Assembly: GCF_000255115.2 (NCBI RefSeq)
Contig: NC_018068.1
Location: 3,505,977 to 3,569,976 of the forward strand
Length of the DNA: 64,000 nt
Source: Desulfosporosinus acidiphilus SJ4
GTDB lineage: Bacteria; Bacillota; Desulfitobacteriia; Desulfitobacteriales; Desulfitobacteriaceae
Reading direction: 5' to 3'
Below are positions 1-64,000 of the stretch, one piece after another. The stretch's first letter is position 1. Each line of letters opens with the position of its first letter. Both the position numbers and the translations under genes were made by a program. The notes under the pieces are model-generated. The model made no database searches, was not told the DNA's origin, and saw only the letters and a list, made by a program, of their open reading frames with translations.

Positions 1-163
1 TCGCTAAATCAATTTGTGATCTTACATATGTTGCTGAGGAGGAAAAATGCGGAACAACCACCGATAAAAGAATTCCCATCAAGCCAAGAACCAGCATAAG
101 TTCCCAAAGGGTACACCCCATTTCTGAGCCGTTCACTCTTTTTAGCCCTAGAATCCTATTCAT
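1..163 (-). CDS. Type IV prepilin/pseudopilin-like protein, partial (C-terminus off the left edge)
   Basis: Fifty-four codons are visible from an ATG at 163, preceded by AGGAGA about 7 bases upstream. The N-terminus has a short basic leader ending in Gly, then CTLWE and a long hydrophobic helix. This is the class III prepilin signal: cleavage after Gly, with Glu at position +5 of the mature protein. The usual Phe at +1 is Cys here. Such proteins are processed by prepilin peptidase and assemble into type IV pili or type II secretion pseudopili. A second pseudopilin lies at 3498-3932 on the same strand, so the shikimate genes appear to sit inside a pilus/secretion locus that continues to the left. 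Which pilin class it belongs to cannot be told without the C-terminus. Confidence 0.75.
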   Translation of the reverse strand, partial: MNRILGLKRVNGSEMGCTLWELMLVLGLMGILLSVVVPHFSSSATYVRSQIDLA

Positions 164-365
164 CGTAATTTCGTCTCCTCAGATCGATGATTACCTCTAT
201 TTTCCTTTAAACTTCTCTTAATCTTTTCTCTTAATCTTCTCTATCCATTACAAAACTCCTTTTGTCATCGACATATCCTTATTGTATGTATGTTTATTAA
301 CTGTTCTTTCTCATTTTCCTACGGTATAGTTGCTTTTGCATCATACTACGTCAATAACTAACAAA
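164..365. other. Intergenic leader of the prepilin gene
   Basis: This AT-rich gap lies between the aroB terminator and the prepilin start. It contains runs of cttttctctta-like pyrimidine repeats around 200-245. No gene or clear promoter box could be assigned. Confidence 0.4.
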
Positions 366-400
366 AGATCCGGCAAGAATTTAATATTCAAGCCAGATCT
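366..400 (-). terminator. Terminator of the aro operon
   Basis: The arms AGATC-C-GGC and GCC-A-GATCT pair around an AT-rich inner stem (GAAT/ATTC). On the minus strand the hairpin is followed by TTTTG. It lies about 65 bases beyond the aroB stop codon and is the natural end of the aroE-to-aroB transcript. Confidence 0.6.
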
Positions 401-466
401 TCCAAACAACGACGTTTTTGGGGATTAATTTTAGTAAAAGCTTTAGATACTTATTTCCAGGTGGTT

Positions 467-1561
467 TTAATTATCTTCAAGGATGACCTTCTGCCAAGCG
501 TCCAGAATCTCTTCATCCTTGCATTCTTTAGAAACTACTGCATTCCCAATCCCTTGAGGTAAAATAAGAATTTTGCGGCCTCCTTGATTTTTCTTATCTG
601 TCTCCATGCGCTGCAATAATGCGTGAGGATCTTGCCGGGAAATCGACGTAGGTAAATCATAACATCGGAGTACTTGTTTGATCCTTTCCACCTCATTTAG
701 AGTGATCAAGCCCTTAGCATTGGCCAAGAAGGCAGCAGCAACAATACCAATACTAACTCCTTGCCCATGAGTCACTCCCCGATAGTTCATCTCTGTTTCC
801 AAAGCATGCCCGAAACTATGTCCCAGATTCAATAACCGGCGAATTCCTTGTTCCCGCTCATCCTGAGATACAACACGAACTTTAATAGAAGCGGACCGCG
901 CCACCATCTCACGCCAGATTACAGGGTCTCTCCGCTTAATGCTGTCTGCTTGAGTTTCGAAAAAGCTGAAGAAATCGGAATCCGTAATTAAAGCATGTTT
1001 AATACTTTCCGCCAAACCGTTCTCAACTTCAATCCAAGGCAGACTGTCTAAAGTCCTGAAATCTGTCCAAACAGCCACCGGAGGATGAAAAGCTCCCAGA
1101 ATATTCTTTCCCGCAGGGTGATTCACAGCAACTTTACCGCCTATGCTGCTATCAACCTGGGCCAACAGCGTGGTAGGAACTTGAATCAAACGAATACCCC
1201 GCATATAAACGCTTGCAAAGAAACCGGCCAGATCTCCGATAACCCCGCCGCCCAGAGCAATTACCAGCGTCTTGCGATCTGCCCCAAAACCAAGAGCATC
1301 GGTTGTCAGCCTGCTCAACCGATCTAAAGATTTCTCCTCTTCTCCGGCAGGAACGATCATTAAATCAACAGTATAATCCCCTAACCCTGTCATGAGTCGT
1401 TCCAGATAGAGGTCTGCAACTTTCTTGTGCGAGATGACAAGAATTTGCTCAACTTTATCAGGCAGGGAGTGAATATAACCTCCCAAATCCTCGAGAGCTG
1501 CCCCTAAATAAACGGGATATTTCCGGTCCGCTGAGACCTCAATCTTTTCTGGTAAACTCAT
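467..1561 (-). CDS. aroB: 3-dehydroquinate synthase
   Basis: Cytoplasmic NAD-dependent enzyme of the shikimate pathway that cyclises DAHP to 3-dehydroquinate. The 364-residue length fits the family. Visible landmarks are GGGVIGDLAGFFAS (nucleotide and phosphate binding), PTTLLAQVDSSIGGK, the metal-ligand Glu in NGLAESIKHALI, and the metal-binding histidines in LNLGHSFGHALE and MNYRGVTHGQGVS. A longer frame opens at 1588 with TTG, but the ATG at 1561 has GGAAGGA about 9 bases upstream and gives the normal N-terminus MSLPEKIEV, so it is preferred. With that start the gene overlaps the end of aroK by 23 bases, indicating translational coupling. It is the last gene of the aroE-pseudopilin-aroC-aroK-aroB run. 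Confidence 0.95.
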   Translation of the reverse strand: MSLPEKIEVSADRKYPVYLGAALEDLGGYIHSLPDKVEQILVISHKKVADLYLERLMTGLGDYTVDLMIVPAGEEEKSLDRLSRLTTDALGFGADRKTLVIALGGGVIGDLAGFFASVYMRGIRLIQVPTTLLAQVDSSIGGKVAVNHPAGKNILGAFHPPVAVWTDFRTLDSLPWIEVENGLAESIKHALITDSDFFSFFETQADSIKRRDPVIWREMVARSASIKVRVVSQDEREQGIRRLLNLGHSFGHALETEMNYRGVTHGQGVSIGIVAAAFLANAKGLITLNEVERIKQVLRCYDLPTSISRQDPHALLQRMETDKKNQGGRKILILPQGIGNAVVSKECKDEEILDAWQKVILEDN

Positions 1562-2066
1562 GAATAGCCATCCTTCCCAATTGAGCAAGAATTTCGCTCA
1601 CAACTTCATCAATGGATCTGATTGTCGTGTCAATGGTAAAATCCGCCTTGCCATAGAACGGTTGCCGTTCTAAAAAAAGCGTTTTAATTTCTTCAGGAGA
1701 GCTTCTAAGAAGCGGCCGGTCATTTTTATGACCAATTCGTTGGAGAATCACTTCTAAAGGAGCATAAAGGCTGACAATGATCCCATTTTGGGCCAACACT
1801 TCCCAGTTTATAGGATTGAGAACTGTCCCTCCACCGGTGGCAATGACAATTTCCTCGGTCTGAGCCAGTCTGGTGACAACAATACTTTCTTCAGACCGGA
1901 AGCGAGTCTCGCCATACCGCCGAAAAATTTCACTAACACTCAATTCTGTAACGTCTCCGATTTCTGCATCCGTATCGACAAAATTCCAGGATAAGGCCTG
2001 AGCTAAACGCCTGCCAACCGTACTTTTGCCGGTTCCCATAAAGCCAATGAGAACTATGTTTCGCAT
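1539..2066 (-). CDS. aroK: Shikimate kinase
   Basis: Small cytoplasmic P-loop kinase (175 residues, normal length) that phosphorylates shikimate at O3 with ATP. The Walker A motif is GFMGTGKST at residues 8-16. The shikimate-binding Asp is in FVDTDAEI near residue 34, and the family GGG occurs in IATGGGTVL near residue 78. The lid-region Arg is in NDRPLL. The gene sits between aroC (26-base gap) and aroB (overlap), as in many Firmicutes, and is expected to be co-translated with aroB. Confidence 0.95.
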   Translation of the reverse strand: MRNIVLIGFMGTGKSTVGRRLAQALSWNFVDTDAEIGDVTELSVSEIFRRYGETRFRSEESIVVTRLAQTEEIVIATGGGTVLNPINWEVLAQNGIIVSLYAPLEVILQRIGHKNDRPLLRSSPEEIKTLFLERQPFYGKADFTIDTTIRSIDEVVSEILAQLGRMAIHEFTRKD

Positions 2067-2092
2067 GGAGCTTCTTCCTCTCTCCCAATAAT

Positions 2093-3238
2093 CTATAATT
2101 TCAAATACTCTTTATAGGCTTGCCAAGCGGTCTCTAACTCTGAAAAGCTGTCCGCAGGGAACTTTTCCAGAACTGCTTCAGCGATGACCCAAGCAACAAC
2201 ATGTTCTAAAACAACCAAAGCAGCGGGAACTGCACAAACGTCGGAACGTTCCACACTGGCTTTTACGATTTCCTTTGTTTCCAGATGAACCGTATTAAGG
2301 GGTTTGTAAAGAGTGGGAATCGGTTTCATGACAGCTTGAAGGACAATTGTTTCCCCGTTGCTCATGCCTCCTTCAATTCCCCCCGCACGATTTGAGCTCC
2401 TGCAGAAACCTTGCCCTGGGCTATATTCTATCGAGTCATGAACCAGAGAGCCCATTTTTTCTCCGGCATCAAACCCTATTCCAAAGGAAACTCCTTTTAT
2501 TGCTTGAACAGAAAGGATGGCTTGAGCCAATCTCCCATCGAGTTTCCGATCCCATTGTACGTGAGAGCCCAGCCCCGCGGGAAGATGAAGAACTTGTACT
2601 TCCAGTAATCCACCCAAGGACTCACCTTGCTCACGAGATTCCTGTAAAAGCTCCCCCATTCTTCTTTCAGCATCAGGGTCTCCCACTGACCATTCTGATT
2701 GCTGAACCCGCTGCCAATACTCATGGTCCTCTGCTAATTTGGCATGAACGCCGCCAACAGCAGTGACTCGTCCCCGAATTTCCACCCCAAGATCAGTTAA
2801 GCTTTGTCGAAGGATATTTCCAATGGCCACTCGCATGGCCGTCTCACGAGCACTTGCCCTCTCCAGAATGTTCCTAACCTCTGTACGATATTTAAGCGCC
2901 CCGGTTAAATCAGCATGTCCAGGTCGTGGGGTCATCACTTTTCGGCTTTCTAAATCCGCATCTGCTTCCCAAGTCATGATTCTTTCCCAGTTTTCCCAGT
3001 CTCGATTTAAAATTTCCAGTGCAAGGGGCGCACCGGTGGTCAAACCGCCCCGTACTCCCGATATAATATTAACTTGATCCTGTTCAATAGCCATCCTGCC
3101 GCCACGTCCCGGACCTTGCTGTCGTTTTTTCAGAGCGTGATCGACAATTTCTTTGGAAACCTTCATTCCTGAGGGAAGTCCTTCAATAATTCCTACCAAT
3201 TTTTGGCCATGAGATTCCCCCGCTGTTAAAAACCGCAT
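2093..3238 (-). CDS. aroC: Chorismate synthase
   Basis: The last common step of aromatic amino-acid synthesis: anti-1,4-elimination of phosphate from EPSP to form chorismate, using reduced FMN. The protein has 381 residues, within the family range. Signatures visible are the N-terminal GESHG (7-11), RQQGPGRGGRM, RPGHADLTGALKY, ARETAMRVA, and the GGIEGGMSNGE block near 300. EPSP synthase (aroA) and DAHP synthase are not in the window. The gene is followed by aroK and preceded by element B and the pseudopilin; no terminator-with-promoter break was found, so readthrough from aroE is plausible. Confidence 0.95.
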   Translation of the reverse strand: MRFLTAGESHGQKLVGIIEGLPSGMKVSKEIVDHALKKRQQGPGRGGRMAIEQDQVNIISGVRGGLTTGAPLALEILNRDWENWERIMTWEADADLESRKVMTPRPGHADLTGALKYRTEVRNILERASARETAMRVAIGNILRQSLTDLGVEIRGRVTAVGGVHAKLAEDHEYWQRVQQSEWSVGDPDAERRMGELLQESREQGESLGGLLEVQVLHLPAGLGSHVQWDRKLDGRLAQAILSVQAIKGVSFGIGFDAGEKMGSLVHDSIEYSPGQGFCRSSNRAGGIEGGMSNGETIVLQAVMKPIPTLYKPLNTVHLETKEIVKASVERSDVCAVPAALVVLEHVVAWVIAEAVLEKFPADSFSELETAWQAYKEYLKL

Positions 3239-3330
3239 CCTTATCCCTTCCCTCCAGCTAATGCAAAATTCTTATTTAATAAACTTAATCTTTACTGAAA
3301 CTAATTGCAAATAATTCATCCAATCGTGAG

Positions 3331-3503
3331 ACTCCCACTTCTTGTAAGTGGGAGTGGTCCCCGTTCTCTGCTTCTGTGGGGGTAGAGTCCGTCCTTCAGC
3401 GCGATAGCTTTTGTAATTGGCGAGGTGCTTTCGCCGAAACTGTCCATAGGACACTTTCGGCATCAAAGCCCCACTGTTCAGCTTTAGCTGAACGAGTTCA
3501 CTT
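3331..3503 (-). mobile_element. IS200/IS605-like right-end element, copy B (non-autonomous)
   Basis: Read on the minus strand, this 173-base segment matches the segment at 27472-27625. Both begin AAGTGAACTCGTTCAGC, fold a TTCAGC/GCTGAA hairpin, reach GGGGCTT, carry a second hairpin, then GGACTCTACCCC, and end in a CCCACTT/AAGTGGG-type hairpin. The second hairpin differs in sequence between copies but keeps its pairing (GTGTCC/GGACA core here). No transposase is attached. The layout recalls subterminal palindromes and omega-RNA scaffolds at IS200/IS605 right ends; that assignment is inference. Its first bases supply the TGA stop of the pseudopilin gene. Confidence 0.55.
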
Positions 3504-3932
3504 TTCTCTAATTCTCATTCCTACCGGTGCAACAATAACGCTCCGCTGCTCACCTAAGGAATTGGTTAAAAGGATCGTTGTTCCTGCGCTTCTTCCTGAA
3601 GCATTCAATAAAAGATCCTTGGGCTGGCCTAGAAACTTAATCCCTTTCAGCAGCGATATATCCTTGATTCTTGTTCCTTCTTTGAAAATCTGATAATGCG
3701 GCTCGCCTTGAGTATAAAATTTAATTTGATACCAATCATTTTCAGCTAAGGCGGCTTGACGAGTATCTCGAATCTCTTCTAATAATTGAGTTGTCACAAA
3801 CGAAAGTCGATCCCTCTCCCAGTGATTTGGGAGTTTAACTAAAAGAACAAAGCCTGCACCTGCCAAAAGTGTCAAAACCAACATCATTTCCAGAAGGGTA
3901 AAACCATACTCTTTAGACTCTATTTGTGACAT
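3498..3932 (-). CDS. GspH-like pseudopilin (type II secretion/type IV pilus minor pilin)
   Basis: A 144-residue protein with a class III prepilin signal: the leader ends KEYG, followed by FTLLE (Glu at +5) and a hydrophobic helix to about residue 33. The remainder is a small soluble domain, as in GspH/FimT minor pilins. It would be cleaved and N-methylated by prepilin peptidase and sit in the inner membrane or pilus tip. The gene starts 12 bases after the aroE stop. Its own stop codon TGA lies inside the first conserved bases of element B (AAG TGA AC), so the natural C-terminus may have been replaced or shortened by that insertion. Confidence 0.8.
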   Translation of the reverse strand: MSQIESKEYGFTLLEMMLVLTLLAGAGFVLLVKLPNHWERDRLSFVTTQLLEEIRDTRQAALAENDWYQIKFYTQGEPHYQIFKEGTRIKDISLLKGIKFLGQPKDLLLNASGRSAGTTILLTNSLGEQRSVIVAPVGMRIREK

Positions 3933-3944
3933 GGTTATCTTCCT

Positions 3945-4784
3945 TTAATTCTTATCAGCCATTCGCTGCAGCATCTGGTCTTGCAAACCTTTACGCATAG
4001 CTTCAAGAGGTGCTTTACCGCCAAGCCAGAATTCCCAGGCTAAAGCCCCTTGATAAAGAAGCATCCCTGTTCCGTCTAAAACACGACATCCCTGTTTTTT
4101 TGCTTCCCGCAAAAAAGCAGTTTCCTGAACATTTACGATAATATCGACGGCCAAAGTCTTTTTCGCAACCCCATTTAAACGTAAGGGAAATGGTTCTCCT
4201 TTTAAACCCAAGGGTGTCGTTTGGACTAACAGATCAACGTCTTCCAGCCAATCCCCGGGTCTGAACTCTCCAAAGCTTCCTGTGCCGCCTTTCTGATGGA
4301 TTGTTTGAACTAACTCCTCAGCTTTTTGGAGAGTTCTGTTGAGAATATGTACATGCATGCCCTTTTCGGCAAGGGCTAAGGCAATTCCTTTGGAAGCACC
4401 TCCGGCACCGAGAAGTACAGCCTTTTTATCCCTAAATTCTTTCAGCTCTCCCTCTATTGAACAGATAAAGCCGTCTCCATCGGTATTATGGCCTATTTTT
4501 TTTCCGTCAAGGATTTTAACCGTATTCACGGCACCTGCTCGTCTCGCCTGGGGAGTAAGAGTGTCGAGGTAGGGGATTATCGTCTCTTTGTGAGGCAGCG
4601 TAACATTCCATCCGGCAAACCCTAAAGCACAAAGTCCATAAACTGCCTCTGCTAAGCTGTTCGGATATACTTGGAAACGATGGTAGATCGCGTCAATACC
4701 TAAATGTTTATACCCTGCATTATGCATTGCAGGCGAAAAGGAATGCTCTATAGGGTTGCCAATGACTGCGAAATGCTTTTCCAT
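3945..4784 (-). CDS. aroE: Shikimate dehydrogenase
   Basis: NADPH-dependent reduction of 3-dehydroshikimate to shikimate in the cytoplasm. The N-terminal substrate domain shows GNPIEHSFSPAMHN and NVTLPHKE, with the catalytic Lys in the latter. NTDGDGF carries the substrate-binding Asp. The Rossmann motif GAGGASKGIA lies near residue 128, and the C-terminal YQGALAWEFW is also typical. The longest frame begins at 4793, but AAAGGA overlaps that codon; the ATG at 4784 stands 8 bases after it and gives a 279-residue protein of normal length. First gene of the aro operon; the terminator at 4852-4876 separates it from the YqeG gene upstream. Confidence 0.93.
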   Translation of the reverse strand: MEKHFAVIGNPIEHSFSPAMHNAGYKHLGIDAIYHRFQVYPNSLAEAVYGLCALGFAGWNVTLPHKETIIPYLDTLTPQARRAGAVNTVKILDGKKIGHNTDGDGFICSIEGELKEFRDKKAVLLGAGGASKGIALALAEKGMHVHILNRTLQKAEELVQTIHQKGGTGSFGEFRPGDWLEDVDLLVQTTPLGLKGEPFPLRLNGVAKKTLAVDIIVNVQETAFLREAKKQGCRVLDGTGMLLYQGALAWEFWLGGKAPLEAMRKGLQDQMLQRMADKN

Positions 4785-4851
4785 AGCCAACATCCTTTAT
4801 CCATAACTAAACTATCGTTGGAATAAAAACCCTAGGCTCAATACGATAGAG

Positions 4852-4876
4852 AAAAAGGAATGGCTGACCATTCCTT
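4852..4876 (-). terminator. Terminator of the YqeG-family gene
   Basis: A perfect 9-base stem, AAGGAATGG/CCATTCCTT, with a CTGA loop (plus-strand reading) is followed on the minus strand by a T-run. It lies just past the stop of the HAD phosphatase gene and before aroE. Confidence 0.8.
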
Positions 4877-4886
4877 GTTGCTGCGT

Positions 4887-5417
4887 TTAATGTATTTTAG
4901 GACTGAACGGTTTCGCGGGAGCACAATGTTTCATCAACCAAACTAGCACTTTTTCCATCCGCCGCATAATCCGTGTCCCAATAAATTCACGATCATTGAT
5001 GGGGGTCACGAGTATCGTATAAAGGCCAAGTCGATTTCCACCCAGAATATCAGTAAACAATTGATCTCCAATAACCGCAGTATCCTCCTGACCTGTTCCT
5101 AAGAGTTCCATTCCTGCACGAAAGGCCCTCCTGCGCGGCTTAGTTGCCCCAAAAACAAAAGGAATCCCTAAGCGTTCTGCAACGACTGCTACACGTTGTC
5201 GTTTCTTATTATTCGACACGACGCAAGCAGCGATACCTGCTGCCTTAACTTTAATAAACCACTCTCTAACCTTTGGCCCCACTTCAAGATCATTCCAGGG
5301 CGTCATGGTATTGTCTAAATCAATAATGAGCCCTTTAATTCCATCACGAACCAGCTGCTCAACAACAATGCGGTCTAAGGAAGGAGCTTGAAGTGTTGGT
5401 CGAAAATAGTCAAACAT
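4887..5417 (-). CDS. YqeG family HAD-IIIA phosphatase
   Basis: A 176-residue cytoplasmic HAD-superfamily hydrolase. Motif I is DLDNT (nucleophile Asp in IIDLDNTMTPW), motif II is VVSNNKK, and motif III/IV is seen in GDQLFTDILGGNRLG. This matches the YqeG/HAD-IIIA family of Firmicutes, which is often linked with aroE or ribosome-assembly genes; its substrate is not established here. The ATG at 5417 has GGAGG about 6 bases upstream; a TTG four codons earlier overlaps that site and is rejected. It has its own terminator and probably its own promoter in the gap shared with the divergent dlt operon. Confidence 0.85.
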   Translation of the reverse strand: MFDYFRPTLQAPSLDRIVVEQLVRDGIKGLIIDLDNTMTPWNDLEVGPKVREWFIKVKAAGIAACVVSNNKKRQRVAVVAERLGIPFVFGATKPRRRAFRAGMELLGTGQEDTAVIGDQLFTDILGGNRLGLYTILVTPINDREFIGTRIMRRMEKVLVWLMKHCAPAKPFSPKIH

Positions 5418-5737
5418 TGAACCCTCCAAGAGTAGAACTTTCCATAATTATACCTTAGAGGACATATTGCAAGCAAGTCGTGAGATCATTTATTTGAATC
5501 GATCTTATTATCCGGCCCAGCTCCTGAGATCCTTTTATGTTTGTAGATTCTCACCTTTCGCTAAATTTCTTTGTTCATTCTCAGGAAATTCTCAGTTTAA
5601 CTTGTTAAGCTATCTATAAAAAGATACACATTTTCCTTTGGCTGCTAAATTAATATCACCTATGATCTGATTGCTCGAACTTATAGTTTTCCTATGAGTT
5701 TTAGCCAAGATTTAAGTCACAAAAAGGAGCGATTTCC
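5418..5737. promoter_or_regulatory. Divergent intergenic region between the YqeG gene and the dlt operon
   Basis: This 320-base AT-rich gap must hold the promoters for both the minus-strand YqeG gene and the plus-strand dlt operon. A TTGTTA box followed 17 bases later by TACACA near 5605-5635 is a weak promoter candidate for dlt. No riboswitch or clear operator palindrome was found. Confidence 0.35.
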
Positions 5738-5986
5738 ATGAATGATGATTCCATCGTCAGAACTACAATTTTGAGTGCTCTTTCAGAAATCTGCGGAACT
5801 GATAAAGTCATGAGCAGCCCTGATCTCGATCTTTTTGTTACCGGCCTTTTAGATTCCTTCGGTTTAGTTGAATTAATGTTGGCGATTCATGAACAGCTGG
5901 ATATGGAAATAGCACCAACAGAAGTTGACCGAGAAATGTGGTCTACCCCAAATAAGATTATTCAGTATTTAGAGGAGAAACGTTAA
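5738..5986 (+). CDS. dltC: D-alanyl carrier protein
   Basis: An 82-residue acyl-carrier protein. The phosphopantetheine attachment Ser is in GLLDSFGLVELM near residue 45. DltA charges D-alanine onto this carrier and DltB/DltD pass it across the membrane to teichoic acids. A strong AAAGGAG precedes the ATG by about 8 bases. The stop overlaps the start of dltD (TAATGA region), indicating coupling. It is the first gene of the locus, whereas in Bacillus dltC is third, so the operon order is rearranged. Confidence 0.88.
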   Translation: MNDDSIVRTTILSALSEICGTDKVMSSPDLDLFVTGLLDSFGLVELMLAIHEQLDMEIAPTEVDREMWSTPNKIIQYLEEKR

Positions 5987-7191
5987 TGATCCGCAAACGT
6001 TTATTTCCAATAGGGATGGCCTTTGTTCTGTTCTTTCTGAGCATACTTGCAGTTGGACCAATCGCTCAATGGTACGTAAGCAGTTATATCAAAGCCGGAG
6101 TGATAGAAACCGCAAGCGAAGGCCAGATACCCTCTCTTTTCGGAGGAACTCTTTTACAAAGCATGGCTTTAAAGGATCCCCATGTAGTCCCAATGTATGG
6201 CTCATCGGAATTTAGTCATGGAGGCCCCTATAATCCGGCAAAACTTTTCGCCGGACGGCCCACAGGATGGACTCCCTATCTCGTAGGACATGCAGGTTCT
6301 AAAGATTTAATTCAGGCGCTCTATGCAGGCGCCCAAAATCTTAAAGGCAAAAAAATCGTTTTATCACTTTCAGCCCAATGGTTCAGCGGGAATGGAATTG
6401 ACTCCAATACCTTTGCAGCCAATTTCTCAGCGTTGCAGGCTTATACTATGTTATTCAACCCTTCTTTGTCGTTACAGACAAAACGCGACCTTGCACAACG
6501 ACTAATTCAATTTGGTGACGTCAAAAAGACTTATCCAATTTTAGCCGGGCTGCTTAAATATTACGGACAAAGCGATTTAGGATCGAACATTATGGAAATG
6601 GTTTATTGGCCGGCAGCAAAAGTAGAAATGTCCGCTTTGCAAATTCAGGATGCCTTAAAAACAATCCAAGTTCTTAAACATCTCCCAGCTAAGGAAGTTG
6701 CCAATAATTCGCGGAATTCCTCCCAAAAAGCGTTGCCGTCTTGGTCTGTAATGCAGCAAAAAGCCACTGTCGACGTTCAAAAAAATGAAACAAATAATCC
6801 TTTTGGTATTGGCAACAAGTTCTTTAACCAAACAATTAAGAACGCCCAAAAATTCAAAAATTCCGCAGCCAAAGCACATTTCTATCCTTCTCCGGAATAT
6901 TCAGACCTGAACCTCTTAATGAATGTTTTAAAGGATGAAGGAGCCGATCCTATCTTTTTAATTCAGCCTGTGAACGGCCTATGGTACGATTTTACCGGTT
7001 TTCCAAAAAAACAACGCCAAATGTATTATAGCCATGTTCGTGAGATGGCGGATCATTTCGGATTCTCTTTAGCTGATTTTTCCTCTCATGAAGATGACAA
7101 CTATTTCATGGACGATCCGTCACATCCCAGTGAGAAAGGATGGCTTGAATTCGATGAAGCTCTGGATAAGTTCGTTCATCAAGAATCCTAA
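5986..7191 (+). CDS. dltD: D-alanyl-lipoteichoic acid biosynthesis protein DltD
   Basis: A 401-residue membrane-anchored SGNH-like protein: one N-terminal transmembrane helix (residues about 7-28), then an extracellular domain. The nucleophile Ser lies in YGSSEFSHGG near residue 77, and the Asp/His pair in DDPSHPSEKGW near residue 376, as in known DltD. It works with DltB in transfer of D-alanine to teichoic acid outside the membrane. The region from about residue 230 to 300 is Asn/Lys/Ser-rich and looks like a loop insertion. The stop overlaps the start of dltX. Confidence 0.88.
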   Translation: MIRKRLFPIGMAFVLFFLSILAVGPIAQWYVSSYIKAGVIETASEGQIPSLFGGTLLQSMALKDPHVVPMYGSSEFSHGGPYNPAKLFAGRPTGWTPYLVGHAGSKDLIQALYAGAQNLKGKKIVLSLSAQWFSGNGIDSNTFAANFSALQAYTMLFNPSLSLQTKRDLAQRLIQFGDVKKTYPILAGLLKYYGQSDLGSNIMEMVYWPAAKVEMSALQIQDALKTIQVLKHLPAKEVANNSRNSSQKALPSWSVMQQKATVDVQKNETNNPFGIGNKFFNQTIKNAQKFKNSAAKAHFYPSPEYSDLNLLMNVLKDEGADPIFLIQPVNGLWYDFTGFPKKQRQMYYSHVREMADHFGFSLADFSSHEDDNYFMDDPSHPSEKGWLEFDEALDKFVHQES

Positions 7192-7306
7192 AACTGTGTG
7201 GTTTGCCCGCATAATTTATTACTACATGATACTGATGGGGCTTTTTATTCTCTATTTTGTCCAGAAGCAGCATACTCCTCCACCATTTATTTATGATGGC
7301 TTTTAA
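7154..7306 (+). CDS. dltX: Teichoic acid D-Ala incorporation-associated protein DltX
   Basis: A 50-residue single-pass membrane peptide: basic N-terminus, helix IIYYYMILMGLFILYFV, then a short tail ending PPFIYDGF. The FIYxxF ending is the hallmark of DltX, the small protein that accompanies dlt operons and carries the D-alanyl group on its C-terminal motif. The open frame extends back to 7088 inside dltD, but the ATG at 7154 gives a DltX of normal length, with AAAGG about 15 bases upstream. It overlaps dltD by 38 bases and precedes dltA, as in Bacillus. This gene is easily missed. Confidence 0.8.
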   Translation: MKLWISSFIKNPKTVWFARIIYYYMILMGLFILYFVQKQHTPPPFIYDGF

Positions 7307-7364
7307 TAGAAAATATTCTGGCCCCCTTAAGAAATATTTTGTAATTAAATGAAGAGGTGAGTAT

Positions 7365-8963
7365 ATGCTTTTACAGCAAATTGATCACTGGGCAGAATTG
7401 GTGCCGCAGCGTTTGGCTCATAAAAATAGATTCCAAGTCTTAACCTATGCCGAGTTAAAAACCTTTTCAGATACGCTTGCCTATTGGCTTTATCAGAGGA
7501 TAAGTCAACTGGAAAAACGCGCCCCTATCATCGTCTACGGACATAAGGAAAGCGAAATGCTCGTGTTATTTTTAGCCTGCCTTAAAGCAGGTCATCCCTA
7601 CATTCCAATTGATAAATCAATTCCCACGGAGCGCCTCCTTAAAATTATCGAATCTTCGGGAGCCCTAGCCATTCTTTCGCCAATTTCCCTGCCGGAAAAA
7701 GCAAAAATGAAGGGCATCTTCTATCAGGAGAACCTTCATCTTCCATCTTTTAATTTAGCCCCCCCAAATTCCAAACCTAAACCCGAATGGAAAATTGGGT
7801 TGAATGATGTCTGGTATATTATTTATACCTCCGGCAGTACCGGGGAACCCAAAGGCGTTCAAATTACCCAGCGCTCTTTGCTTAATTTTATCACTTGGGT
7901 TAACAAGCAATACCAGCCAAACCAGCAGGAAGATATTTTTCTCAACCAAGCCCCCTTCTCTTTTGACCTCTCGGTCATGGATTTGTACATGGCCCTGAGC
8001 AACGGGGGAACCTTATGGAGTATAGATAAGGAACAAATTAATAACCCGAAGGATTTATTTGCCTCTCTGCGAGCATCGCAAATAAGCTATTGGATTTCCA
8101 CCCCTTCTTTTGTGGAAATGTGTCTCATGGATCCGAGCTTCAGAGAAAAGCTTTTGCCCAAACTTCGTTATTTTCTTTTTTGCGGAGAAGTCCTTCCCCA
8201 TAATACGGCTTCAAATCTTATCGAACGCTTTCCTCAAGCTCGGGTCGTAAATCTTTACGGCCCCACTGAGTGCACAGTAGCAGTAACGGGTGTAACTATA
8301 ACCAAACAAATCCTGCAAAACTCCGGCCCCCTGCCCGTTGGACAGGATTCGGCAGATTGTCAAATCCTCATCTGTGATCCTGACGATTTGAATAGAACGA
8401 CCACTCGCGGTGATTTTCTAGACCCTCCCCTTAAAGCACTTCCGGCTGGAGTAAGGGGGGAGATAGTCATCGTTGGCCCTAACGTAAGCATAGGCTATCT
8501 TAACCGTCCCGAGCTTACAAAACGCACCTTCTTTATGTGGAGGAAACATGGGATTGGCTTTCAAGGCTATCGTACCGGTGACCTGGGTTACTGGCTGGAC
8601 GGTAAGTTATACTACCTGGGACGACAAGATTTCCAAATAAAATTACACGGTTATAGGATTGAATTGGGCGAAATAGAAGAACAGTTACGCAAAATACCTA
8701 ACATAGAAAATGCCATCGTAGTTCCAATTGTACGGAGAGGAAAAAACGCTGCGCTTCAAGCGTTTATTAAACTCTGCCATGATTTAAAGGGTTTTAACCA
8801 AGAACCCGAATCATTTCAAACTGAGATGGAGCAGCAAATACGTCAAACATTAGAACGAGTATTACCGGCTTATATGCTGCCGCAGCGCTATCGCTTCATC
8901 GACAGCCTGCCAATGACAGCGAACGGCAAGGTTGACCGTAAAGCACTTCTTCAAGGAGGATAA
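7365..8963 (+). CDS. dltA: D-alanine--D-alanyl carrier protein ligase
   Basis: A 532-residue adenylate-forming enzyme that activates D-alanine with ATP and loads it on DltC. The P-loop YTSGSTGEPKGV is near residue 152; NLYGPTECTV, YRTGDLGYW and the C-terminal lysine in NGKVDRKALL complete the ANL superfamily motifs. AAGAGGTGAG precedes the ATG. The length is slightly above the usual 500-510 residues. Cytoplasmic; charges the carrier encoded at the head of the same operon. Confidence 0.93.
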   Translation: MLLQQIDHWAELVPQRLAHKNRFQVLTYAELKTFSDTLAYWLYQRISQLEKRAPIIVYGHKESEMLVLFLACLKAGHPYIPIDKSIPTERLLKIIESSGALAILSPISLPEKAKMKGIFYQENLHLPSFNLAPPNSKPKPEWKIGLNDVWYIIYTSGSTGEPKGVQITQRSLLNFITWVNKQYQPNQQEDIFLNQAPFSFDLSVMDLYMALSNGGTLWSIDKEQINNPKDLFASLRASQISYWISTPSFVEMCLMDPSFREKLLPKLRYFLFCGEVLPHNTASNLIERFPQARVVNLYGPTECTVAVTGVTITKQILQNSGPLPVGQDSADCQILICDPDDLNRTTTRGDFLDPPLKALPAGVRGEIVIVGPNVSIGYLNRPELTKRTFFMWRKHGIGFQGYRTGDLGYWLDGKLYYLGRQDFQIKLHGYRIELGEIEEQLRKIPNIENAIVVPIVRRGKNAALQAFIKLCHDLKGFNQEPESFQTEMEQQIRQTLERVLPAYMLPQRYRFIDSLPMTANGKVDRKALLQGG

Positions 8964-8964
8964 A

Positions 8965-10317
8965 ATGATTCCTTATAATAACGCTTCTTTCTTTTTGTTA
9001 CTGCTCATACCAGTATTACCTGCAATTTTTCTGGGATTAGCCGAAGCGTCTCCCCAAACCCGTTCGCTCTGGATTATGCATTCGTCCCTTGGCATGCTAT
9101 ACCTCATTCTGGGTCCTCAAGCCGCTTTAGCTCAGGCTATTGTTTATTTTATCTGGGAGTACCTAATAATCAGGTTGTATCTGAATTATCGTCAATCCGA
9201 AAACACAAAAAACCACGCTTTGATCTTTTATCTCGCTATCGCCGGAAGCTTATTACCTTTAATATTAGTAAAGTTAAGCCCATTCTTGGGTTTACACTCA
9301 GCAGCATTTTTTGGTGGCTTAGCAGCTAAGACCTCAACAACTCAAAGTTTTAATCATGTCACTCTTGGGGCTCAAAGCTTATCTAAAACGCTCACCAGCA
9401 CTCAAATCCCTTCAGGCTCTCAGGGGCTTCCCCATACTTCAATGCCAACCGCCGCAAATCAAGGTCAATTGGCGTCCTCAGAAGAAAATTCAATCCTCGG
9501 TTTCTTAGGAATATCCTATGTAAGTTTTAGAATCTTAGGAACATTGATTGAGATCAGAGATGGTCTCATTAAGGATCTTAACTTAGGAGATTTCATCAGT
9601 TATGTTCTATTTTTCCCAACCCTTGCCTCGGGACCCATCGATCGCTATCGCAGATTTCTTTCAGATCTTAGAAGGATTATGTCCAGACAGGAGTATCTTG
9701 TTTGTTTCACTGACGGTTTAGAATACATTTTTCGTGGATTCCTTTATAAATTCATCATCGCTTATTTAATTAACAAATATTTGCTTGTTCCACTGAACGG
9801 TACCCATAGTTTCTGGTCAACGATTCGCTATATGTATGTCTACAGTGCCTATCTCTTCTTTGATTTTGCAGGTTACAGCGCCTTTGCTATAGGAGTAAGC
9901 AACTTATTCGGCATTCGAACACCTGAAAACTTTAAGGCGCCTTTCTGGTCCAAAAATATTAAAGACTTCTGGAACCGCTGGCATATTTCGCTTTCTATGT
10001 GGTTCAGAGACTATATCTACATGCGCTTTGTTCTGGACAGTGCCAAAAAGAAACGTTTTAGCAGCCGCTACACAGCATCAGCTATCGGTTACCTTTTGCT
10101 TTTCCTTCTTATGGGAATATGGCACGGAACACAATGGCATTACATTATTTACGGAGCTTATATGGCTTTTCTAATGATCAGCTTCGAATTTCTGGAACGC
10201 CTCAATAAGAAGAGCCCTTTTTGGGGCCAGGGTAAAGCTTGGAATATACTAGCCCGCTTGGTTACTCTTCAGTTTATTTGTCTTGGTCTATTGATTTTCT
10301 CCGGGCGCTTAGGATGA
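8965..10317 (+). CDS. dltB: D-alanyl transfer protein DltB (MBOAT family)
   Basis: A 450-residue multi-pass membrane acyltransferase. The MBOAT signature is seen in FWNRWHISLSMWFRDYIY and in LMGIWHGTQWHYIIYG with the invariant His. The ATG at 8965 follows AAGGAGGATAAA directly after the dltA stop; the frame extending back to 8932 is not preferred. An inserted Ser/Thr/Gln-rich stretch of about 70 residues (roughly 105-175: AKTSTTQSF through ASSEENS) interrupts the normal topology before GFLGISYVSFR. The ending LLIFSG is normal. Last gene of the dlt run. Confidence 0.9.
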   Translation: MIPYNNASFFLLLLIPVLPAIFLGLAEASPQTRSLWIMHSSLGMLYLILGPQAALAQAIVYFIWEYLIIRLYLNYRQSENTKNHALIFYLAIAGSLLPLILVKLSPFLGLHSAAFFGGLAAKTSTTQSFNHVTLGAQSLSKTLTSTQIPSGSQGLPHTSMPTAANQGQLASSEENSILGFLGISYVSFRILGTLIEIRDGLIKDLNLGDFISYVLFFPTLASGPIDRYRRFLSDLRRIMSRQEYLVCFTDGLEYIFRGFLYKFIIAYLINKYLLVPLNGTHSFWSTIRYMYVYSAYLFFDFAGYSAFAIGVSNLFGIRTPENFKAPFWSKNIKDFWNRWHISLSMWFRDYIYMRFVLDSAKKKRFSSRYTASAIGYLLLFLLMGIWHGTQWHYIIYGAYMAFLMISFEFLERLNKKSPFWGQGKAWNILARLVTLQFICLGLLIFSGRLG

Positions 10318-10497
10318 ACAAAAAAAAATGGTTTGTCAAAGGTTGCGGATAAAAATACCCCACTTTGCCATAATTGTTAAATTTATATGTCCAAATTGTG
10401 AAGGATTTGTGAAATATGCAAAAGGACTGTTTTTCTCAGCATAACCCCACCATCCCAGCAACATAATAACTTCATCAAATTTGAGGAGATGAAGTTA

Positions 10498-10782
10498 TTG
10501 AAACGTATTAGTGCTGGAATCGCAATTATGACAATTTTTTTACTCGGAACATCAAGTATCGCATGTGCTAAAACAACTTCATTACATCAAACTAAAGCTG
10601 CTGCAGCTAAGGTAACAAGTCATCAAATTAAAACTAATGCTTCTAAGGGGGTTAAGAAGGTTGCCAAAACAGTTAAATCGACTAAATTAGCTAAATCAAC
10701 AAAATTAACTAAAACCACTAAGTCAGTTAAACCATCTGCCGCTAAATTAAAGGTTAAAAAAACTACTGCACGCAACGATTAA
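10498..10782 (+). CDS. Secreted lysine/threonine-rich small protein
   Basis: A 94-residue protein with a clear Sec signal peptide (KRISAGIAIMTIFLLGTSS then ACA, likely cleaved after SIACA). The mature part is almost wholly Lys, Thr, Ser, Ala and Val, with repeats such as KSTKLAKSTKLTKTTK; it resembles a histone H1 tail. The open frame has an ATG at 10489, but the GAGGAG site abuts it; the TTG at 10498 lies 9 bases after that site and is the likelier start. No known family was recognised. It is downstream of dltB in the same direction (180-base gap). A strongly cationic exported peptide beside a teichoic-acid D-alanylation operon suggests a cell-wall role, which is inference. Confidence 0.6.
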   Translation: MKRISAGIAIMTIFLLGTSSIACAKTTSLHQTKAAAAKVTSHQIKTNASKGVKKVAKTVKSTKLAKSTKLTKTTKSVKPSAAKLKVKKTTARND

Positions 10783-10794
10783 TCTTTCTCTCAC

Positions 10795-11017
10795 GAGCCC
10801 ATATTTCAGTAGATTTGCTACGGCTAGTGCAGCAACCTCAAGGGAAATAATCTACCCTGCGTCCTAAAAAAACAATTTGTGATGCACTAGGCCGCTGAGG
10901 TCCGTCTGATAGGCGGGCTCAAAGCACCACGAAAGTGCGACCTCGATTCGCTAGCCGTATAAGGTATATATTTCCACAGCACAAGTTTTCATTCTTTGAT
11001 GGTGCCGCCTAGCGGCA
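10795..11017 (+). ncRNA. Candidate structured RNA or 3' UTR element of unknown family
   Basis: A run of complementary segments lies between the lysine-rich gene and a strong terminator. Pairs seen by eye: TACGGCTAG 10819-10827 with 10951-10959; ACCTCA 10835-10840 with 10896-10901; AGGG/CCCT 10841-10858; GCGTC 10859-10863 with GATGC 10881-10885; CCGTC/GGCGG 10902-10916; GCAC/GTGC 10924-10938; TGCCGC/GCGGCA 11003-11017. CTAGTGC at 10824-10830 can instead pair with GCACTAG at 10884-10890, an exclusive alternative. No known riboswitch, 6S, SRP, RNase P or tmRNA signature was recognised. The strand is inferred from the flanking plus-strand gene and terminator. Confidence 0.4.
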
Positions 11018-11038
11018 TGGGAGTCTGATAGTATAAAG

Positions 11039-11087
11039 AAAACTGGTTGCTGTCTTTGGATAGACAGTCAACCAGTTTAATTTTTAT
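11039..11087. terminator. Strong bidirectional terminator
   Basis: AAACTGGTTG pairs with CAACCAGTTT, enclosing CTGTC/GACAG. On the plus strand it is followed by AATTTTTATT, ending the dlt-side transcript or candidate RNA. On the minus strand TTTTCTTT follows, so it can also end the RND operon. Confidence 0.85.
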
Positions 11088-11104
11088 TAACCTTTTCATC
11101 TAAG

Positions 11105-11128
11105 ATCCCCGCTTCTCTAAGTGGGAAT
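11105..11128. repeat. Short hairpin resembling the terminal hairpin of elements A and B
   Basis: CCCCGCTT and AAGTGGG pair with one G-U around a CTCT loop. It resembles the last hairpin of the elements at 3331 and 27472 (CCCACTT/AAGTGGG). It may be a solo remnant; chance resemblance is possible because the stretch is short. Confidence 0.3.
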
Positions 11129-11151
11129 TACTCTGATTTCACAAATCTTTT

Positions 11152-12378
11152 TTACTGCTTACTATCTCCATTGACAATATTGACCTTTTCCCCTTCATTT
11201 AAGAAGCTCTGTCCTTCAGTAACAACATCCATATCCTTGCTGATATTTCCTTGGACTTCCGTATTTTTATTGTCAGAAATACCGACCGTCACCGCTATTT
11301 TCTTAACTTTACCATCTACAACGGCATAGAGATAGTTTACATTATTCTCGATACTGAGGGCTTCATTAGGAACCAGCAATATGTTGCTTCTACTTTCAGC
11401 CGGAAGCGATATTTTTATAAACATACCGGCAGTTAAATCATTCTGCGAATTATCAATGGTTACTTTCACTAGATAAGAATTATCCTTCGCATTGGAGTTA
11501 GGGCTAATGGTTGTGATGACACCCGTAACCTTCTTATCTTTCACGGCATTTATGCTCACAGGTACAGTTTGGCCTAACTTAATTTTACCGATGACAACAT
11601 CCGGAACATTAATTTCTGCTATCATACTGCTGGGATCAATCACTGTAACCGAACCTGATTGGCTGCTGACCATACCCCCGACTTTAACATCTTTAGCCGA
11701 TACTATGCCCGAAATAGGAGATACTACGGTCAGATTATCCAGCTGTATCTGAGCAGCATTAATACTTGCTTTCGCTTGCTCTACTTGTGCTTCCGCTGCA
11801 GACACAGCCGGATCATTTTGAGCCCCTTTTAACTCAATGGCCGCATTATCATATTTTGTTTTGGCATTATCTAAATCCTGTTTGGAAGCGGCTCCCCCAT
11901 CATATAAAGCTTTTGTATTATTGTAATCATTTTGGGCGTCATTATAACTAATTTGATCTTTCTCTAAGGTTTGTTCTGAGTTTGAACGGGTTTTTGCTAA
12001 GTTTTCCTCTGCCACAGCCAGGGCCTGCTGTTGTATTTGCAATTGAGCTTGCTGATCTGACGCATCAATGGTAAATAAAACCTGGCCGCTGGAAACCTTA
12101 GAACCAATATCAACATTGACACTGGAAACTTTTCCTCCGGTTTTGGGAAAAACCTGTACTTCATGGACAGGATCAAATTTACTGGCATAATCAACCTCAG
12201 TTGACAAAGAACCGAGGGCAACTTTTTGAGTTTTGACATTTTTTACAGTGACAGCTGGGGCTTCGACCTTTTTGTGCTTTAGAGCATAATTCCCTCCCAG
12301 GGCCGCAGCTATTACCAGCAGACCAATAATTATAGTTCGTTTTTTAATCCGCTTGATTCTACTAAGATTAAATTTCAA
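11152..12378 (-). CDS. RND efflux periplasmic-adaptor-type (membrane fusion) protein
   Basis: A 408-residue HlyD/AcrA-family adaptor: basic N-terminus, one membrane helix (RTIIIGLLVIAAALGG), a biotinyl-lipoyl half (VFPKTGGKVSSVNVDIGSKVSSGQVLF), a coiled-coil of Gln/Ala/Asn heptads at about residues 110-215, the second lipoyl half (VVSPISGIVSAKDVKVGGMV) and beta-barrel domains. It links the pump at 12368-15460 to the outside. The longest frame starts at 12399, but GGGGAGG precedes a TTG at 12378 by 9 bases and gives MKFNLSRIKR, so TTG is preferred. It overlaps the pump gene by 11 bases. Confidence 0.88.
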   Translation of the reverse strand: MKFNLSRIKRIKKRTIIIGLLVIAAALGGNYALKHKKVEAPAVTVKNVKTQKVALGSLSTEVDYASKFDPVHEVQVFPKTGGKVSSVNVDIGSKVSSGQVLFTIDASDQQAQLQIQQQALAVAEENLAKTRSNSEQTLEKDQISYNDAQNDYNNTKALYDGGAASKQDLDNAKTKYDNAAIELKGAQNDPAVSAAEAQVEQAKASINAAQIQLDNLTVVSPISGIVSAKDVKVGGMVSSQSGSVTVIDPSSMIAEINVPDVVIGKIKLGQTVPVSINAVKDKKVTGVITTISPNSNAKDNSYLVKVTIDNSQNDLTAGMFIKISLPAESRSNILLVPNEALSIENNVNYLYAVVDGKVKKIAVTVGISDNKNTEVQGNISKDMDVVTEGQSFLNEGEKVNIVNGDSKQ

Positions 12379-15300
12379 TTTGTGGAACCTCCCCGGCATT
12401 TATTGTTTTTTTATTTTTTGAAATACGATTCTTTAAATCATCCATTAAAGTATAGACTACCGGCAAAACAATGGGTGAAAGGAGCGTAGACATTACCATG
12501 CCTCCGATGATGACAATAGCCATACTTTGTTTCATCTCGCTTCCTTCTCCCAGGGAAAGAGCCACAGGCAGCATGGAAACAATCATGGTTGCACTGGTCA
12601 TAATGATGGGTCTTAATCTTGTTGTCCCTGATTCGATTAAGGCCTCTTTTAAGCTCAGACCTTTGTGCATTAACGTATTAGTATAGTCAATTAACAACGT
12701 GCCATTTTTCGAAGACAGCCCCTCCAGCATAATTAAGCCGATAAAAGACATCATATTTAATGTTTGTCCGGTTAGGGCCAACAAAGGAAGTGCTCCAATA
12801 ATGGCTAAAGGAAGAGAAACCATTCGGATAGCCGGGGTCAAGAACGATTCATAAAGCACAACCAAGATCATATATACCAGGGCTAAGGAGGCACCTAAGG
12901 CTAAACCCAGTGAGCTGAAGGAATCAGCCATATTCTTCTGGCTTGCCCCATAGTTTAAGCTATAGCCTGAAGGCAGCGTTACGGAACGCAGCTTGTTTTG
13001 AATATCCTGAGTAACCTCTCCGAGAGTTCTTCCCTGAAGGTTAGCATCAATTGTCACAACGTCTTGCTTATCCTCCCTGGACAAAGATGGTTCACTCTCT
13101 CCTCTCACCACAGAAGCAACCTGACTTAATGGAATTTGTTCACCTGTCTGATTAGTGATCTTTATGGATTTAATATCGTCAACATTTTGTATCTGCCCGT
13201 CCATAAACTTCAGGGTAATATCATTCTCCGAATCATTAGTTCTGTAAACTCCTACCTTGGTCCCCTGCAAAGCAGTTCTGACCGCGCTGCCCACATCCGC
13301 AGTGGATACCCCTGCCTGGGAGGCCGCCAGGCTGTCCATCGTTACCCTTAACTCGCTGCTTTTGATATCTGCACTATTACCGACATCTATGACACCGGGG
13401 ACTGATTTTACGATAGTTTCAACTTGTTTAGACAGAGTCTGAAGGGTAGCCTGATTATCTCCTTTGATACTGATTGAAATAGGCTTCGATGCTCCGCCTC
13501 CGCTTTGGGACTCTTCAACGTCAAAATCCACACCGGTCATGCTTTTTCCAAAGCTGCGAACCTCGCTGGCAACTTGACTTTGAGTTTTTTTACGGTTGTT
13601 TTTGGGAACTAAATTGACATATATCTGGGCCACAGATTTGTCTGTGTTTGATTGCCCGCTTTGACCAATCATAGAAAAATAGCTCTTAACCTCTTTTGTA
13701 TTGTGCAAATAATTTTCTAGTTTCGCGACCTTGTTGCTTGTCTGCTCCAAGGTCGAACCGGGAGCAAGCTTCATATTAACGGTAAAACTGCTTTGATCAG
13801 CAGTCGGCACAAATTCTGTTTTTAATATCCCCATAGGAACAAGAGCAATACTTAGAAAAACACCGGCTATTGCCAAAACCAGTACCCTTTTTCTGTGTTC
13901 TAGGGCCCAAACGAGTGTATCCCGATATTTTCGGGTGACTTTCCCAAAAAAACCATCCTTTTTATGTTCAGGAGTCGTTTGCTTTTTCTCGGTTTTCAAT
14001 AACCTTGAGGAAAGCATTGGCGTGATCGTAAAGGATACCAAAAGGGAAAATGTGGTGGCTATAACGATAGTCAGACCAAATTCTTTGAAATACTGACCAA
14101 TCATCCCAGACATCATAGATATAGGAGCAAAGATAACAATATCACAAAGACTGATAGCGATGGCGGCCATTCCAACTTCCATCCGACCATCAATTGCCGC
14201 TCGAATCAGCCCTTTACCCATAGCCAGGTGTCTTTGAATGCTTTCGATAACAACAATTGAATCATCTACTAGGGTACCGACAACCAGAGATAGTCCCATC
14301 AAAGACATCATATTCAACGTAAAATTAAGCTTATACATCATGAAGAAGGTGGCAATAAGGGATGTCGGTATGGCAACTAGAACAACCAAAGAGGATCTGA
14401 AACTGCGGAAAAAGGCAAACAACACCAAAGCTGTAACAATAACCCCCTCAATGAGGTTCTGCTTTACCTCGGTTAAAGAGTTTGTAATAAATGTAGTAGT
14501 ATCAAAGGCGATATCCATTTGCATCCCGGCGGGGATGGTCTTTTTAATAGACTCTAATTCTTTTTTTACACTATTGGCTACTTCAACGACATTAGCATCA
14601 CTTTGTTTGCCGACAATAATGGTCATTGTCTTCTGGCCGTTGAACCGTGCCAGCGCAGTCGCATCCGGTTCCTCGAGACTAATTTGGGCAATATCGCCAA
14701 GACGGACGGTTCCTCCATTGGCTGTGGGAACCATCATATTTTGGGCATCTTCAATACTTTGGAACTGCCCTATAACTCTAACGGATTGATCAAAATTATT
14801 TTGCTTTAGTTCTCCGGCAGGTATGTTTACATTGACGGAATTCAATTTGCTGATTAACGTGTTAATGCTGACTCCATAATACTCCAGAGCAGATTTATCC
14901 AGATTAATCATTAATTCTTTCTTTTCTCCGCCACTGATCGTAACATTACCCACACCTGGGATTTTTTCTATTTTTTGCTTAATAATATCTGATTCATTAT
15001 AGAGCTCATCACTGCCAACCTTATCTCCTTTGACAGAAAGCAACAAGATTGGTATTGCGTTAGTATCCATCTTAAACAAAACGGGTTTATCGGCGTTTGC
15101 AGGGAGAGTATTGGAAATACCATCAACAGCCTTTTGGACATCCAAATAAGCGGTGTTCATGTCCGCAGACATTTTAAAGGTAACAGTGACGGTTCCATAT
15201 CCTTCTTTAGCTGTAGAATTAATTGTGTCAACCCCGCTTATACCTGAAACAGCATCTTCTATCGGCTTGATAATGTCTTTCCTGATGTCCTCAGCATTTG

Positions 15301-15460
15301 CGCCGCTATAGGTTGTTGTAACCGATATGATGGGGATATTCATGGAAGGCAGTAAATTGGCTCCCATGTTGGTATAACCTATGATTCCCAACGCCACTAA
15401 TAATACGACGACCATCCACATAGCCGCTGGTTTTTTAACCGATATCTCTGTTAAATTCAT
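12368..15460 (-). CDS. RND-type efflux transporter (AcrB/HAE1-like)
   Basis: A 1030-residue inner-membrane proton-driven exporter. The order is a TM helix (residues about 10-30), a porter domain, TM2-6, a second porter domain and TM8-12. The proton-relay Asp pair is present in VGTLVDDSIVVIESIQRH (TM4), as in AcrB. The gene order regulator, pump, adaptor is read on the minus strand. No outer-membrane channel gene is present, as expected for a monoderm-lineage cell; such pumps in Firmicutes export drugs, lipids or peptides, and the substrate is unknown. Confidence 0.93.
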   Translation of the reverse strand: MNLTEISVKKPAAMWMVVVLLVALGIIGYTNMGANLLPSMNIPIISVTTTYSGANAEDIRKDIIKPIEDAVSGISGVDTINSTAKEGYGTVTVTFKMSADMNTAYLDVQKAVDGISNTLPANADKPVLFKMDTNAIPILLLSVKGDKVGSDELYNESDIIKQKIEKIPGVGNVTISGGEKKELMINLDKSALEYYGVSINTLISKLNSVNVNIPAGELKQNNFDQSVRVIGQFQSIEDAQNMMVPTANGGTVRLGDIAQISLEEPDATALARFNGQKTMTIIVGKQSDANVVEVANSVKKELESIKKTIPAGMQMDIAFDTTTFITNSLTEVKQNLIEGVIVTALVLFAFFRSFRSSLVVLVAIPTSLIATFFMMYKLNFTLNMMSLMGLSLVVGTLVDDSIVVIESIQRHLAMGKGLIRAAIDGRMEVGMAAIAISLCDIVIFAPISMMSGMIGQYFKEFGLTIVIATTFSLLVSFTITPMLSSRLLKTEKKQTTPEHKKDGFFGKVTRKYRDTLVWALEHRKRVLVLAIAGVFLSIALVPMGILKTEFVPTADQSSFTVNMKLAPGSTLEQTSNKVAKLENYLHNTKEVKSYFSMIGQSGQSNTDKSVAQIYVNLVPKNNRKKTQSQVASEVRSFGKSMTGVDFDVEESQSGGGASKPISISIKGDNQATLQTLSKQVETIVKSVPGVIDVGNSADIKSSELRVTMDSLAASQAGVSTADVGSAVRTALQGTKVGVYRTNDSENDITLKFMDGQIQNVDDIKSIKITNQTGEQIPLSQVASVVRGESEPSLSREDKQDVVTIDANLQGRTLGEVTQDIQNKLRSVTLPSGYSLNYGASQKNMADSFSSLGLALGASLALVYMILVVLYESFLTPAIRMVSLPLAIIGALPLLALTGQTLNMMSFIGLIMLEGLSSKNGTLLIDYTNTLMHKGLSLKEALIESGTTRLRPIIMTSATMIVSMLPVALSLGEGSEMKQSMAIVIIGGMVMSTLLSPIVLPVVYTLMDDLKNRISKNKKTINAGEVPQIEI

Positions 15461-15644
15461 CTTTTACTTCCTTATTCCATTTAAATTTAGTAACTAACAA
15501 TTTTAACATTATCGAAATAAATTATAGAAATCATTCGCTTTTGGTCAAAATACTACATCTTAGTCTTCAATTTAACATAAAAGAATGTGCCAAAGTTCAC
15601 TTTTTGCCTAAGAATACCCTGTAATAACTATTAAAAGTTAATAT

Positions 15645-16217
15645 CTACTCAAAACGCTTTTCCAGATTGTCAAAAAACAGAATCATTAGTTGACGAATCA
15701 AATATTTCGTGGTCTCCTCCTCCTCACATTTTCTCAATATTATAAATAACCCCTCAATAAACGTTGAAGCGATCACACAAAAAATAAAAGGATCCGAAAC
15801 TTCAATCCCCTTTTTCTGCAATTCAGGCCATATACTATCTTTTATACTTTTTTCAGCCAACGCAGTTATTTCTTCCTTAAAATTCGCATACTTGGTTCCT
15901 GTGCTTTTATCCACCATAATCAATAACTGGGATTTATACTCCTTCATAACTTCCATAACGTCATTAACGATTTCCTCAAACGAGTATATTTCTTGCTTAT
16001 GTATTGTTTCTATTCCCAAAAAAAGTTTATAGACTGGCTCAACAATTTCGTTAAACAAATCTTCTTTGTTTTTAAAGTATCTGTAAACATTGCCGATAGC
16101 TACACCCGCGTTATTGGCTATAGCCCTCATTGACGCATGTAAAAACCCCCTGTCTTGAAATTCTTTTATCGCCACCGTCATAATCCTGTTTCGAACTTCA
16201 TCCTTAAGGTATTGCAT
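15645..16217 (-). CDS. TetR-family transcriptional regulator
   Basis: A 190-residue repressor with an N-terminal helix-turn-helix: NRIMTVAIKEFQDRGF, then ASMRAIANNAGVAIGNVYRYFKNKEDLF. The rest is a helical ligand domain. The frame extends back to 16307, but AAGAGG precedes the ATG at 16217 by 7 bases and gives the usual TetR N-terminus. It lies 185 bases upstream of the RND pump gene in the same direction and probably controls it; the AT-rich gap at 15461-15644 would hold the pump promoter. Confidence 0.88.
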   Translation of the reverse strand: MQYLKDEVRNRIMTVAIKEFQDRGFLHASMRAIANNAGVAIGNVYRYFKNKEDLFNEIVEPVYKLFLGIETIHKQEIYSFEEIVNDVMEVMKEYKSQLLIMVDKSTGTKYANFKEEITALAEKSIKDSIWPELQKKGIEVSDPFIFCVIASTFIEGLFIILRKCEEEETTKYLIRQLMILFFDNLEKRFE

Positions 16218-16479
16218 AAATGAACCTCTTTTCACTATTCCTTTTTTAGGATAACACAAAAAAGAGGAATAGTAAAAATAATATTTAATTATGAATCTTC
16301 GAAACATCCTACATGAGGAAACAAATTGTTTTATCTTCTAGTCAATTTCGAGGATGGATTATCTAATAGATTTATTCTGGGATAAAATTAACATTACTTT
16401 AACCATCGAAAGAGGCTTTCTTGAAAAACCCAAGGACCTTAAAAAATGAACATTAAAACGTTCCTGAAACCAGGTTAAA

Positions 16480-18153
16480 TTAAATATCCCGCCAGACATC
16501 TTCCCATGAGATCCTACCGCTTGTTCTCCATAAATACACCGATACTATCATCGCTGTTATTAGATAAAGAAACCACCAAAGCCCTTCAGCGCTTAAGGCA
16601 TATTGTAGTGCTGCAAATATCCCGCATAAAGCGATGGAACCGAAAACTAAACCCACTCTGCTCTCTCCGGTTTGAAATTTCTTGGCAAAGGGCAGCTCTT
16701 TGGGTGACAGCTTAAACAGCAGGATAATTAACAAGAGCATGTTTGACAGAATCAAAACCAGTTGCGGAATTAGCCGCACTCCATAAGGTACTGCAAAGAT
16801 AAGGCTCATGATCAGATAGACAGGGACAAAATACTTCAATATTAAGCCTTTTAAAGCTCCCTTAATTATCACACCCGGAAATTCAATAGGCAGTACTTTG
16901 TAAATCCATGCTCCTTTATAATATTCGCTTGAATTTATGGCAAGGGGTGTAAACGATAACATAAAGACCGTAATATATATGATCAGATAATAGGATCCTT
17001 GGGATATATCCGTTGGGGCTTGATTGTCTGCTCCATTCCCTGAATAGATGAAATTACCCAACATAATTAAAGGCATAAATATGGATAACGCTAGACTTGG
17101 ATATAGCCTTAATCTTATACTCCTTTCGCTGGCGATCATCTTTTGGGAAAACCTGCAAAAAATATACTCCAGTCTATTGGGGACTATGAGCCTTATTATC
17201 TTGTTAAAAATTAAAGCTCTACGTTCCAAACCCTTACCCTTTTTGACCGCAACTTTATTAAGTTTACCTAAATTTTTCTCAAAATATTTAATTACTATCT
17301 TGAAATATATTACTAAGAGTAAAATTGGAACGATCAGACCCGTTAAACTTAAATACACTAAATAACTTTGAACCTCCACCCCTTTTTCTAAAAGCAAACT
17401 AAAAGGTGCAGCAAACCAAGCGGAGGGGAGCAAATACATCCACCATTCAAACCTTAAAACAAACTTATACCCCATTAAGTGGAATATTCGGCTGGAAAAT
17501 TGATATCCAATCGACATTGCAAAAGTTAAGACAATTTGAAAGTAATTGATCAAATCTTTCAGTTTATCACCATCGAATAGCATTAGCATTAGAAAATATA
17601 ACAGTACTGTTAAAAAAAGAACAAGACCCGAAATGAGGAGCAAGATAAAAAAGTATATTGCAAAGAAGGGGAAGCCAAACATTAAAAGTCCCGCTATCAA
17701 GGATGGTCCGGCCATAACATAGGTTATCGTCCATAAATTGATTAGGATATGAGTTATTTTGGCGGCATTGATAGTTTGAGGCTTTAGAGGTTTGGACAAT
17801 AGGATTTGCCTGTCCTGTGTATCCAGTAAAAGCGAGGAAAATTCAGACACCATGGTCATCGTTATCATAAATATTAACATGCAAAATACAAGATTCATTT
17901 TGAAGAACAGCGGAAACGGCGGAATAAGGAGGAAAATAAAAACAATGCCCATTAATCCATATATTATTAGAGCTGAATGATAATTATTTCCACTTTCTTT
18001 TTTAGTGTTAACTAGGACTGCCGGTACCCTTCTCTGGTCCGTCAACAGCTTAATCTGCAATATTCTTCTCATTGACCCATAATCGATTCCTCCAAGCCTG
18101 TAGAAAAAGCTAAAGAAATCCAAGATCTTAAGGATCAAGAAATCCTTCATCAT
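16480..18153 (-). CDS. ABC exporter permease (ABC-2-like)
   Basis: A 557-residue hydrophobic protein with roughly a dozen predicted membrane segments (for example GLMGIVFIFLLIPPFPLFF, FAIYFFILLLISGLVLFLTVLLYFLML and the C-terminal WWFLYLITAMIVSVYLW). No enzyme motif is seen. Its stop-to-start relation with the ATPase gene immediately upstream (3-base gap) shows that they form one exporter. The substrate is unknown. Confidence 0.82.
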   Translation of the reverse strand: MMKDFLILKILDFFSFFYRLGGIDYGSMRRILQIKLLTDQRRVPAVLVNTKKESGNNYHSALIIYGLMGIVFIFLLIPPFPLFFKMNLVFCMLIFMITMTMVSEFSSLLLDTQDRQILLSKPLKPQTINAAKITHILINLWTITYVMAGPSLIAGLLMFGFPFFAIYFFILLLISGLVLFLTVLLYFLMLMLFDGDKLKDLINYFQIVLTFAMSIGYQFSSRIFHLMGYKFVLRFEWWMYLLPSAWFAAPFSLLLEKGVEVQSYLVYLSLTGLIVPILLLVIYFKIVIKYFEKNLGKLNKVAVKKGKGLERRALIFNKIIRLIVPNRLEYIFCRFSQKMIASERSIRLRLYPSLALSIFMPLIMLGNFIYSGNGADNQAPTDISQGSYYLIIYITVFMLSFTPLAINSSEYYKGAWIYKVLPIEFPGVIIKGALKGLILKYFVPVYLIMSLIFAVPYGVRLIPQLVLILSNMLLLIILLFKLSPKELPFAKKFQTGESRVGLVFGSIALCGIFAALQYALSAEGLWWFLYLITAMIVSVYLWRTSGRISWEDVWRDI

Positions 18154-18156
18154 CTC

Positions 18157-18939
18157 TTACACCTCCTGTAATTCCTTGACGAATTCACAGGCTATTTCTT
18201 TATGCTTATTGAAACCTGTAAGCTGATTAAAAATCTCTTCCAGGGAGCCTTGGCTGCTCATTTTCTTAAGTTCTTCAAAAGTCCCATCGGCAACTATTTG
18301 TCCCTCATTAATTAGGATTATTCTGTTACTAATCTTCTCTACTACGTCCATAATATGGGATGAATAAAATATCGTTTTACCCGAGGATGCCAATTCTGCC
18401 AGAATCTCTTTGACAATCATTACACTATTGGCATCCAAGCCGCTTAAGGGTTCGTCCAAAAACAAAATGTCTGGATTATGGATGAGACTGGCGATAATTA
18501 AGAGTTTTTGTTTCATACCTTTGGAGTAAGCGGATATTCTCGTGTGATAAACTTCATCAATACCCAGCAAAGCCATAAGTTTTTGGGACTTATAATTTAC
18601 TCGTTCTAAGCCTAACCCGTAAACCTCACCAATGAAGGTCAGGTATTCGAAAGCTGTCAGGTTTTCGTATATCTCCACTACCTCAGGCACGTAACCGATT
18701 TTCCGCTTGTATTCTATGCCGCCAGTAGAGATGTCGTCGCCAAGGATTCTAATTTCACCGCTGTACCCCTCGACTAAACCTAACAGGATTTTGACAGTCG
18801 TGCTTTTCCCCGCCCCATTAGGCCCAATATACCCAATTATCTGACCTTGGTAAATCTCCAAATTTATTCCCTTCAGAACTTCTTTAGTTCCAAATTTGAT
18901 TCTTAGATCTTTGATATCTACGACGGTTTCAACGTTCAT
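18157..18939 (-). CDS. ABC transporter ATP-binding protein
   Basis: A 260-residue ATPase: Walker A GPNGAGKSTT near residue 40, signature YSKGMKQKL near 138, Walker B ILFLDEPLSGLD near 157, and switch His in IFYSSHIMD. AGGAGG stands 6 bases before the ATG at 18939; the TTG two codons upstream is rejected. It energises the permease encoded directly downstream. The C-terminal tail with GSLEEIFNQLTG is typical of ABC-2 exporters. Confidence 0.9.
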   Translation of the reverse strand: MNVETVVDIKDLRIKFGTKEVLKGINLEIYQGQIIGYIGPNGAGKSTTVKILLGLVEGYSGEIRILGDDISTGGIEYKRKIGYVPEVVEIYENLTAFEYLTFIGEVYGLGLERVNYKSQKLMALLGIDEVYHTRISAYSKGMKQKLLIIASLIHNPDILFLDEPLSGLDANSVMIVKEILAELASSGKTIFYSSHIMDVVEKISNRIILINEGQIVADGTFEELKKMSSQGSLEEIFNQLTGFNKHKEIACEFVKELQEV

Positions 18940-19167
18940 TACCAACCTCCTAGTTATTAACTCGCTAATTGCTTAACTTACTAATTCATTTTCCTTTTTC
19001 TGACTGCCCTTTCTCGATGTCCTGAGCGGTTGCAGCTTTCTTAGACATTCCATAATTATCCTTAATTTCCTGCATAATTAGTTTGAAAATATAGAAATAC
19101 GCCAATCGCTTCGTTACGTACATAATCTATAATGCGAGTATTTAATCTATATTCTAAAAAAATATTT
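18940..19167. other. Intergenic region upstream of the ABC exporter operon
   Basis: AT-rich, with several TAATT-like boxes near 18955-19000; it presumably contains the exporter promoter. No gene, repeat or clear operator was found. Confidence 0.35.
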
Positions 19168-19258
19168 GAAAGCCCCGTTGGGCTTCTAGGGTAACTGAAG
19201 CCGTTTTCGTATATTTATTAAAATAACAAAAATACCCCCATCGGAGTGAGGGCATTTT
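19168..19258 (-). terminator. Tandem terminators after the thioredoxin reductase gene
   Basis: The first hairpin on the minus strand (19229-19258) pairs AAAAT-CCC with GGG-ATTTT and is followed by a T-rich stretch. The second (19168-19186) pairs AAGCCC/GGGCTT and is followed by ATATTTTTTT. Together they close the sulfotransferase/thioredoxin transcript. Confidence 0.8.
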
Positions 19259-19314
19259 CTAAATGATTTTGCTATCTGTGAGAATAAAAAATATGGTTTT
19301 CTATGTTTTCTAGG

Positions 19315-20538
19315 TTAGCATACCTGGGATTTCAGATTTTCTATCGTAGTTGAACAATCCAACCGCTTAACTTCTTGACCCTTATCTAATACCACAACGG
19401 AGGGAGCCTTTTCGATACCATATTTCTGGGCGAGACTTCTCTTCGTGGTCAGATCAACGTTTACAATCTTGTATCGTTCCAGCAGTTCTTTGTTTACTTC
19501 TTCTAACGAAGTGCCAAATTCCAAGCTTCTGTTATCCAGGGCATTAAAGAAGAGCAAAAGAACTTGCTTATCACTTTCTAAGACGTTTACATTGAACGCT
19601 TTCATTTCTTCAATATAGCGTTCGGCGGCAACAGCGGCAGTGGCTCCATCCCCGGCAGCGGAAACCACTTGTCTTAGATATTTAACCCGATTGTCTCCAA
19701 CTGCATAAACCCCTTCGAGATTTGTTTCCATTAATTCATTGACCGGGATATAGCCTCTTTTATCGATCTCGATGCCGCTTTCTTTAAGAAAATGGGTTGA
19801 AGGCACCATGCCCACAAAGAAAAAGACACCCTGACAAGCAAGTTCCGTTGAAGCTCCGGTTTTTAAGTTCTTGATCTTAACCCCTTCAACATTATCTTGA
19901 CCCTGAACTTCTTCGAGGGTTGAATTCCAGATGAATTCCATTTTTGGATTTTGGAACGCTCTCTCTGCACTCACTTTATTGCAATCAAGAATTCCTTCGT
20001 CATGGAGCACAATCACAGTAACTTTACGAGCGAATTTAGTGATGTACATGCCTTCTTCAATGGCCTGATCCCCGCTGCCGACAACTACGACATCTTCACC
20101 TTCGAAGAACTCGGCATCACAAGTAGCACAGTAAGCAACCCCGCTGCCTTGGAGCCGCTTTTCACCGGGAATATTCAGCAGTCTTGGTTCACTGCCGCAG
20201 GCGATAATAACTGCTTTAGCCGAAAAGACTTTGCCTTTTTTCGTAGTGATTACTTTATCTTCCTGTGAGAAATCCGTTCTAATAACTTCATCACGTAAGA
20301 ATTCTGTTCCAAAGGATTCAGCGTGCTTTTTAAAGTCCTTCATGAGATCTTCCCCGCTGATTTGTCCATATCCGGGATAGTTAACAATTTCCCGCGTTGT
20401 ATTCACCAACCCGCCAACGGTGCCTTTATTGATGACCAAGGTTTTTAACTTGGCTCTTCCGCCATAAATAGCGGCCGAAAGCCCTGCCGGGCCACCGCCC
20501 ACAATAATTAAATCATAGGTACTTGTTATGTCTCCCAT
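19315..20538 (-). CDS. Thioredoxin reductase fused to a thioredoxin-like domain lacking CxxC
   Basis: A 407-residue flavoprotein. Residues about 1-310 are a TrxB-type reductase: FAD motif GGGPAGLSAA, redox-active CATCD near residue 138, NADPH motif GSGDQAIEEG, and VYAVGDNR. Residues about 320-407 have the shape of a thioredoxin fold (KQVLLLFFNALD through APSVVVLDKGQEVKRL), but the active-site position reads NALD, not CxxC. A lone Cys is in LDCSTT. The C-terminal domain therefore cannot act as an ordinary dithiol carrier and may dock the separate thioredoxin encoded 38 bases upstream. The gene ends a thiol/sulfate-ester cluster. Confidence 0.88.
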   Translation of the reverse strand: MGDITSTYDLIIVGGGPAGLSAAIYGGRAKLKTLVINKGTVGGLVNTTREIVNYPGYGQISGEDLMKDFKKHAESFGTEFLRDEVIRTDFSQEDKVITTKKGKVFSAKAVIIACGSEPRLLNIPGEKRLQGSGVAYCATCDAEFFEGEDVVVVGSGDQAIEEGMYITKFARKVTVIVLHDEGILDCNKVSAERAFQNPKMEFIWNSTLEEVQGQDNVEGVKIKNLKTGASTELACQGVFFFVGMVPSTHFLKESGIEIDKRGYIPVNELMETNLEGVYAVGDNRVKYLRQVVSAAGDGATAAVAAERYIEEMKAFNVNVLESDKQVLLLFFNALDNRSLEFGTSLEEVNKELLERYKIVNVDLTTKRSLAQKYGIEKAPSVVVLDKGQEVKRLDCSTTIENLKSQVC

Positions 20539-20576
20539 ACTCCTCTACGACTTCCTTTCTCCAAATTGCTGAGGTT

Positions 20577-20912
20577 TTACCCTTCAAGGACCTCCGCAAT
20601 CTTATCCTCGACTTTTTCTTCGTCAACGGCTCCTGCCAGCTTTCCTTGATATTCACCTTCATTAAAGAATAGGATTTGAGGAACACCTTTAAGGGAAAAG
20701 CTTTGAAATAATGCTTTATCATCCTCGACGTCAACATAATAAAAACCGAATTTCCCTTCATAATTTGGCTTTAGATCTTCTAAAACAGGGATAACTCCTT
20801 GACAGACATGACAGCTTTTTCTGGAGAAAATGACCAAGGAAGGTTCTCCATTATTATAAATAATCTTTTCAAATTGATCGGCATTTAACTTTTCCAACGA
20901 CATGTTCCTCAC
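20577..20912 (-). CDS. Thioredoxin-family protein
   Basis: A 111-residue cytoplasmic thioredoxin-fold protein with the active site CHVC in SRKSCHVCQGV near residue 33 (atypical for the usual CGPC) and the conserved cis-Pro in KGVPQILFF. It would take electrons from the adjacent reductase. It is positioned between an aryl-sulfate sulfotransferase (17-base gap) and the reductase (38-base gap), all on the minus strand, so co-expression is expected. A dedicated redox partner for the sulfotransferase module is plausible but not shown. Confidence 0.85.
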   Translation of the reverse strand: MRNMSLEKLNADQFEKIIYNNGEPSLVIFSRKSCHVCQGVIPVLEDLKPNYEGKFGFYYVDVEDDKALFQSFSLKGVPQILFFNEGEYQGKLAGAVDEEKVEDKIAEVLEG

Positions 20913-20929
20913 TCCTTAGAAGTTTTTCA

Positions 20930-22417
20930 TTAAAATTGCGTGAAACTATCCTCGTCATCATCATCGTCATCCTTCAGGGACAAATCCTGATCGGCTGCGG
21001 CAACACAGGCTTGTTGGATGGCAGGATAGCCAGTAGTCCCTTCAACACCCACCACATTTTGAACTTCGCAATCCGCCGCGCCCGGTACACGGAATTTACG
21101 AATATCGAGCATTTGTACCGGCGTTTCCTGGGGTTCAGGAAGTTGAGGAATATAACTATAAGGGTAACGATAGGCACGATAATAGATGGTTGATGGATTT
21201 TCTGTAAATGGAGAAATGAATTCCCAGACAACTTCTTTCATGCGTGTTACTTCAAAGAAGCGTCCGCCCACTCCTTCGGTTATCAATGTATTGCCGTTTG
21301 GCAGACGCTGAGCTGCACTGGTTAAAGGGCTATAGAAACGATAGTCGGAGATTCCGGGCTGACCATATCCCATAAGCTCGCTTCCAAGGATCTGCCAGAC
21401 TACTTTCATGGTAACAGGATTGAGTTCGAGGACACGGGACCGGTCAGAAATATTAACTTTTGTGCCATCTTTAGAAATATTGCTTGGACTGCCATAGCCT
21501 GACCAACCGCCATTATCAAAAATAAGAATATTTCCTGCTCCCGGAAGACCTTGGGGAATCATATGCACATGGTGTTGACCAATGATCTGCCCGATCTTAG
21601 CAAGCTTTTTATCGGCGGAATAATCAGGGCCCATTTTCCAGACGATTTTCCCGGTTTCCTTAGAGATAATAGCAATAATGTTCGCTTCACGAGAATCCCA
21701 AATGATATTATCCGGATGGAAGCGCTCATCTCCTTTAGCGTACCATTTATTGGGGCCGAGGACACTCATGGAATTGATATGCATCCAGTCACCCATTCCA
21801 CCGCCGGCTTCATGCATGTTCGGATTTTTATAAAGTGCAAGTTTGGCTGCTTCACTAAAACCGAACTCTTTAAAATGATCACTGGCATGCCACTCCCAAA
21901 CGATATTGCCTTCCCAGTCAACTTCAATAAAGACATCATCTAACAGGTTTTTGTCGGAGATTTTTTTATTAAAACAATTCTCATGAACAAGGATCAATGT
22001 ATTCCCTTTATTGGTTTGACACTCCATACCCGGAACATAATATCCAACCGGATTCCCTTCCCGTTGATAATCGTGGTGCTGACGCGCCATCCATTGAGGT
22101 TCATGACCTTCATCTGCGATTAATTCTTTTCCGTCAAATTTCCAAACCACGTTACCTTCCCAGTCCACTTGAACGAGGTCAATTTGGTCTTGATAACCAA
22201 ATTTGGGGTCTCTTACACCGCGGCTTCCCAAAACATAGCCACCAGGAAGCAACTTATTGGGAAACCCATGCAAATCCTGCCAAACCCGAACAACATTGCC
22301 GTTCATATCAATAAGAACGCAGCCAAGCTTTTTTACAGCCATGATAGTATAACCATTAAAACACTTTTCCGGATTATAAATAGTCACTCCTGTAGGATGA
22401 ACAAATGGTTGACCCAT
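20930..22417 (-). CDS. Aryl-sulfate sulfotransferase (PAPS-independent), acidic tail
   Basis: A 495-residue beta-propeller of the ASST family, which moves sulfate from phenolic sulfate esters to other phenols via a sulfo-histidine. Repeated propeller strands are visible: VDWEGNVVWKFDG, VDWEGNIVWEWHA, KETGKIVWKMGP, NPVTMKVVWQILG. Candidate active-site histidines lie in ARQHHDYQ, GQHHVHMIPQG and DNGGW surroundings. No signal peptide is seen, unlike the E. coli periplasmic enzyme. The C-terminus ends in a run of Asp (SLKDDDDDDEDSF). The ATG at 22417 has GAGGAG about 9 bases upstream; the frame extending to 22504 is rejected. Confidence 0.87.
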   Translation of the reverse strand: MGQPFVHPTGVTIYNPEKCFNGYTIMAVKKLGCVLIDMNGNVVRVWQDLHGFPNKLLPGGYVLGSRGVRDPKFGYQDQIDLVQVDWEGNVVWKFDGKELIADEGHEPQWMARQHHDYQREGNPVGYYVPGMECQTNKGNTLILVHENCFNKKISDKNLLDDVFIEVDWEGNIVWEWHASDHFKEFGFSEAAKLALYKNPNMHEAGGGMGDWMHINSMSVLGPNKWYAKGDERFHPDNIIWDSREANIIAIISKETGKIVWKMGPDYSADKKLAKIGQIIGQHHVHMIPQGLPGAGNILIFDNGGWSGYGSPSNISKDGTKVNISDRSRVLELNPVTMKVVWQILGSELMGYGQPGISDYRFYSPLTSAAQRLPNGNTLITEGVGGRFFEVTRMKEVVWEFISPFTENPSTIYYRAYRYPYSYIPQLPEPQETPVQMLDIRKFRVPGAADCEVQNVVGVEGTTGYPAIQQACVAAADQDLSLKDDDDDDEDSFTQF

Positions 22418-22799
22418 AGAACAACGCTCCTCTTTATTAAAAATTTTTGTTAAGCCCTGTGTTGTTTGATTTAAGTTCCCGAAACTCGTGTTTATTATAG
22501 ACATTCAGCAAGGAGATAACAGATAACACATGTTATTCTTTTAACAATCAAAGCCATAAAATTACTTAATACCTAAGACATTTCCGTAGAAACCCCTTGG
22601 CTTTTTCAAAATCATTTATCCCAGCAAGAACTCCCACTTCTTATAAGTGGACGTTAGGTTACTCCTTGAATTACTATCCTCTCAATACATTAGAAGAGAA
22701 AACTCCCCTTTAGCCAACAGATTGTTTTAATAGTTTCTGCCTGCTTTCGGGGAGCATCCTCCAATGATCATCTTTTCCGATTATTTATGATCCTGACTT
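22418..22799. other. Intergenic region between the two sulfotransferase genes
   Basis: This 380-base gap contains a short CCACTT/AAGTGG hairpin (22634-22650) similar to the last hairpin of elements A and B, and AT-rich sequence near 22500-22560 that may hold a separate promoter for the downstream sulfotransferase. No gene was seen. Confidence 0.4.
22632..22652. repeat. Short hairpin resembling the terminal hairpin of elements A and B
   Basis: CCACTT at 22634-22639 pairs with AAGTGG at 22645-22650. It matches the terminal hairpin of element B (CTCCCACTTCTT start) but lacks the rest of the element, so it is at best a solo remnant. Confidence 0.3.
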
Positions 22800-24680
22800 T
22801 TATAACGTTACTGAAAATCCGGTATCGTACCTTTTGTTATCAATATTCAGGTAAATATCAAAGTCACCGGTTAATCCTTCCCTACTAACATAGAATTGAA
22901 AGTCATTGTCTTTTTGTTCTTCAAAGGAGACACAGGCAGCAGTCACATCATGAACTACGGTTGGTATGGAGTAGAACTTCGCTTCACTCGCACCTTTTAA
23001 TTCCAGAAACACTTCCGATCCTTCTTGAAAGGCCGCGCGAAGAGCCAGACGATCTTCCTCCAGGATTAACGATAAATTATGTTTGGCCGGAACTCCACCT
23101 TCGGCATCTTTAAATTTTACTTTGCCGAACTCCGGTGTTACGCCAAAACCGCCCAAAAATTCTCCCTTGCCGAGTGTAAAATGGGTCTTTTCATCATATA
23201 AGGAAAGTCTTCTCGCCCGATAATAATTGCCGCCTTGAACTTTCATTTCATACTTCACTTCATCGTTTTGGACTTCCACAGTGATGGATTCTAAGGTTAG
23301 ATGAATATGTTCATCTTTATATTTATTAAGAAGCATAGCTCCCAAACCGTCTGTGTGCTTGCCACGGTAAGTCGCAATTCCCCCTGAGTGAATCATATAG
23401 TGGCCTTCGCTATAGTAATCAACATTACAGATATAGGGAGAATAGAATTCAGCTCCGCGTTCTTTACCGTATTGCCATACTTGTTCAATTTCCATTTTTT
23501 CCGTATCAATTCGATAGATCACGCCACGCGAAAAGTTTTCTTCAGGCGGAATCCATGTTGCTTCATTTTTCGAGCGATAAGTTCCATTATCAAAAACAAA
23601 GACGTTGCCATTTGGTAAAATTCGAGCAGCATGTTGCTCATATTGCCAGTCAAAATCACCTTTAGTGACATTTTTAAAGAAGTATTTTTGCCATTCTTCG
23701 CCCCAGCCTTCGGGATCGCCCAGTATCCAGTTTAAGTTTCCGCTGTCATAATTAAAATTAATAATGGCATCCTTGTGTCGTCCGGACATCGTAATGGAGT
23801 TCGTGGCTTTATCGTACCAAACTGCGTTGTTGTGGAACCAATCGTGGTGATTCCAATCTCCCGCGTTACCTTTTTCCCTAGGCAGAATCTTGAGAAGATC
23901 CCAGGATTTAACGATCTCCCCTGTTGTTTTATCGACTTCGACGATATAATCTTCCACTGATTCCTCAAAGTCATTGTCCGAAGCGACTAGAAAATTACCA
24001 TTCTCCAATTCTATGCCATCATGGTGATAACCACCTGGTAAGCGGTATTCTTTATAAATTTTGCCGCAAAAGTCCATTTCCATGAAGCCAACCGTATAGT
24101 ATGGTTTTTGGATGGTTCGATAGGAAGTGTAGAGAAGTCTTCCGTTTTCCAGTTTTTTAATGTCCCAGCTTTGTTTGTTAGTGATCATCCATCGTAAATC
24201 CCCTGCATAGTCGAAACCAACCGTTCTGGCAGAATCAATTAAGGGAGTCGTCGTGGAGATCAGCATAAGATCCTTACCGAAATACTCCGACGTGGTATGA
24301 CAATAGAGAGCTCTGTTAACATTTAATTCCTCTACCTCAATTTTCACGTCTGATGTGTTTCCGGTGCCAAGAGTTATCACTACAGTATTTGTATAATTGT
24401 CATATAATCCGTAGATCGGCAAGACATGTTCTTTACTTGCTGCAAAAGTATGAGTTATATCGCCTTCTTTAGCCTTACCTTTAACCGTAATTTCCGCTGT
24501 CGTTTCTTCAGCCGTATTAAAACAAATGACGGCGGAAAGAGGGTTAATCAGATAGGGATTTTTGACAACCAATGGATTTTCTAAAGTGTAGTTGCCCGAA
24601 TGAAACTCGGCTAAATACTTTTCTTCGGACACAGCTTGCAAAGTAATGAGGTGTTTTTCTGTCTCTAAAATATTTCTCAT
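22800..24680 (-). CDS. Aryl-sulfate sulfotransferase, second paralogue
   Basis: A 626-residue ASST-family beta-propeller with an N-terminal beta-sandwich-like domain (residues about 1-110) before the propeller. Catalytic-type motifs include GGYHHDGIELENGNFLVASDND, DWNHHDWFHNNAVWY, EQHAARILPNGNVFVFDNG and HYMIHSGG. No signal peptide or membrane segment is present. AGGAGTG precedes the ATG at 24680; the TTG-type frame from 24716 is rejected. It follows the MFS gene by 42 bases and is surely co-transcribed with it. It differs strongly from the neighbouring paralogue, suggesting different donor or acceptor phenols. Confidence 0.87.
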   Translation of the reverse strand: MRNILETEKHLITLQAVSEEKYLAEFHSGNYTLENPLVVKNPYLINPLSAVICFNTAEETTAEITVKGKAKEGDITHTFAASKEHVLPIYGLYDNYTNTVVITLGTGNTSDVKIEVEELNVNRALYCHTTSEYFGKDLMLISTTTPLIDSARTVGFDYAGDLRWMITNKQSWDIKKLENGRLLYTSYRTIQKPYYTVGFMEMDFCGKIYKEYRLPGGYHHDGIELENGNFLVASDNDFEESVEDYIVEVDKTTGEIVKSWDLLKILPREKGNAGDWNHHDWFHNNAVWYDKATNSITMSGRHKDAIINFNYDSGNLNWILGDPEGWGEEWQKYFFKNVTKGDFDWQYEQHAARILPNGNVFVFDNGTYRSKNEATWIPPEENFSRGVIYRIDTEKMEIEQVWQYGKERGAEFYSPYICNVDYYSEGHYMIHSGGIATYRGKHTDGLGAMLLNKYKDEHIHLTLESITVEVQNDEVKYEMKVQGGNYYRARRLSLYDEKTHFTLGKGEFLGGFGVTPEFGKVKFKDAEGGVPAKHNLSLILEEDRLALRAAFQEGSEVFLELKGASEAKFYSIPTVVHDVTAACVSFEEQKDNDFQFYVSREGLTGDFDIYLNIDNKRYDTGFSVTL

Positions 24681-24722
24681 CGTAATCACTCCTGTATTGT
24701 TTTTTCTTTGACCCATTCTCTT

Positions 24723-26105
24723 TTAGCTTATTTCTTCTAACGATTTGCCCCCTGTACGAGCACCCCAAATGGCTAAAATCCCAGCTGGAACCAAAATCAT
24801 AATCGCTACAATACTATAGATTCCTACAAACTTATACTGAGCAAAAATCACCGGGATGACCAATTGAAAAGCCGCTGTGGCAAATCGGCCCACGGAATTA
24901 TGAATCCCTACAGCCGTATTTCTCAGGCTTGTTGGGTAGGATTCAGCAATATAACTATAAGAGATAAAAGCAAACGCCATGATTGCCGCGATCAAAAGGA
25001 ACCCAATCAATGAAATCGGCCAAAATCCCGAAACCTTCCCAAACATTACAGCAAGCACACTTGCCAAAGCACAAAGGATCACCATGGGTATTTTCCTGCC
25101 GCCTTTATCCGCAATAAACGAAGAAATGTATAAGCCAACAGGAACGCCGATCATCAGAATAAACGAGACTCGCAAACTTTCGGCAACATCTAATCCGCGT
25201 TGATTCAAAAGGGTTGTGGTCCAATTTGTGACAACAAAAGTTGCCGGTGTAGTTAACAAGACAAAGGCTAATATAACTAAGGTGCGTTTAAGATACTTCC
25301 AGGAAAACATTCCGGTGATTCTTCCTAACAAATTTTCTTTCTTTCCTGAGGGTAAAGGCACATTTTTCAAACTCACCGGAACGCCGCTAACTTCCCAAAC
25401 AACTTTTTCTGCTAAGTCGACCTTTCCTTCGGCTACCAACCAACGCGGTGACTCTTGTAAATATTTTAAGCCAACGACAAAGGGAACCAGCCCCAAACCT
25501 CCCAAAACGAGGATATACCGCCACGCCTGCGGACTTAAAGGAATAATCAAACTGCACAATCCGCCAATAATGGGGGCAGCGGTAAATCCCACTGCAGCGG
25601 AAAGGCTCTGCCATTTTCCTCGGCATTCAGCCGGGGCCATCTCCGAAAAATAGGCTTGTGAAGTTACCATTAGGCAAAAGACGCCAAATCCCGTTAATGC
25701 CCGAAATATTGTAAAGGTCAGCACATTATTGGCGAACCCGTTAAGTATCGAAGCGACTGAAAAGAGAAAAATTGAACCAAGGAACGTTTTTCTGCGACCA
25801 ATTGAATCCGATATTACCCCTCCCAGGAGGCCTCCGAACGTCATGGCCATGAAATACACGAAGCTTATTCTCCCGATATCGGCCATGGTCAGCCCCCAGG
25901 ACTTAATCAAAGAAGGTGCAATAAATCCAAAATTCCAATTTGTAATCTGCTCAAAGAAATAAGCGACCATAATGATCATGAAGATCATTTTATGTTTCTT
26001 ACATACTGTTAAACCATCAAAGTAATTGTTTACCTTTTTTCCGGTTAGAGTACTTACGGAATCGGGCATTTCGGCGATGGAATTTGCTCCTGTTCCAATT
26101 GCCAT
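24723..26105 (-). CDS. MFS transporter (sugar/aromatic-acid porter type)
   Basis: A 460-residue 12-helix permease. The loop motif DSIGRRKTF between TM2 and TM3 and ADKGGRKIP between TM8 and TM9 are the MFS signatures; QESPRWLVAEGKV is the sugar-porter/AAHS-type PESPRWL motif. It probably imports an organic anion or aromatic compound. The gene heads the operon that continues with aryl-sulfate sulfotransferase, so an aryl sulfate or phenol is a reasonable substrate guess. Confidence 0.87.
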   Translation of the reverse strand: MAIGTGANSIAEMPDSVSTLTGKKVNNYFDGLTVCKKHKMIFMIIMVAYFFEQITNWNFGFIAPSLIKSWGLTMADIGRISFVYFMAMTFGGLLGGVISDSIGRRKTFLGSIFLFSVASILNGFANNVLTFTIFRALTGFGVFCLMVTSQAYFSEMAPAECRGKWQSLSAAVGFTAAPIIGGLCSLIIPLSPQAWRYILVLGGLGLVPFVVGLKYLQESPRWLVAEGKVDLAEKVVWEVSGVPVSLKNVPLPSGKKENLLGRITGMFSWKYLKRTLVILAFVLLTTPATFVVTNWTTTLLNQRGLDVAESLRVSFILMIGVPVGLYISSFIADKGGRKIPMVILCALASVLAVMFGKVSGFWPISLIGFLLIAAIMAFAFISYSYIAESYPTSLRNTAVGIHNSVGRFATAAFQLVIPVIFAQYKFVGIYSIVAIMILVPAGILAIWGARTGGKSLEEIS

Positions 26106-26501
26106 CTTAAATAACCTCCAATTGTCCTTGTATTCTCAAGTACTTATCTAAACAACAATAGATATAGATACCGATTTTTAGAAAATGGAATTTTCCCCAA
26201 CTCTTAAGTTCGAAGCACTTAAGCTCCTCTATTTCCCTCCCCTGTATTTAAAAATTTCCTGCAGGTTGTCGTCTTAGCGACATTTTAACAGGTATAAGAT
26301 TTCACAGAAAATAGCATAGACTATCATTTTAGAATAACCTATGCTGCTATTAAATTTTCGAATAGAGAAAACCAGCTTACGCCCTGAAAACTCTGTCTGC
26401 ACACTCATTGATCTTGTTACAGCCCTAAGCAAGCGGAATCCACTACTTGCACCAATGCTTGGGAAGTAGATAATGTACGTTTATTTTTCCCATAGTACGA
26501 C
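26106..26501. promoter_or_regulatory. Upstream region of the MFS-sulfotransferase operon
   Basis: This region of about 400 bases holds the MFS operon promoter. An interrupted repeat, AGCATAG at 26313 and CTATGCT near 26340, may be a weak second terminator after the Crp/Fnr gene or an operator. No convincing FNR-type TTGAT-N4-ATCAA site was found by eye. Confidence 0.35.
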
Positions 26502-26539
26502 AAAAAGGCGCGAGGTAAACACTGCATTCCCTCGCGCCC
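26502..26539 (-). terminator. Terminator of the Crp/Fnr regulator gene
   Basis: A perfect 9-base GC-rich stem, GGCGCGAGG/CCTCGCGCC, is followed on the minus strand by TTTTTGTC. It lies 37 bases past the regulator stop codon. Confidence 0.9.
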
Positions 26540-26576
26540 TGATTTAAATATAACACGTGAATTTATATCCAATTGA

Positions 26577-27221
26577 TTAGTAATCAATAACTCTTTCATC
26601 ATTTGCATAGCTTTCTAATTTGCTCTCATCAAGAATTATAATGCCCTCTTTTTCTTTTTTTATAATACCTTCACTCTTCAAAGCTCTTAATATTTTAGCC
26701 ACTGTTACCTTATGGATACCTAAGAAACGGCTAATTGTCGCATTACTAAAGCGCTTATCAACCAGCAGCAAGCCTTGATCAACGTGAGCATTCGTCAGTA
26801 AAAATTTACACAGACGGTTGCCTACCTTACCTTCGTTCCTGGCTTGCAAAGAGTCAACCAGCTCCCGAATAAGTCCTATCGCCATTTCCAATAGTTGGCT
26901 TAAGGCAACCGGGTCATTTTGCACATATTGCCAAAACATTTCCTTAGGTATTTTATAGCAAATGCACTTACTCTTGGCAACAAAGTCATAATCGCTTAAT
27001 CCATTGTCAAATATCGTTAAGGCCCCTATTACCGATTGAAACGAATTATCGGATTCCTTAACACCATAAATTACTTCGTCACCCTTTTCTGATATTAACG
27101 TTCGATGACAGGTGCCGCTTATTAAGTAATATACATAATCCATCTTTTCACCTTGTCGGATAATATATGAGCCTTTTTTAAATTCACACTTTACGAGACC
27201 ATCCATTTCCAAAAGCTCCAT
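26577..27221 (-). CDS. Crp/Fnr-family transcriptional regulator
   Basis: A 214-residue regulator with an N-terminal cyclic-nucleotide-binding-like beta-roll (FKKGSYIIRQGEKMDYVYYLISGTCH), a long dimer helix and a C-terminal winged helix (NATISRFLGIHKVTVAKILRALKSEGII). The architecture matches Crp/Fnr and the CprK-like sensors of Desulfitobacterium. The N-terminal FNR cysteine cluster is absent. AGGAG stands 7 bases before the ATG at 27221; the longer frame to 27263 is rejected. It is directly upstream of the MFS/sulfotransferase operon, so an aromatic effector is possible. Confidence 0.87.
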   Translation of the reverse strand: MELLEMDGLVKCEFKKGSYIIRQGEKMDYVYYLISGTCHRTLISEKGDEVIYGVKESDNSFQSVIGALTIFDNGLSDYDFVAKSKCICYKIPKEMFWQYVQNDPVALSQLLEMAIGLIRELVDSLQARNEGKVGNRLCKFLLTNAHVDQGLLLVDKRFSNATISRFLGIHKVTVAKILRALKSEGIIKKEKEGIIILDESKLESYANDERVIDY

Positions 27222-27471
27222 CCTAACTCTCCTCTCACAAAGTTCAGCCTGATTTCTTATCAATCGTTAAAAATCACTGACGACAACATCAGAAATTATA
27301 TAATTTTCCTAATAATCATCTACGATATATACTCTTGTACTAATTATACTGTTGAACGAGCATTTTTTCAGCAATTATTAATACTTTCCATAAAATTTAA
27401 ACCCTAAAACTTCAATTCTGGAAAATTGTTATTGACAGGTGCAATAAGAAACGTTAATTTTAAGTGAACTC
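27222..27471. promoter_or_regulatory. Upstream region of the Crp/Fnr gene
   Basis: AT-rich gap of 250 bases expected to hold the regulator promoter. A TATATAATT stretch near 27298 and TTATACTG near 27342 are candidate -10 boxes; nothing else is evident. Confidence 0.3.
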
Positions 27472-27625
27472 GTTCAGCTAAAGCTGAACATCGGGGCTTC
27501 AGATACAATAATGTCCAGTGGACATTATTGCCGAGCCGCCTTTCCCAATAGGAATACTTAGCGGCGAAGGAGGACTCTACCCCACCTGAACGAAGGCCCC
27601 CCCCTCTTAAGAAGTGAGGGGCTTA
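27472..27625 (+). mobile_element. IS200/IS605-like right-end element, copy A (non-autonomous)
   Basis: A 154-base element starting AAGTGAACTCGTTCAGC and ending with the hairpin CCCCTC/GTGAGGGG then AAAAAA. Internal parts: a TTCAGC/GCTGAA hairpin, a long AATAATGTCC/GGACATTATT hairpin, GCCGC/GCGGC, and GGACTCTACCCC. It is the same element as 3331-3503 in opposite orientation. The second hairpin differs from that of copy B while staying paired. No transposase lies nearby. The arrangement fits a solo right end carrying an RNA scaffold; the family name is inference. Confidence 0.55.
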
Positions 27626-27705
27626 AAAAATAACTTGGCATTTATTATTGCCTAAAATTGAATTTTAATCGATGCAAAATCAAGCTGACAACGGAGTGAA
27701 GACCA

Positions 27706-28512
27706 ATGAATCATTTAATTGTCTTAGGAACAGGACATGCTGGAGTAACAAAATGCTATAACACATGTTTTGCCCTCGCAAATGAGAACAATGAATATCT
27801 ATTAGTCGATGCCGGAGGTGGTAATGGCATCTTAGCAGCTCTAGAAAAAGCCGGTATTGGTCTAACTAAGATTCATCACGTTTTTGTAAGCCATAAGCAT
27901 TCCGACCATCTGCTCGGGATAGTTTGGATTATTCGAATGATCGCGTCGTCCATGCTATCCGGTCAGTATCAGGATAACCTAAAAATTTATTGCCATGAGG
28001 AGCTAATTGACAACATCATTACTCTTGTAGAAGCAACTCTTGATGAAAAATTAACGGACTTAATTGGGAGTCGAATTATTCTTGTCCCTGTTACCGATGG
28101 GCAATCGGAAAACCTCCTAGGTCAAAACTTTACCTTCTTTGATATTCACTCCACCAAGGTAAAACAGTTTGGTTTTACCGTTAAACTGAGTAACGGAAAA
28201 ATTCTGACCTTTTTAGGCGACGAACCTTTTAACCAATTATGTAAGAGATATGTATTAAATAGCGATTGGCTTTTATGTGAGGCTTTTTGTCTCTATAATG
28301 ACCGGAAAAAATTCAAGCCCTATGAAAAACATCACAGCACAGTTAAAGATGCTTGTGAACTTGCTGCTCTCCTTAATGTTAAAAACCTGGTGCTGTGGCA
28401 CACAGAGGACACGAATATAACTCATCGAAAAGAGCTATATACCGCTGAGGGAAAAAAATACTACTGCGGAAATCTCTACGTTCCCGACGATCTGAATGTT
28501 ATCACACTATAA
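27706..28512 (+). CDS. MBL-fold metallo-hydrolase (RNase Z-like)
   Basis: A 268-residue metallo-beta-lactamase-fold protein. The zinc motif is SHKHSDHLLG near residue 65, with later ligands in LGDEP and LWHTED near 165-225. Its N-terminal GTGHAGVTKCYNTCFAL and the spacing resemble the RNase Z/phosphodiesterase branch. The normal HxHxDH is complete. It has a GGAGTGA site before the ATG and stands alone on the plus strand between minus-strand genes. The substrate is unknown. Confidence 0.8.
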   Translation: MNHLIVLGTGHAGVTKCYNTCFALANENNEYLLVDAGGGNGILAALEKAGIGLTKIHHVFVSHKHSDHLLGIVWIIRMIASSMLSGQYQDNLKIYCHEELIDNIITLVEATLDEKLTDLIGSRIILVPVTDGQSENLLGQNFTFFDIHSTKVKQFGFTVKLSNGKILTFLGDEPFNQLCKRYVLNSDWLLCEAFCLYNDRKKFKPYEKHHSTVKDACELAALLNVKNLVLWHTEDTNITHRKELYTAEGKKYYCGNLYVPDDLNVITL

Positions 28513-28712
28513 GGACAAACCGACTCATTTAATTTCGCATAAACTCCAAAACTAGTCTCATACTCTCCGGACCCAAAAAATCAAGCCGTTCCCTTCAACG
28601 GCTCCAAGTAAATGTTATCAAATATCTATTCGACCTGACCCCAGATTCGAAAGAAACATTCTTTTAGAGGTGCATCAATTAGGATAAGGCGTTATTGTTA
28701 GGTCATGGAATC
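28513..28712. other. Convergent intergenic region
   Basis: Between two convergent genes. An AGCCGTT/AACGGCT hairpin at about 28591-28611 is a possible terminator for the MBL gene, but no T-run follows on the plus strand. Confidence 0.35.
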
Positions 28713-31082
28713 TTAATTTGCCTGTTTTTCAGAACCGGCTAAAGGCCGAACCTTTCGAATATCAAAAAAATGAATTGCATTGAGGAGAAGGTATGAATAG
28801 AAAGACCAGTCTCCTGCAATATATTCATCAGAGACTTCCAATGCAGGGTGGCTTATGCGTTTGATATGCTCAATGATTTCCTCATCAAGTCCATGTTTGC
28901 TATTTAAATTCAGCCATTTTATATATAATGCTCCGTGGTCTTTGTCAAAAATGTGTTTCCGGATCTGATATTCACCAGGTTCTAATCCACTTATTGTTAC
29001 GTGAAGATCAATATTTAATTTCCGAAGAAATGTCTCCTCCTGAGAAAGATACGGATTGACATTATTACAGTTCATCAGGACTAACTGATAGCCAAGTTCA
29101 GTTTTTGTCATGATATATTCTGACCCCTGAGCAATGATTTTTCCCCGTAATTTCTTGAAGAATACCATTGCATAATAGGCCGGACGTTTTCCACTAAAAT
29201 AATAAAATAATTCAAGTCCTTCTATTTGAATCAGACGACTGTTATTCTCTTTCTCGTGTAATTCTGTATTAATCCAAAAACCCAAAGAGTTGACGTTTTG
29301 AGCGACGTCTAACGCATTCTTCAGCACAAGGGCACCTCGAAAGAAGATTCCATTGGTATAGCGGGTATCTCCGGAAAGCGTGTTCCAAGCCACAAGGTGA
29401 AGCGGTTTTTCTATATGACTTTGTTTGAGAAACATCTTGAGATGATTCGTTCTTTCTCGAATGTAGTCCTTGGTTAAAAGAAAATGCTCATTGTCCATCT
29501 CGCTAAAATCGATCACTTCATTTTGGTTGGCATCAAAGCCAAAAAAATCAACATTAGCGTTATCCTTAAGCAGCCAGCTATGACTATAGCTTATTTCATC
29601 TCGACTAAAGGGCAAAAAAGCTCCCACTTGAATACCCTGTACCTTTTCCTTGAGCAAATGGTGGAGTTTTAGATAAACCCGACTTGATTCTTTCGCTGGA
29701 ATAGTCGCTCCGGAAGGTTCGGAAAACATAAAAAGCCATGAGGACAAATAATCCTCTCCGTAACATTGCAGACAATGGTTTAATAATTTCTTTAATTGAT
29801 GGAAATAACTCTCTTCATTTAGGACGATTTCCCGATAATCAATATGAACAAAGAGCGACAAGCCTTTCTTCTTCAAAAAATTCAATGCTGCGTCTAAGGT
29901 GAAAAAAGGAGAGGACGTAGCAATTGTCTCATCTGTTTCAGCCACAGGAGAAATCAACGTTTCGTTTAACAAATGCATGACGCCAATATAGGTTAAGCCT
30001 AATTCTTCTTGGACAATTAGAATCTGGGACCTAACATCTTCTCTTAATATAGTTTTCAAATCGCCAATAATCAGGTTGTGCGCAGGATAATGAAGCCTAT
30101 AGAAGTCGGGACTATGTAAATCGAGACGTAATTCATCAAAATAATCATCCGTATTACTGTAGGTACTATCTTCGTCTCTTAATAATAGAGCTAAAGGTCG
30201 TAAGATATCTGGCGAATTAATAGGAGCCGTCTTATCTTCTAAATTAAAGGTATGGACGACATCTGGCGTTTGCTCTTTATGTTTTTCACGATAGGTCCGC
30301 GGAGTTTCGCCATAAAGTTTCTTGAAGAGATCAGTGAAAGATTTTGTATTAGGAAACCCATTATCCATTGAAATTTGTGAGATGGAATGTGAGGTATATA
30401 AAAGATCCTTGAGGCTATGGGTGAGCCGTATATTCATTAAATATTGACTAAATCCAATCCCTAGTTTCTGCTTAAAGTAACGTGATAAGTAACTCGTCGA
30501 TAAATAAAATAGACGAGCCACGCTTTCTTGTGAAATCGGCTGGTCATAATTTTTTTCTAAGTAAGCAGTTATCTGATCCAGCCGCTGGTCATCTGTATCA
30601 ATCTTCCGGAAAACTTGTCCCTCATGTTTAAAGCGACGAATTAGAATAAGCAACATCTGGCAGATTAATCCTTGAATTTCAATCCGGTAACTTTCATCCT
30701 TCCGCAGATAAGTGATAACCACTTCGGCCAGTAATTTGCGGATCTTACCGATCATCGCCTCACGCCCTTGGCCTTCTTCACGGGAATAACACTCAAACCC
30801 AGTCTTTCGGTAGTCTGGATAATATTGCTCGATAAAAGTATCTGAAATATCGAGTAAAAGCACACAATTATTCGCGCTTCCCCGAATTTGGTAAAGCTGA
30901 TTGGGGTTGATTATAATAAAGTCCTTTTCTTCCAAGGAATAAAACCGGCTATTCGTTTCAAGCGTTAAATCACCGCTTATTACCAAAATAAATTTCAGGC
31001 CCGAATTTACTTTGTTAGATATGAACTGTATTCTTTGAAAGATAATCTGAAAATCCGCTATTAAATGATCCAGGGTTAACAC
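28713..31082 (-). CDS. AraC-family regulator fused to a degenerate GH39-like domain
   Basis: A 789-residue protein. Residues about 20-110 form an AraC-type cupin sensor; 165-265 hold two helix-turn-helices (ISQESVARLFYLSTSYLSRYFKQKLG and the second at ISQISMDNGFPNTKSFTDLFKKLYG). Residues about 310-770 resemble a GH39 beta-xylosidase TIM barrel with a C-terminal beta domain. The expected acid/base Asn-Glu-Pro reads SEP (FMFSEPSGA), and at the expected nucleophile motif TEWN the Glu is Ala (LVAWNTLSG). The barrel is therefore probably a sugar sensor, not an enzyme. No glycan-use genes are adjacent. Confidence 0.82.
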   Translation of the reverse strand: MLTLDHLIADFQIIFQRIQFISNKVNSGLKFILVISGDLTLETNSRFYSLEEKDFIIINPNQLYQIRGSANNCVLLLDISDTFIEQYYPDYRKTGFECYSREEGQGREAMIGKIRKLLAEVVITYLRKDESYRIEIQGLICQMLLILIRRFKHEGQVFRKIDTDDQRLDQITAYLEKNYDQPISQESVARLFYLSTSYLSRYFKQKLGIGFSQYLMNIRLTHSLKDLLYTSHSISQISMDNGFPNTKSFTDLFKKLYGETPRTYREKHKEQTPDVVHTFNLEDKTAPINSPDILRPLALLLRDEDSTYSNTDDYFDELRLDLHSPDFYRLHYPAHNLIIGDLKTILREDVRSQILIVQEELGLTYIGVMHLLNETLISPVAETDETIATSSPFFTLDAALNFLKKKGLSLFVHIDYREIVLNEESYFHQLKKLLNHCLQCYGEDYLSSWLFMFSEPSGATIPAKESSRVYLKLHHLLKEKVQGIQVGAFLPFSRDEISYSHSWLLKDNANVDFFGFDANQNEVIDFSEMDNEHFLLTKDYIRERTNHLKMFLKQSHIEKPLHLVAWNTLSGDTRYTNGIFFRGALVLKNALDVAQNVNSLGFWINTELHEKENNSRLIQIEGLELFYYFSGKRPAYYAMVFFKKLRGKIIAQGSEYIMTKTELGYQLVLMNCNNVNPYLSQEETFLRKLNIDLHVTISGLEPGEYQIRKHIFDKDHGALYIKWLNLNSKHGLDEEIIEHIKRISHPALEVSDEYIAGDWSFYSYLLLNAIHFFDIRKVRPLAGSEKQAN

Positions 31083-31107
31083 CTCATTTTCTGAAAAGGA
31101 GCATATC

Positions 31108-31737
31108 CTATTTTAGCACACTGGATTTATGAATTATAACGCGCGGCAATTTCCACTTAAAGAAAATCGACAGAACTCTCAAGAGAAAGACTACAAGGAT
31201 CAATCCATAGACTTGCCAATCAACATTTAAATTAATCCATTTTAAGCCAATCATTGCGCCAGAAAATAATGCCCAGATGGCATAAACATCATCTCGTAAG
31301 ACGATAGGTTTTCTTTGAGCCAAGACATCTCGCAGCATCCCGCCTCCGATACCGGTTAAGGCAGCTGCGACCATAATGGCGGCAACCGAATAACCTGCTT
31401 TTTGAGCATATATTGCTCCTTGGGCCGAAAAAACTGACAATCCAAGGGCATCACATAAGAGAATGGGTTTTTGTCCAAATCTGATCCAGATAGTTGGTAA
31501 AATAATAACAAGAATTATGGCTATTAGTGCATACATAAACTCCAAATTTTGATTCCAGAACAAAGCAACGGGAAGCCCAATGGTTAAATTTCGAATCATC
31601 CCGCCCCCAAAAGCAGTAATAAAGCCAAGCACTAAGATCCCGAAGATGTCGTATTCTTCTTCTATAGCGACTAAGGCTCCGCTCAAGGCAAAGGCAATCG
31701 TACCGATAATACTTAAATCCTCCAGCAACATCAACAT
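31108..31737 (-). CDS. TRIC-family cation channel protein (UPF0126)
   Basis: A 209-residue membrane protein of about seven helices containing two related halves, each with a Gly-rich motif: FGGGMIRNLTIG in the first and GIGGGMLRDVLA in the second. These are signatures of prokaryotic trimeric intracellular cation (TRIC)-type channels, formerly UPF0126. It is K+-selective in studied homologues; the physiological role here is unknown. It lies 25 bases upstream of the AraC-GH39 gene on the minus strand. Confidence 0.88.
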   Translation of the reverse strand: MLMLLEDLSIIGTIAFALSGALVAIEEEYDIFGILVLGFITAFGGGMIRNLTIGLPVALFWNQNLEFMYALIAIILVIILPTIWIRFGQKPILLCDALGLSVFSAQGAIYAQKAGYSVAAIMVAAALTGIGGGMLRDVLAQRKPIVLRDDVYAIWALFSGAMIGLKWINLNVDWQVYGLILVVFLLRVLSIFFKWKLPRVIIHKSSVLK

Positions 31738-31763
31738 TCACCTCAATAATGATTTAAACCAAC

Positions 31764-31830
31764 ATAACAAGTGCTATTATATCCCTCAAAAATTCATTAA
31801 GGAAGAAAGATATAAAACAGCACTTGTTAT
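31764..31830. repeat. Large imperfect inverted repeat
   Basis: Perfect 12-base arms ATAACAAGTGCT and AGCACTTGTTAT flank a second inner pair, TTATATC/GATATAA. There is no T-run on either strand, so it is not an ordinary terminator. It lies between the M20 hydrolase stop and the TRIC start and could be a regulatory hairpin, an operator or a miniature element. Confidence 0.7.
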
Positions 31831-31860
31831 GCGCGAACGTAAATTCAATTAACTCAATTT

Positions 31861-33051
31861 TTAGTCATTGATTTGGAAATAACTACAAACTACTTGGGCC
31901 ACTGATTTTGCAGCCACTAAAAGAGCGTCTTCATCGATTTCAAATTTGGGGTTATGATTAAAATACGCTTTTTCTACACCTTTTGGCTTACAACCAATAT
32001 AGAAGAAGGCCGCCGGAATCTTTTGAGCATAGTAGGAAAAATCTTCTGAACCAGAGAACATGGGAAATTCAATCACTTGCTTGATATCGGGATCATTCGT
32101 ACTTTCAAGACTCGCTTTTACTTGGGCTGTAAGTTCAGGATTATTATATAAGGGAGGATAGTCAGCGGTATAGGTCAATTGGCACTTGACCCCGAATTCG
32201 GTTTCTATCCCGTCCACGATACGATGAATTTCCTTTTCAATTAACTGCTGAGTTTCCGTTGTCATATAGCGCACGTCGCCTTCAAGCTCAACACTATCTT
32301 TAATGACATTAAAGGATCCCTTACCATCGAAGGAACCGATAGTAATAACACCGACATCAAAGGGGTTTAGGCGGCGACTGATGATGCTCTGAATCGCGGT
32401 GACAAAATAGGAACCGGCAACTATGGCATCGTTTGCCAAATGCGGAGAAGATCCATGGCCGCCTACACCTTGAATAATTAATTTAAAATACGTTCTTCCC
32501 GCCATTGCATACCCGCTGCGCCAACCAACAACTCCCGCTGGGTCGGTTGGGAACAAATGAATTCCAAAAATGGCGTCTAAATTATCGAGTAGTCCAGATT
32601 CAAGCATGCCTTTCGAACCACCGGGGGGAGTTTCTTCAGCAGGCTGATGTATAATCTTAATCGTGCCTGGAAGGGATGCTTTTAATTGAATAAGGCAATC
32701 CGCCAGAACCATTAAATAGGCCGTGTGTCCATCATGCCCACAGGCATGCATAACCCCTTTGTTTTTGGATTTAAAAGGAAGATTAGTTTCTTCATCAACA
32801 GGAACGGCATCAAAATCCGCCCTCAAGCCTATCGTTTTACCCGGCTTACCCCCCTTGATGGTTACGATAATCCCATAGCCGTTACCGACATTCGTTTCGA
32901 TTTCGGCATCTTTTCCTTGATAGAAGTCCGCAATATATTGAGCCGTTTTTTCCTCTTTAAAGGATACCTCCGGGTTTTCATGCAAGTGACGGCGAATTTG
33001 AATGATCTCGTCCTTACGTGATTCCAGCATCTCCATTAATTGCTTTTTCAT
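31861..33051 (-). CDS. M20-family amidohydrolase (N-acyl-amino-acid hydrolase type)
   Basis: A 396-residue zinc aminoacylase/carboxypeptidase-like enzyme. The metal and catalytic motifs are GLRADFDAVPV, HACGHDGHTAYLM, QPAEETPPGG, GIHLFP and SGSEDFSYYA near residue 360. This matches the HipO/AbgB amidohydrolases that hydrolyse N-acyl amino acids or related amides in the cytoplasm. AGGAGGTTACT precedes the ATG at 33051; the ATG at 33063 is rejected. It lies 88 bases downstream of an MFS gene, suggesting import followed by hydrolysis of a conjugate. Confidence 0.9.
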   Translation of the reverse strand: MKKQLMEMLESRKDEIIQIRRHLHENPEVSFKEEKTAQYIADFYQGKDAEIETNVGNGYGIIVTIKGGKPGKTIGLRADFDAVPVDEETNLPFKSKNKGVMHACGHDGHTAYLMVLADCLIQLKASLPGTIKIIHQPAEETPPGGSKGMLESGLLDNLDAIFGIHLFPTDPAGVVGWRSGYAMAGRTYFKLIIQGVGGHGSSPHLANDAIVAGSYFVTAIQSIISRRLNPFDVGVITIGSFDGKGSFNVIKDSVELEGDVRYMTTETQQLIEKEIHRIVDGIETEFGVKCQLTYTADYPPLYNNPELTAQVKASLESTNDPDIKQVIEFPMFSGSEDFSYYAQKIPAAFFYIGCKPKGVEKAYFNHNPKFEIDEDALLVAAKSVAQVVCSYFQIND

Positions 33052-33139
33052 AGTAACCTCCATTCTGCCGCTGACGCCGGCGGCACAAATAATAATGAGA
33101 AATTCGTTCAGTTGATGCTTAACTTATAAATAACTTAAT

Positions 33140-34534
33140 TTAAGCTTTGCTCGGTGCGCTTAGCTTGATTTGTGTTTTATAGTGTCCCGGTATAGTAAGC
33201 ACAACCGAAATTAAGGCGAGTACACCAAACAGGACATTGGTGATTAAACCGGCAGATGCAGCTGTTTGAACATTCGTGATAGAGCCATAAACAGTGGCGG
33301 ATATGGCTACTCCGAAGGAACCGCCTAGGGAACTGGCCATTTTGTAAATTCCGGAAGCTATCCCCACCTTATCTTCAGGAGCATTGGAAACGGCGGTATC
33401 GGTCGAAGGAGTTGCATACATTCCTAAGCCGACACCGAATAAGATAAACCCCACGAATAATAGGACACTATAAATTGCACCCGGTAATGAGGTCAGCGCC
33501 ATTAGGGCGATACCCATTGACGATATAATTGAGCCATAAATCATCGGTAACCTGGCTCCGATTTTTTGCAGAATTTTCTCGCCGACCCGAATCATGGCCA
33601 GGACACTTACAAGATATCCCAAGGATAGCATTCCTGATTGGAAGGCTGTAAATCCTCTTCCGACTTGAACATAGGTATTTGCCACGACAAGAGTTCCAGC
33701 TACAGCATTGAGCAAAAAGTTAGAAACGGTAGCACCGGTATAGGCTTTGTTCTTAAACAGGGAAAAATCAACTAAACTGTTCGATTTATGAGATTCAATT
33801 TTATAGAAAGCGTAGAATCCTGCTACGGTAACTACAATTAGCCCTAAGGTGATCATGCTGGTCCATCCGAATTTTGAACCACGCGTAACGACTAAGTTTA
33901 AGGCCAGCAGAGTGATGACAAGAGTCAATAAACCGCTGATATCAAAAGAAGAATGACCCGACTGTTCTATCTTGCTCTCAGGAGTATCTTTAATGAGATA
34001 CATAGCAAGAAGGGCAAAGATAATTGAGAAGATAAATATCCATCTCCACCCCATATAGGTTGCAATCGCTCCGCCTGCAAAAGAACAGACACCTGATCCT
34101 CCCCAGGAACCAATAGACCAGAAACTTAAAGCACGTTGCCGTTCAGCACCTTCATAATAGGTTTTTACTAAGGCAATTGTTGAAGGCATGATACAGGCAG
34201 CTGAAAGTCCTTGAATCATCCGACCGATAATCAGCAGGGCCGGCCCGTGTGCTAAAACAAGGAGAAGTGAACCCAATATACTTAAAATCAAACCCAAGTA
34301 CGTAATTTTCTTGCGGCCTACCCTATCCGCAATTCCCCCCGCAGCTACGATGAAAATACCCGAAAACAAGGCTGTTAAACTAATCCCTATATTAAGAATA
34401 TCGAGCGAAATGCCTAAGTCTGCCTGGACAGCCGGAACAATATTGACCATAGCCTGAGCAAAGAGCCAAAATGTAATCACGCCAAAGACAATACCCGTAA
34501 TCATCTTATTTGTACCTTTATAACTTGTACTCAT
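33140..34534 (-). CDS. MFS transporter (DHA2/EmrB-like)
   Basis: A 464-residue permease, probably with 14 helices. The loop motif GGIADRVGRKKITY between TM2 and TM3 and the TM4 segment GRMIQGLSAACIMPSTIAL are seen, and motif C-like WSIGSWGGSGVCSFAGGAI occurs in TM5. Such proteins are drug or metabolite antiporters. Co-orientation with the M20 hydrolase gene suggests that they share a substrate. GGAGG precedes the ATG. Confidence 0.85.
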   Translation of the reverse strand: MSTSYKGTNKMITGIVFGVITFWLFAQAMVNIVPAVQADLGISLDILNIGISLTALFSGIFIVAAGGIADRVGRKKITYLGLILSILGSLLLVLAHGPALLIIGRMIQGLSAACIMPSTIALVKTYYEGAERQRALSFWSIGSWGGSGVCSFAGGAIATYMGWRWIFIFSIIFALLAMYLIKDTPESKIEQSGHSSFDISGLLTLVITLLALNLVVTRGSKFGWTSMITLGLIVVTVAGFYAFYKIESHKSNSLVDFSLFKNKAYTGATVSNFLLNAVAGTLVVANTYVQVGRGFTAFQSGMLSLGYLVSVLAMIRVGEKILQKIGARLPMIYGSIISSMGIALMALTSLPGAIYSVLLFVGFILFGVGLGMYATPSTDTAVSNAPEDKVGIASGIYKMASSLGGSFGVAISATVYGSITNVQTAASAGLITNVLFGVLALISVVLTIPGHYKTQIKLSAPSKA

Positions 34535-34800
34535 AGGGCAACCTCCTTAAAAATTAAGAATGAATAATGATCGATCACTGAGCACATTATACAAAAATAT
34601 TGCGTAACAAATAAGCGTATTTTTGACCAGTTATGGCTTATGAATAATAATCTTCTTAACGTTAGTAAAGATACGTAAAAAAACAGCCTTTATAATTTGA
34701 CCTTAATTGTTGAATTGGGTAGTCAATAATTTTCAGCCAACTAATATACCAATCTAAAAAGATAAGATACCTTTTACGAGGATTGATAGCACAATTTTGC
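34535..34800. promoter_or_regulatory. Upstream region of the MFS-amidohydrolase operon
   Basis: AT-rich gap of about 265 bases between the MFS start and the terminator at 34801. It contains TATACA and TATAAT-like boxes (for example near 34589 and 34691) but no clear operator. Confidence 0.35.
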
Positions 34801-34835
34801 AAAAAAATTGAGCCAATAGCTTTTAGCCATTAGCT
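34801..34835 (-). terminator. Terminator downstream of the glycosyltransferase operon
   Basis: GAGCCAATAGC pairs with GCCATTAGCTC (with one mismatch) around a TTTTA loop, followed on the minus strand by TTTTTTT. It closes the transcript that includes the sensor gene, the glycosyltransferase and the CWB2 relic. Confidence 0.85.
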
Positions 34836-34902
34836 CATCACACGACATTCCAGCATAATACCGACATAGGAGCCGAAATGATATCAACGTGCCTCGACCG
34901 CG

Positions 34903-35175
34903 GACAATGTCGTAAGGGTCTCAGTAGAGACTAAATCAGACAAGCAGCCATTTGCCAGAATGATCGGGGTATTGTGATTGGCCGCAAAGAACTTCCTGCA
35001 GAATTCTTCATCAATCTTCAATATTTGCTGTACAATGGGGACATCTTGTAGCCTTGATATTGATTTCCGAAAAACAAAACGGACACGTTTTATTTTTCGG
35101 AGCCTCTGCGGTACAACCGGAAGTTGTCTCTCAGGGATATAACTAAACTCTCTGGCCTTATGACTGAATCTCTAG
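34903..35175 (-). pseudogene. Decayed fragment of a CWB2 (cell-wall-binding repeat 2) protein
   Basis: The minus strand is open for about 90 codons from just after the glycosyltransferase stop to a TGA at 34903, with no start codon. It includes FFAANHNTPIILANGCLSD, which closely follows YAANHNTSIILADGSLSD in the CWB2 repeats of the surface protein at 51278-55489. The upstream part is basic and does not resemble CWB2. It appears to be the remnant of a surface-protein gene once next to the glycosyltransferase. Confidence 0.5.
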
Positions 35176-35178
35176 CGC

Positions 35179-38100
35179 CTATACCTTTGCTGTGAACCCC
35201 CTTCTCACCGGTTTATCCCAGCCACCGGGTTTTTTCAGCATGTTCAAATAGCCCCCCACGCGCCATAAACTAAAAAGCTGTCTGGGGCCAAAATTCTCAA
35301 TTATGGCGTAAATTATTAGTAGCATGATATCACGCAGCTTGAAATACGTCTTGTCTTTTTCCGCAATGAGTAACGAAGAGACGGATACAAGCACACCCAT
35401 TAAAATGGTAGATATAAAGAGAAGAAGGGCAATTTGAGCATTTAGTAACCCTAATATAAAAGCTGCGATGACCATGAGATAACCCAAGGCTTCAAGAAGA
35501 GGACCGATCATCTCAAAGAATAGAAAATAAGGCATGGCAACAATCCCTATTCTGCCATATCTCGGATTAAACAACATCGTTTTATGAAACGTTAAGATGT
35601 CTATCAGACCCTTGTGCCAGCGATAGCGCTGTTTCTTTAAACTTTCGAGATCTTCAGGGACTTCCGTCCAGCAATTGGCATTGAAGGCGTAACAAATTCT
35701 ATAGTTTTGGCCCAACTCTCTCATTAACCTGCTGATACGAACAACTAACTCCATATCTTCGCCTACAGTATCTTTAGCATATTTACCGCTGCTCGTGAGA
35801 TACCCGCCAACGCTGATAACTCGTTCCTTTCGGAAGAGGCCAAATGCTCCGGAAATAATGAGCAAACTATTCGTTAAAGCCCAGCCCAAACGCCCGGCCA
35901 TAAACGCCCTGATATATTCGATGGTTTGAAATCGCGCTAACGGATTCTCGGGTATCCGAACATCTTTAATTTGCCCCCGTTCAATGGTACACCCATTGAT
36001 AGGAAAGATATTTCCGCCTAACGCCGGTGTTTCAACACCCTTGTCTAACGTCAGTGAAGCTAATTTAAGCAAAGCATCATCTTCAAGCAGAGAATCGGCA
36101 TCAATCCCACAGAAATATTCTTTGTTGGAGATATTGATTCCTGCGTTTAGGGAGTCAGCTTTCCCCCCATTATCCTTGTCTACAACAATAAGTTTGGGAA
36201 TTGAACGATTCTGATAAACCCCTCGTATAGGCTTCGTGTTTAATTTATTGTCAAACACATAATCAACCCTCATCAGATCAAAATAGTTAATTAACACTTC
36301 CAGAGTATTATCTTTTGATCCGTCATTAACAATGACAAGTTCATAGTCGGGGTATTTGAGATTAAGCAGTGAATTAGCACTCTCAATAATCGTTTTTTCT
36401 TCATTGTAGGCCGGAGCAATAATCGAAATAGTGGGAAGCATTTTAGGCTTAAACAAGAGGGAAAGACTTTTTATCCTCCATAGTTTGAGCTGTTTTTTTA
36501 CATTAACATAGGAAAGTGCCAGCAGGGTCAGATAGATCAAATTAATGGTTATAGAGTAATAAGCTAGGTAATAGTTAAAATCGATGACAAATAGCTTGAC
36601 TTGTTCCGCAAGAGGGGCTGTAAAAAGAATATCCTGATGCCTTAGGCAATAAAGAGTGGGGAAAAATACAAGGATTGAGAACAAGATAAGATAAAGGCTG
36701 CGGATAAGCTTCCAGTCCTTTTGTTCTTCCTTTTTAGCCGGTATCTCCTCAGTCTTAATCAGACCACATTTATGGACAAGTCTCTCATTTAAGTAGCGCT
36801 TAAATTCGTTCTTATGTTTGTCAGATTGCCTGATGACGTCTTTAATAATCGCCAACAGTTCATTTTCAAGGTCCAAGTCCTTGTTTTTATTTAAGAAATC
36901 AATAACTTCGCTGGTATGTCCTAGAAGAATGACCTGCTTAATAATGTCTCCGACCGCTTTTCCGTCCTGTTTACCCAATTTCATAATGAAATAAGCTATT
37001 TTATTAGCCAGAATTTCGGATAACCTGAGGCGAACCGCGGAGTCTTTTTCTTTTTCGAATTGCTTTACTACCACATGGATATAACTGGGATTGCGTTCAA
37101 TGATTTTGGTAACGGAATTAACCACACTTCTGGCATTGCCCTCATTGTTCAGCAGAGAAAGCACCTTGGTTAAATTACCCAGCGTCTTAATGTTGGCCAG
37201 TGATTGAATCGCAAGGTTTCTAAGCTCTATATCCTCGGAACTTAAGTACTTAGGATGATCCAAAACTTTAGGATAATAGCGCGCCAATATATCAGCGGCC
37301 TTGTAAACCAATTTAGTATAGTTTTCCTTATAATTGACACTGACGGGAAGTACTTGGTGTCTTTGGCACACGTAAGATGAGCTGACTGCTCCTTGGAATT
37401 TACAAACGCCTTTGTCCTGATCCTCTGATCCAGCATAAAAAATGCAGTTACGGCATGCTTTCTCAGTACTAGCTCCATAGAGAGTCTGAAGTTTCTTAAT
37501 GGCTTCCTCTTTACAATCGATTAATTCCAGCAAATAGTCTTTTACAGTCTCAGAAAAATTGACAGACGCAAAATCTACAATGAGTTCCTTAATCTCAATA
37601 AGTTCGCTGCCGGAAATTTGAGTTAAATAGGCGTTGAAAGCGTCCCCAAAGTCTGAGATTAACATATTTACCCGTTCTCTATACCAACGATGAGAATTTT
37701 TTAATGAGGAAACGAGCACCGGCAGTGATTCAGGGTCAGCAATCTCCGTCAAAGCATTGGCAATATATAATTTGACAGGATAATCTTTTTCCCGCAAAAT
37801 AGCCTTTTCCATTGCTATCCGAGCAGCATCGTTTCCCATGAACCCAAGAAAAACAGCTGCCTCAATTCTCTTTATTCGGGACCTGGATTTAAGCTTTTGC
37901 AAATAGTTCCTATTGGATTTGAATATATCCACGGCTTTGTTGACATTTCCAATAGTTTGCTCATTCAGTTCAATAGTCTCCCTAAGATTTAAATAGTTGA
38001 TAATCAAACCTTTTTGTTTTAGATCGACAATTTTTCCCGATAATAATTTCAACAATCTTCGTTGCTGTTCTAATGATATCCCTTCAGCTATAGAATTGTG

Positions 38101-38193
38101 GAGTCTTCCGTACAGCAAGCTGCCAATTATAACGAGATTTAAAGCGCTTAAGAAAAAGACAACAACCATGCTAAGCTGAATACTATAGTTCAT
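35179..38193 (-). CDS. HEAT-repeat glycosyltransferase family 2, processive type, with a four-Cys motif
   Basis: A 1004-residue membrane protein. An N-terminal helix precedes a long helical HEAT-like region (about 100-480). Within it is a cysteine motif Cx2Cx13Cx11C at about residues 246-280, a candidate metal or Fe-S site. Two membrane helices (about 495-560) precede the GT2 domain: IAPAYNEEKTI, VNDGSKDNT, GIDADSLL and KKQRYRWHKG (QxxRW). C-terminal membrane helices follow. This is the layout of PgaC/BcsA-like exopolysaccharide synthases. Its ATG overlaps the upstream sensor stop as ATGA, so translation is coupled. Confidence 0.88.
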   Translation of the reverse strand: MNYSIQLSMVVVFFLSALNLVIIGSLLYGRLHNSIAEGISLEQQRRLLKLLSGKIVDLKQKGLIINYLNLRETIELNEQTIGNVNKAVDIFKSNRNYLQKLKSRSRIKRIEAAVFLGFMGNDAARIAMEKAILREKDYPVKLYIANALTEIADPESLPVLVSSLKNSHRWYRERVNMLISDFGDAFNAYLTQISGSELIEIKELIVDFASVNFSETVKDYLLELIDCKEEAIKKLQTLYGASTEKACRNCIFYAGSEDQDKGVCKFQGAVSSSYVCQRHQVLPVSVNYKENYTKLVYKAADILARYYPKVLDHPKYLSSEDIELRNLAIQSLANIKTLGNLTKVLSLLNNEGNARSVVNSVTKIIERNPSYIHVVVKQFEKEKDSAVRLRLSEILANKIAYFIMKLGKQDGKAVGDIIKQVILLGHTSEVIDFLNKNKDLDLENELLAIIKDVIRQSDKHKNEFKRYLNERLVHKCGLIKTEEIPAKKEEQKDWKLIRSLYLILFSILVFFPTLYCLRHQDILFTAPLAEQVKLFVIDFNYYLAYYSITINLIYLTLLALSYVNVKKQLKLWRIKSLSLLFKPKMLPTISIIAPAYNEEKTIIESANSLLNLKYPDYELVIVNDGSKDNTLEVLINYFDLMRVDYVFDNKLNTKPIRGVYQNRSIPKLIVVDKDNGGKADSLNAGINISNKEYFCGIDADSLLEDDALLKLASLTLDKGVETPALGGNIFPINGCTIERGQIKDVRIPENPLARFQTIEYIRAFMAGRLGWALTNSLLIISGAFGLFRKERVISVGGYLTSSGKYAKDTVGEDMELVVRISRLMRELGQNYRICYAFNANCWTEVPEDLESLKKQRYRWHKGLIDILTFHKTMLFNPRYGRIGIVAMPYFLFFEMIGPLLEALGYLMVIAAFILGLLNAQIALLLFISTILMGVLVSVSSLLIAEKDKTYFKLRDIMLLIIYAIIENFGPRQLFSLWRVGGYLNMLKKPGGWDKPVRRGFTAKV

Positions 38194-40214
38194 AGAAAAG
38201 CTGCTCCTTTGACCCTATTGGTAACTAAACCAAGTAATTCAGAAAGCATAAAGGGTTTTTTAAGATAATGGTCTATATTTAAGCTCATGGCTCTCTTGAC
38301 CGAATCGTCATTTTTTAAATGTGAGATGAGAATAAAGGGAATATTCTTGGTATGGGATTGAGACAAAAGTTTTTCGCGGACTAAAAAGCCGTCTATTTTC
38401 GGGATCATAACGTCTGAAATAATGAGATCCAAGCTTTGCCTTTCAGCAATCTCCAGGGCTTGTTCCCCGTCGTTCGCTGTAAAAACTTGATAATTTAAAC
38501 TTTCCAGGAAGGTTTTCAAAACATCGATACTCATAGCATCGTTATCTACTACCAAAATTCTGCCTAGCTCCTCTTGATAGGTTTCTACCGAAGAGCTTTG
38601 ACACACGATGTTCATACCCATATTTTTGGCAAGCCTTACTCTCATGAGGGCAATATTATACAATGCTTCAGCAGGATCGTTGACATAGGTATCCAGATCC
38701 CTTATTTCTTCCAAACTAATGACCCCAATGGATACCGTTATTTTCTCAATAAACTTATTGGAAGCGGCGATCTCATTTCGAACCTTTTCTGCAAATTCTA
38801 CAGCTGTTTCCTTTAAGATGTGCGGAAGATAGCAGGCAAAGGATGCACCCTGAAGCCTAAATAAAACCGTATTTTCATCTTTGAGGTCATTTATTATGTA
38901 AACAATGTTCTTTAAAACCTCATCAACTTCTTTATCGCCGTATGAGAATTTGATTTTAGCCATATTGTCGGTATTAATAAGGATTAGAGCCGGGTTTTGA
39001 TAAAACTGTTCAGTAAGTAAATCTTTCAGTTCACTCTCCAGATAATTTCTAAAAAATTGATAGTTATATAAACCCGTAACAGGACATTTAATAAGACTCT
39101 CCTGAGCCTCTCTAACACTGTTATTAAGTTTATCATTCATTTCCTTAAGTCTTACGTTTTCGTTCGTTAGATTGACAGCTTCTTCTTCAGCTCGCTTTAA
39201 GGTTGTAATAAATACCTCCGGAATTGAGATATCATATTCCTCGGCTAACCGTTTGACAAAAGGTTCAATGACTATAAGCCACTGTAGTCCTTTGCGAGCC
39301 AAAAAACGTTCGAACAGCAAATTCCACAGTACCTTACCTGTATAATTATAATCGGAAATTTCCAAAGTCTCTTGATCAAAACTGATATCTAAGTCATTAA
39401 TTGCTTCAAGTACTTCGGTCTTGTTAAAAATAGCTGCATAGCGCTTAAAGACTAAGCTGCAGATTAATTGATACCCGCCAGACTTAGCAAGATCTTTTTT
39501 AAGCGGGGCCATAAATGCCCCGCATTCTAAATCCCTTAAGGCCTTTATATACTTTGTCACGTTATTCCTAATAATCGATCCATGTTGAGGAGCGATCATA
39601 GATATGTCCATGCCGAGGAAGACTTCCATAACAGGTCTTAAGATATCATTAGAAGGCATGTAGTGTTCATGAAACGTTTTCATTTTCTCAAGATAATCTT
39701 CTCCGGCATAAAGACTCCAGCCGTAGGAAAAGGCTCCAAAAAGATCACTGGAAAATAGGGTCTTTGAAGAATAATCGTACGTTGCTATAGCGCCTGGAAA
39801 ATGAAGATACGGTGTTTGTACAAAACCCAAAACTCTCCCTGATTTTAAAGTTAGCCTGAAGTCGTGTTCGTTTACACTATAGTACTTGGACTTGATACCA
39901 TAATACTTTACTATGGTTTGAGTCCGCCAATGGGTCACAACCTCAAACACTGCACCTTTCTGCTCAAACAAAGGGACACTGGCACACAGGTCTGGATCTT
40001 GGTGATGGAGTACAATGTATTTGATTTTAGCTAAGGGAACTATACTGCAAACATTTTCAAAGACATAATCAAAATCCAGGACTGAGCCGGGATCAATGAG
40101 AACCGCCTCATCTCCATCAATTAGCAGATAGGGATTGCAGTGAAGGCCGCCTTCCTGGTCACTCCCTCCAACCCAAAAGATATCTTCAGCTATTTCAACG
40201 ACATTCGTATTCAT
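38190..40214 (-). CDS. Diiron MBL (FprA-like)/degenerate GGDEF/receiver fusion protein
   Basis: A 674-residue soluble protein. Residues about 1-240 match the FprA/ODP-type beta-lactamase domain; the ligand set is retained: HxDPD in HHQDPDL near 75, His in YLHFPG, Asp in FSSDLFG and His in APQHGS. No flavodoxin domain follows. After a coiled-coil near 335-375 lies a GGDEF-type domain (GLYNYQFF) whose signature reads RLQGASFACYLP, so it cannot make c-di-GMP. Residues about 553-670 form a receiver with phospho-Asp in ISDVMIPK and a Lys in YLKKPF. It overlaps the glycosyltransferase gene by four bases. Confidence 0.85.
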   Translation of the reverse strand: MNTNVVEIAEDIFWVGGSDQEGGLHCNPYLLIDGDEAVLIDPGSVLDFDYVFENVCSIVPLAKIKYIVLHHQDPDLCASVPLFEQKGAVFEVVTHWRTQTIVKYYGIKSKYYSVNEHDFRLTLKSGRVLGFVQTPYLHFPGAIATYDYSSKTLFSSDLFGAFSYGWSLYAGEDYLEKMKTFHEHYMPSNDILRPVMEVFLGMDISMIAPQHGSIIRNNVTKYIKALRDLECGAFMAPLKKDLAKSGGYQLICSLVFKRYAAIFNKTEVLEAINDLDISFDQETLEISDYNYTGKVLWNLLFERFLARKGLQWLIVIEPFVKRLAEEYDISIPEVFITTLKRAEEEAVNLTNENVRLKEMNDKLNNSVREAQESLIKCPVTGLYNYQFFRNYLESELKDLLTEQFYQNPALILINTDNMAKIKFSYGDKEVDEVLKNIVYIINDLKDENTVLFRLQGASFACYLPHILKETAVEFAEKVRNEIAASNKFIEKITVSIGVISLEEIRDLDTYVNDPAEALYNIALMRVRLAKNMGMNIVCQSSSVETYQEELGRILVVDNDAMSIDVLKTFLESLNYQVFTANDGEQALEIAERQSLDLIISDVMIPKIDGFLVREKLLSQSHTKNIPFILISHLKNDDSVKRAMSLNIDHYLKKPFMLSELLGLVTNRVKGAAFL

Positions 40215-40503
40215 TATTCAACCTTTGGCCCCTTATTTGCAAATTAAATAGTTACGTTTAAAAATTCTCCAATAAATACTTAATTCCTTCATAATTCTAA
40301 ATACAAAATTTGTAAACGTCTTAAAATACGACACAGCTCCATCTAAAAACACTGTAATCAGTCAATTCAAACGCCTGATTACAGTGTTTTCGCCTTCCAA
40401 AAATGGTTCTTGACCTTGTTAGCCACAAGCTACTGGCCAATTAGCTCTATTGAGAACCATCCAACGAATTCTAACTCGGATGGAACTCACGATTATTTCG
40501 AAC
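40215..40503. promoter_or_regulatory. Upstream region of the sensor-glycosyltransferase operon
   Basis: AT-rich leader of about 130 bases upstream of the sensor gene, then the terminator of the LapA gene. No operator was recognised. Confidence 0.35.
40347..40390. terminator. Terminator after the LapA-family gene
   Basis: A perfect 14-base stem AACACTGTAATCAG/CTGATTACAGTGTT with T-runs on both sides, so it can work in either direction. On the minus strand it ends the lapA transcript. Confidence 0.85.
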
Positions 40504-40791
40504 TCACTTAGCTTCAGGTTCTGGTGTTTCCTCCTTCTCTTTATGAGCTATTACATCACTGGTTGCGAGTGGTTTAGAATTAACCGCTTTCTTCCTTTTG
40601 TATCTGAACTCTCTCCATATCGCTAAAAGGAACACAATAAGGGCTCCTGCTAAAGCCGAGGCCAAAATCACTAAAACCAGGGGGACTTTTTCCGTAACCC
40701 AGAAAAATTGAATTATTACCGAATCAGCATTTTGCACGGCAAAAATCGCAACAAGCAAAGCAAAGACTAAAGTCAATATTAAGATGATCAT
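40504..40791 (-). CDS. LapA-family (DUF1049) small membrane protein
   Basis: A 95-residue protein with two hydrophobic helices (MIILILTLVFALLVAIFAVQ and VPLVLVILASALAGALIVFLL), the conserved FAVQNADSVIIQFF block between them, and an acidic/basic tail (KKAVNS through EETPEPEAK). This matches the LapA/YciS-like domain family, whose members scaffold lipid or envelope assembly in some bacteria. It is a single gene with its own terminator; role here unknown. Confidence 0.82.
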   Translation of the reverse strand: MIILILTLVFALLVAIFAVQNADSVIIQFFWVTEKVPLVLVILASALAGALIVFLLAIWREFRYKRKKAVNSKPLATSDVIAHKEKEETPEPEAK

Positions 40792-41393
40792 ATTATTAAG
40801 CCTCCCTTATTATTCGGCATTTCTCTTTATGTTCGAGTCAATCTATGATAATTCCTGCATCAAAACAAATAGAACTGCCTGAAAAGCCCTTTATGTCACA
40901 TAAACTTTAACTGCCAAATTCCAGAAAAGGAAACTTGATACTAAAAACAGCGGCCTCAGCAATTATAAGCTAAAGCCGCCGATTACACTTATATTAATTC
41001 ATCCAGCTACTGACACCACCGATCCTATTCATCTTCTAAATGCCCTTCTCGTAAAATTGTTTCTTGCATCCTAAAGTTGTTCATTAACGCTACATTTATC
41101 TTCGTCATGAAGCAGGCTAAGTCTCATTGCTGCATCCATAGAAACTCATTCACTTCACCCCCAATATTGATACGATTGTATATTAGGGTATTCTTGGTAA
41201 ATAAAAATACTCCTTCTTTGTAATTAAAATTACTTGTAAAGAATAAAGCAATCTCGCCAACTGACTAATTTACAATATGAACGACGCCATCATACCCACC
41301 GTTTAAAAAAATAAGACCTCACATTAAGATATTATAGGACTATTGCCCATGCGCATGTTTATTTTACAGTTACCAATATCGTTTTCCAATTAA
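40792..41393. other. Intergenic region with an orphan minus-strand terminator
   Basis: A 600-base gap without a gene. A GCGGC/GCCGC hairpin with inner AGC/GCT at 40950-40979 is followed on the minus strand by TTTTT, but no gene ends there. Minus-strand reading shows two short frames that would join into one peptide-like string (MDAAMRLSLLHDEDKCSVNE and RMQETILREGHLEDE) if shifted by one base, so a decayed small gene or a small RNA is possible. Confidence 0.35.
40943..40979 (-). terminator. Orphan terminator-like hairpin
   Basis: Stem GCGGC/GCCGC with inner AGC/GCT pair and five U residues on the minus strand. No annotated minus-strand gene ends between it and the terminator at 41394, which suggests a short unannotated transcript. 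Confidence 0.5.
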
Positions 41394-41446
41394 AGAAGCT
41401 TCCTTATGGGCAACAAGTTTGTTCATCACCCATAAGAAAGCTCTTT
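41394..41446 (-). terminator. Terminator of the ECF/UbiD/Hyu transcript
   Basis: AAGAAGCTTCCTTATGGG pairs, with small bulges, with CCCATAAGAAAGCTCTTT over a loop of about 18 bases. It lies 33 bases past the HyuB stop codon. Confidence 0.7.
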
Positions 41447-41478
41447 CATCCCTACACATCCATTTTGCCCATACTGCG

Positions 41479-43197
41479 TTATTTTTCTGTTTCCCCTTGA
41501 TCAATACTCTTATCCGTTAAGACTACTCCATAATCTTGTCTGGCCTTAAGTAAGGAAATAATTCCGTCTCGAACATCCTGTCGAACCAACTCAGGATCTC
41601 GCTGATAAGGGTCTCCCCACCCGCCCCCACCTGAAGAAATAATTGTGAGAACTTCCTCACTTTGCAACGAACGCGCACCTTCTTTGCTTCTTAGATAAAT
41701 AGTTTCTTCCTCTGCTGAAGTTAATTCAACCTGATTCAAACTTCCCGGTTTACCCCCGGAAGAGCCAAATGGTGGTATTTTCATTCCATCTCCAAACATG
41801 ACAATAGTTGTGTTGCCACCATAAAATTTGAGGCTGTATCGAATACCTGGTCCACCGCGCCACATTCCCGAACCTGCGCTGTCCATCTCAAATTCATGAC
41901 ACAAGGTTAAATGGGGATATTGGATCTCATTGACCTCAATATTGGGCGCGCGAACACCTCCATAGTTGGATAGCGGAGCCATGTAAGGATAGCCGTCGCG
42001 ACCTTCTAGTCCACCTCCGGAACCCAACGCACAGAAAGCAAAACCAACGTAAAATTCATGATTTCTCGGATCGATACCATAGAAAGACGGACCACAGTAA
42101 CGTCCAAAACCGGCCGGCAGTTGTCCACAGGCTACAGGTTCCAAAGCTTGAAAAACAGCACTAATGATCTCACTGGCGGGAGTCAATGTACTCAAGGTCA
42201 CCGGTGCGGGATCGGCGGGATTGAGAAGGCTCCCCTCAGGCAAGACTACACTTATTGCCCTAAAAGCCCCGCTATTCCGTGGAATATGAGAACCCAGTGC
42301 CCAAAGGGCCCCAATCCAAGCGGCAGATGTACTTGTCACCAAGGCAGAGTTGACGAAGCCCAGGACTTGTGAATCGGTGCCGGAAAAGTCGAGAGTCATC
42401 TTTTCCTCTAGAACCTTCACTGTAACCCTGATTTTGATCGGATTAGCTTGAAAGCCGTCGTCGTCTACCCATTCTTCGCCGGTATATTCTCCATCTGGGA
42501 TTCGTTTTATAGCTTGGAGCGTGAGTTCTTCCGCATGATTTAAAAGGTATTCCACTGTTTCTTTGATTCGGTACGCAGAGTAGTGGTTCAATAATTCTCT
42601 TAGACGAGCAATTCCAATATTGTTAGCACCAATTTGCGACCACAAATCACTTTGTAGCATTTGCGGATTTCTGACATTGCGCAGGATCAACTCTTGAACC
42701 TCAGGGATTATCCGGCCCCGACTTATTAATTTGATGGGGGGTATACGTAAACCTTCCTGGTAAATCTCAGTTGCTTTAGGATTATAACTACCGGCGACAG
42801 AACCTCCGATATCTCCATGGTGAGCCCTGCTGACACAATAGAAGAGAATCTCTCCATTTTCAAATAACGGTGTAATAATTCCTATATCCGGCAGATGATT
42901 TCCACCTTGATAAGGATCATTGATGATAAAAACGTCGCCATCATGAATCTGGCCAGAGTACTTCTTAATGACTTCCTGAACGCTAAAAGTTCCTGCCGCG
43001 GCTAAAATTGGGATACCATTGATCTGGGAAACTAACTCTCCTTTTCCGTTGCATATACCACAGGCAAAATCGCATGCCTCGGCAAAAATCGGGGATCTGG
43101 ATGACTTTTCCAACGCGCAGCCCATTTCTTTGGTGATCGTATCCAAGCGATTCGCTATTACAGAACGCTCAATAACCTCATCCACTTTGGCATTCAT
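41479..43197 (-). CDS. Hydantoinase B/oxoprolinase-family protein
   Basis: A 572-residue HyuB-type subunit. Motifs include GDVFIINDPYQGGNHLPDIG, RAHHGDIGGSVAGSYNP, LDFSGTDSQVLGFVN and GSGGGLEGRDGYPYM; near the C-terminus SSGGGGWGDPYQRDPELV is the family signature. Together with HyuA it forms ATP-dependent hydantoinases, oxoprolinases or acetone/acetophenone carboxylases. The start overlaps the HyuA stop by 20 bases. No inteins or breaks are seen. The substrate is not clear from sequence. Confidence 0.9.
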   Translation of the reverse strand: MNAKVDEVIERSVIANRLDTITKEMGCALEKSSRSPIFAEACDFACGICNGKGELVSQINGIPILAAAGTFSVQEVIKKYSGQIHDGDVFIINDPYQGGNHLPDIGIITPLFENGEILFYCVSRAHHGDIGGSVAGSYNPKATEIYQEGLRIPPIKLISRGRIIPEVQELILRNVRNPQMLQSDLWSQIGANNIGIARLRELLNHYSAYRIKETVEYLLNHAEELTLQAIKRIPDGEYTGEEWVDDDGFQANPIKIRVTVKVLEEKMTLDFSGTDSQVLGFVNSALVTSTSAAWIGALWALGSHIPRNSGAFRAISVVLPEGSLLNPADPAPVTLSTLTPASEIISAVFQALEPVACGQLPAGFGRYCGPSFYGIDPRNHEFYVGFAFCALGSGGGLEGRDGYPYMAPLSNYGGVRAPNIEVNEIQYPHLTLCHEFEMDSAGSGMWRGGPGIRYSLKFYGGNTTIVMFGDGMKIPPFGSSGGKPGSLNQVELTSAEEETIYLRSKEGARSLQSEEVLTIISSGGGGWGDPYQRDPELVRQDVRDGIISLLKARQDYGVVLTDKSIDQGETEK

Positions 43198-45256
43198 TTA
43201 GAGCATCCCTTCCTAAATAGATTAACAAGTTTCCGAACTGATCGATGTATGCCTGACAATTGTACTCTAATAAAACAGTGGTGTACTCTTTTTTAATGAC
43301 TGCGGGTCCCTTTAAGCACATTCCTGGCTTCAAATTTTTCCACCGATAACTCTTGAGCGTTTGAAACTTCCCGTTTAGATATAATGAACACATGCCATCG
43401 TCTGGCGTTTCCAGAATTGTATAATGCTCTGTTTGGTCCGAAGGAATTTTTTCCTTCTCTTTAACGAGCAGTTTTACATTAACCAGTGTTAATGATTTCT
43501 CAGTCTGACAATAACCGTAAAGCCTTTGATGTTGGGCGTGGAATTCCTGACCCAACTGCTGCCAAAGCGGAAAGTCCGCTACGTCGCAAGGCAATTCGAT
43601 ACTGATTTCATGGTGTTGATCAGGATATTTTAAATCTGCTGACCAAACATAACTACGCTGATCCTCAGTAATACCTAGCCGAGACATTTCCTGATCCGCC
43701 TGATCCTTAAGTTGTAGCAGCGTTTGCTGCAAATTCGAGTTAACGCTTTCACCTAAAGGTTCGAAGACGGTACTCGATACCTCAACTTGAAAAGGAGCAT
43801 AATGTAACCCTTGAGCACAAAAAACCGGAGCCATTTCGGGGACCACGACCTTGTTTATGCCAATTCCAGATGCCAAAGCTGTTGCAAACAAGGGCAGAGC
43901 ACCTCCTACTGCTGCCAAGGAGAATAAACGGGGATCATATCCTTTTTTGACAGTCATGAGATAGACCGCATCAATCATCAGCGAGAGGGCTACCTTATAA
44001 ATTGCGTAGGCTGCTTCAGGGACAGATAACCCTAAGGGATGGGCAATTTTTGTTTCAATGGCCTTAAAGGCTTGCTCCACATCTAATATCATTCGTCCAC
44101 CCAAGAAATCATGAGCATCAATTAAACCCATCACGAGAGCAGCATCAGTAATCGTCGGTTCTGCCCCTCCTAAGCCATAACAAGCCGGTCCTGGATTAGC
44201 CCCTGCAGAATGAGGTCCAACTCGCAGCATCCCACCATGATCCAGCCAAGCAACACTTCCCCCGCCCGCACCTACAGTATGAATATCTAACATCGGTAAT
44301 TGGAGCGGGTATCCGGCAACCTCTGACTGAGGTGTTACTTCCATCTTGCCCAGGCGGATGAGGGAAACATCGAAGCTAGTTCCCCCCATATCTGTTACGA
44401 CTAATTCTGAAAGTGATAACTCATGAGCTAAGGCCCATCCCCCTTTTACTCCTCCGGCCGGACCGGAAAAAAGGGTAGTAACTGCTTTCTTTCTTGCTTG
44501 GACTAGATCTGTCAGACCACCATTATTCTGGGCGATTGATATAGGTACTTTTAGACCGAAATCCTGCAGATGATTGCTTATTTCCAGTAAATAATTGCTT
44601 AACAACGGGCTGAGCCGAGCATTTAAGACTGTTGTAGAGGTTCGTTCATATTCCCCCACTTGTGAGGAAAGTTCTGATGACAACGATATAAAAACGTTGG
44701 GCAGGAGAGCCTGTAATAAATACTTAAACTCTTTTTCATGCGTAGGATTTCGGCAGGCGAACAGCAAACATACGGCGACAGATTCTACCTTTTCTTGTAC
44801 TAAAAACTCAGCGATTTCGGCTATTTGCGCTTGATCAATACTGATTAGCGGCACTCCTCGATAATCCATCCTCTCCCGCAAACCAATCCGCAGATACCTA
44901 GGAACTAAAACGGGAGGTAATGGCAGTCCGAAATCCCATTGTTCCGACAGTTGAGAGCGCCGTAATTCTAAGGCATCGCGAAAACCTTCGGTAGTAATCA
45001 AAGCCGTTTTTGCTCCCTGTCCCTGAAGTAACGCGTTAATTCCCACAGTTGTACCATGAACAAATTTATCAATTTGCGGCATGAATTCTTTGAGTTTCAG
45101 GCCTGATTTTTGAGCCAAGTCTCTTAATCCTGAGATTATGGTTTCTTCTGGGTCTTCCCGCTTAGAAGGAATCTTTACTGTCAACGCGCGCCCTTGTTTG
45201 TCCCTCGCAACAAAATCAGCAAATGTTCCTCCGATGTCTACAGCGATTTCGTACAT
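43178..45256 (-). CDS. Hydantoinase A/oxoprolinase-family protein
   Basis: A 692-residue ASKHA-fold ATPase subunit. The phosphate-1 motif is VDIGGTFADFV at the N-terminus; FVHGTTVGINALL, SGPAGGVKGGW and VTDMGGTSFDVSLI follow, then GAGGGSVAWLD and GPACYGLGGAEPTITDAAL. It phosphorylates the substrate so that the B subunit can open or carboxylate it. The gene follows the UbiD gene by 12 bases and overlaps HyuB by 20, so the three are a unit. Confidence 0.9.
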   Translation of the reverse strand: MYEIAVDIGGTFADFVARDKQGRALTVKIPSKREDPEETIISGLRDLAQKSGLKLKEFMPQIDKFVHGTTVGINALLQGQGAKTALITTEGFRDALELRRSQLSEQWDFGLPLPPVLVPRYLRIGLRERMDYRGVPLISIDQAQIAEIAEFLVQEKVESVAVCLLFACRNPTHEKEFKYLLQALLPNVFISLSSELSSQVGEYERTSTTVLNARLSPLLSNYLLEISNHLQDFGLKVPISIAQNNGGLTDLVQARKKAVTTLFSGPAGGVKGGWALAHELSLSELVVTDMGGTSFDVSLIRLGKMEVTPQSEVAGYPLQLPMLDIHTVGAGGGSVAWLDHGGMLRVGPHSAGANPGPACYGLGGAEPTITDAALVMGLIDAHDFLGGRMILDVEQAFKAIETKIAHPLGLSVPEAAYAIYKVALSLMIDAVYLMTVKKGYDPRLFSLAAVGGALPLFATALASGIGINKVVVPEMAPVFCAQGLHYAPFQVEVSSTVFEPLGESVNSNLQQTLLQLKDQADQEMSRLGITEDQRSYVWSADLKYPDQHHEISIELPCDVADFPLWQQLGQEFHAQHQRLYGYCQTEKSLTLVNVKLLVKEKEKIPSDQTEHYTILETPDDGMCSLYLNGKFQTLKSYRWKNLKPGMCLKGPAVIKKEYTTVLLEYNCQAYIDQFGNLLIYLGRDALNECQSG

Positions 45257-45268
45257 TCCTTGCCTCCT

Positions 45269-46642
45269 CTATAAACCAAAAGATCCCATGAACCTACGAA
45301 TCTGTTTTTGAACTTCTGCTGACATTTCAACGGTCGGTGCAAACCCTGAGAGAGGTTTCGTCGCATCTATACCCATTTTTGAAGTACGGCTTAACTCATC
45401 GGATGACGGATCAAGGGTACAGCCCATACCCATATGCTGCGGTACAATCGTCACGCCCCGATCGGCTTGCAGTCGGGTAGCCATGGCCCAGAGAACCTGC
45501 CGTTCATCAAAGACATCCACATCCTCATCCACAACCACCACCATTTTCAGATTATGATCAACCGAAAAGGCCGTAAAAATTGCTTGCTGGGCTTGCCCCT
45601 CGGCAATCTTTTTCAGGGAAATATAGCAGTGAAATAAGCCACAGGCCGAAACCGGAGCATGGACATTCTTGACATTAGGAAGAGTTCTGTTCAGTGCATT
45701 TAAGACATCCCCTTCTCTTTGGACCGCAACAATGGTAATATGTTCAGAACTCATTCCCGGTGTTATGTCTTGAAAGAGAGGTTTCGTTCGGTATTGGATT
45801 GCCTTTACCCGGAAAACATTTTCCGTACTGCGATAACAAGCATAATTCGTAAATTCTGCAAATGGCCCTTCAGATTCCCGCTCTCCAGCGACAATTTCTC
45901 CCTCAATGACTATCTCAGCGAATGCAGGAACCATCAGATCGATTGTTTTGCAGCGGGCGACTTCCAACGGAGCACCGAATAATCCTCCCATCGCCGCATA
46001 TTTTCCGAGATGATAAGGGACTAAGGCCATCGAACCCATCGATATGTTGGGATGAATGCCCAGAACTACCGCTGCTTCGAGAGATTTCCCCAGTTCTTCC
46101 GAACGACGGAAATACTCCCAAAGACGTTGACGGGAATGAAGACTTATCCCTAATTTATCCTTCCCTTTTAGCTGCATCCGATGATATCCGGCGGTTTCTA
46201 CGCCTGTTTCCGGATCTTTGGCAATGACCAGGCCCGCAGTGATATAAGGGCCGGCATCAATTGGAAAGTGAGTTAAAATTGGCAATTTAAAAAGGTCTGC
46301 CTCGGAACCAATCAAGACATTCTCCCGGAAAGGTGCTTCATCGACCTCCACAGGGTCAATACGCTGATTAATACGTTTGGAATATTCTGCTGCCAGATCA
46401 TGAGGTGCAACCTCCAGCGCCAAAGCCAGACGGTCACGAGGAGCCAGGACATTGGCAACCACAGAAATAGCATGACCTTTTATGTTATCAAAAATCGTTA
46501 ACGGGCAGCGGCGGGCTTTCTCCAGTTCCATGATTAACGTACTTATTTCATACTTAGGGTCTATCTCCTCTTGAACGCGGATAACCTCCGACGGATTCTG
46601 AGATTTAACGCGTTCAATGAACCCTCTCAAATCCTGTTCCAA
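45269..46642 (-). CDS. UbiD-family decarboxylase
   Basis: A 457-residue member of the prenylated-FMN-dependent (de)carboxylases. Active-site motifs: the Arg in GYHRMQLKGKDKLGI and the Glu region in GERESEGPFAEFTNYACY; FPIDAGPYITAGLV and SMGSMALVPYHLG are also typical. The open frame begins at 46816, inside the ECF S gene; AAAGGAGG stands 8 bases before a TTG at 46642 giving (M)EQDLRGFIERVK, the normal UbiD N-terminus, so TTG is chosen. No UbiX flavin prenyltransferase gene is nearby. It acts with HyuA/HyuB downstream. Confidence 0.9.
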   Translation of the reverse strand: MEQDLRGFIERVKSQNPSEVIRVQEEIDPKYEISTLIMELEKARRCPLTIFDNIKGHAISVVANVLAPRDRLALALEVAPHDLAAEYSKRINQRIDPVEVDEAPFRENVLIGSEADLFKLPILTHFPIDAGPYITAGLVIAKDPETGVETAGYHRMQLKGKDKLGISLHSRQRLWEYFRRSEELGKSLEAAVVLGIHPNISMGSMALVPYHLGKYAAMGGLFGAPLEVARCKTIDLMVPAFAEIVIEGEIVAGERESEGPFAEFTNYACYRSTENVFRVKAIQYRTKPLFQDITPGMSSEHITIVAVQREGDVLNALNRTLPNVKNVHAPVSACGLFHCYISLKKIAEGQAQQAIFTAFSVDHNLKMVVVVDEDVDVFDERQVLWAMATRLQADRGVTIVPQHMGMGCTLDPSSDELSRTSKMGIDATKPLSGFAPTVEMSAEVQKQIRRFMGSFGL

Positions 46643-46704
46643 CGAATATGCCTCCTTTAGTAGCTTTGGCCTATTTCCCATTGAAGATCTACTGCAAATT
46701 GCTT

Positions 46705-47235
46705 TTAGAGTAGTGCTGATTTCTGTAAAGAACCATAAACACTCTTCGTTAGGCTTCCTGCTACGATAGTTCCGACTAAAGCTGTCAGAGCAGAAGACAA
46801 AAGGGCAATTTTCCAATCAAGATGGATAACATAAATCAAGCCGATGGTAACACATAAGTTGCCAATAACATTACAGCCCAACATAGCTAGGAGGTGATGG
46901 CTTAATTTTGTCATCGATAACTTAAGAGCAATCAAAGAGTAAACAATGGAACCGATAGTATTGGCAAAAATGAAGAAAAAGGCTAAAGGGGAATAAGCTG
47001 TTGCCATGGCTACAATAGCTTCCACTAAACCTGCGATAATACCCGCCGGTTGTTTGTACATTAAAACGATAAGGCCTGTAAAAAATGCCCAACATGTACC
47101 ATTAAGCAGTAAGAGAGTGGGATCTAAAATACCGTCGATCCGACCCGTTATCTGCTCCATGATCACAAATACAATCCCGATAATGACAGCTCCTACAAGT
47201 GCTTTGGTGTCAGTCCTGAACAATTTTTCTTTCAC
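46705..47235 (-). CDS. ECF transporter S component (substrate-specific)
   Basis: A 176-residue hydrophobic protein with six segments, including ALVGAVIIGIVFVIM, WAFFTGLIVLMY, AIVAMATAYSPLAFFFIFA and LLSSALTALVGTIVAGSL. It looks like a CbrT/CblT-type or similar S component. It is the third gene of an operon behind a cobalamin riboswitch, next to cobT, so a corrinoid, alpha-ribazole or dimethylbenzimidazole substrate is the best guess. The exact vitamin cannot be read from sequence alone. Confidence 0.75.
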   Translation of the reverse strand: MKEKLFRTDTKALVGAVIIGIVFVIMEQITGRIDGILDPTLLLLNGTCWAFFTGLIVLMYKQPAGIIAGLVEAIVAMATAYSPLAFFFIFANTIGSIVYSLIALKLSMTKLSHHLLAMLGCNVIGNLCVTIGLIYVIHLDWKIALLSSALTALVGTIVAGSLTKSVYGSLQKSALL

Positions 47236-47268
47236 TTTATTTTCCTCCTAAATCATTAATTATGGTAT

Positions 47269-48012
47269 TTATATTAATGGCAACAGCCTTGTTGTTATGC
47301 TGAGGCTTATTACCAAGAACATCGAGGCAATTAAGACAACATCGTGAGACTTCAAAGCTATATCGGATGAAAACGTTCGCTTTTTGCTCCGCCCGTAACC
47401 TCTTAACTCCATAGCTAAGGCTATTTCCGTTGAACGACGAACGGCACGATATAAAAAAGGCAGGAAGGTTGGAATAATTGCTTTCAGGTCATCCCAAACG
47501 CTATCCATTTTAAGGCCCCGGGTTCGCTGGCTGTCGATGATCGACTGATATTCTTCTTTCATAAGGGGTAAAAAACGGGCGCCCAGTCCCACCAGCATGG
47601 CAAAACGATAGGGAATTTTAAATTTCACAAGCATCAGGGTAAAGTCTTGAGCTGAGGCGGAGGTAAAGAACTGCAGACTGGTATAGAAAATCAGGGTCGC
47701 TTTCAGTATGCCGGTAATCGCCAGCGGCAGAGCATCACTGTAGATTTTCAAGATGCCCCATTGATAGATCAAAGTACCCTCCCGGCAAAACAGTAACTGA
47801 ATAATCAAGATCTGAAGTCCCAAAAGCAAAAGGATGATTACCATAGCCTTAGAGTGTTTAAATGAACCACTTAGAATTAACGAGGACGTAATACACACCA
47901 GTAACGTAATTCCTAATTGAGCAGCAGTTTGACTGAGCAGTGCAAAGTAAATCATCAAAATATACCAGACAAGCTTAGTGCGGGGATCAAACTTCGGAAG
48001 TGCCCGTGTCAT
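47269..48012 (-). CDS. ECF transporter T component
   Basis: A 247-residue membrane protein with the EcfT coupling helices: ARFLPLMKEEYQSIIDSQRTRG and AMELRGYGRSKKRTF hold the paired Ala-Arg-Gly-type motifs that touch the ATPases. AAGGAGG stands 6 bases before the second of two ATGs (48012); 48015 is also possible. It overlaps the ATPase gene end by about 26 bases and links the ATPase pair to the S component. Confidence 0.87.
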   Translation of the reverse strand: MTRALPKFDPRTKLVWYILMIYFALLSQTAAQLGITLLVCITSSLILSGSFKHSKAMVIILLLLGLQILIIQLLFCREGTLIYQWGILKIYSDALPLAITGILKATLIFYTSLQFFTSASAQDFTLMLVKFKIPYRFAMLVGLGARFLPLMKEEYQSIIDSQRTRGLKMDSVWDDLKAIIPTFLPFLYRAVRRSTEIALAMELRGYGRSKKRTFSSDIALKSHDVVLIASMFLVISLSITTRLLPLI

Positions 48013-49531
48013 CATAACCCTCCTTGAAAGTAACACTGTTTGGGAAATCCAGACCAATCGCCTTCAGTTCCTCACGATGTCGCTCTATGTCTTTTGTCTC
48101 AATATCCAGCCTGATGCGATGCTTATATAGGGCAACTAAGCGGTTTGAATAGTCTTTGGCCATGGCCAGATCATGGGTAATCAACAGAATGGTTTTGCCG
48201 TTGTTCGATAAGTCGTAGAGTTTCTCCATAATCATGTAACCTTGGTTCTCATCCAGTCCGGAGGTAGGTTCATCAGCAATAATGAACTCCGGCTCTCCGG
48301 CAAGTATCGATGCTAATGCCAAAAGTTGACGCTGACCACGGCTTAGACGCTGGGGATGCATTTCCTTGTATTCCGCCAGTCCTACGAATTGCAAACATTC
48401 ATCAATTTTCTGATTGAGAAAGTCATTTCGTTCACCTCTTAACTTTAAGGAAAAACCCACCTCTTCCTCCAATGTGCTTGCAAAGATCTGATGGTCTGGG
48501 TTTTGAAATAAAAATCCGACACGAGCCAAAATCTTTCTCAGGTTCCTCTTAGCGATTTTCTGATCAAACAAGTGAATTTCACCCTTGGCAGGCTTCAGCA
48601 AACCAATCAGTAATTTCGCCAAGGTTGATTTTCCTGAACCATTCAAACCGACAACTGACACAAAATCACCTTTAAAAACTTCTAAATTAATATCTTCACA
48701 ACCCGGTAGTTGATTATTATATTGATAGGAAACATCACTGATTTTAGCTATGCTCTCCTTGGGTTTATTACTGTTAAGAAAGAAATGCCTGCCAGTTCTG
48801 AGCATTTTTTTTCGGTACTTGATTTGGTCCCAGTAATATTCCCTGGGCGAGTATTCCTTTATAATTTCACCGTCTTTAAGAATCAAAACTCTGTTAGCGT
48901 AGTTAAGCACTTCTTCAATTCGGTCCATAACTAAGACTATCGTAAGATTTTGGGTTTGATTTAACTCTCCAAGCCGCTTATAGATCTCCTGACGGCCTTG
49001 TGGGTCCAGTTCAGCAGTCGGTTGATCAAGAATTAAAATCGGAACTTTGAGTGCTAATACCCCTGCTAAAACAATGCGTTGGGCCTGACCACCTGAAAGA
49101 GACGAAGTTTGTCTCTTTTCGTAACCCCCCAAACCCACAAACTCCAGCGTGTTTTTAACAACCTGATCAATTTGGTCACAAGGAAGTTCTTGATTTTCGA
49201 GTCCGAAGGCAACGTTCTCGTAGACATTCAAACTAATAATCTGATTATTGGGTTCCTGCATCATGAATCCCATATAATCCGACATTCTATTGAGAGGCAT
49301 TTCTTTAATGTCTTGTCCCATAATTGTTACCGTTCCGGATAATTCCGCGTTATGGTAATGAGGAATCGCACCCGTCATGACGTGCAATAATGCTGATTTT
49401 CCCGAGGCCACCCCCCCGGTAATGACAATGAAATCTCCTTGATTAATTTCCAAATTAATGTTTTTAAGGACCAGACTCTCATTATTCGGAAACTTGAGTT
49501 TATCAATTTTAATTTTTGCTATGACATTCAT
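47987..49531 (-). CDS. Fused ECF transporter ATPase (EcfA1-A2 type)
   Basis: A 514-residue fusion of two ABC ATPases. First half: Walker A GGVASGKSALL near residue 38, signature SLSGGQAQRIVL, Walker B ILILDQPTAELDP. Second half: Walker A GLNGSGKSTLA near 293, signature LSRGQRQLLALA, Walker B FIIADEPTSGLDE. Many ECF systems encode the two ATPases separately; here they are fused. First gene after cobalamin riboswitch 1, so B12-repressed. Confidence 0.9.
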   Translation of the reverse strand: MNVIAKIKIDKLKFPNNESLVLKNINLEINQGDFIVITGGVASGKSALLHVMTGAIPHYHNAELSGTVTIMGQDIKEMPLNRMSDYMGFMMQEPNNQIISLNVYENVAFGLENQELPCDQIDQVVKNTLEFVGLGGYEKRQTSSLSGGQAQRIVLAGVLALKVPILILDQPTAELDPQGRQEIYKRLGELNQTQNLTIVLVMDRIEEVLNYANRVLILKDGEIIKEYSPREYYWDQIKYRKKMLRTGRHFFLNSNKPKESIAKISDVSYQYNNQLPGCEDINLEVFKGDFVSVVGLNGSGKSTLAKLLIGLLKPAKGEIHLFDQKIAKRNLRKILARVGFLFQNPDHQIFASTLEEEVGFSLKLRGERNDFLNQKIDECLQFVGLAEYKEMHPQRLSRGQRQLLALASILAGEPEFIIADEPTSGLDENQGYMIMEKLYDLSNNGKTILLITHDLAMAKDYSNRLVALYKHRIRLDIETKDIERHREELKAIGLDFPNSVTFKEGYDDTGTSEV

Positions 49532-49572
49532 GGCAATCTCCTGTAATTTTGAACTAAGATCTGATAGTACAA

Positions 49573-49602
49573 AAAAGTTCCAGCTTAATAAGCTAGAACT
49601 TT
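49573..49602 (-). terminator. Riboswitch-controlled terminator before the ECF operon
   Basis: AAAGTTC-AGCTT and AAGCT-GAACTTT form a long stem followed on the minus strand by TTTTTTG. It lies between riboswitch 1 and the ECF ATPase start, as expected for an expression platform. Confidence 0.85.
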
Positions 49603-49629
49603 ACCATTGTCCTCTTTGCATAATTCTAT

Positions 49630-49775
49630 AGGCAGGTCTTCTGACTTATAGACTCCAAGGTACGCCTTCCCAGTCTCCCAGTGGCATATGTACATTTTCA
49701 TCGTCTAATTACAGTGGTGGGTCCGTACCGAATTTTCATCGGTTTCCCTATTCTCCCTGTATTGGGGCACCTATA
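49630..49775 (-). promoter_or_regulatory. Cobalamin (adenosylcobalamin-class) riboswitch 1
   Basis: On the minus strand it begins GGTGCCCC and contains GGGAATAGGGAAAC-like, CGGTACGGACCCACCACTGTA-like and the B12 box GCCACTGGGAG then CTGGGAAGGC, ending in GACCTGCC. These are the conserved pieces of the B12 aptamer. It sits between cobT and the ECF operon and is followed by a terminator, so bound cobalamin should switch off the transporter. Confidence 0.93.
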
Positions 49776-49820
49776 AAATCGTATTTAACTGTGCGTAGTC
49801 GGCATTTCTGTGGTTTATGA

Positions 49821-50939
49821 TTAAAAGTCTCCTGTACTTACACCTGCTGATTCGAAGGTGGCCATTTCATCGGCGATCTTGAGAGCAGCTTCAACCATCG
49901 GAAACATGAGAGCAGCTCCTGTACCTTCACCTAATCTCATGTTAAAATCAAGCCTCGGTTTGAGGCCAAGTTGCTTGAGGGCTATCCGGTGACCTTGTTC
50001 TTCTGAATTGTGGGAAGAAATCATATAGAGAGCTGAGAGAGGAGCAATCTGAGCTGCTGTAAGTGCGGCAGCAGTTGAGATAATACCGTCGAGAATAATG
50101 GGTACATGCTGGTAGGCCGCTTCCAGGATTGCACCTGCCAGTGCAGCAATTTCCAATCCACCGATTTTGGCAAGGGTATCGAGAGGGTCAGCAAGGTCAG
50201 GCTCATTTACCCGAATCGCCAGCTTGATTACATCTTGTTTATGCTTTAAGGCGTCATCCTTTAATCCAGTGCCGCGCCCTGTAACTTCCTCAACCGTATG
50301 GCCTGTAAAAGCTGAAATTAAAGCAGCGCTGGGAGTTGTATTGCCGATACCAACTTCACCTGTTGCCAATAAATTGATTCCAGAGTCAATTGCCTCTGCA
50401 GCAACTTTTGCACCGGTGAGAAGAGCGAGAAGAGCCTCTTGCTTTGTCATTGCCGGGCCATGGGCTATATTTCCTGTTCCGTTTTTGACACGGTTGGCCA
50501 TAAGTTCAGGGGGATCTAAGGGTAAGGCAATGCCTATGTCGGTACAGATAACTTTAGCTCCGCTATTTCGAGCAAGGACATTGATACCTGCCTCGCCATT
50601 TAAGTAAGAATAGAACATTTGTGCAGTAATTTCTTGAGGGGCAGCACTGACTCCTTCAGCTACAACTCCATGATCTCCGGCCATAAGAAGTACTGCTTTT
50701 CCCTTGATTTCCGGTTGAGAAGTGCGTTGGATTCCTGCAAGTTGTTGGGAAATATCCTCCAAGACACCTAAACTCCTAAGAGGCTTTATCTTAGCATCCA
50801 GTCGTTTTTGCATGCCTGAGATAGACTCTTGATCGAGTTTTTCAATTCCATTCGTAAGCTCTTGTAAAGCAGCCTCAAGTTGTTGGATATCCGCTTTTTT
50901 GAGATTGTCAAGGCCATGAATTTTCTTCAGTGTAGTCAT
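49821..50939 (-). CDS. cobT: Nicotinate-nucleotide--dimethylbenzimidazole phosphoribosyltransferase
   Basis: A 372-residue enzyme that makes alpha-ribazole phosphate for the lower ligand of B12. Signatures: AGDHGVVAEGVSA near residue 87, GIGNTTPSAALI, GRGTGLKD, ILDGIISTAAAL, and GEGTGAALMFPMVEAA with the catalytic Glu near the end. The gene is alone behind riboswitch 2 and immediately precedes riboswitch 1; no other cob genes are in the window, suggesting salvage and remodelling here. Confidence 0.95.
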   Translation of the reverse strand: MTTLKKIHGLDNLKKADIQQLEAALQELTNGIEKLDQESISGMQKRLDAKIKPLRSLGVLEDISQQLAGIQRTSQPEIKGKAVLLMAGDHGVVAEGVSAAPQEITAQMFYSYLNGEAGINVLARNSGAKVICTDIGIALPLDPPELMANRVKNGTGNIAHGPAMTKQEALLALLTGAKVAAEAIDSGINLLATGEVGIGNTTPSAALISAFTGHTVEEVTGRGTGLKDDALKHKQDVIKLAIRVNEPDLADPLDTLAKIGGLEIAALAGAILEAAYQHVPIILDGIISTAAALTAAQIAPLSALYMISSHNSEEQGHRIALKQLGLKPRLDFNMRLGEGTGAALMFPMVEAALKIADEMATFESAGVSTGDF

Positions 50940-50972
50940 CTTTAAACTCCTCCCTAAATTTTGTTAAAAAAT

Positions 50973-51010
50973 AAAGTCCCGCCACAATTGTTAGTTGTGG
51001 TCGGGACTTT
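50973..51010 (-). terminator. Riboswitch-controlled terminator before cobT
   Basis: AAAGTCCCG and GGGACTTT flank a further CCACAA/TTGTGG stem; on the minus strand ATTTTTTAAC follows. It sits between riboswitch 2 and the cobT ribosome site. Confidence 0.9.
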
Positions 51011-51054
51011 GCCGTCATCGCCGCCGCTATTCTATAGTCGATAGCCTCTCTCTT

Positions 51055-51200
51055 AGGCAGGTCTCCTGACTCAGACTCAATCGCCCTTAACGCTCCTTCC
51101 CAGCATATGCCAGTGGATTAGCGAGGACTCGTCTCTACAGTGGTGGGTCCGTACCGGGTTTTCACCGGTTTCCCTATTCTCCCCTTATTGGGGCACCTAA
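51055..51200 (-). promoter_or_regulatory. Cobalamin riboswitch 2
   Basis: The same conserved pieces as riboswitch 1 are seen on the minus strand: GGTGCCCC, GGGAATAGGGAAACCGG, ACGGACCCACCACTGTA, a B12 box variant CCACTGGCATATGCTGGGAA, and GTCAGGAGACCTGCC at the end. It controls cobT through the terminator at 50973-51010. Confidence 0.95.
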
Positions 51201-51277
51201 AAGCAAATATTAATTTATAATTCTGAGTTTACCAAAATCTCACTAAAAGTCAAGTTAAGATTAAACGGTTTTCTGAG

Positions 51278-54200
51278 TTAAAAATATTTCCCTATCAACT
51301 GACCAAGCTGCTGTTCAATCTCTTTACTCACGACGGCCTCTCCCCCAAATATAGTCGCCCCGATCAGTTTTTTTCCTTTCAGATAATTCACAACTTGATC
51401 GGAAAGACTTCCGTCTGCCAGAATAATCGAGGTGTTGTGGTTAGCTGCATAGACACTTCCAGCTAAGGCATCCGGAAAGTTGTTGCCTGTAGCGATACAA
51501 ACGCTTTGCCTTGCCAAGTTAAAGTATTGGCCCACGGCCAGGGAGGTATCGTAGCGGTCCTGTCCAGCAATTCTTACGATATTTGTTTTGTCTAATGAGG
51601 TGATCTGGTCTACCTGACTTTCCACCGCCGAGCTGATAACCCCTTCTCCTCCGATAATATAAACTTTGCTGGGTTTAATAGTGGCTATTTCATTTTTGAC
51701 GGCATCACTGAGTCCGTCTTTTTGGACTAGGAGTATGGGATACTGCATTTCCGCTGCAATACTGCTGATGGACAGAGCGTCCGGATAGTTTTCTCCATAG
51801 GCCAGTACAATGGGTGTTCCGTTCTTGACCTGTAATTGATCTGCAATTTTAACGCAAGTATCATATCTGTCATTTCCACCTAATCTGGTGATATCGGCGA
51901 AACCACTCGCTGTTACTTTACCTTCCATGGCACTGCTGACGACCGCCGTGCCTCCTATGATATAGACTGTTCCTGCCGGGTCAAGATTTGACTTCATGTA
52001 GTCCAATACCTTTTCCTGGTCAGCATCTGAACTTCCCACTAATAATATAGGTGCATTCAGCTTGTAGGCTAGGACACTTCCGGCTAAGGCATCAGGATAG
52101 TTCTCTGCCGTGGCTAGTACAACATTAGAGAGCTTCCCAGTGTAGTTTGCATTAGCAATGGCCAATGCAGTATCAACTTGGCTCATGCCTGCAAGTCTTA
52201 TGACTCCTAAGCTGGTTTGATTCATTTTGAAATTCCATTTGACGATATCCTGTTCCACAGAGATTGTCGGGCTTGTATATTGGTTATATCCATCCTTGGT
52301 GGCCACGAGGTAGTAATCTGTCGTTGGGAAGACCATGAAGCCATAGGCTCCATACGCATCACTGGTCTGCGGATCTTGATTATTGTTGGGCTTAAATCCG
52401 TCAATACCCGGTAAGGATACGACGGTATCCGGGGTTTTGCCATTGGTCTTGTTTCGTTCCGTATTGGCATAATACAAGGTAACCTTTGCTCCGACAATGG
52501 GTTTGCCCGTCGCCGCATCCGTAATGATGCCATAGGGATCAATTAAGGAGCATTTTAAACTGACAGTTCCATCCTTCGAAACGATGACTTCCAGAGTTCC
52601 AAGCGTAAGCGTTTGTCCGTTGCCTAAATCGTAGGTGATCTTATATTGATTGTCCGTTCCTTTGGCCAGGTTCTGAAGATTGATAGTCCCATCAGCTGAA
52701 ACGGTTACCGACGAACCCCCTATTGATACGTAGCTTACTTTAGAAAGATCACTTAAAGAGCTCGATGTTCCGTCAGGTTGTTGAAAGGTTACAGTTTGAG
52801 CCGCCTTCATGGAAACGGTATAATTTCCGTTACTATCTGTCGTTACGGTTCCTGTCAGATTGGAAACAACTGTACCGGTCGTGCCATTGATGACATTGCC
52901 AGTTATGGTCGTTCCTCCGCCGGATGTGCTTCCACCTCCGGAGAAACCTCCTCCACCCCCTTCGTGTGTAGAATCAGGTTCCGCTTCAAACACTGCCGAT
53001 ATAATGACACTGGCCGCCGGCATCGTGAAGCTCGTGCCGCTGATCGGGTAATCCGTTGTTCCGTCATTATACTTTAGTGTCCCCGGTGTTAACTTCATTC
53101 CAGCATTCGGGGTTATCGTCAAGTTAATAGCTGTTCCTGAAGTTGCTGAAGTTGGGTTAGCCGTAATACTTCCCCCAGTCAGACTTCCGATACTCACCGT
53201 ATAACTGTTTGCTGGAATCTGCTCAAACTGGGCGGAGACCGTCACACTGGCCGCCGGCATCGTGAAGCTCGTGCCGCTGATCGGGTAATCTGTTGTTCCG
53301 TCATTATACTTTAGTGTCCCCGGTGTTAACTTCATTCCGGCATTCGGGGTTATCGTCAAGTTAATAGCTGTTCCTGAAGTTGCTGAAGTTGGGTTAGCCG
53401 TAATACTTCCCCCAGTCAGACTTCCGATGGTCACGCTGTAGGTAGTAGGAACTACCGGGGCCGGATCAGTGGTTACAGTGACTGAATTGGAGTTCCCCGC
53501 GTTTGCTCCCCCGGTCACCAACAACCTGAAGTCATAGCCGGTCGCTGGACTAAGACCTGTTACTGTGGCTGTCGTCGCATCAACGGCTATCGCCCCTGAA
53601 GTTGTGCTTGCCGTCGTCCAGGTGTTGGCTCCGCTCGGCGACTGCTGGATGATAACACCTGTCGCCCCGCTGGCTGCCGTCCAGGTGAATGTCACTGTGC
53701 TGGAGGTCTTTGCCGTAGTTGCAAAGTCTGATATCGGCACTACATCGGTGGTAAATGTTTCGTCTGAGCCGTCTGTCGTCCCTCCTGAATTGACTCCTTC
53801 TACTCTGTAATGATAGGTCATATTCGGTTGCAGACCTGTAATAGCAGCACTCACAGGTGTATCGGCTGAACCTGTCACCGGGCTTTGGCCGGCTGGTGCT
53901 GTGCTTCCATAGCTCGTTGAAGTGCCGTAGTCAAAGGTTACGGTCGTACTGTCTCCATGGGCGTTGATTGTCCCGTTCAATGTGGCGCCGCTGCTTGTTA
54001 CATTTGTTGCCGTATTGGTCGTTGCTGCCGGAAGTACCTTCGCTGTGAAATTATTGGCACTTGTAGCTGAGACCGCGCCGGAGGCTAAATATCGGGTACC
54101 GCTGGTTGTCATTAAAACGGTGTCCGCGGAGCCTGTCGTCTGTGGCAGCCACAGATAGAGGCTGCCGCTTGCATCTGTCGAGCAGGAAAAAGAACTTCCT

Positions 54201-55489
54201 CCGTTGACTGAATACGACATGCCGGCAGAAGCCGGCAGACCCGATATTGTGACAAGATATTCTTGGTTATTGCTGCTGTTATACACGGTGGGCTGGATTG
54301 AGCTTGCCTTTACAGACCCGCCGTTAATGGTCGACGTGCCGCCGCTGCCGCCGCTGCCGCCGCCGATGCCGCTGCCACTGCCGCTTCCGCCAATGCCGCC
54401 TGTTGCAGTAACCGTGCCGCCGTTGATGGTCACATTGCCGCCGCTGCCGCCGCTGCCGCTGCCACCGCCGCCACCAATGCCGCTGCCGCTGCCGTTGAAG
54501 TAAATGCCGTCGCCGCCTGTTGCAGTAACCGTGCCGCCGTTGATAGTCACAGTGCCGCCGCTGCCGCCGATGCCGGTGCCGGGGTCGATTGAGCCGCCAC
54601 CGCCGCCGCCAATGCCGCTACCGCCACCGGTAGTGCCGCCGCTGCTGCCGCCTGTTGCAGTAACCGTGCCGCCGTTGATGGTCACAGTGCCGCCGCTACC
54701 GCCGACAATGTAGTTGTCATAGCTGCCGCCGCCGCCGATGCCGCTGCCGCCGCCGCCACCACCGCCTGTTGCAGTAACCATGCCACCGTTGATGGTCACA
54801 GTGCCGCCGCTACCGCCGACGAAGCCGCTGCCGCCGCCGATGCCGCTGCCACTGCCTCTGCCGAAGCCGCTGCCGCCGCCACCGCCTGTTGCAGTAACCG
54901 TGCCGCCGTTGATGGTCACAGTGCCGCCGCTGCCGCCGTTGATGCCGCTGCCGCCGCTGACGCCGCCAATGCCGCTGCCGCCGCCATTGCTGCCGCTGCC
55001 GCCTGTCGCCACAAGGGAACCAGTACTGTCAGCGGTTATGTTGAGGGTGGCGTATGAAGGCACGCCAAGTCCCGCGTTATAGCTAGAGCCGGCATTCAGG
55101 GTATTGGAGCCAATTAGAGTTAAGTCTACCGTCGTTCCGTTATTGATCAAAAACGGACATGCACTGCTGGTGTTGATGTTGACATTTTCCATGGTGATAT
55201 TTAATGTGCCAAGGTTTGCGCCTACCGTCACATAATTTGCGGTTGGGGTGCTTGGACTGCTGTCTGTTATGGTGATTGCCTGACTAGTTGTAATATTATC
55301 TACAGGCTGTCCGCTGCCACAGGATACTTTAATACCGAAATTCGTACCTGCAGATATCTGGATATTCCCTTGGGAAATATCATAGGTATAGGGATTCGTA
55401 TTCGCCATAGCGGTAGTGGTATAACCCGGCAAAAACGTTAAAAAACACAATGCCACCACCATGGCTAAGGCTGCATATTTGTTCCTCAT
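51278..55489 (-). CDS. Large surface protein: glycine-rich repeats, FnIII, duplicated domain, triple CWB2
   Basis: A 1403-residue exported protein. Signal peptide: residues about 1-29 (LAMVVALCFLTFLPGYTTTAMA). About 160-383: six glycine-rich repeats built on GGTVTINGGTVTATGG, likely a beta-helix. About 486-677: two fibronectin III domains. About 680-840: two nearly identical 79-residue InlB-like repeats. About 950-1090: a carboxypeptidase-regulatory-like domain. About 1095-1403: three CWB2 repeats (RLAG, RYDT, YPDALAGS, YIIGG) that anchor to cell-wall polymers in clostridia. GGAGG precedes the ATG at 55489. Probably an adhesin. Confidence 0.88.
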   Translation of the reverse strand: MRNKYAALAMVVALCFLTFLPGYTTTAMANTNPYTYDISQGNIQISAGTNFGIKVSCGSGQPVDNITTSQAITITDSSPSTPTANYVTVGANLGTLNITMENVNINTSSACPFLINNGTTVDLTLIGSNTLNAGSSYNAGLGVPSYATLNITADSTGSLVATGGSGSNGGGSGIGGVSGGSGINGGSGGTVTINGGTVTATGGGGGSGFGRGSGSGIGGGSGFVGGSGGTVTINGGMVTATGGGGGGGSGIGGGGSYDNYIVGGSGGTVTINGGTVTATGGSSGGTTGGGSGIGGGGGGSIDPGTGIGGSGGTVTINGGTVTATGGDGIYFNGSGSGIGGGGGSGSGGSGGNVTINGGTVTATGGIGGSGSGSGIGGGSGGSGGTSTINGGSVKASSIQPTVYNSSNNQEYLVTISGLPASAGMSYSVNGGSSFSCSTDASGSLYLWLPQTTGSADTVLMTTSGTRYLASGAVSATSANNFTAKVLPAATTNTATNVTSSGATLNGTINAHGDSTTVTFDYGTSTSYGSTAPAGQSPVTGSADTPVSAAITGLQPNMTYHYRVEGVNSGGTTDGSDETFTTDVVPISDFATTAKTSSTVTFTWTAASGATGVIIQQSPSGANTWTTASTTSGAIAVDATTATVTGLSPATGYDFRLLVTGGANAGNSNSVTVTTDPAPVVPTTYSVTIGSLTGGSITANPTSATSGTAINLTITPNAGMKLTPGTLKYNDGTTDYPISGTSFTMPAASVTVSAQFEQIPANSYTVSIGSLTGGSITANPTSATSGTAINLTITPNAGMKLTPGTLKYNDGTTDYPISGTSFTMPAASVIISAVFEAEPDSTHEGGGGGFSGGGSTSGGGTTITGNVINGTTGTVVSNLTGTVTTDSNGNYTVSMKAAQTVTFQQPDGTSSSLSDLSKVSYVSIGGSSVTVSADGTINLQNLAKGTDNQYKITYDLGNGQTLTLGTLEVIVSKDGTVSLKCSLIDPYGIITDAATGKPIVGAKVTLYYANTERNKTNGKTPDTVVSLPGIDGFKPNNNQDPQTSDAYGAYGFMVFPTTDYYLVATKDGYNQYTSPTISVEQDIVKWNFKMNQTSLGVIRLAGMSQVDTALAIANANYTGKLSNVVLATAENYPDALAGSVLAYKLNAPILLVGSSDADQEKVLDYMKSNLDPAGTVYIIGGTAVVSSAMEGKVTASGFADITRLGGNDRYDTCVKIADQLQVKNGTPIVLAYGENYPDALSISSIAAEMQYPILLVQKDGLSDAVKNEIATIKPSKVYIIGGEGVISSAVESQVDQITSLDKTNIVRIAGQDRYDTSLAVGQYFNLARQSVCIATGNNFPDALAGSVYAANHNTSIILADGSLSDQVVNYLKGKKLIGATIFGGEAVVSKEIEQQLGQLIGKYF
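53008..53431. repeat. Tandem near-identical duplication, 237-base period
   Basis: The stretches 53008-53194 and 53245-53431 differ at only two positions that I can find (T/C near 53051/53288 and A/G near 53091/53328). They encode two copies of the InlB-like repeat inside the surface protein. Recent duplication or gene conversion is likely. Confidence 0.9.
54330..55010. repeat. Glycine-codon-rich direct repeats
   Basis: Six imperfect copies of a repeat whose minus strand reads GGCGGCACGGT then an ACTATCAACGGCGGC-like core. The plus strand shows runs of ccgccgctgccg. It encodes the glycine-rich beta-helix of the surface protein and is prone to slippage. Confidence 0.85.
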
Positions 55490-55822
55490 CTTCACGCCTC
55501 CGTTTTTAATTTTCATTGGAAAGCTTTCCATAGCTTGTTACCCGTACTTAAAAAAAAACTGACTTGCGCCCATGATCATAGGGTTGATATCCAGCTGCGA
55601 TATTGCATTCAACGCATTTCTTGTACGTCATTTCGCTATTTCCTTATTTGGCGGCGAACGCACTTAAACCTCACCCCTTGGCTTCATTGTTATTATTTCG
55701 ATGGTTCATGTTCTCGTGACTTTACATAGAAAGAGTCATTAGACCTAAAAGCATGCTACAGGGAGCTTTCGGGCATTTGTAATAATATGCTATTGATTTT
55801 TATAACAGGTATGTGACAACCT
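55490..55822. promoter_or_regulatory. Upstream region of the surface protein gene
   Basis: About 330 bases of leader. No known riboswitch was recognised; a GCATGC palindrome lies near 55751. It presumably contains the surface-protein promoter, which could be a target of the response regulator at 58266-58994. Confidence 0.35.
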
Positions 55823-56155
55823 TCACTTCCGGCAGCGGAGGAAAGTGGGGATTATACTCCTGACCGCAGCGACATAGGTATTCTCCCCCACCGCAACATA
55901 GCCCGCGATCCACTCCAAAGGTTTCATCAGGCTCCCCCTCGGGAATATGGGGATCGCTTTGCCTGAGCCTGTCAGAAGCACATCCTGACCGCCAAACACC
56001 TCCGCAAAGTTCCCGATTTCTCCGATAATGACAAAGTCTTCGTCCGGATACAGCTCCCTCATCTTTCTTGCGGTACAATAGGGAATTTTGCTTCGGCTGT
56101 TTTTCTCCGTGAAAATCCGGGTCTGGTTTGTTTGCGGATAAAGCTGATAATGCAT
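55823..56155 (-). CDS. Hypothetical protein of 110 residues
   Basis: MHYQLYPQTNQTRIF opens a small soluble protein with alternating strands and helices (DEDFVIIGEIGNFAEVFGG, IPIFPRGSLMKPLEWIAGYVAVG). No family was recognised. AGGG stands 8 bases before the ATG at 56155; GTG three codons earlier is possible. A competing frame at 55800-56078 is Cys/Arg-rich and unlikely. It lies beside the sensor kinase gene and shares its higher G+C. Confidence 0.55.
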   Translation of the reverse strand: MHYQLYPQTNQTRIFTEKNSRSKIPYCTARKMRELYPDEDFVIIGEIGNFAEVFGGQDVLLTGSGKAIPIFPRGSLMKPLEWIAGYVAVGENTYVAAVRSIIPTFLRCRK

Positions 56156-56248
56156 TCCGATCACCCTTTTTTATTATACATAGAAAAGAGCTGGCATCAT
56201 GGACATGGCGAATTTGACCCCCTTTTTCGCCGAAATTGGTATTGAAAG

Positions 56249-56272
56249 ACCCTGCGGAACATTTTGCAGGGT
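56249..56272 (-). terminator. Possible terminator of the sensor kinase gene
   Basis: ACCCTGC and GCAGGGT pair perfectly around a 10-base loop, followed on the minus strand by CTTTCAAT. The U-run is weak, so this call is tentative. Confidence 0.45.
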
Positions 56273-56286
56273 AAAGAATTCATGAT

Positions 56287-58269
56287 TTATGATGAGCGAA
56301 AGGATGAATCCGGCGAACTCACGCTCCGGCTTTCCTCCGCGGCGCAGGGATTGGGAAACGCGGCCATCAGAGTGAAAACCTTCCCGCTGTGTTGAGTTTT
56401 GACGAATCCCCCGCAGGCTTCCACGACCTTTTTGATATTCTGCAGGCCCATCCCGTGAAATTCTCCGCTTTTGGTTGAGCGATAGCCCCTATCCTGGATG
56501 TTCAGGCTGCCGTTATAGGCATTCTCGATTTTTAAAAGCAACTGGCTGTTGACAGTTCGCGCCTCCGCCGCTAGGAACCGCGCCCCCGGATTGTCCAGAT
56601 TCCCGCACGCCTCGATGGCGTTTTCCAAGGCATTGCCCAAAACGACACAAAGATCGCTGTCGCTCATGGCAAGACGGCTTGGAATGCTGCAGGCGCAGTG
56701 AAACGGAATGCCAACTTCCCTGGCCTTCAAGGAGTAATATCCCAAAATGGAATTCGCCACGACATTTTCGCAAAAGACCGGAAGCGGATCGGTTTCGCTC
56801 TTTTCCGCATATTCGCTCACAAACCGTTCCAGTTCGGTATAGCGCCCTTCCCCGGCCAGCCCCCTGATCACGCCGACAAAATGGCGCAAGTCATGCCGGA
56901 TCGCGCGGATCTCGTTCATCTGCCCGCTTAAGGTGTCATAATATTCCTTCTGCATGGCAATCTGGCTCTTGGCCAGCGCCAGCCGGGAAGAAGACAAGGC
57001 CAAATCGTTGTAGACGTCCGCAGTACGCAAGGCGTAAGCCAGGCTGAGGATCATCAGGTAGGCCGAAAGCAAAACGATCAGCGCCAGTGACACATTGGGA
57101 TACATGTTGCCGTTGATATAATAGCAGTCCATGATCAGTCCGGAAATGGCCATGACAACGCCCCAGTAAATCAGCAAGCCGTATTTTTTCAATTGCTGCC
57201 GGCCGAAGTAGACCTTAAAAAAGGAGTAGAACTCCAAAGCAAAGGTGGCGACGGGCAGCACAATCGTCAGATGCCGGTTGTATACCCCGTGCGGGATGAA
57301 CAGATACATGAGGTAGATTGTTGTATAGTAAAGGAAAAAGAACCCCTTCTCCTTGCGAGAAAAAGCGATCCCGAATTGCTCCTGAACCAGAAAAATGAGC
57401 AGGAATTTGAGCGCGAAGGTGGCAAAAAACATCAGCCCGTTGGTGGCTTCATAGGAGAGATTGAAAAAGACGGTTTTCTGCCAGAAGCTGTAAAACTCCG
57501 TGGTCAGCATCAGGCGCAAAAGCACGAAGACGATCATCGCCGGCAGCCAGGCGGAGCGTATTCCTTTGCGGAAGGACAGCCTGTAGATAACGCTCAGAAC
57601 GAAAAAGGAAAACAGCACCGTTCCGAACAGAATAAACCGGATATTGTCCCGGGCGCTTTGTTCCTGGATGGCACGTCCATAATCCTCGAGAACAGGGGCC
57701 ATGTACAGTCCGGAAAACCGCGTGCTCGCCGCTTCGATAACCACCTCGTGCGTTTCTCCCGCAGACAGCGTCACAGGGTAGAGTTTCGCCTCGGGAACCG
57801 TAACTATTTTTCGGGTGTCCTTTGACAGGATACCGCTTTCCGCGGCCGGCATGCCATCGATAAAGACGCGGTAGGCGCTGCCGAAATCCGGCAGGTAAAT
57901 CGTGACGGGACGGGGATAGTCAAGCCCTTGCAGCGTAAGGCGATAGCTTGCGAAGCCGCTCGCGGGCAGCCACTTTCCATTGATTTTGTACTTCGACCAA
58001 TAATCCGGCACCCTGATGAGAAAATTCGGCTTGTCAGCCTGCTCTGGTTCGCCGGTAATCAGACGGTTCCAATAAAATTCCCACTTCCCGTCCAGAACGA
58101 TTTTCCGGGCGGGAGAACGCCCCGTTAGATTAATGTTTCCGCCTGACGCGGTGGGAGCGCCGGTTAGGTTATGATAAAACAAAGTATAAATGACCGGCAG
58201 GTGGCTGAACAGGATCACGAAGATCAGCCCCGCAATCAGGTGGGCTTTCGTATGCTTTGCTTCCTTCAT
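56287..58269 (-). CDS. Sensor histidine kinase, 7TM-DISM type with GHKL ATPase
   Basis: A 660-residue membrane kinase: one N-terminal helix, an extracellular 7TMR-DISMED2-like carbohydrate-binding-type domain (about 40-205: DGKWEFYWNRL, YRLTLQGLDYP), seven membrane helices (about 215-425), a coiled-coil with the phospho-His in AIRHDLRHFVGVIRG, and a GHKL ATPase (GNALENAIEAC, GMGLQNIKKVVEACGG). AGAGGA precedes the ATG at 58269, which overlaps the response-regulator stop (ATGA). It resembles AgrC-like partners of LytTR regulators. The G+C is clearly higher than in surrounding genes. Confidence 0.88.
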   Translation of the reverse strand: MKEAKHTKAHLIAGLIFVILFSHLPVIYTLFYHNLTGAPTASGGNINLTGRSPARKIVLDGKWEFYWNRLITGEPEQADKPNFLIRVPDYWSKYKINGKWLPASGFASYRLTLQGLDYPRPVTIYLPDFGSAYRVFIDGMPAAESGILSKDTRKIVTVPEAKLYPVTLSAGETHEVVIEAASTRFSGLYMAPVLEDYGRAIQEQSARDNIRFILFGTVLFSFFVLSVIYRLSFRKGIRSAWLPAMIVFVLLRLMLTTEFYSFWQKTVFFNLSYEATNGLMFFATFALKFLLIFLVQEQFGIAFSRKEKGFFFLYYTTIYLMYLFIPHGVYNRHLTIVLPVATFALEFYSFFKVYFGRQQLKKYGLLIYWGVVMAISGLIMDCYYINGNMYPNVSLALIVLLSAYLMILSLAYALRTADVYNDLALSSSRLALAKSQIAMQKEYYDTLSGQMNEIRAIRHDLRHFVGVIRGLAGEGRYTELERFVSEYAEKSETDPLPVFCENVVANSILGYYSLKAREVGIPFHCACSIPSRLAMSDSDLCVVLGNALENAIEACGNLDNPGARFLAAEARTVNSQLLLKIENAYNGSLNIQDRGYRSTKSGEFHGMGLQNIKKVVEACGGFVKTQHSGKVFTLMAAFPNPCAAEESRSVSSPDSSFRSS

Positions 58270-58994
58270 CCCCATGGTCCTCTGCCCATATGCGAAAATA
58301 AGCAGGCGTAATATTGATCTTTGGAGGGCTTCAAATACTTTTTGGAAATGCCGATTACAACCTGTCCGAGACGGAAGTGATTTTCCGCCATTTCCGTGAC
58401 GTAAGAAGTATTGACGATAAAGCTCTGGTGACAGCGGATGAAGGACTGCATCGGCAGCTCTTGAGCAATCACGTCCAGTTTCCCGTAGCACTGCGCGGTG
58501 CTTCCGTCTGCCAAGTGGAACAGTAGGAGTTTGTCCCTGCTTTCTATGTACAGGATATCGCGACAGTCCACGCTGTACACGGCCGATTTGTAACTGAAGC
58601 TGATTTTATGGCTGTGTTCCCTCCGGATCTCGTCGATGGCGCGGTCCAGCACGCTGTATAATCGTTCTCTTTCCAACGGCTTCAGGATATAATTGAAGGC
58701 GAACACCTCATACGCCTGTGGATAGTGCTCCTTGCTCGAGGAAATGAAAATAATTTTGAGATCTTTTCGCTCGCCGCGTAAACTCTGCGCTGTCTTTATA
58801 CCGTCGATTCCGGGCATATAGATGTCCAGAAAAAGGATGTCGGCGGAGAGGCCGGAATCCCGGAAATCATCGATGAGTGTTTCTCCGTTGGTATAGATGA
58901 CAATCTCAAAGGAAGGGTCGAAGGTATAAAGAGCACCTGACAACAACTCGGTATCCTCCGCCGTGTCGTCACAAATAGCAATTTTAATCGGCAT
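58266..58994 (-). CDS. LytTR-family response regulator
   Basis: A 242-residue regulator: receiver domain (residues 1-120: CDDTAEDTEL, phospho-Asp in ILFLDIYMPGIDG, ISSSKEH, YILKPL) then a LytTR DNA-binding domain (about 140-235: KSAVYSVDCRDILYIES, SFIRCHQSFIVNTSYVTEM). It is coupled with the sensor kinase downstream. Its targets may be the nearby surface protein genes. A G+C-rich two-gene unit that may have been acquired by transfer. Confidence 0.9.
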   Translation of the reverse strand: MPIKIAICDDTAEDTELLSGALYTFDPSFEIVIYTNGETLIDDFRDSGLSADILFLDIYMPGIDGIKTAQSLRGERKDLKIIFISSSKEHYPQAYEVFAFNYILKPLERERLYSVLDRAIDEIRREHSHKISFSYKSAVYSVDCRDILYIESRDKLLLFHLADGSTAQCYGKLDVIAQELPMQSFIRCHQSFIVNTSYVTEMAENHFRLGQVVIGISKKYLKPSKDQYYACLFSHMGRGPWG

Positions 58995-59710
58995 AAAACC
59001 GCCTCCCTATACTGTGAACAATTCCATTCACCAGCACTTTTCAAAGCTGCTGTGTTGTCATTTCCGGTGTTCTTTGTCAATCTGATGGAAGCTGCTAGCA
59101 TCCCCGGACAAAAATTAATCCAAAATAGTTTGTTTGAATCTGAATTCGTCATGGGTGATGGTGCTCTCTTCATTTTAAACCAATAGGTATCCGTTATCGT
59201 AGTGCGCTATCTTTTCGTGCATAATTTTACATATAATACATAGCTTTATGGAGTGTTAGATTGAAACCTCTGATGAGTTACTCCATTCTGAGTCACAAAC
59301 TATTAACCAATCTATTTTATTTTTGATAAAATTCAAAGCCAAAAGGTGTTTTTCTTATGTTTAATATTTCCTTTGTGGTTTTCCCAACCTGTCATAATAA
59401 CTTTTCATACGAGCATAATTCAAATAATTTCTTGGATAATACAAGGCATTTTTAACTAAGCAAAACACTTAAAAGCAATTTTAGCTTAATTGACAAATTA
59501 TATTTACATTATTCTGCAAACTTTGTTATTTTCCTTTTTATTCCCCCCCCAATATAACAACAACACAAATCGTCAAATATTGGCCCGAAAAATTTTACAA
59601 ATATCTTCAAGTATGAATTATGCAAATTCAAGGATGCTAAAAAGATTGTAAACTCTCCTCTCGTTCTGCCTCTCCATACCCTCTCGGTCTCATAACTCTT
59701 CATCCTCTGC
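58995..59710. other. Gene-free AT-rich region upstream of the response regulator
   Basis: About 700 bases with no convincing gene. The first part presumably contains the response-regulator promoter. A minus-strand frame at 59509-59736 carries no recognisable domain and overlaps the recombinase relic. Confidence 0.4.
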
Positions 59711-60145
59711 CTACATGCCTGCAACCGTAATTTCATGGCCTCTCTTCAAGGTGTACGTTTCCTCAAAATCATGGCCATATTCTAGATGGAATATAATTTG
59801 GTTCGTTCCTTAACCACGATTTTCTGGACTATCTTCCTATATGAATCATCATCAAATTCAATAAAGTTGCTCCCAAGAGCTTCAATAATCCCCTCAAGTT
59901 CCAGAGTTCTTGCCAGTCTAGTGGCTCGCTCATTGATTTCGGCCATCCAATCAGATCGTCCGGTTTGAAGTTGGGTTAAGGTTTTGACCAGTTCTTCGTG
60001 TTCAGATTTCACTAGATTGTGGTCAGCATAACCTTTTTCTTCTATTTAAAAAAGCGCCCGTTCCTGTTTGATGAGTTTCTCAATTTCCTCATCCAACTTC
60101 GCGATGCGCTCATTATCTAACTCTGTTTCGTATTCACTTCACACC
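59711..60145 (-). pseudogene. C-terminal fragment of a large serine recombinase, broken
   Basis: Read on the minus strand: ETELDNERIAKLDEEIEKLI, an in-frame TAA at 60046-60048, GYADHNLVKSEHEELVK, ALGSNFIEFDDDSYRKIVQ, a one-base deletion near 59789, then EYGHDFEETYTLKRGHEI. The order of a coiled-coil, an FDDDxxRKIV-type strand and a KERTKL block is that of the C-terminal part of large serine recombinases. The catalytic N-terminal domain is absent. Confidence 0.65.
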
Positions 60146-60660
60146 ACCTTCAACACCAGCATCTTGCGCTCACTTTCCCATCACGCGCTACAACTATTTA
60201 TTTCCTCTATACCTATATTATGTAAAATATAACAGGCGCAATGTTTCATGAACGTAGGTTGAAAACATTGTGCCTGTTTTTTATCTAATTCCGAAAATTC
60301 CAAAACCACACAACCCGCATGAATAGCGGATTCTTAATCTGTGAGTCTTCCAAACTTACCACGCACTCAACGTGGGTTGATGTGTCTTCATCACAATATC
60401 CCATCTTTCAAAGAACTACCGCTCGGTTACAATAATTATCCACTGAAGACTTAGCTGCACAAATAGAATTCCTTACAAACCAGCAGGTAGTGGTCCAGTC
60501 GGCACCTCCATATTGTTATGCTATCCCCCAGATAGGACAGTGAAATAAAAAGCACTGTTCAGTCATCAACGCTCCTTAGGCCAGGATTGATGTATCTTAT
60601 ATCTCATCTGAATCAATTATACCACTGTACCTAGGCAGAATGTTGTTCAGCGTCTTCCGC
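60146..60660. other. Relic-rich gap with a terminator-like inverted repeat
   Basis: It holds the inverted repeat at 60231-60282, a short plus-strand frame near 60447-60541 (STEDLAAQIEFLTNQQ) that looks like a decayed fragment, and at 60554-60563 the sequence ACTGTTCAGT, also found at the end of the transposase gene at 63243. Confidence 0.4.
60231..60282 (+). terminator. Orphan terminator-like inverted repeat
   Basis: AACAGGCGCAATGTTT pairs over 16 bases (one G-U) with AAACATTGTGCCTGTT around a 16-base loop, followed on the plus strand by TTTT. No plus-strand gene ends here, so it could be an insertion-sequence end, the tail of a small RNA, or a relic. Confidence 0.6.
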
Positions 60661-60680
60661 TTTTACCTATATAGGTAAAA
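60661..60680. repeat. Perfect 20-base palindrome
   Basis: TTTTACCTATATAGGTAAAA reads the same on both strands. It abuts the lipoprotein terminator hairpin and lies over 1.6 kb from the lipoprotein start, so it is not its operator. It may be an extra terminator stem or a binding site. Confidence 0.9.
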
Positions 60681-60706
60681 ACCCAGAGCATGTTAACACG
60701 CCCTGG
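60677..60706 (-). terminator. Terminator of the beta-helix lipoprotein gene
   Basis: CCAGGGCGTG pairs fully (two G-U) with CATGCTCTGG around TTAA on the minus strand, followed by GGTTTTT. It lies about 200 bases past the lipoprotein stop codon. Confidence 0.7.
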
Positions 60707-60910
60707 ATTATATTCCCCGCAAAGCCATGTCTTAAAAGCATTAGAAAAGTTATGGATATAATTTAAACTCAAACATTTAATCCTAATTAACTTTGTTGTA
60801 TTTAACAGCAATCTTTAGTGAGTTGGACGCTAAGAAAAGTTTATTAAAATATGGTATTTGGAGATCTCTTTCATCTTTTAAACTTAAAACATTCTTAAAC
60901 CATTCCAGCC

Positions 60911-62308
60911 CTATTTCATACTGGTAACCGGACAAAGCTTACCACCACCAGCCAAGGAAATTGTTTTACCGCCTAACCAACTATTAGCACTAGCGCTTGA
61001 ATCATAATATATGGTGTTACCATTACTGACAATGTTAGCTAGAGACGTATCATCATCCGTCAAACTCGAAAGATAAGAAGTCCCTGTAACTTGCCAAGTA
61101 CTTGTTTTATCAAGGTCAACCGTTATGGATTTGGCAGTATTGCCTGTATTTATGGCACCTTTTAAGATTGTGCAATTCTTGAAGTTTAATTTAGCTGAGC
61201 TAATGTTATCGAGTACAATATTTCCTGCAAGGTTTTCACTATCAGCATTTAGGGTTACAGTTGCACCATTTGAACCCTTTGTACCCCATTGGTCGGCACC
61301 GGCTTTTAAAAGAGTTCCTGAAGCAGCATTTATGACTGCACCTTTCAAATTAATGATTGCATCTGTATTGGTTGAATAGAACATTGGGCCTTCATTCGCT
61401 GTAATAGATCCGCCATTCATCGTGAAATTGCCCGTACCAGTTTCAGCATCACCAGAAAAACTTTGATATATAAAAACACCCCAATTCTTGGCAGAGCTAA
61501 TTGTACAATTCATAACTGCTGCAGAGTTTTTGCCTTCAATAACCACGGCTTCTGACGCAGCGGTTTTAATGGCGGCATCGGAAACCGTGATGTTGCCAGT
61601 AGAATAAATGCCGGGTGACTTTGTTCCGGTTGTGGTAACTGTACCACCTGCAGCATTTATCGTTCCACCACCCCTATCCGTTGCAATGGCAGCAGAAGCA
61701 CCATTACCTGCAGTACTGATATCAACATTCTTAAGATTCAATACTCCGCCTAAAGTTGCGTCCACACCATGTGCCCCTGTAGCGGTGCAATTAATTTTTA
61801 CATCAGTTAGGTCAGCTGTCGAACCCGTACCAGTTGCAAAGACACCGTTAGCACCTGACCCGCTGGTCGTAATTGTTGTATTGGAAATTGTTGTTTTACT
61901 GCCCGATTCAGCTAGAACTGCGGCGTTAAGGCCGTAAAAACTGCTGCTGTCCATCGAAGAACTGTTGCCGGTTGTCGATATTTTTGAATCTGTCAGAGTA
62001 TATGAACCTTTGTTAGTAATCTTTACGGCTGACTCATTAGCCTTCGCTGCAGTAATTGTCTGATTGGTCTTAGTTGCAGAATTTCCACTCTGGGTATATG
62101 TTGCAGTTCCTGTGACAGCGGCAGTATTTCCTGCTCCGCCTGGCTGCCCGCCTGGGCCGCTTGGTCCATTGTTTCCAGAAGATGCTGAAGTTGACGTTGA
62201 GACTGAAGCTATGGCGCTGTTTGAGCTTTTCGCACTTCCACAACCATTTAAAAAAAGTAGTGAAGATGTAATTAACATGCATACCGGAATAATAAATTTT
62301 CTTTTCAT
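60911..62308 (-). CDS. Beta-helix lipoprotein
   Basis: A 465-residue lipoprotein: signal peptide with lipobox LNGC (Cys near residue 23), a Gly/Ser/Pro linker, then repeats such as GTATYTQSG, NKGSYTLTDSKIS, SKTTISNTTITTSG, GTINAAGGTVTTTG, GNFTMNGGSITANEG. These short turns of about 20 residues are typical of a right-handed beta-helix and recall the glycine-rich repeats of the surface protein. It would sit on the outer face of the membrane. No catalytic motif was identified. Confidence 0.82.
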   Translation of the reverse strand: MKRKFIIPVCMLITSSLLFLNGCGSAKSSNSAIASVSTSTSASSGNNGPSGPGGQPGGAGNTAAVTGTATYTQSGNSATKTNQTITAAKANESAVKITNKGSYTLTDSKISTTGNSSSMDSSSFYGLNAAVLAESGSKTTISNTTITTSGSGANGVFATGTGSTADLTDVKINCTATGAHGVDATLGGVLNLKNVDISTAGNGASAAIATDRGGGTINAAGGTVTTTGTKSPGIYSTGNITVSDAAIKTAASEAVVIEGKNSAAVMNCTISSAKNWGVFIYQSFSGDAETGTGNFTMNGGSITANEGPMFYSTNTDAIINLKGAVINAASGTLLKAGADQWGTKGSNGATVTLNADSENLAGNIVLDNISSAKLNFKNCTILKGAINTGNTAKSITVDLDKTSTWQVTGTSYLSSLTDDDTSLANIVSNGNTIYYDSSASANSWLGGKTISLAGGGKLCPVTSMK

Positions 62309-62438
62309 TTTCCATTGGCCTCCTTGAAACTTATGTTTAACACCCTATCAATTATTTAATAACCCTATTAGTATTATCCATGATTATACTGAATCTATAA
62401 TGAACATTAACTGAAAGTATCCTGAAAATAGTAACGTT
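62309..62438. promoter_or_regulatory. Upstream region of the lipoprotein gene
   Basis: The 130 bases before the start contain GAGG close to the ATG and TATTATCCATGATTATACT-type sequence that could hold the promoter. No operator was recognised. Confidence 0.3.
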
Positions 62439-62478
62439 AAAAGGACTAAGCTATCCAATTAGATAGCTCAGTCCTTTT
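62439..62478. terminator. Bidirectional terminator after the hydrolase pseudogene
   Basis: AAAAGGACT-AGCTATC and GATAGCT-AGTCCTTTT form a long stem with T-runs on both sides. Confidence 0.85.
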
Positions 62479-62510
62479 AATACATTAAAAGCATGGAACA
62501 ATCTGACGAT

Positions 62511-63239
62511 TTAAGTATCTGTTTCTAAAAACTCAAGAGCTAGTTTGTCAAATTCTCTGCTATTACTTAACAAAGCTGGATGTGAACCAGTTGGGTAGAA
62601 AAGCAATTTCGAACTTCTCAACTTATTGGAAAATGTTTTCAGACGAAATTCTATATCCCTAATCAATTCATCTTGAAGACTTCCGGTTATTAATACTGGC
62701 ACGGTTATTTCTGATAAATCACCGCAATAGTATCCCTTTCTGGATAAACTAGACTGTTCGATCATTTTAGTATCAGCATCTACTACTTTCTTCCACCTAA
62801 GGCCGTGCATCAGAAACCAAAATAGTATTGAACGTAAATTTCCCTTCGCTTCTTCACGCTGGTCTCTCAGAGTAGCAACATCTTCACTATTTAGAGAATC
62901 GCCTCCAAAGCTATCTGCAATGATTTTGCCAACAAGCAATGGTTCTAATAAAGCCATGTTTAAGGCGACAATGGCTCCCCCACTCGTTCCGATTAGGTTT
63001 ACTTTATTAAAGTTTAACGTTTGACATAACTTAATGGCAACCCTAGCATTATAACGCCAATAATCCACTGGAAACTCCTGCAACATTTCAGATTTGCCAT
63101 GCCCAGGATAATCTATTAAAACAACCCGGAATCGTTCGGCTTAGAATTTAACTTTTGGTGTAAACATCTTTGAAGAAGCAGTATTACCATGTAAGAACAA
63201 CAAAGGTGTGTTACCCTTCCCAACTAGTTTGTAATTTAG
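62511..63239 (-). pseudogene. Alpha/beta hydrolase, interrupted by an IS and a nonsense codon
   Basis: The minus strand reads NYKLVGKGNTPLLFLHGNTA, SSKMFTPKVKF, then TAA (63141-63143), then AERFRVVLIDYPGHGKS and on to a 191-residue frame starting at 63086. Nucleophile-elbow motif LIGTSGGAIVALN and late His in PTGSHPAL are intact. The N-terminus is missing: homology begins just after the transposase stop codon at 63243. The stop replaces what looks like a Tyr codon. The downstream ATG frame is unlikely to encode an active enzyme. Confidence 0.75.
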
Positions 63240-63242
63240 GGA

Positions 63243-64000
63243 TTACTGAACAGTCCCCATATTTTTAGTTTCTAGGCAACAAACAAAATCTCCCAACTCG
63301 AAAAAAGGCGTTTCCCAAAAAAGGTACAAAAGATCCCGGAGGCGCTTCCCCAGGTTCATGATGATGAACTGTAAGCCAATGACCGTCTCACTCGTTTCTT
63401 TGAGACGTACCATTATTCGACCTAGTCCATAACGACGTTTTCCTTCACCGAATTTCGCCTCGACTGCATTTCTTAGGCCTGCCTCTTGTTTCTCTAGCCG
63501 CCTTTGTTCTAAATGCTCTTTTTTATCCTTCGAGGGTCGACCTAGTTTGGGCCCGTTAAGCCGAATGCCATGTAACTTGCAGTACTGCAGGTTGTCTCGG
63601 TTCCGATATATTTTATCGGCAATCACGGATTCAGGATAGTTTCCATGGCGCTCCTTATAGGTTTCTACCGAATCAATCAGGGTGGTGCCCTCATTAAAGG
63701 CTTCCCAACTCAACTTCTCGATCCAAGCAAATCCGTTGACGATACTTATGGCAACTTTCGCTCCAAATTCTGTGGCTGCTGTTTTTTTACCCCTCACAAT
63801 CGGGCGAACATGCGGTTGGCTAATGCTCACGATACGCTCTTCTATAGTGTGGACTCGTTTGTCATACATGGTTTTTTGCTGTTCAAAGAGTGTTTGTATG
63901 GTTTCTAAGTCTTTTTGCTGCCGTTTACTGAGTCCTTCTGGGTACTTGGCTGATAGTTTCAAGACGATCTGAAGGTCTCTTGTAACGAAGCTCAGCTGTT
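63243..64000 (-). mobile_element. IS5/IS1182-type transposase, partial (5' part off the right edge)
   Basis: The frame is open to the window edge (a TTG at 63962 is not a real start). It shows the DDE-transposase C-terminal half: HVRPIVRGKKTAATEFGAKV, then SVETYKERHGNYPESVIADKIYRNRDNLQYC, a basic GPKLGRPSKDKKEHLEQ, and the last acidic motif EAKFGEGKRRYGLGR. This matches IS5/IS1182-type elements. The stop codon lies within a few bases of the hydrolase relic, so the terminal repeat (about ACTGTTCAGTAA) probably overlaps the last codons. Confidence 0.8.

Follow-up and report, generated by a model that had tools for sequence, protein, structure and literature searches.

ODP domains, a family of diiron metallo-beta-lactamase domains, include a published O2/Fe(II) sensor (PMC7319448, PMC7666581 and PMC6978683). 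The T. denticola ODP protein TDE2498 (Muok et al. 2019, cited in PMC7319448 and PMC7666581) is described there as a cytoplasmic O2/iron sensor that works by protein contact and modulates a chemotaxis receptor. Fusions of ODP to signalling domains are on record as a group in PMC7319448. Degenerate GGDEF proteins encoded together with a synthase are known to control exopolysaccharide production in two systems. PelD (P. aeruginosa; B. cereus pel) belongs to the synthase-dependent Pel machinery and requires an RxxD site and c-di-GMP (PMC7112168). YdaK, from the Gram-positive operon YdaK-YdaLMN of B. subtilis, is a membrane protein that requires its RxxD site and activates putative glycosyltransferases (PMC5422440).

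Here, we describe a gene pair from Desulfosporosinus acidiphilus SJ4 that shares features with each of these systems. The analysis covered a 64-kb stretch of the genome, referred to as the window. A sensor gene and a gene for a fused HEAT-GT2 synthase share four nucleotides in the window (...TCTATGAAC...); both ORFs, their lengths and the ATGA overlap are as in the original prediction. The features of the locus are:

40348..40388, minus strand: hairpin followed by a T-run, between a LapA-like gene and the sensor gene (read from the sequence; its loop exceeds the limit of the hairpin scan)
38190..40214, minus strand: sensor gene, 674 aa, with ODP, middle, degenerate GGDEF and receiver domains (ORF list, Pfam, PDB comparison)
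39579..40145, minus strand: ODP diiron metallo-beta-lactamase domain, residues 24-212 (Pfam PF19583, E 4.7e-63; closest PDB entry 6qrq)
39099..39509, minus strand: helical middle domain, residues 236-372, ending in a long helix, 333-375 (homologue conservation and model helices)
38655..39083, minus strand: degenerate GGDEF domain, residues 378-520, signature RLQGASF, without RxxD (Pfam and motif reading)
38226..38558, minus strand: C-terminal receiver, residues 553-663, Asp601 present (Pfam and homologue comparison)
38190..38193, minus strand: ATGA stop/start overlap of sensor and synthase genes (read from the sequence)
35179..38193, minus strand: fused HEAT-GT2 synthase gene, 1004 aa, with transmembrane helix, HEAT solenoid and processive GT2
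38113..38169, minus strand: predicted N-terminal transmembrane helix of the synthase, residues 9-27 (hydropathy)
36772..37920, minus strand: HEAT solenoid, residues 92-474, split by the Cys insert (HEAT_2, alphaRep HEAT-like matches, structure model)
37306..37497, minus strand: clade-specific insert, about residues 233-296, with a four-Cys motif at 247-276 (in 9 of 12 fused synthases)
35584..36435, minus strand: GT2 catalytic domain, residues 587-870, with VNDGS, GIDADS, GEDME and QRYRW (Pfam and motifs)
34809..34837, minus strand: terminator-like hairpin 3' of the synthase gene (hairpin scan)

The hairpin at 40348..40388 is likely a terminator, so transcription of the pair probably starts from a promoter of its own.

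Nine further genomes encode full-length homologues of the sensor: seven of Acetobacterium, one Desulfitobacteriaceae MAG and one other genome of the clostridial class. In all ten genomes, which fall into two distant groups, the sensor gene lies directly 5' of a fused HEAT-GT2 gene, and the pair is therefore a conserved unit. The exact 4-nt overlap recurs in eight of the ten pairs; in the MAG, the genes are separated by a 27-nt gap, counted to the first start. Within Desulfosporosinus, just one of 30 genomes searched carries the sensor, so the distribution of the pair is patchy and has probably been shaped by transfer. The check proposed beforehand, conservation of the pair across Peptococcaceae genomes, thus gave a divided answer: the genes are neighbours wherever the full-length sensor occurs, but only 2 of 83 genomes of the class carry the ODP form. 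A plasmid search for ODP returned only short ODP proteins, from one fusobacterium. The literature searched contained no description of the sensor-synthase pair, in agreement with the original prediction, which had not recognised such a two-gene unit as described.

The N-terminal domain of the sensor had been predicted to be an FprA-type diiron domain that keeps its ligands and lacks a flavodoxin. The ligands are present (H71-Q-D73-P-D75, H138, D157 and H211) and invariant in all ten full-length sensors, and Pfam detected neither a flavodoxin nor a rubredoxin domain on the protein. The FprA-type assignment, however, gave way to an ODP-type one. PF19583 matched with 213 bits against a gathering score of 27.2, and among PDB sequences the top hit was the O2-binding ODP of T. 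denticola (6qrq, E 2.9e-29), with flavodiiron proteins far behind at about 3e-11. The residue that follows HxDPD is Leu (HQDPDL), whereas FprA-type proteins have His there (HxExDH). Flavodiiron identity was rejected, as both HxExDH and a C-terminal flavodoxin are missing and ODP matches far better. The same genome encodes a separate FprA-like paralogue of 406 aa, with an HTEPDH motif and an attached flavodoxin-like half.

From these ligands, the domain very probably binds two irons. Membership of the ODP family makes O2 the somewhat favoured physiological ligand. Alternatively, the domain might be an enzyme or a sensor of iron or nitric oxide, so that polysaccharide would be coupled to the status of iron or nitric oxide and O2 would not be the cue. 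ODP has indeed been described as an Fe(II) as well as an oxygen sensor (title of reference 29 in PMC7319448). Without an attached flavodoxin or rubredoxin, the protein has no built-in electron donor for turnover, and it keeps the ODP-like HxDPD-Leu pattern rather than HxExDH; we therefore regard this alternative as improbable, even though the flavodiiron relatives of the domain are proteins that reduce NO or O2. The window sensor and TDE2498 belong to one domain family, and neither has a flavodoxin. The window ODP differs in being fused to a middle domain, a pseudo-GGDEF and a receiver, and in being paired with a polysaccharide synthase.

A helical middle domain, which the original list of domains did not include, follows the ODP domain. 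It is kept in all homologues, including a Heliophilum protein that lacks ODP, and in four other genomes it forms a separate small gene after ODP. Its helices were modelled with moderate confidence. The model of the whole sensor, built from a four-sequence alignment, is poor (pTM 0.33), with ODP mostly below pLDDT 50.

Downstream of the middle domain, the GGDEF domain with RLQGASF (starting at residue 453) and the C-terminal receiver are both present as predicted (Pfam GGDEF E 1.3e-17; Response_reg E 1.7e-22). The catalytic GGDEF signature and the RxxD site are missing in all ten full-length sensors. Signatures include RLQGASF, KLQGFTF, KLQGVNF, KLQGVVF, ELQGFTF, RLQGFAF, RLEGPVF and RLQGTEI, with no upstream RxxD; the RxxD position in the window protein reads DENT. 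An active diguanylate cyclase was rejected on the first count and an RxxD receptor of the PelD/YdaK type on the second. PelD and YdaK nevertheless raise the question of whether the GGDEF domain is a receptor for c-di-GMP or GTP, with the nucleotide activating the synthase and ODP tuning the response. Like the window sensor, both are degenerate GGDEF regulators encoded with polysaccharide machinery, and at two related loci of the phylum a protein with intact GGEEF and an AGDEF-receiver protein, respectively, lie beside HEAT-GT2. Yet both PelD and YdaK need the intact RxxD that is lost here. The Pel synthase machinery also differs (PMC7112168 mentions no HEAT domain), and the YdaK system has no ODP, receiver or HEAT domain. 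A c-di-GMP route thus appears distinctly unlikely.

The receiver bears on another possibility, that a histidine kinase phosphorylates Asp601 as the main switch while ODP and GGDEF modulate. The window protein keeps Asp601, Ser631 and Lys653, with Asn as the second residue of the acidic pair. Both the Asp and the acidic pair are retained in many of the receivers that neighbour separately encoded HEAT and GT2. However, among the ten full-length sensors only the window protein has Asp at the phospho-site; the rest carry Glu or Gly. The second member of the acidic pair reads Asn, Ser or Ala in nine of the ten and is lost in the tenth, and in the 64-kb window the gene pair has no neighbouring kinase gene. 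We consider such a two-component route unlikely.

The partner had been predicted to be a processive family-2 glycosyltransferase with HEAT-like repeats, and the evidence agrees with this. Pfam identified GT2 (E 2.7e-21) and HEAT_2 (E 2.9e-9). The GT2 motifs DGS, DAD, GED and QxxRW are intact and C-terminal membrane segments are predicted, which together indicate a processive GT2. The HEAT region matched alphaRep HEAT-like proteins (E 8e-28) and was modelled as a helical solenoid (pLDDT about 80) that aligned to HEAT/ARM proteins with VIA-align Z up to 16. Among curated families, the GT2 part matched best to the poly-N-acetylglucosamine synthase PgaC/IcaA (TIGR03937, E 3e-35), but the 121.9 bits lie far under the family cut-off of 422.3 and a PNAG synthase assignment was rejected. 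In a tree that included 11 of the 12 fused synthases, the fused HEAT-GT2s form a single clade with 100/100 support.

The predicted four-Cys motif is present (C247-x2-C-x13-C-x11-C276), within an insert of about 60 residues in a loop of the solenoid. The idea of these cysteines as a general second redox input was rejected: the motif is missing from three of the 12 fused synthases, although it is strictly kept in a clade of nine that includes the window. The solenoid around the insert was modelled confidently, whereas the insert itself (pLDDT 24-37) has no modelled structure. A HiPIP-like 4Fe-4S identity was rejected at 15.1 bits against a gathering score of 22 (E 0.028), and the HIPIP profile gave no match at E 0.1 in the Acetobacterium or G005 homologues.

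Elsewhere in the phylum, two adjoining genes encode HEAT and GT2, usually beside a receiver protein. Of 19 genomes with this arrangement, 15 have a receiver protein as the immediate neighbour of the two genes, and three of these proteins are GGDEF-receivers. These receiver / HEAT / GT2 / GH-like clusters resemble the window pair in placing the HEAT and GT2 machinery by receiver or GGDEF-receiver proteins; they differ in keeping HEAT and GT2 on separate genes and in having no ODP in the adjacent regulators examined. The Heliophilum counterpart, a middle-GGDEF-receiver protein adjoining HEAT-GT2, fits a C-terminal part that talks to HEAT and an N-terminal part that is an exchangeable input. The GH-like partner had no match in PDB sequences, Pfam or NCBIfam. 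An initial search for it in the D. acidiphilus genome was empty; the repeat had matching controls. No description of HEAT-GT2 clusters was found in the literature searched.

Our best explanation, to which we give about an even chance, is that the pair is an operon in which a cytoplasmic ODP-type diiron sensor controls a membrane polysaccharide synthase post-translationally. The ODP domain would bind two irons and O2 (or sense Fe(II)), and ligand binding would alter how it packs against the middle domain and the long helix. The pseudo-GGDEF would relay this change to the C-terminal (pseudo-)receiver, and the latter would dock on the GT2-fused HEAT solenoid and switch polymer extrusion. HEAT would thus be an adaptor from a receiver-type regulator to the synthase, fused in the window's clade and encoded by its own gene elsewhere. 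We infer the docking from gene order and fusion. Direct coupling of sensor and synthase is probable, and the output is most likely protein contact with HEAT, rather than the synthesis or canonical binding of c-di-GMP or, across the family, phosphorylation. Counted against this explanation are the Asp601 of the window's own receiver, the weak sensor model, the MAG pair without overlap, and the prospect that ODP domains are enzymes or sense iron or NO. On the sign of the response, we lean slightly towards O2 switching synthesis on, with slime as protection or a means of aggregation, a view that we hold with somewhat less confidence. More tentative still is a broader proposal: that a diiron O2 sensor with pseudo-GGDEF and pseudo-receiver domains directly gates a polysaccharide synthase by way of a HEAT adaptor, needing neither a second messenger nor phosphorylation, as a nucleotide-free counterpart of PelD-type control, and that receiver-HEAT-GT2 is a general, undescribed module in Gram-positive anaerobes.

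How brief air exposure is linked to surface polysaccharide in strict anaerobes is a largely open field. The pair offers a small culturable test case, since Acetobacterium species carry adjacent sensor and synthase genes. If the coupling is direct, control of a synthase-dependent exopolysaccharide would bypass c-di-GMP despite a GGDEF fold, and a role could be assigned to a widespread receiver/HEAT/GT2 gene cluster. The presence of the same pair in acetogens suggests a direct link between oxygen and slime production in some anaerobes.

The two overlapping genes of the original prediction lie where it placed them in the window sequence, with their ATGA overlap (the third entry is their upstream neighbour):

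38190-40214 (-), gene 1, sensor of 674 aa: ODP (diiron metallo-beta-lactamase, MBL) domain at residues 24-212, helical middle domain at about 236-372, GGDEF at 378-520, C-terminal receiver at 553-663
35179-38193 (-), gene 2, fused HEAT-GT2 synthase of 1004 aa: N-terminal hydrophobic helix, HEAT solenoid, GT2 domain, then further membrane segments
40504-40791 (-), small membrane protein with a LapA domain, upstream of the pair, with a terminator-like hairpin between

On reading the sequence, the GT2 motifs VNDGS, GIDADS, GEDME and QRYRW are all intact. A chance reading is excluded, because profile E-values reach 5e-63 and distant genomes keep the pair.

The MBL domain had been labelled FprA-type, but ODP (PF19583) is the better name judging by its sequence. 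A profile search against PF19583 gave 213 bits, and the closest solved relative is the T. denticola oxygen-binding diiron protein (6qrq, E 2.9e-29), compared to about 3e-11 for flavodiiron proteins. The sensor motif is HQDPD-Leu, without the additional His of HxExDH, and the FprA-type label was dropped. The same genome also encodes a genuine FprA-like protein, which has the HTEPDH motif plus a flavodoxin half. In four loci of other genomes (L031 in G102, L073 in G245, L075 in G145, L076 in G269), the ODP gene ends at a TAG or TAA stop and is followed by an in-frame ORF of roughly 97 aa, homologous to the sensor middle domain. This ORF starts with GTG, and where the stop is TAG, a Shine-Dalgarno-like AGGAGG overlaps it. 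Substitutions fall preferentially at third codon positions; in these genomes the two domains look like two coupled genes.

Neighbour conservation was borne out in arrangement: in 10/10 genomes with a full sensor, the fused HEAT-GT2 gene is next downstream. The overlap is exactly 4 nt in eight, up to 11 nt in one, and replaced by a 27-nt gap in G034, a Desulfitobacteriaceae MAG. The sensor itself is sparsely distributed, being found in only 2/83 genomes of the window's class (D. acidiphilus and G034) and, among 30 same-genus genomes searched, in D. acidiphilus only. Heliophilum fasciatum, also among the 83, has a form without ODP. In same-genus genome G005, a fused synthase 74% identical to that of D. 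acidiphilus is truncated by the contig end, beyond which any sensor gene would lie. Acetobacterium carries the full sensor in 7/19 genomes, with one more (G733) among 391 genomes of its class. The D. acidiphilus sensor is 60% identical to those of Acetobacterium versus 51% to that of G034, from its own family. In a GT2-part tree, the fused proteins form a single clade (100/100) within which D. acidiphilus and G005 group with Acetobacterium (98/97). Horizontal transfer of the pair would be the simplest reading.

Unfused GT2 genes occur in 26 further sampled genomes of the phylum and five same-genus genomes. At the 19 unfused loci examined, the neighbour of GT2 is either a HEAT protein encoded on its own or an uncharacterised ORF of the same size that takes its place. 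In 15 of them the HEAT-GT2 pair has a receiver protein beside it; three of the 15 are GGDEF-receiver proteins, and one of the 15 has a DivIVA-like N-terminus. One additional locus has an intact GGEEF protein.

Many HEAT-GT2 loci also carry a conserved 700-residue protein, TIM-barrel-like in look (L065:13042-16209; L021:8065-10179; L024:5687-7843; others), for which searches of Pfam, NCBIfam and the PDB sequences gave no match. Its Acetobacterium homologue is the operon's third gene and includes a fused 370-residue domain; in Heliophilum this domain forms a C-terminal extension of the synthase itself. A GH16 gene, whose best curated matches are beta-glucanases, lies near 7/7 Acetobacterium loci, and in six of them it immediately precedes the sensor gene; it hints at a beta-glucan there. 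Searches of the D. acidiphilus genome found neither a homologue of the 700-residue protein nor a GH16 partner, while control searches did match. Other features of the window are:

28713-31082 (-), GH39-like domain fused to an AraC-type HTH protein
49614-49789 and 51039-51215 (-), two cobalamin riboswitches: one lies ahead of either a CobT-like phosphoribosyltransferase gene or the genes for cobalt transport, and the second precedes or follows genes at 49821-50939
51278-55531 (-), surface protein of 1417 aa that carries CWB2, fn3 and InlB-like repeat domains, its gene lying in GC-rich DNA and adjoining a cobalamin riboswitch

The synthase's four-Cys motif had been proposed as a second redox input. 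Cx2Cx13Cx11C is kept in D. acidiphilus, G005 and six Acetobacterium, and a seventh has Cx2Cx14Cx11C; the whole insert is missing from the G034, G733 and Heliophilum synthases. The motif is a real, clade-specific element outside the core unit. It is probably metal-binding or redox-active, because its conservation is strict.

All ten full-length sensors share the same ODP ligands, have a degenerate GGDEF signature and lack an RxxD upstream of that signature. The nearest functional precedents, PelD and YdaK, require RxxD, whereas the ten sensors do not have it; conventional c-di-GMP output or input is thus unlikely. Phosphorylation could instead throw the switch, and in the window protein, which retains the receiver Asp, this is possible. 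As a family-wide switch it is unlikely, because Asp survives there only; eight of the other nine sensors have Glu in its place and the ninth has Gly. The ODP-less Heliophilum form likewise has Glu.

The best-supported mechanism is a relay: the middle domain and its long helix would carry the ODP state to the pseudo-GGDEF and the receiver, and these would act on the synthase's HEAT adaptor. Its observed base is gene order, fusion, and motif retention and loss, while we infer the parts played by iron and O2, the docking and the direction in which the synthase responds. ODP is an O2 and Fe(II) sensor according to earlier descriptions, which also record ODPs that share an operon with signalling domains or are fused to them (PMC7319448, PMC7666581, PMC6978683). 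ODP sensing and the principle of a synthase governed by a degenerate GGDEF protein are known. The combination of an ODP/degenerate-GGDEF sensor with a HEAT-GT2 synthase, both canonical signalling sites having been lost, is undescribed within the literature searched.
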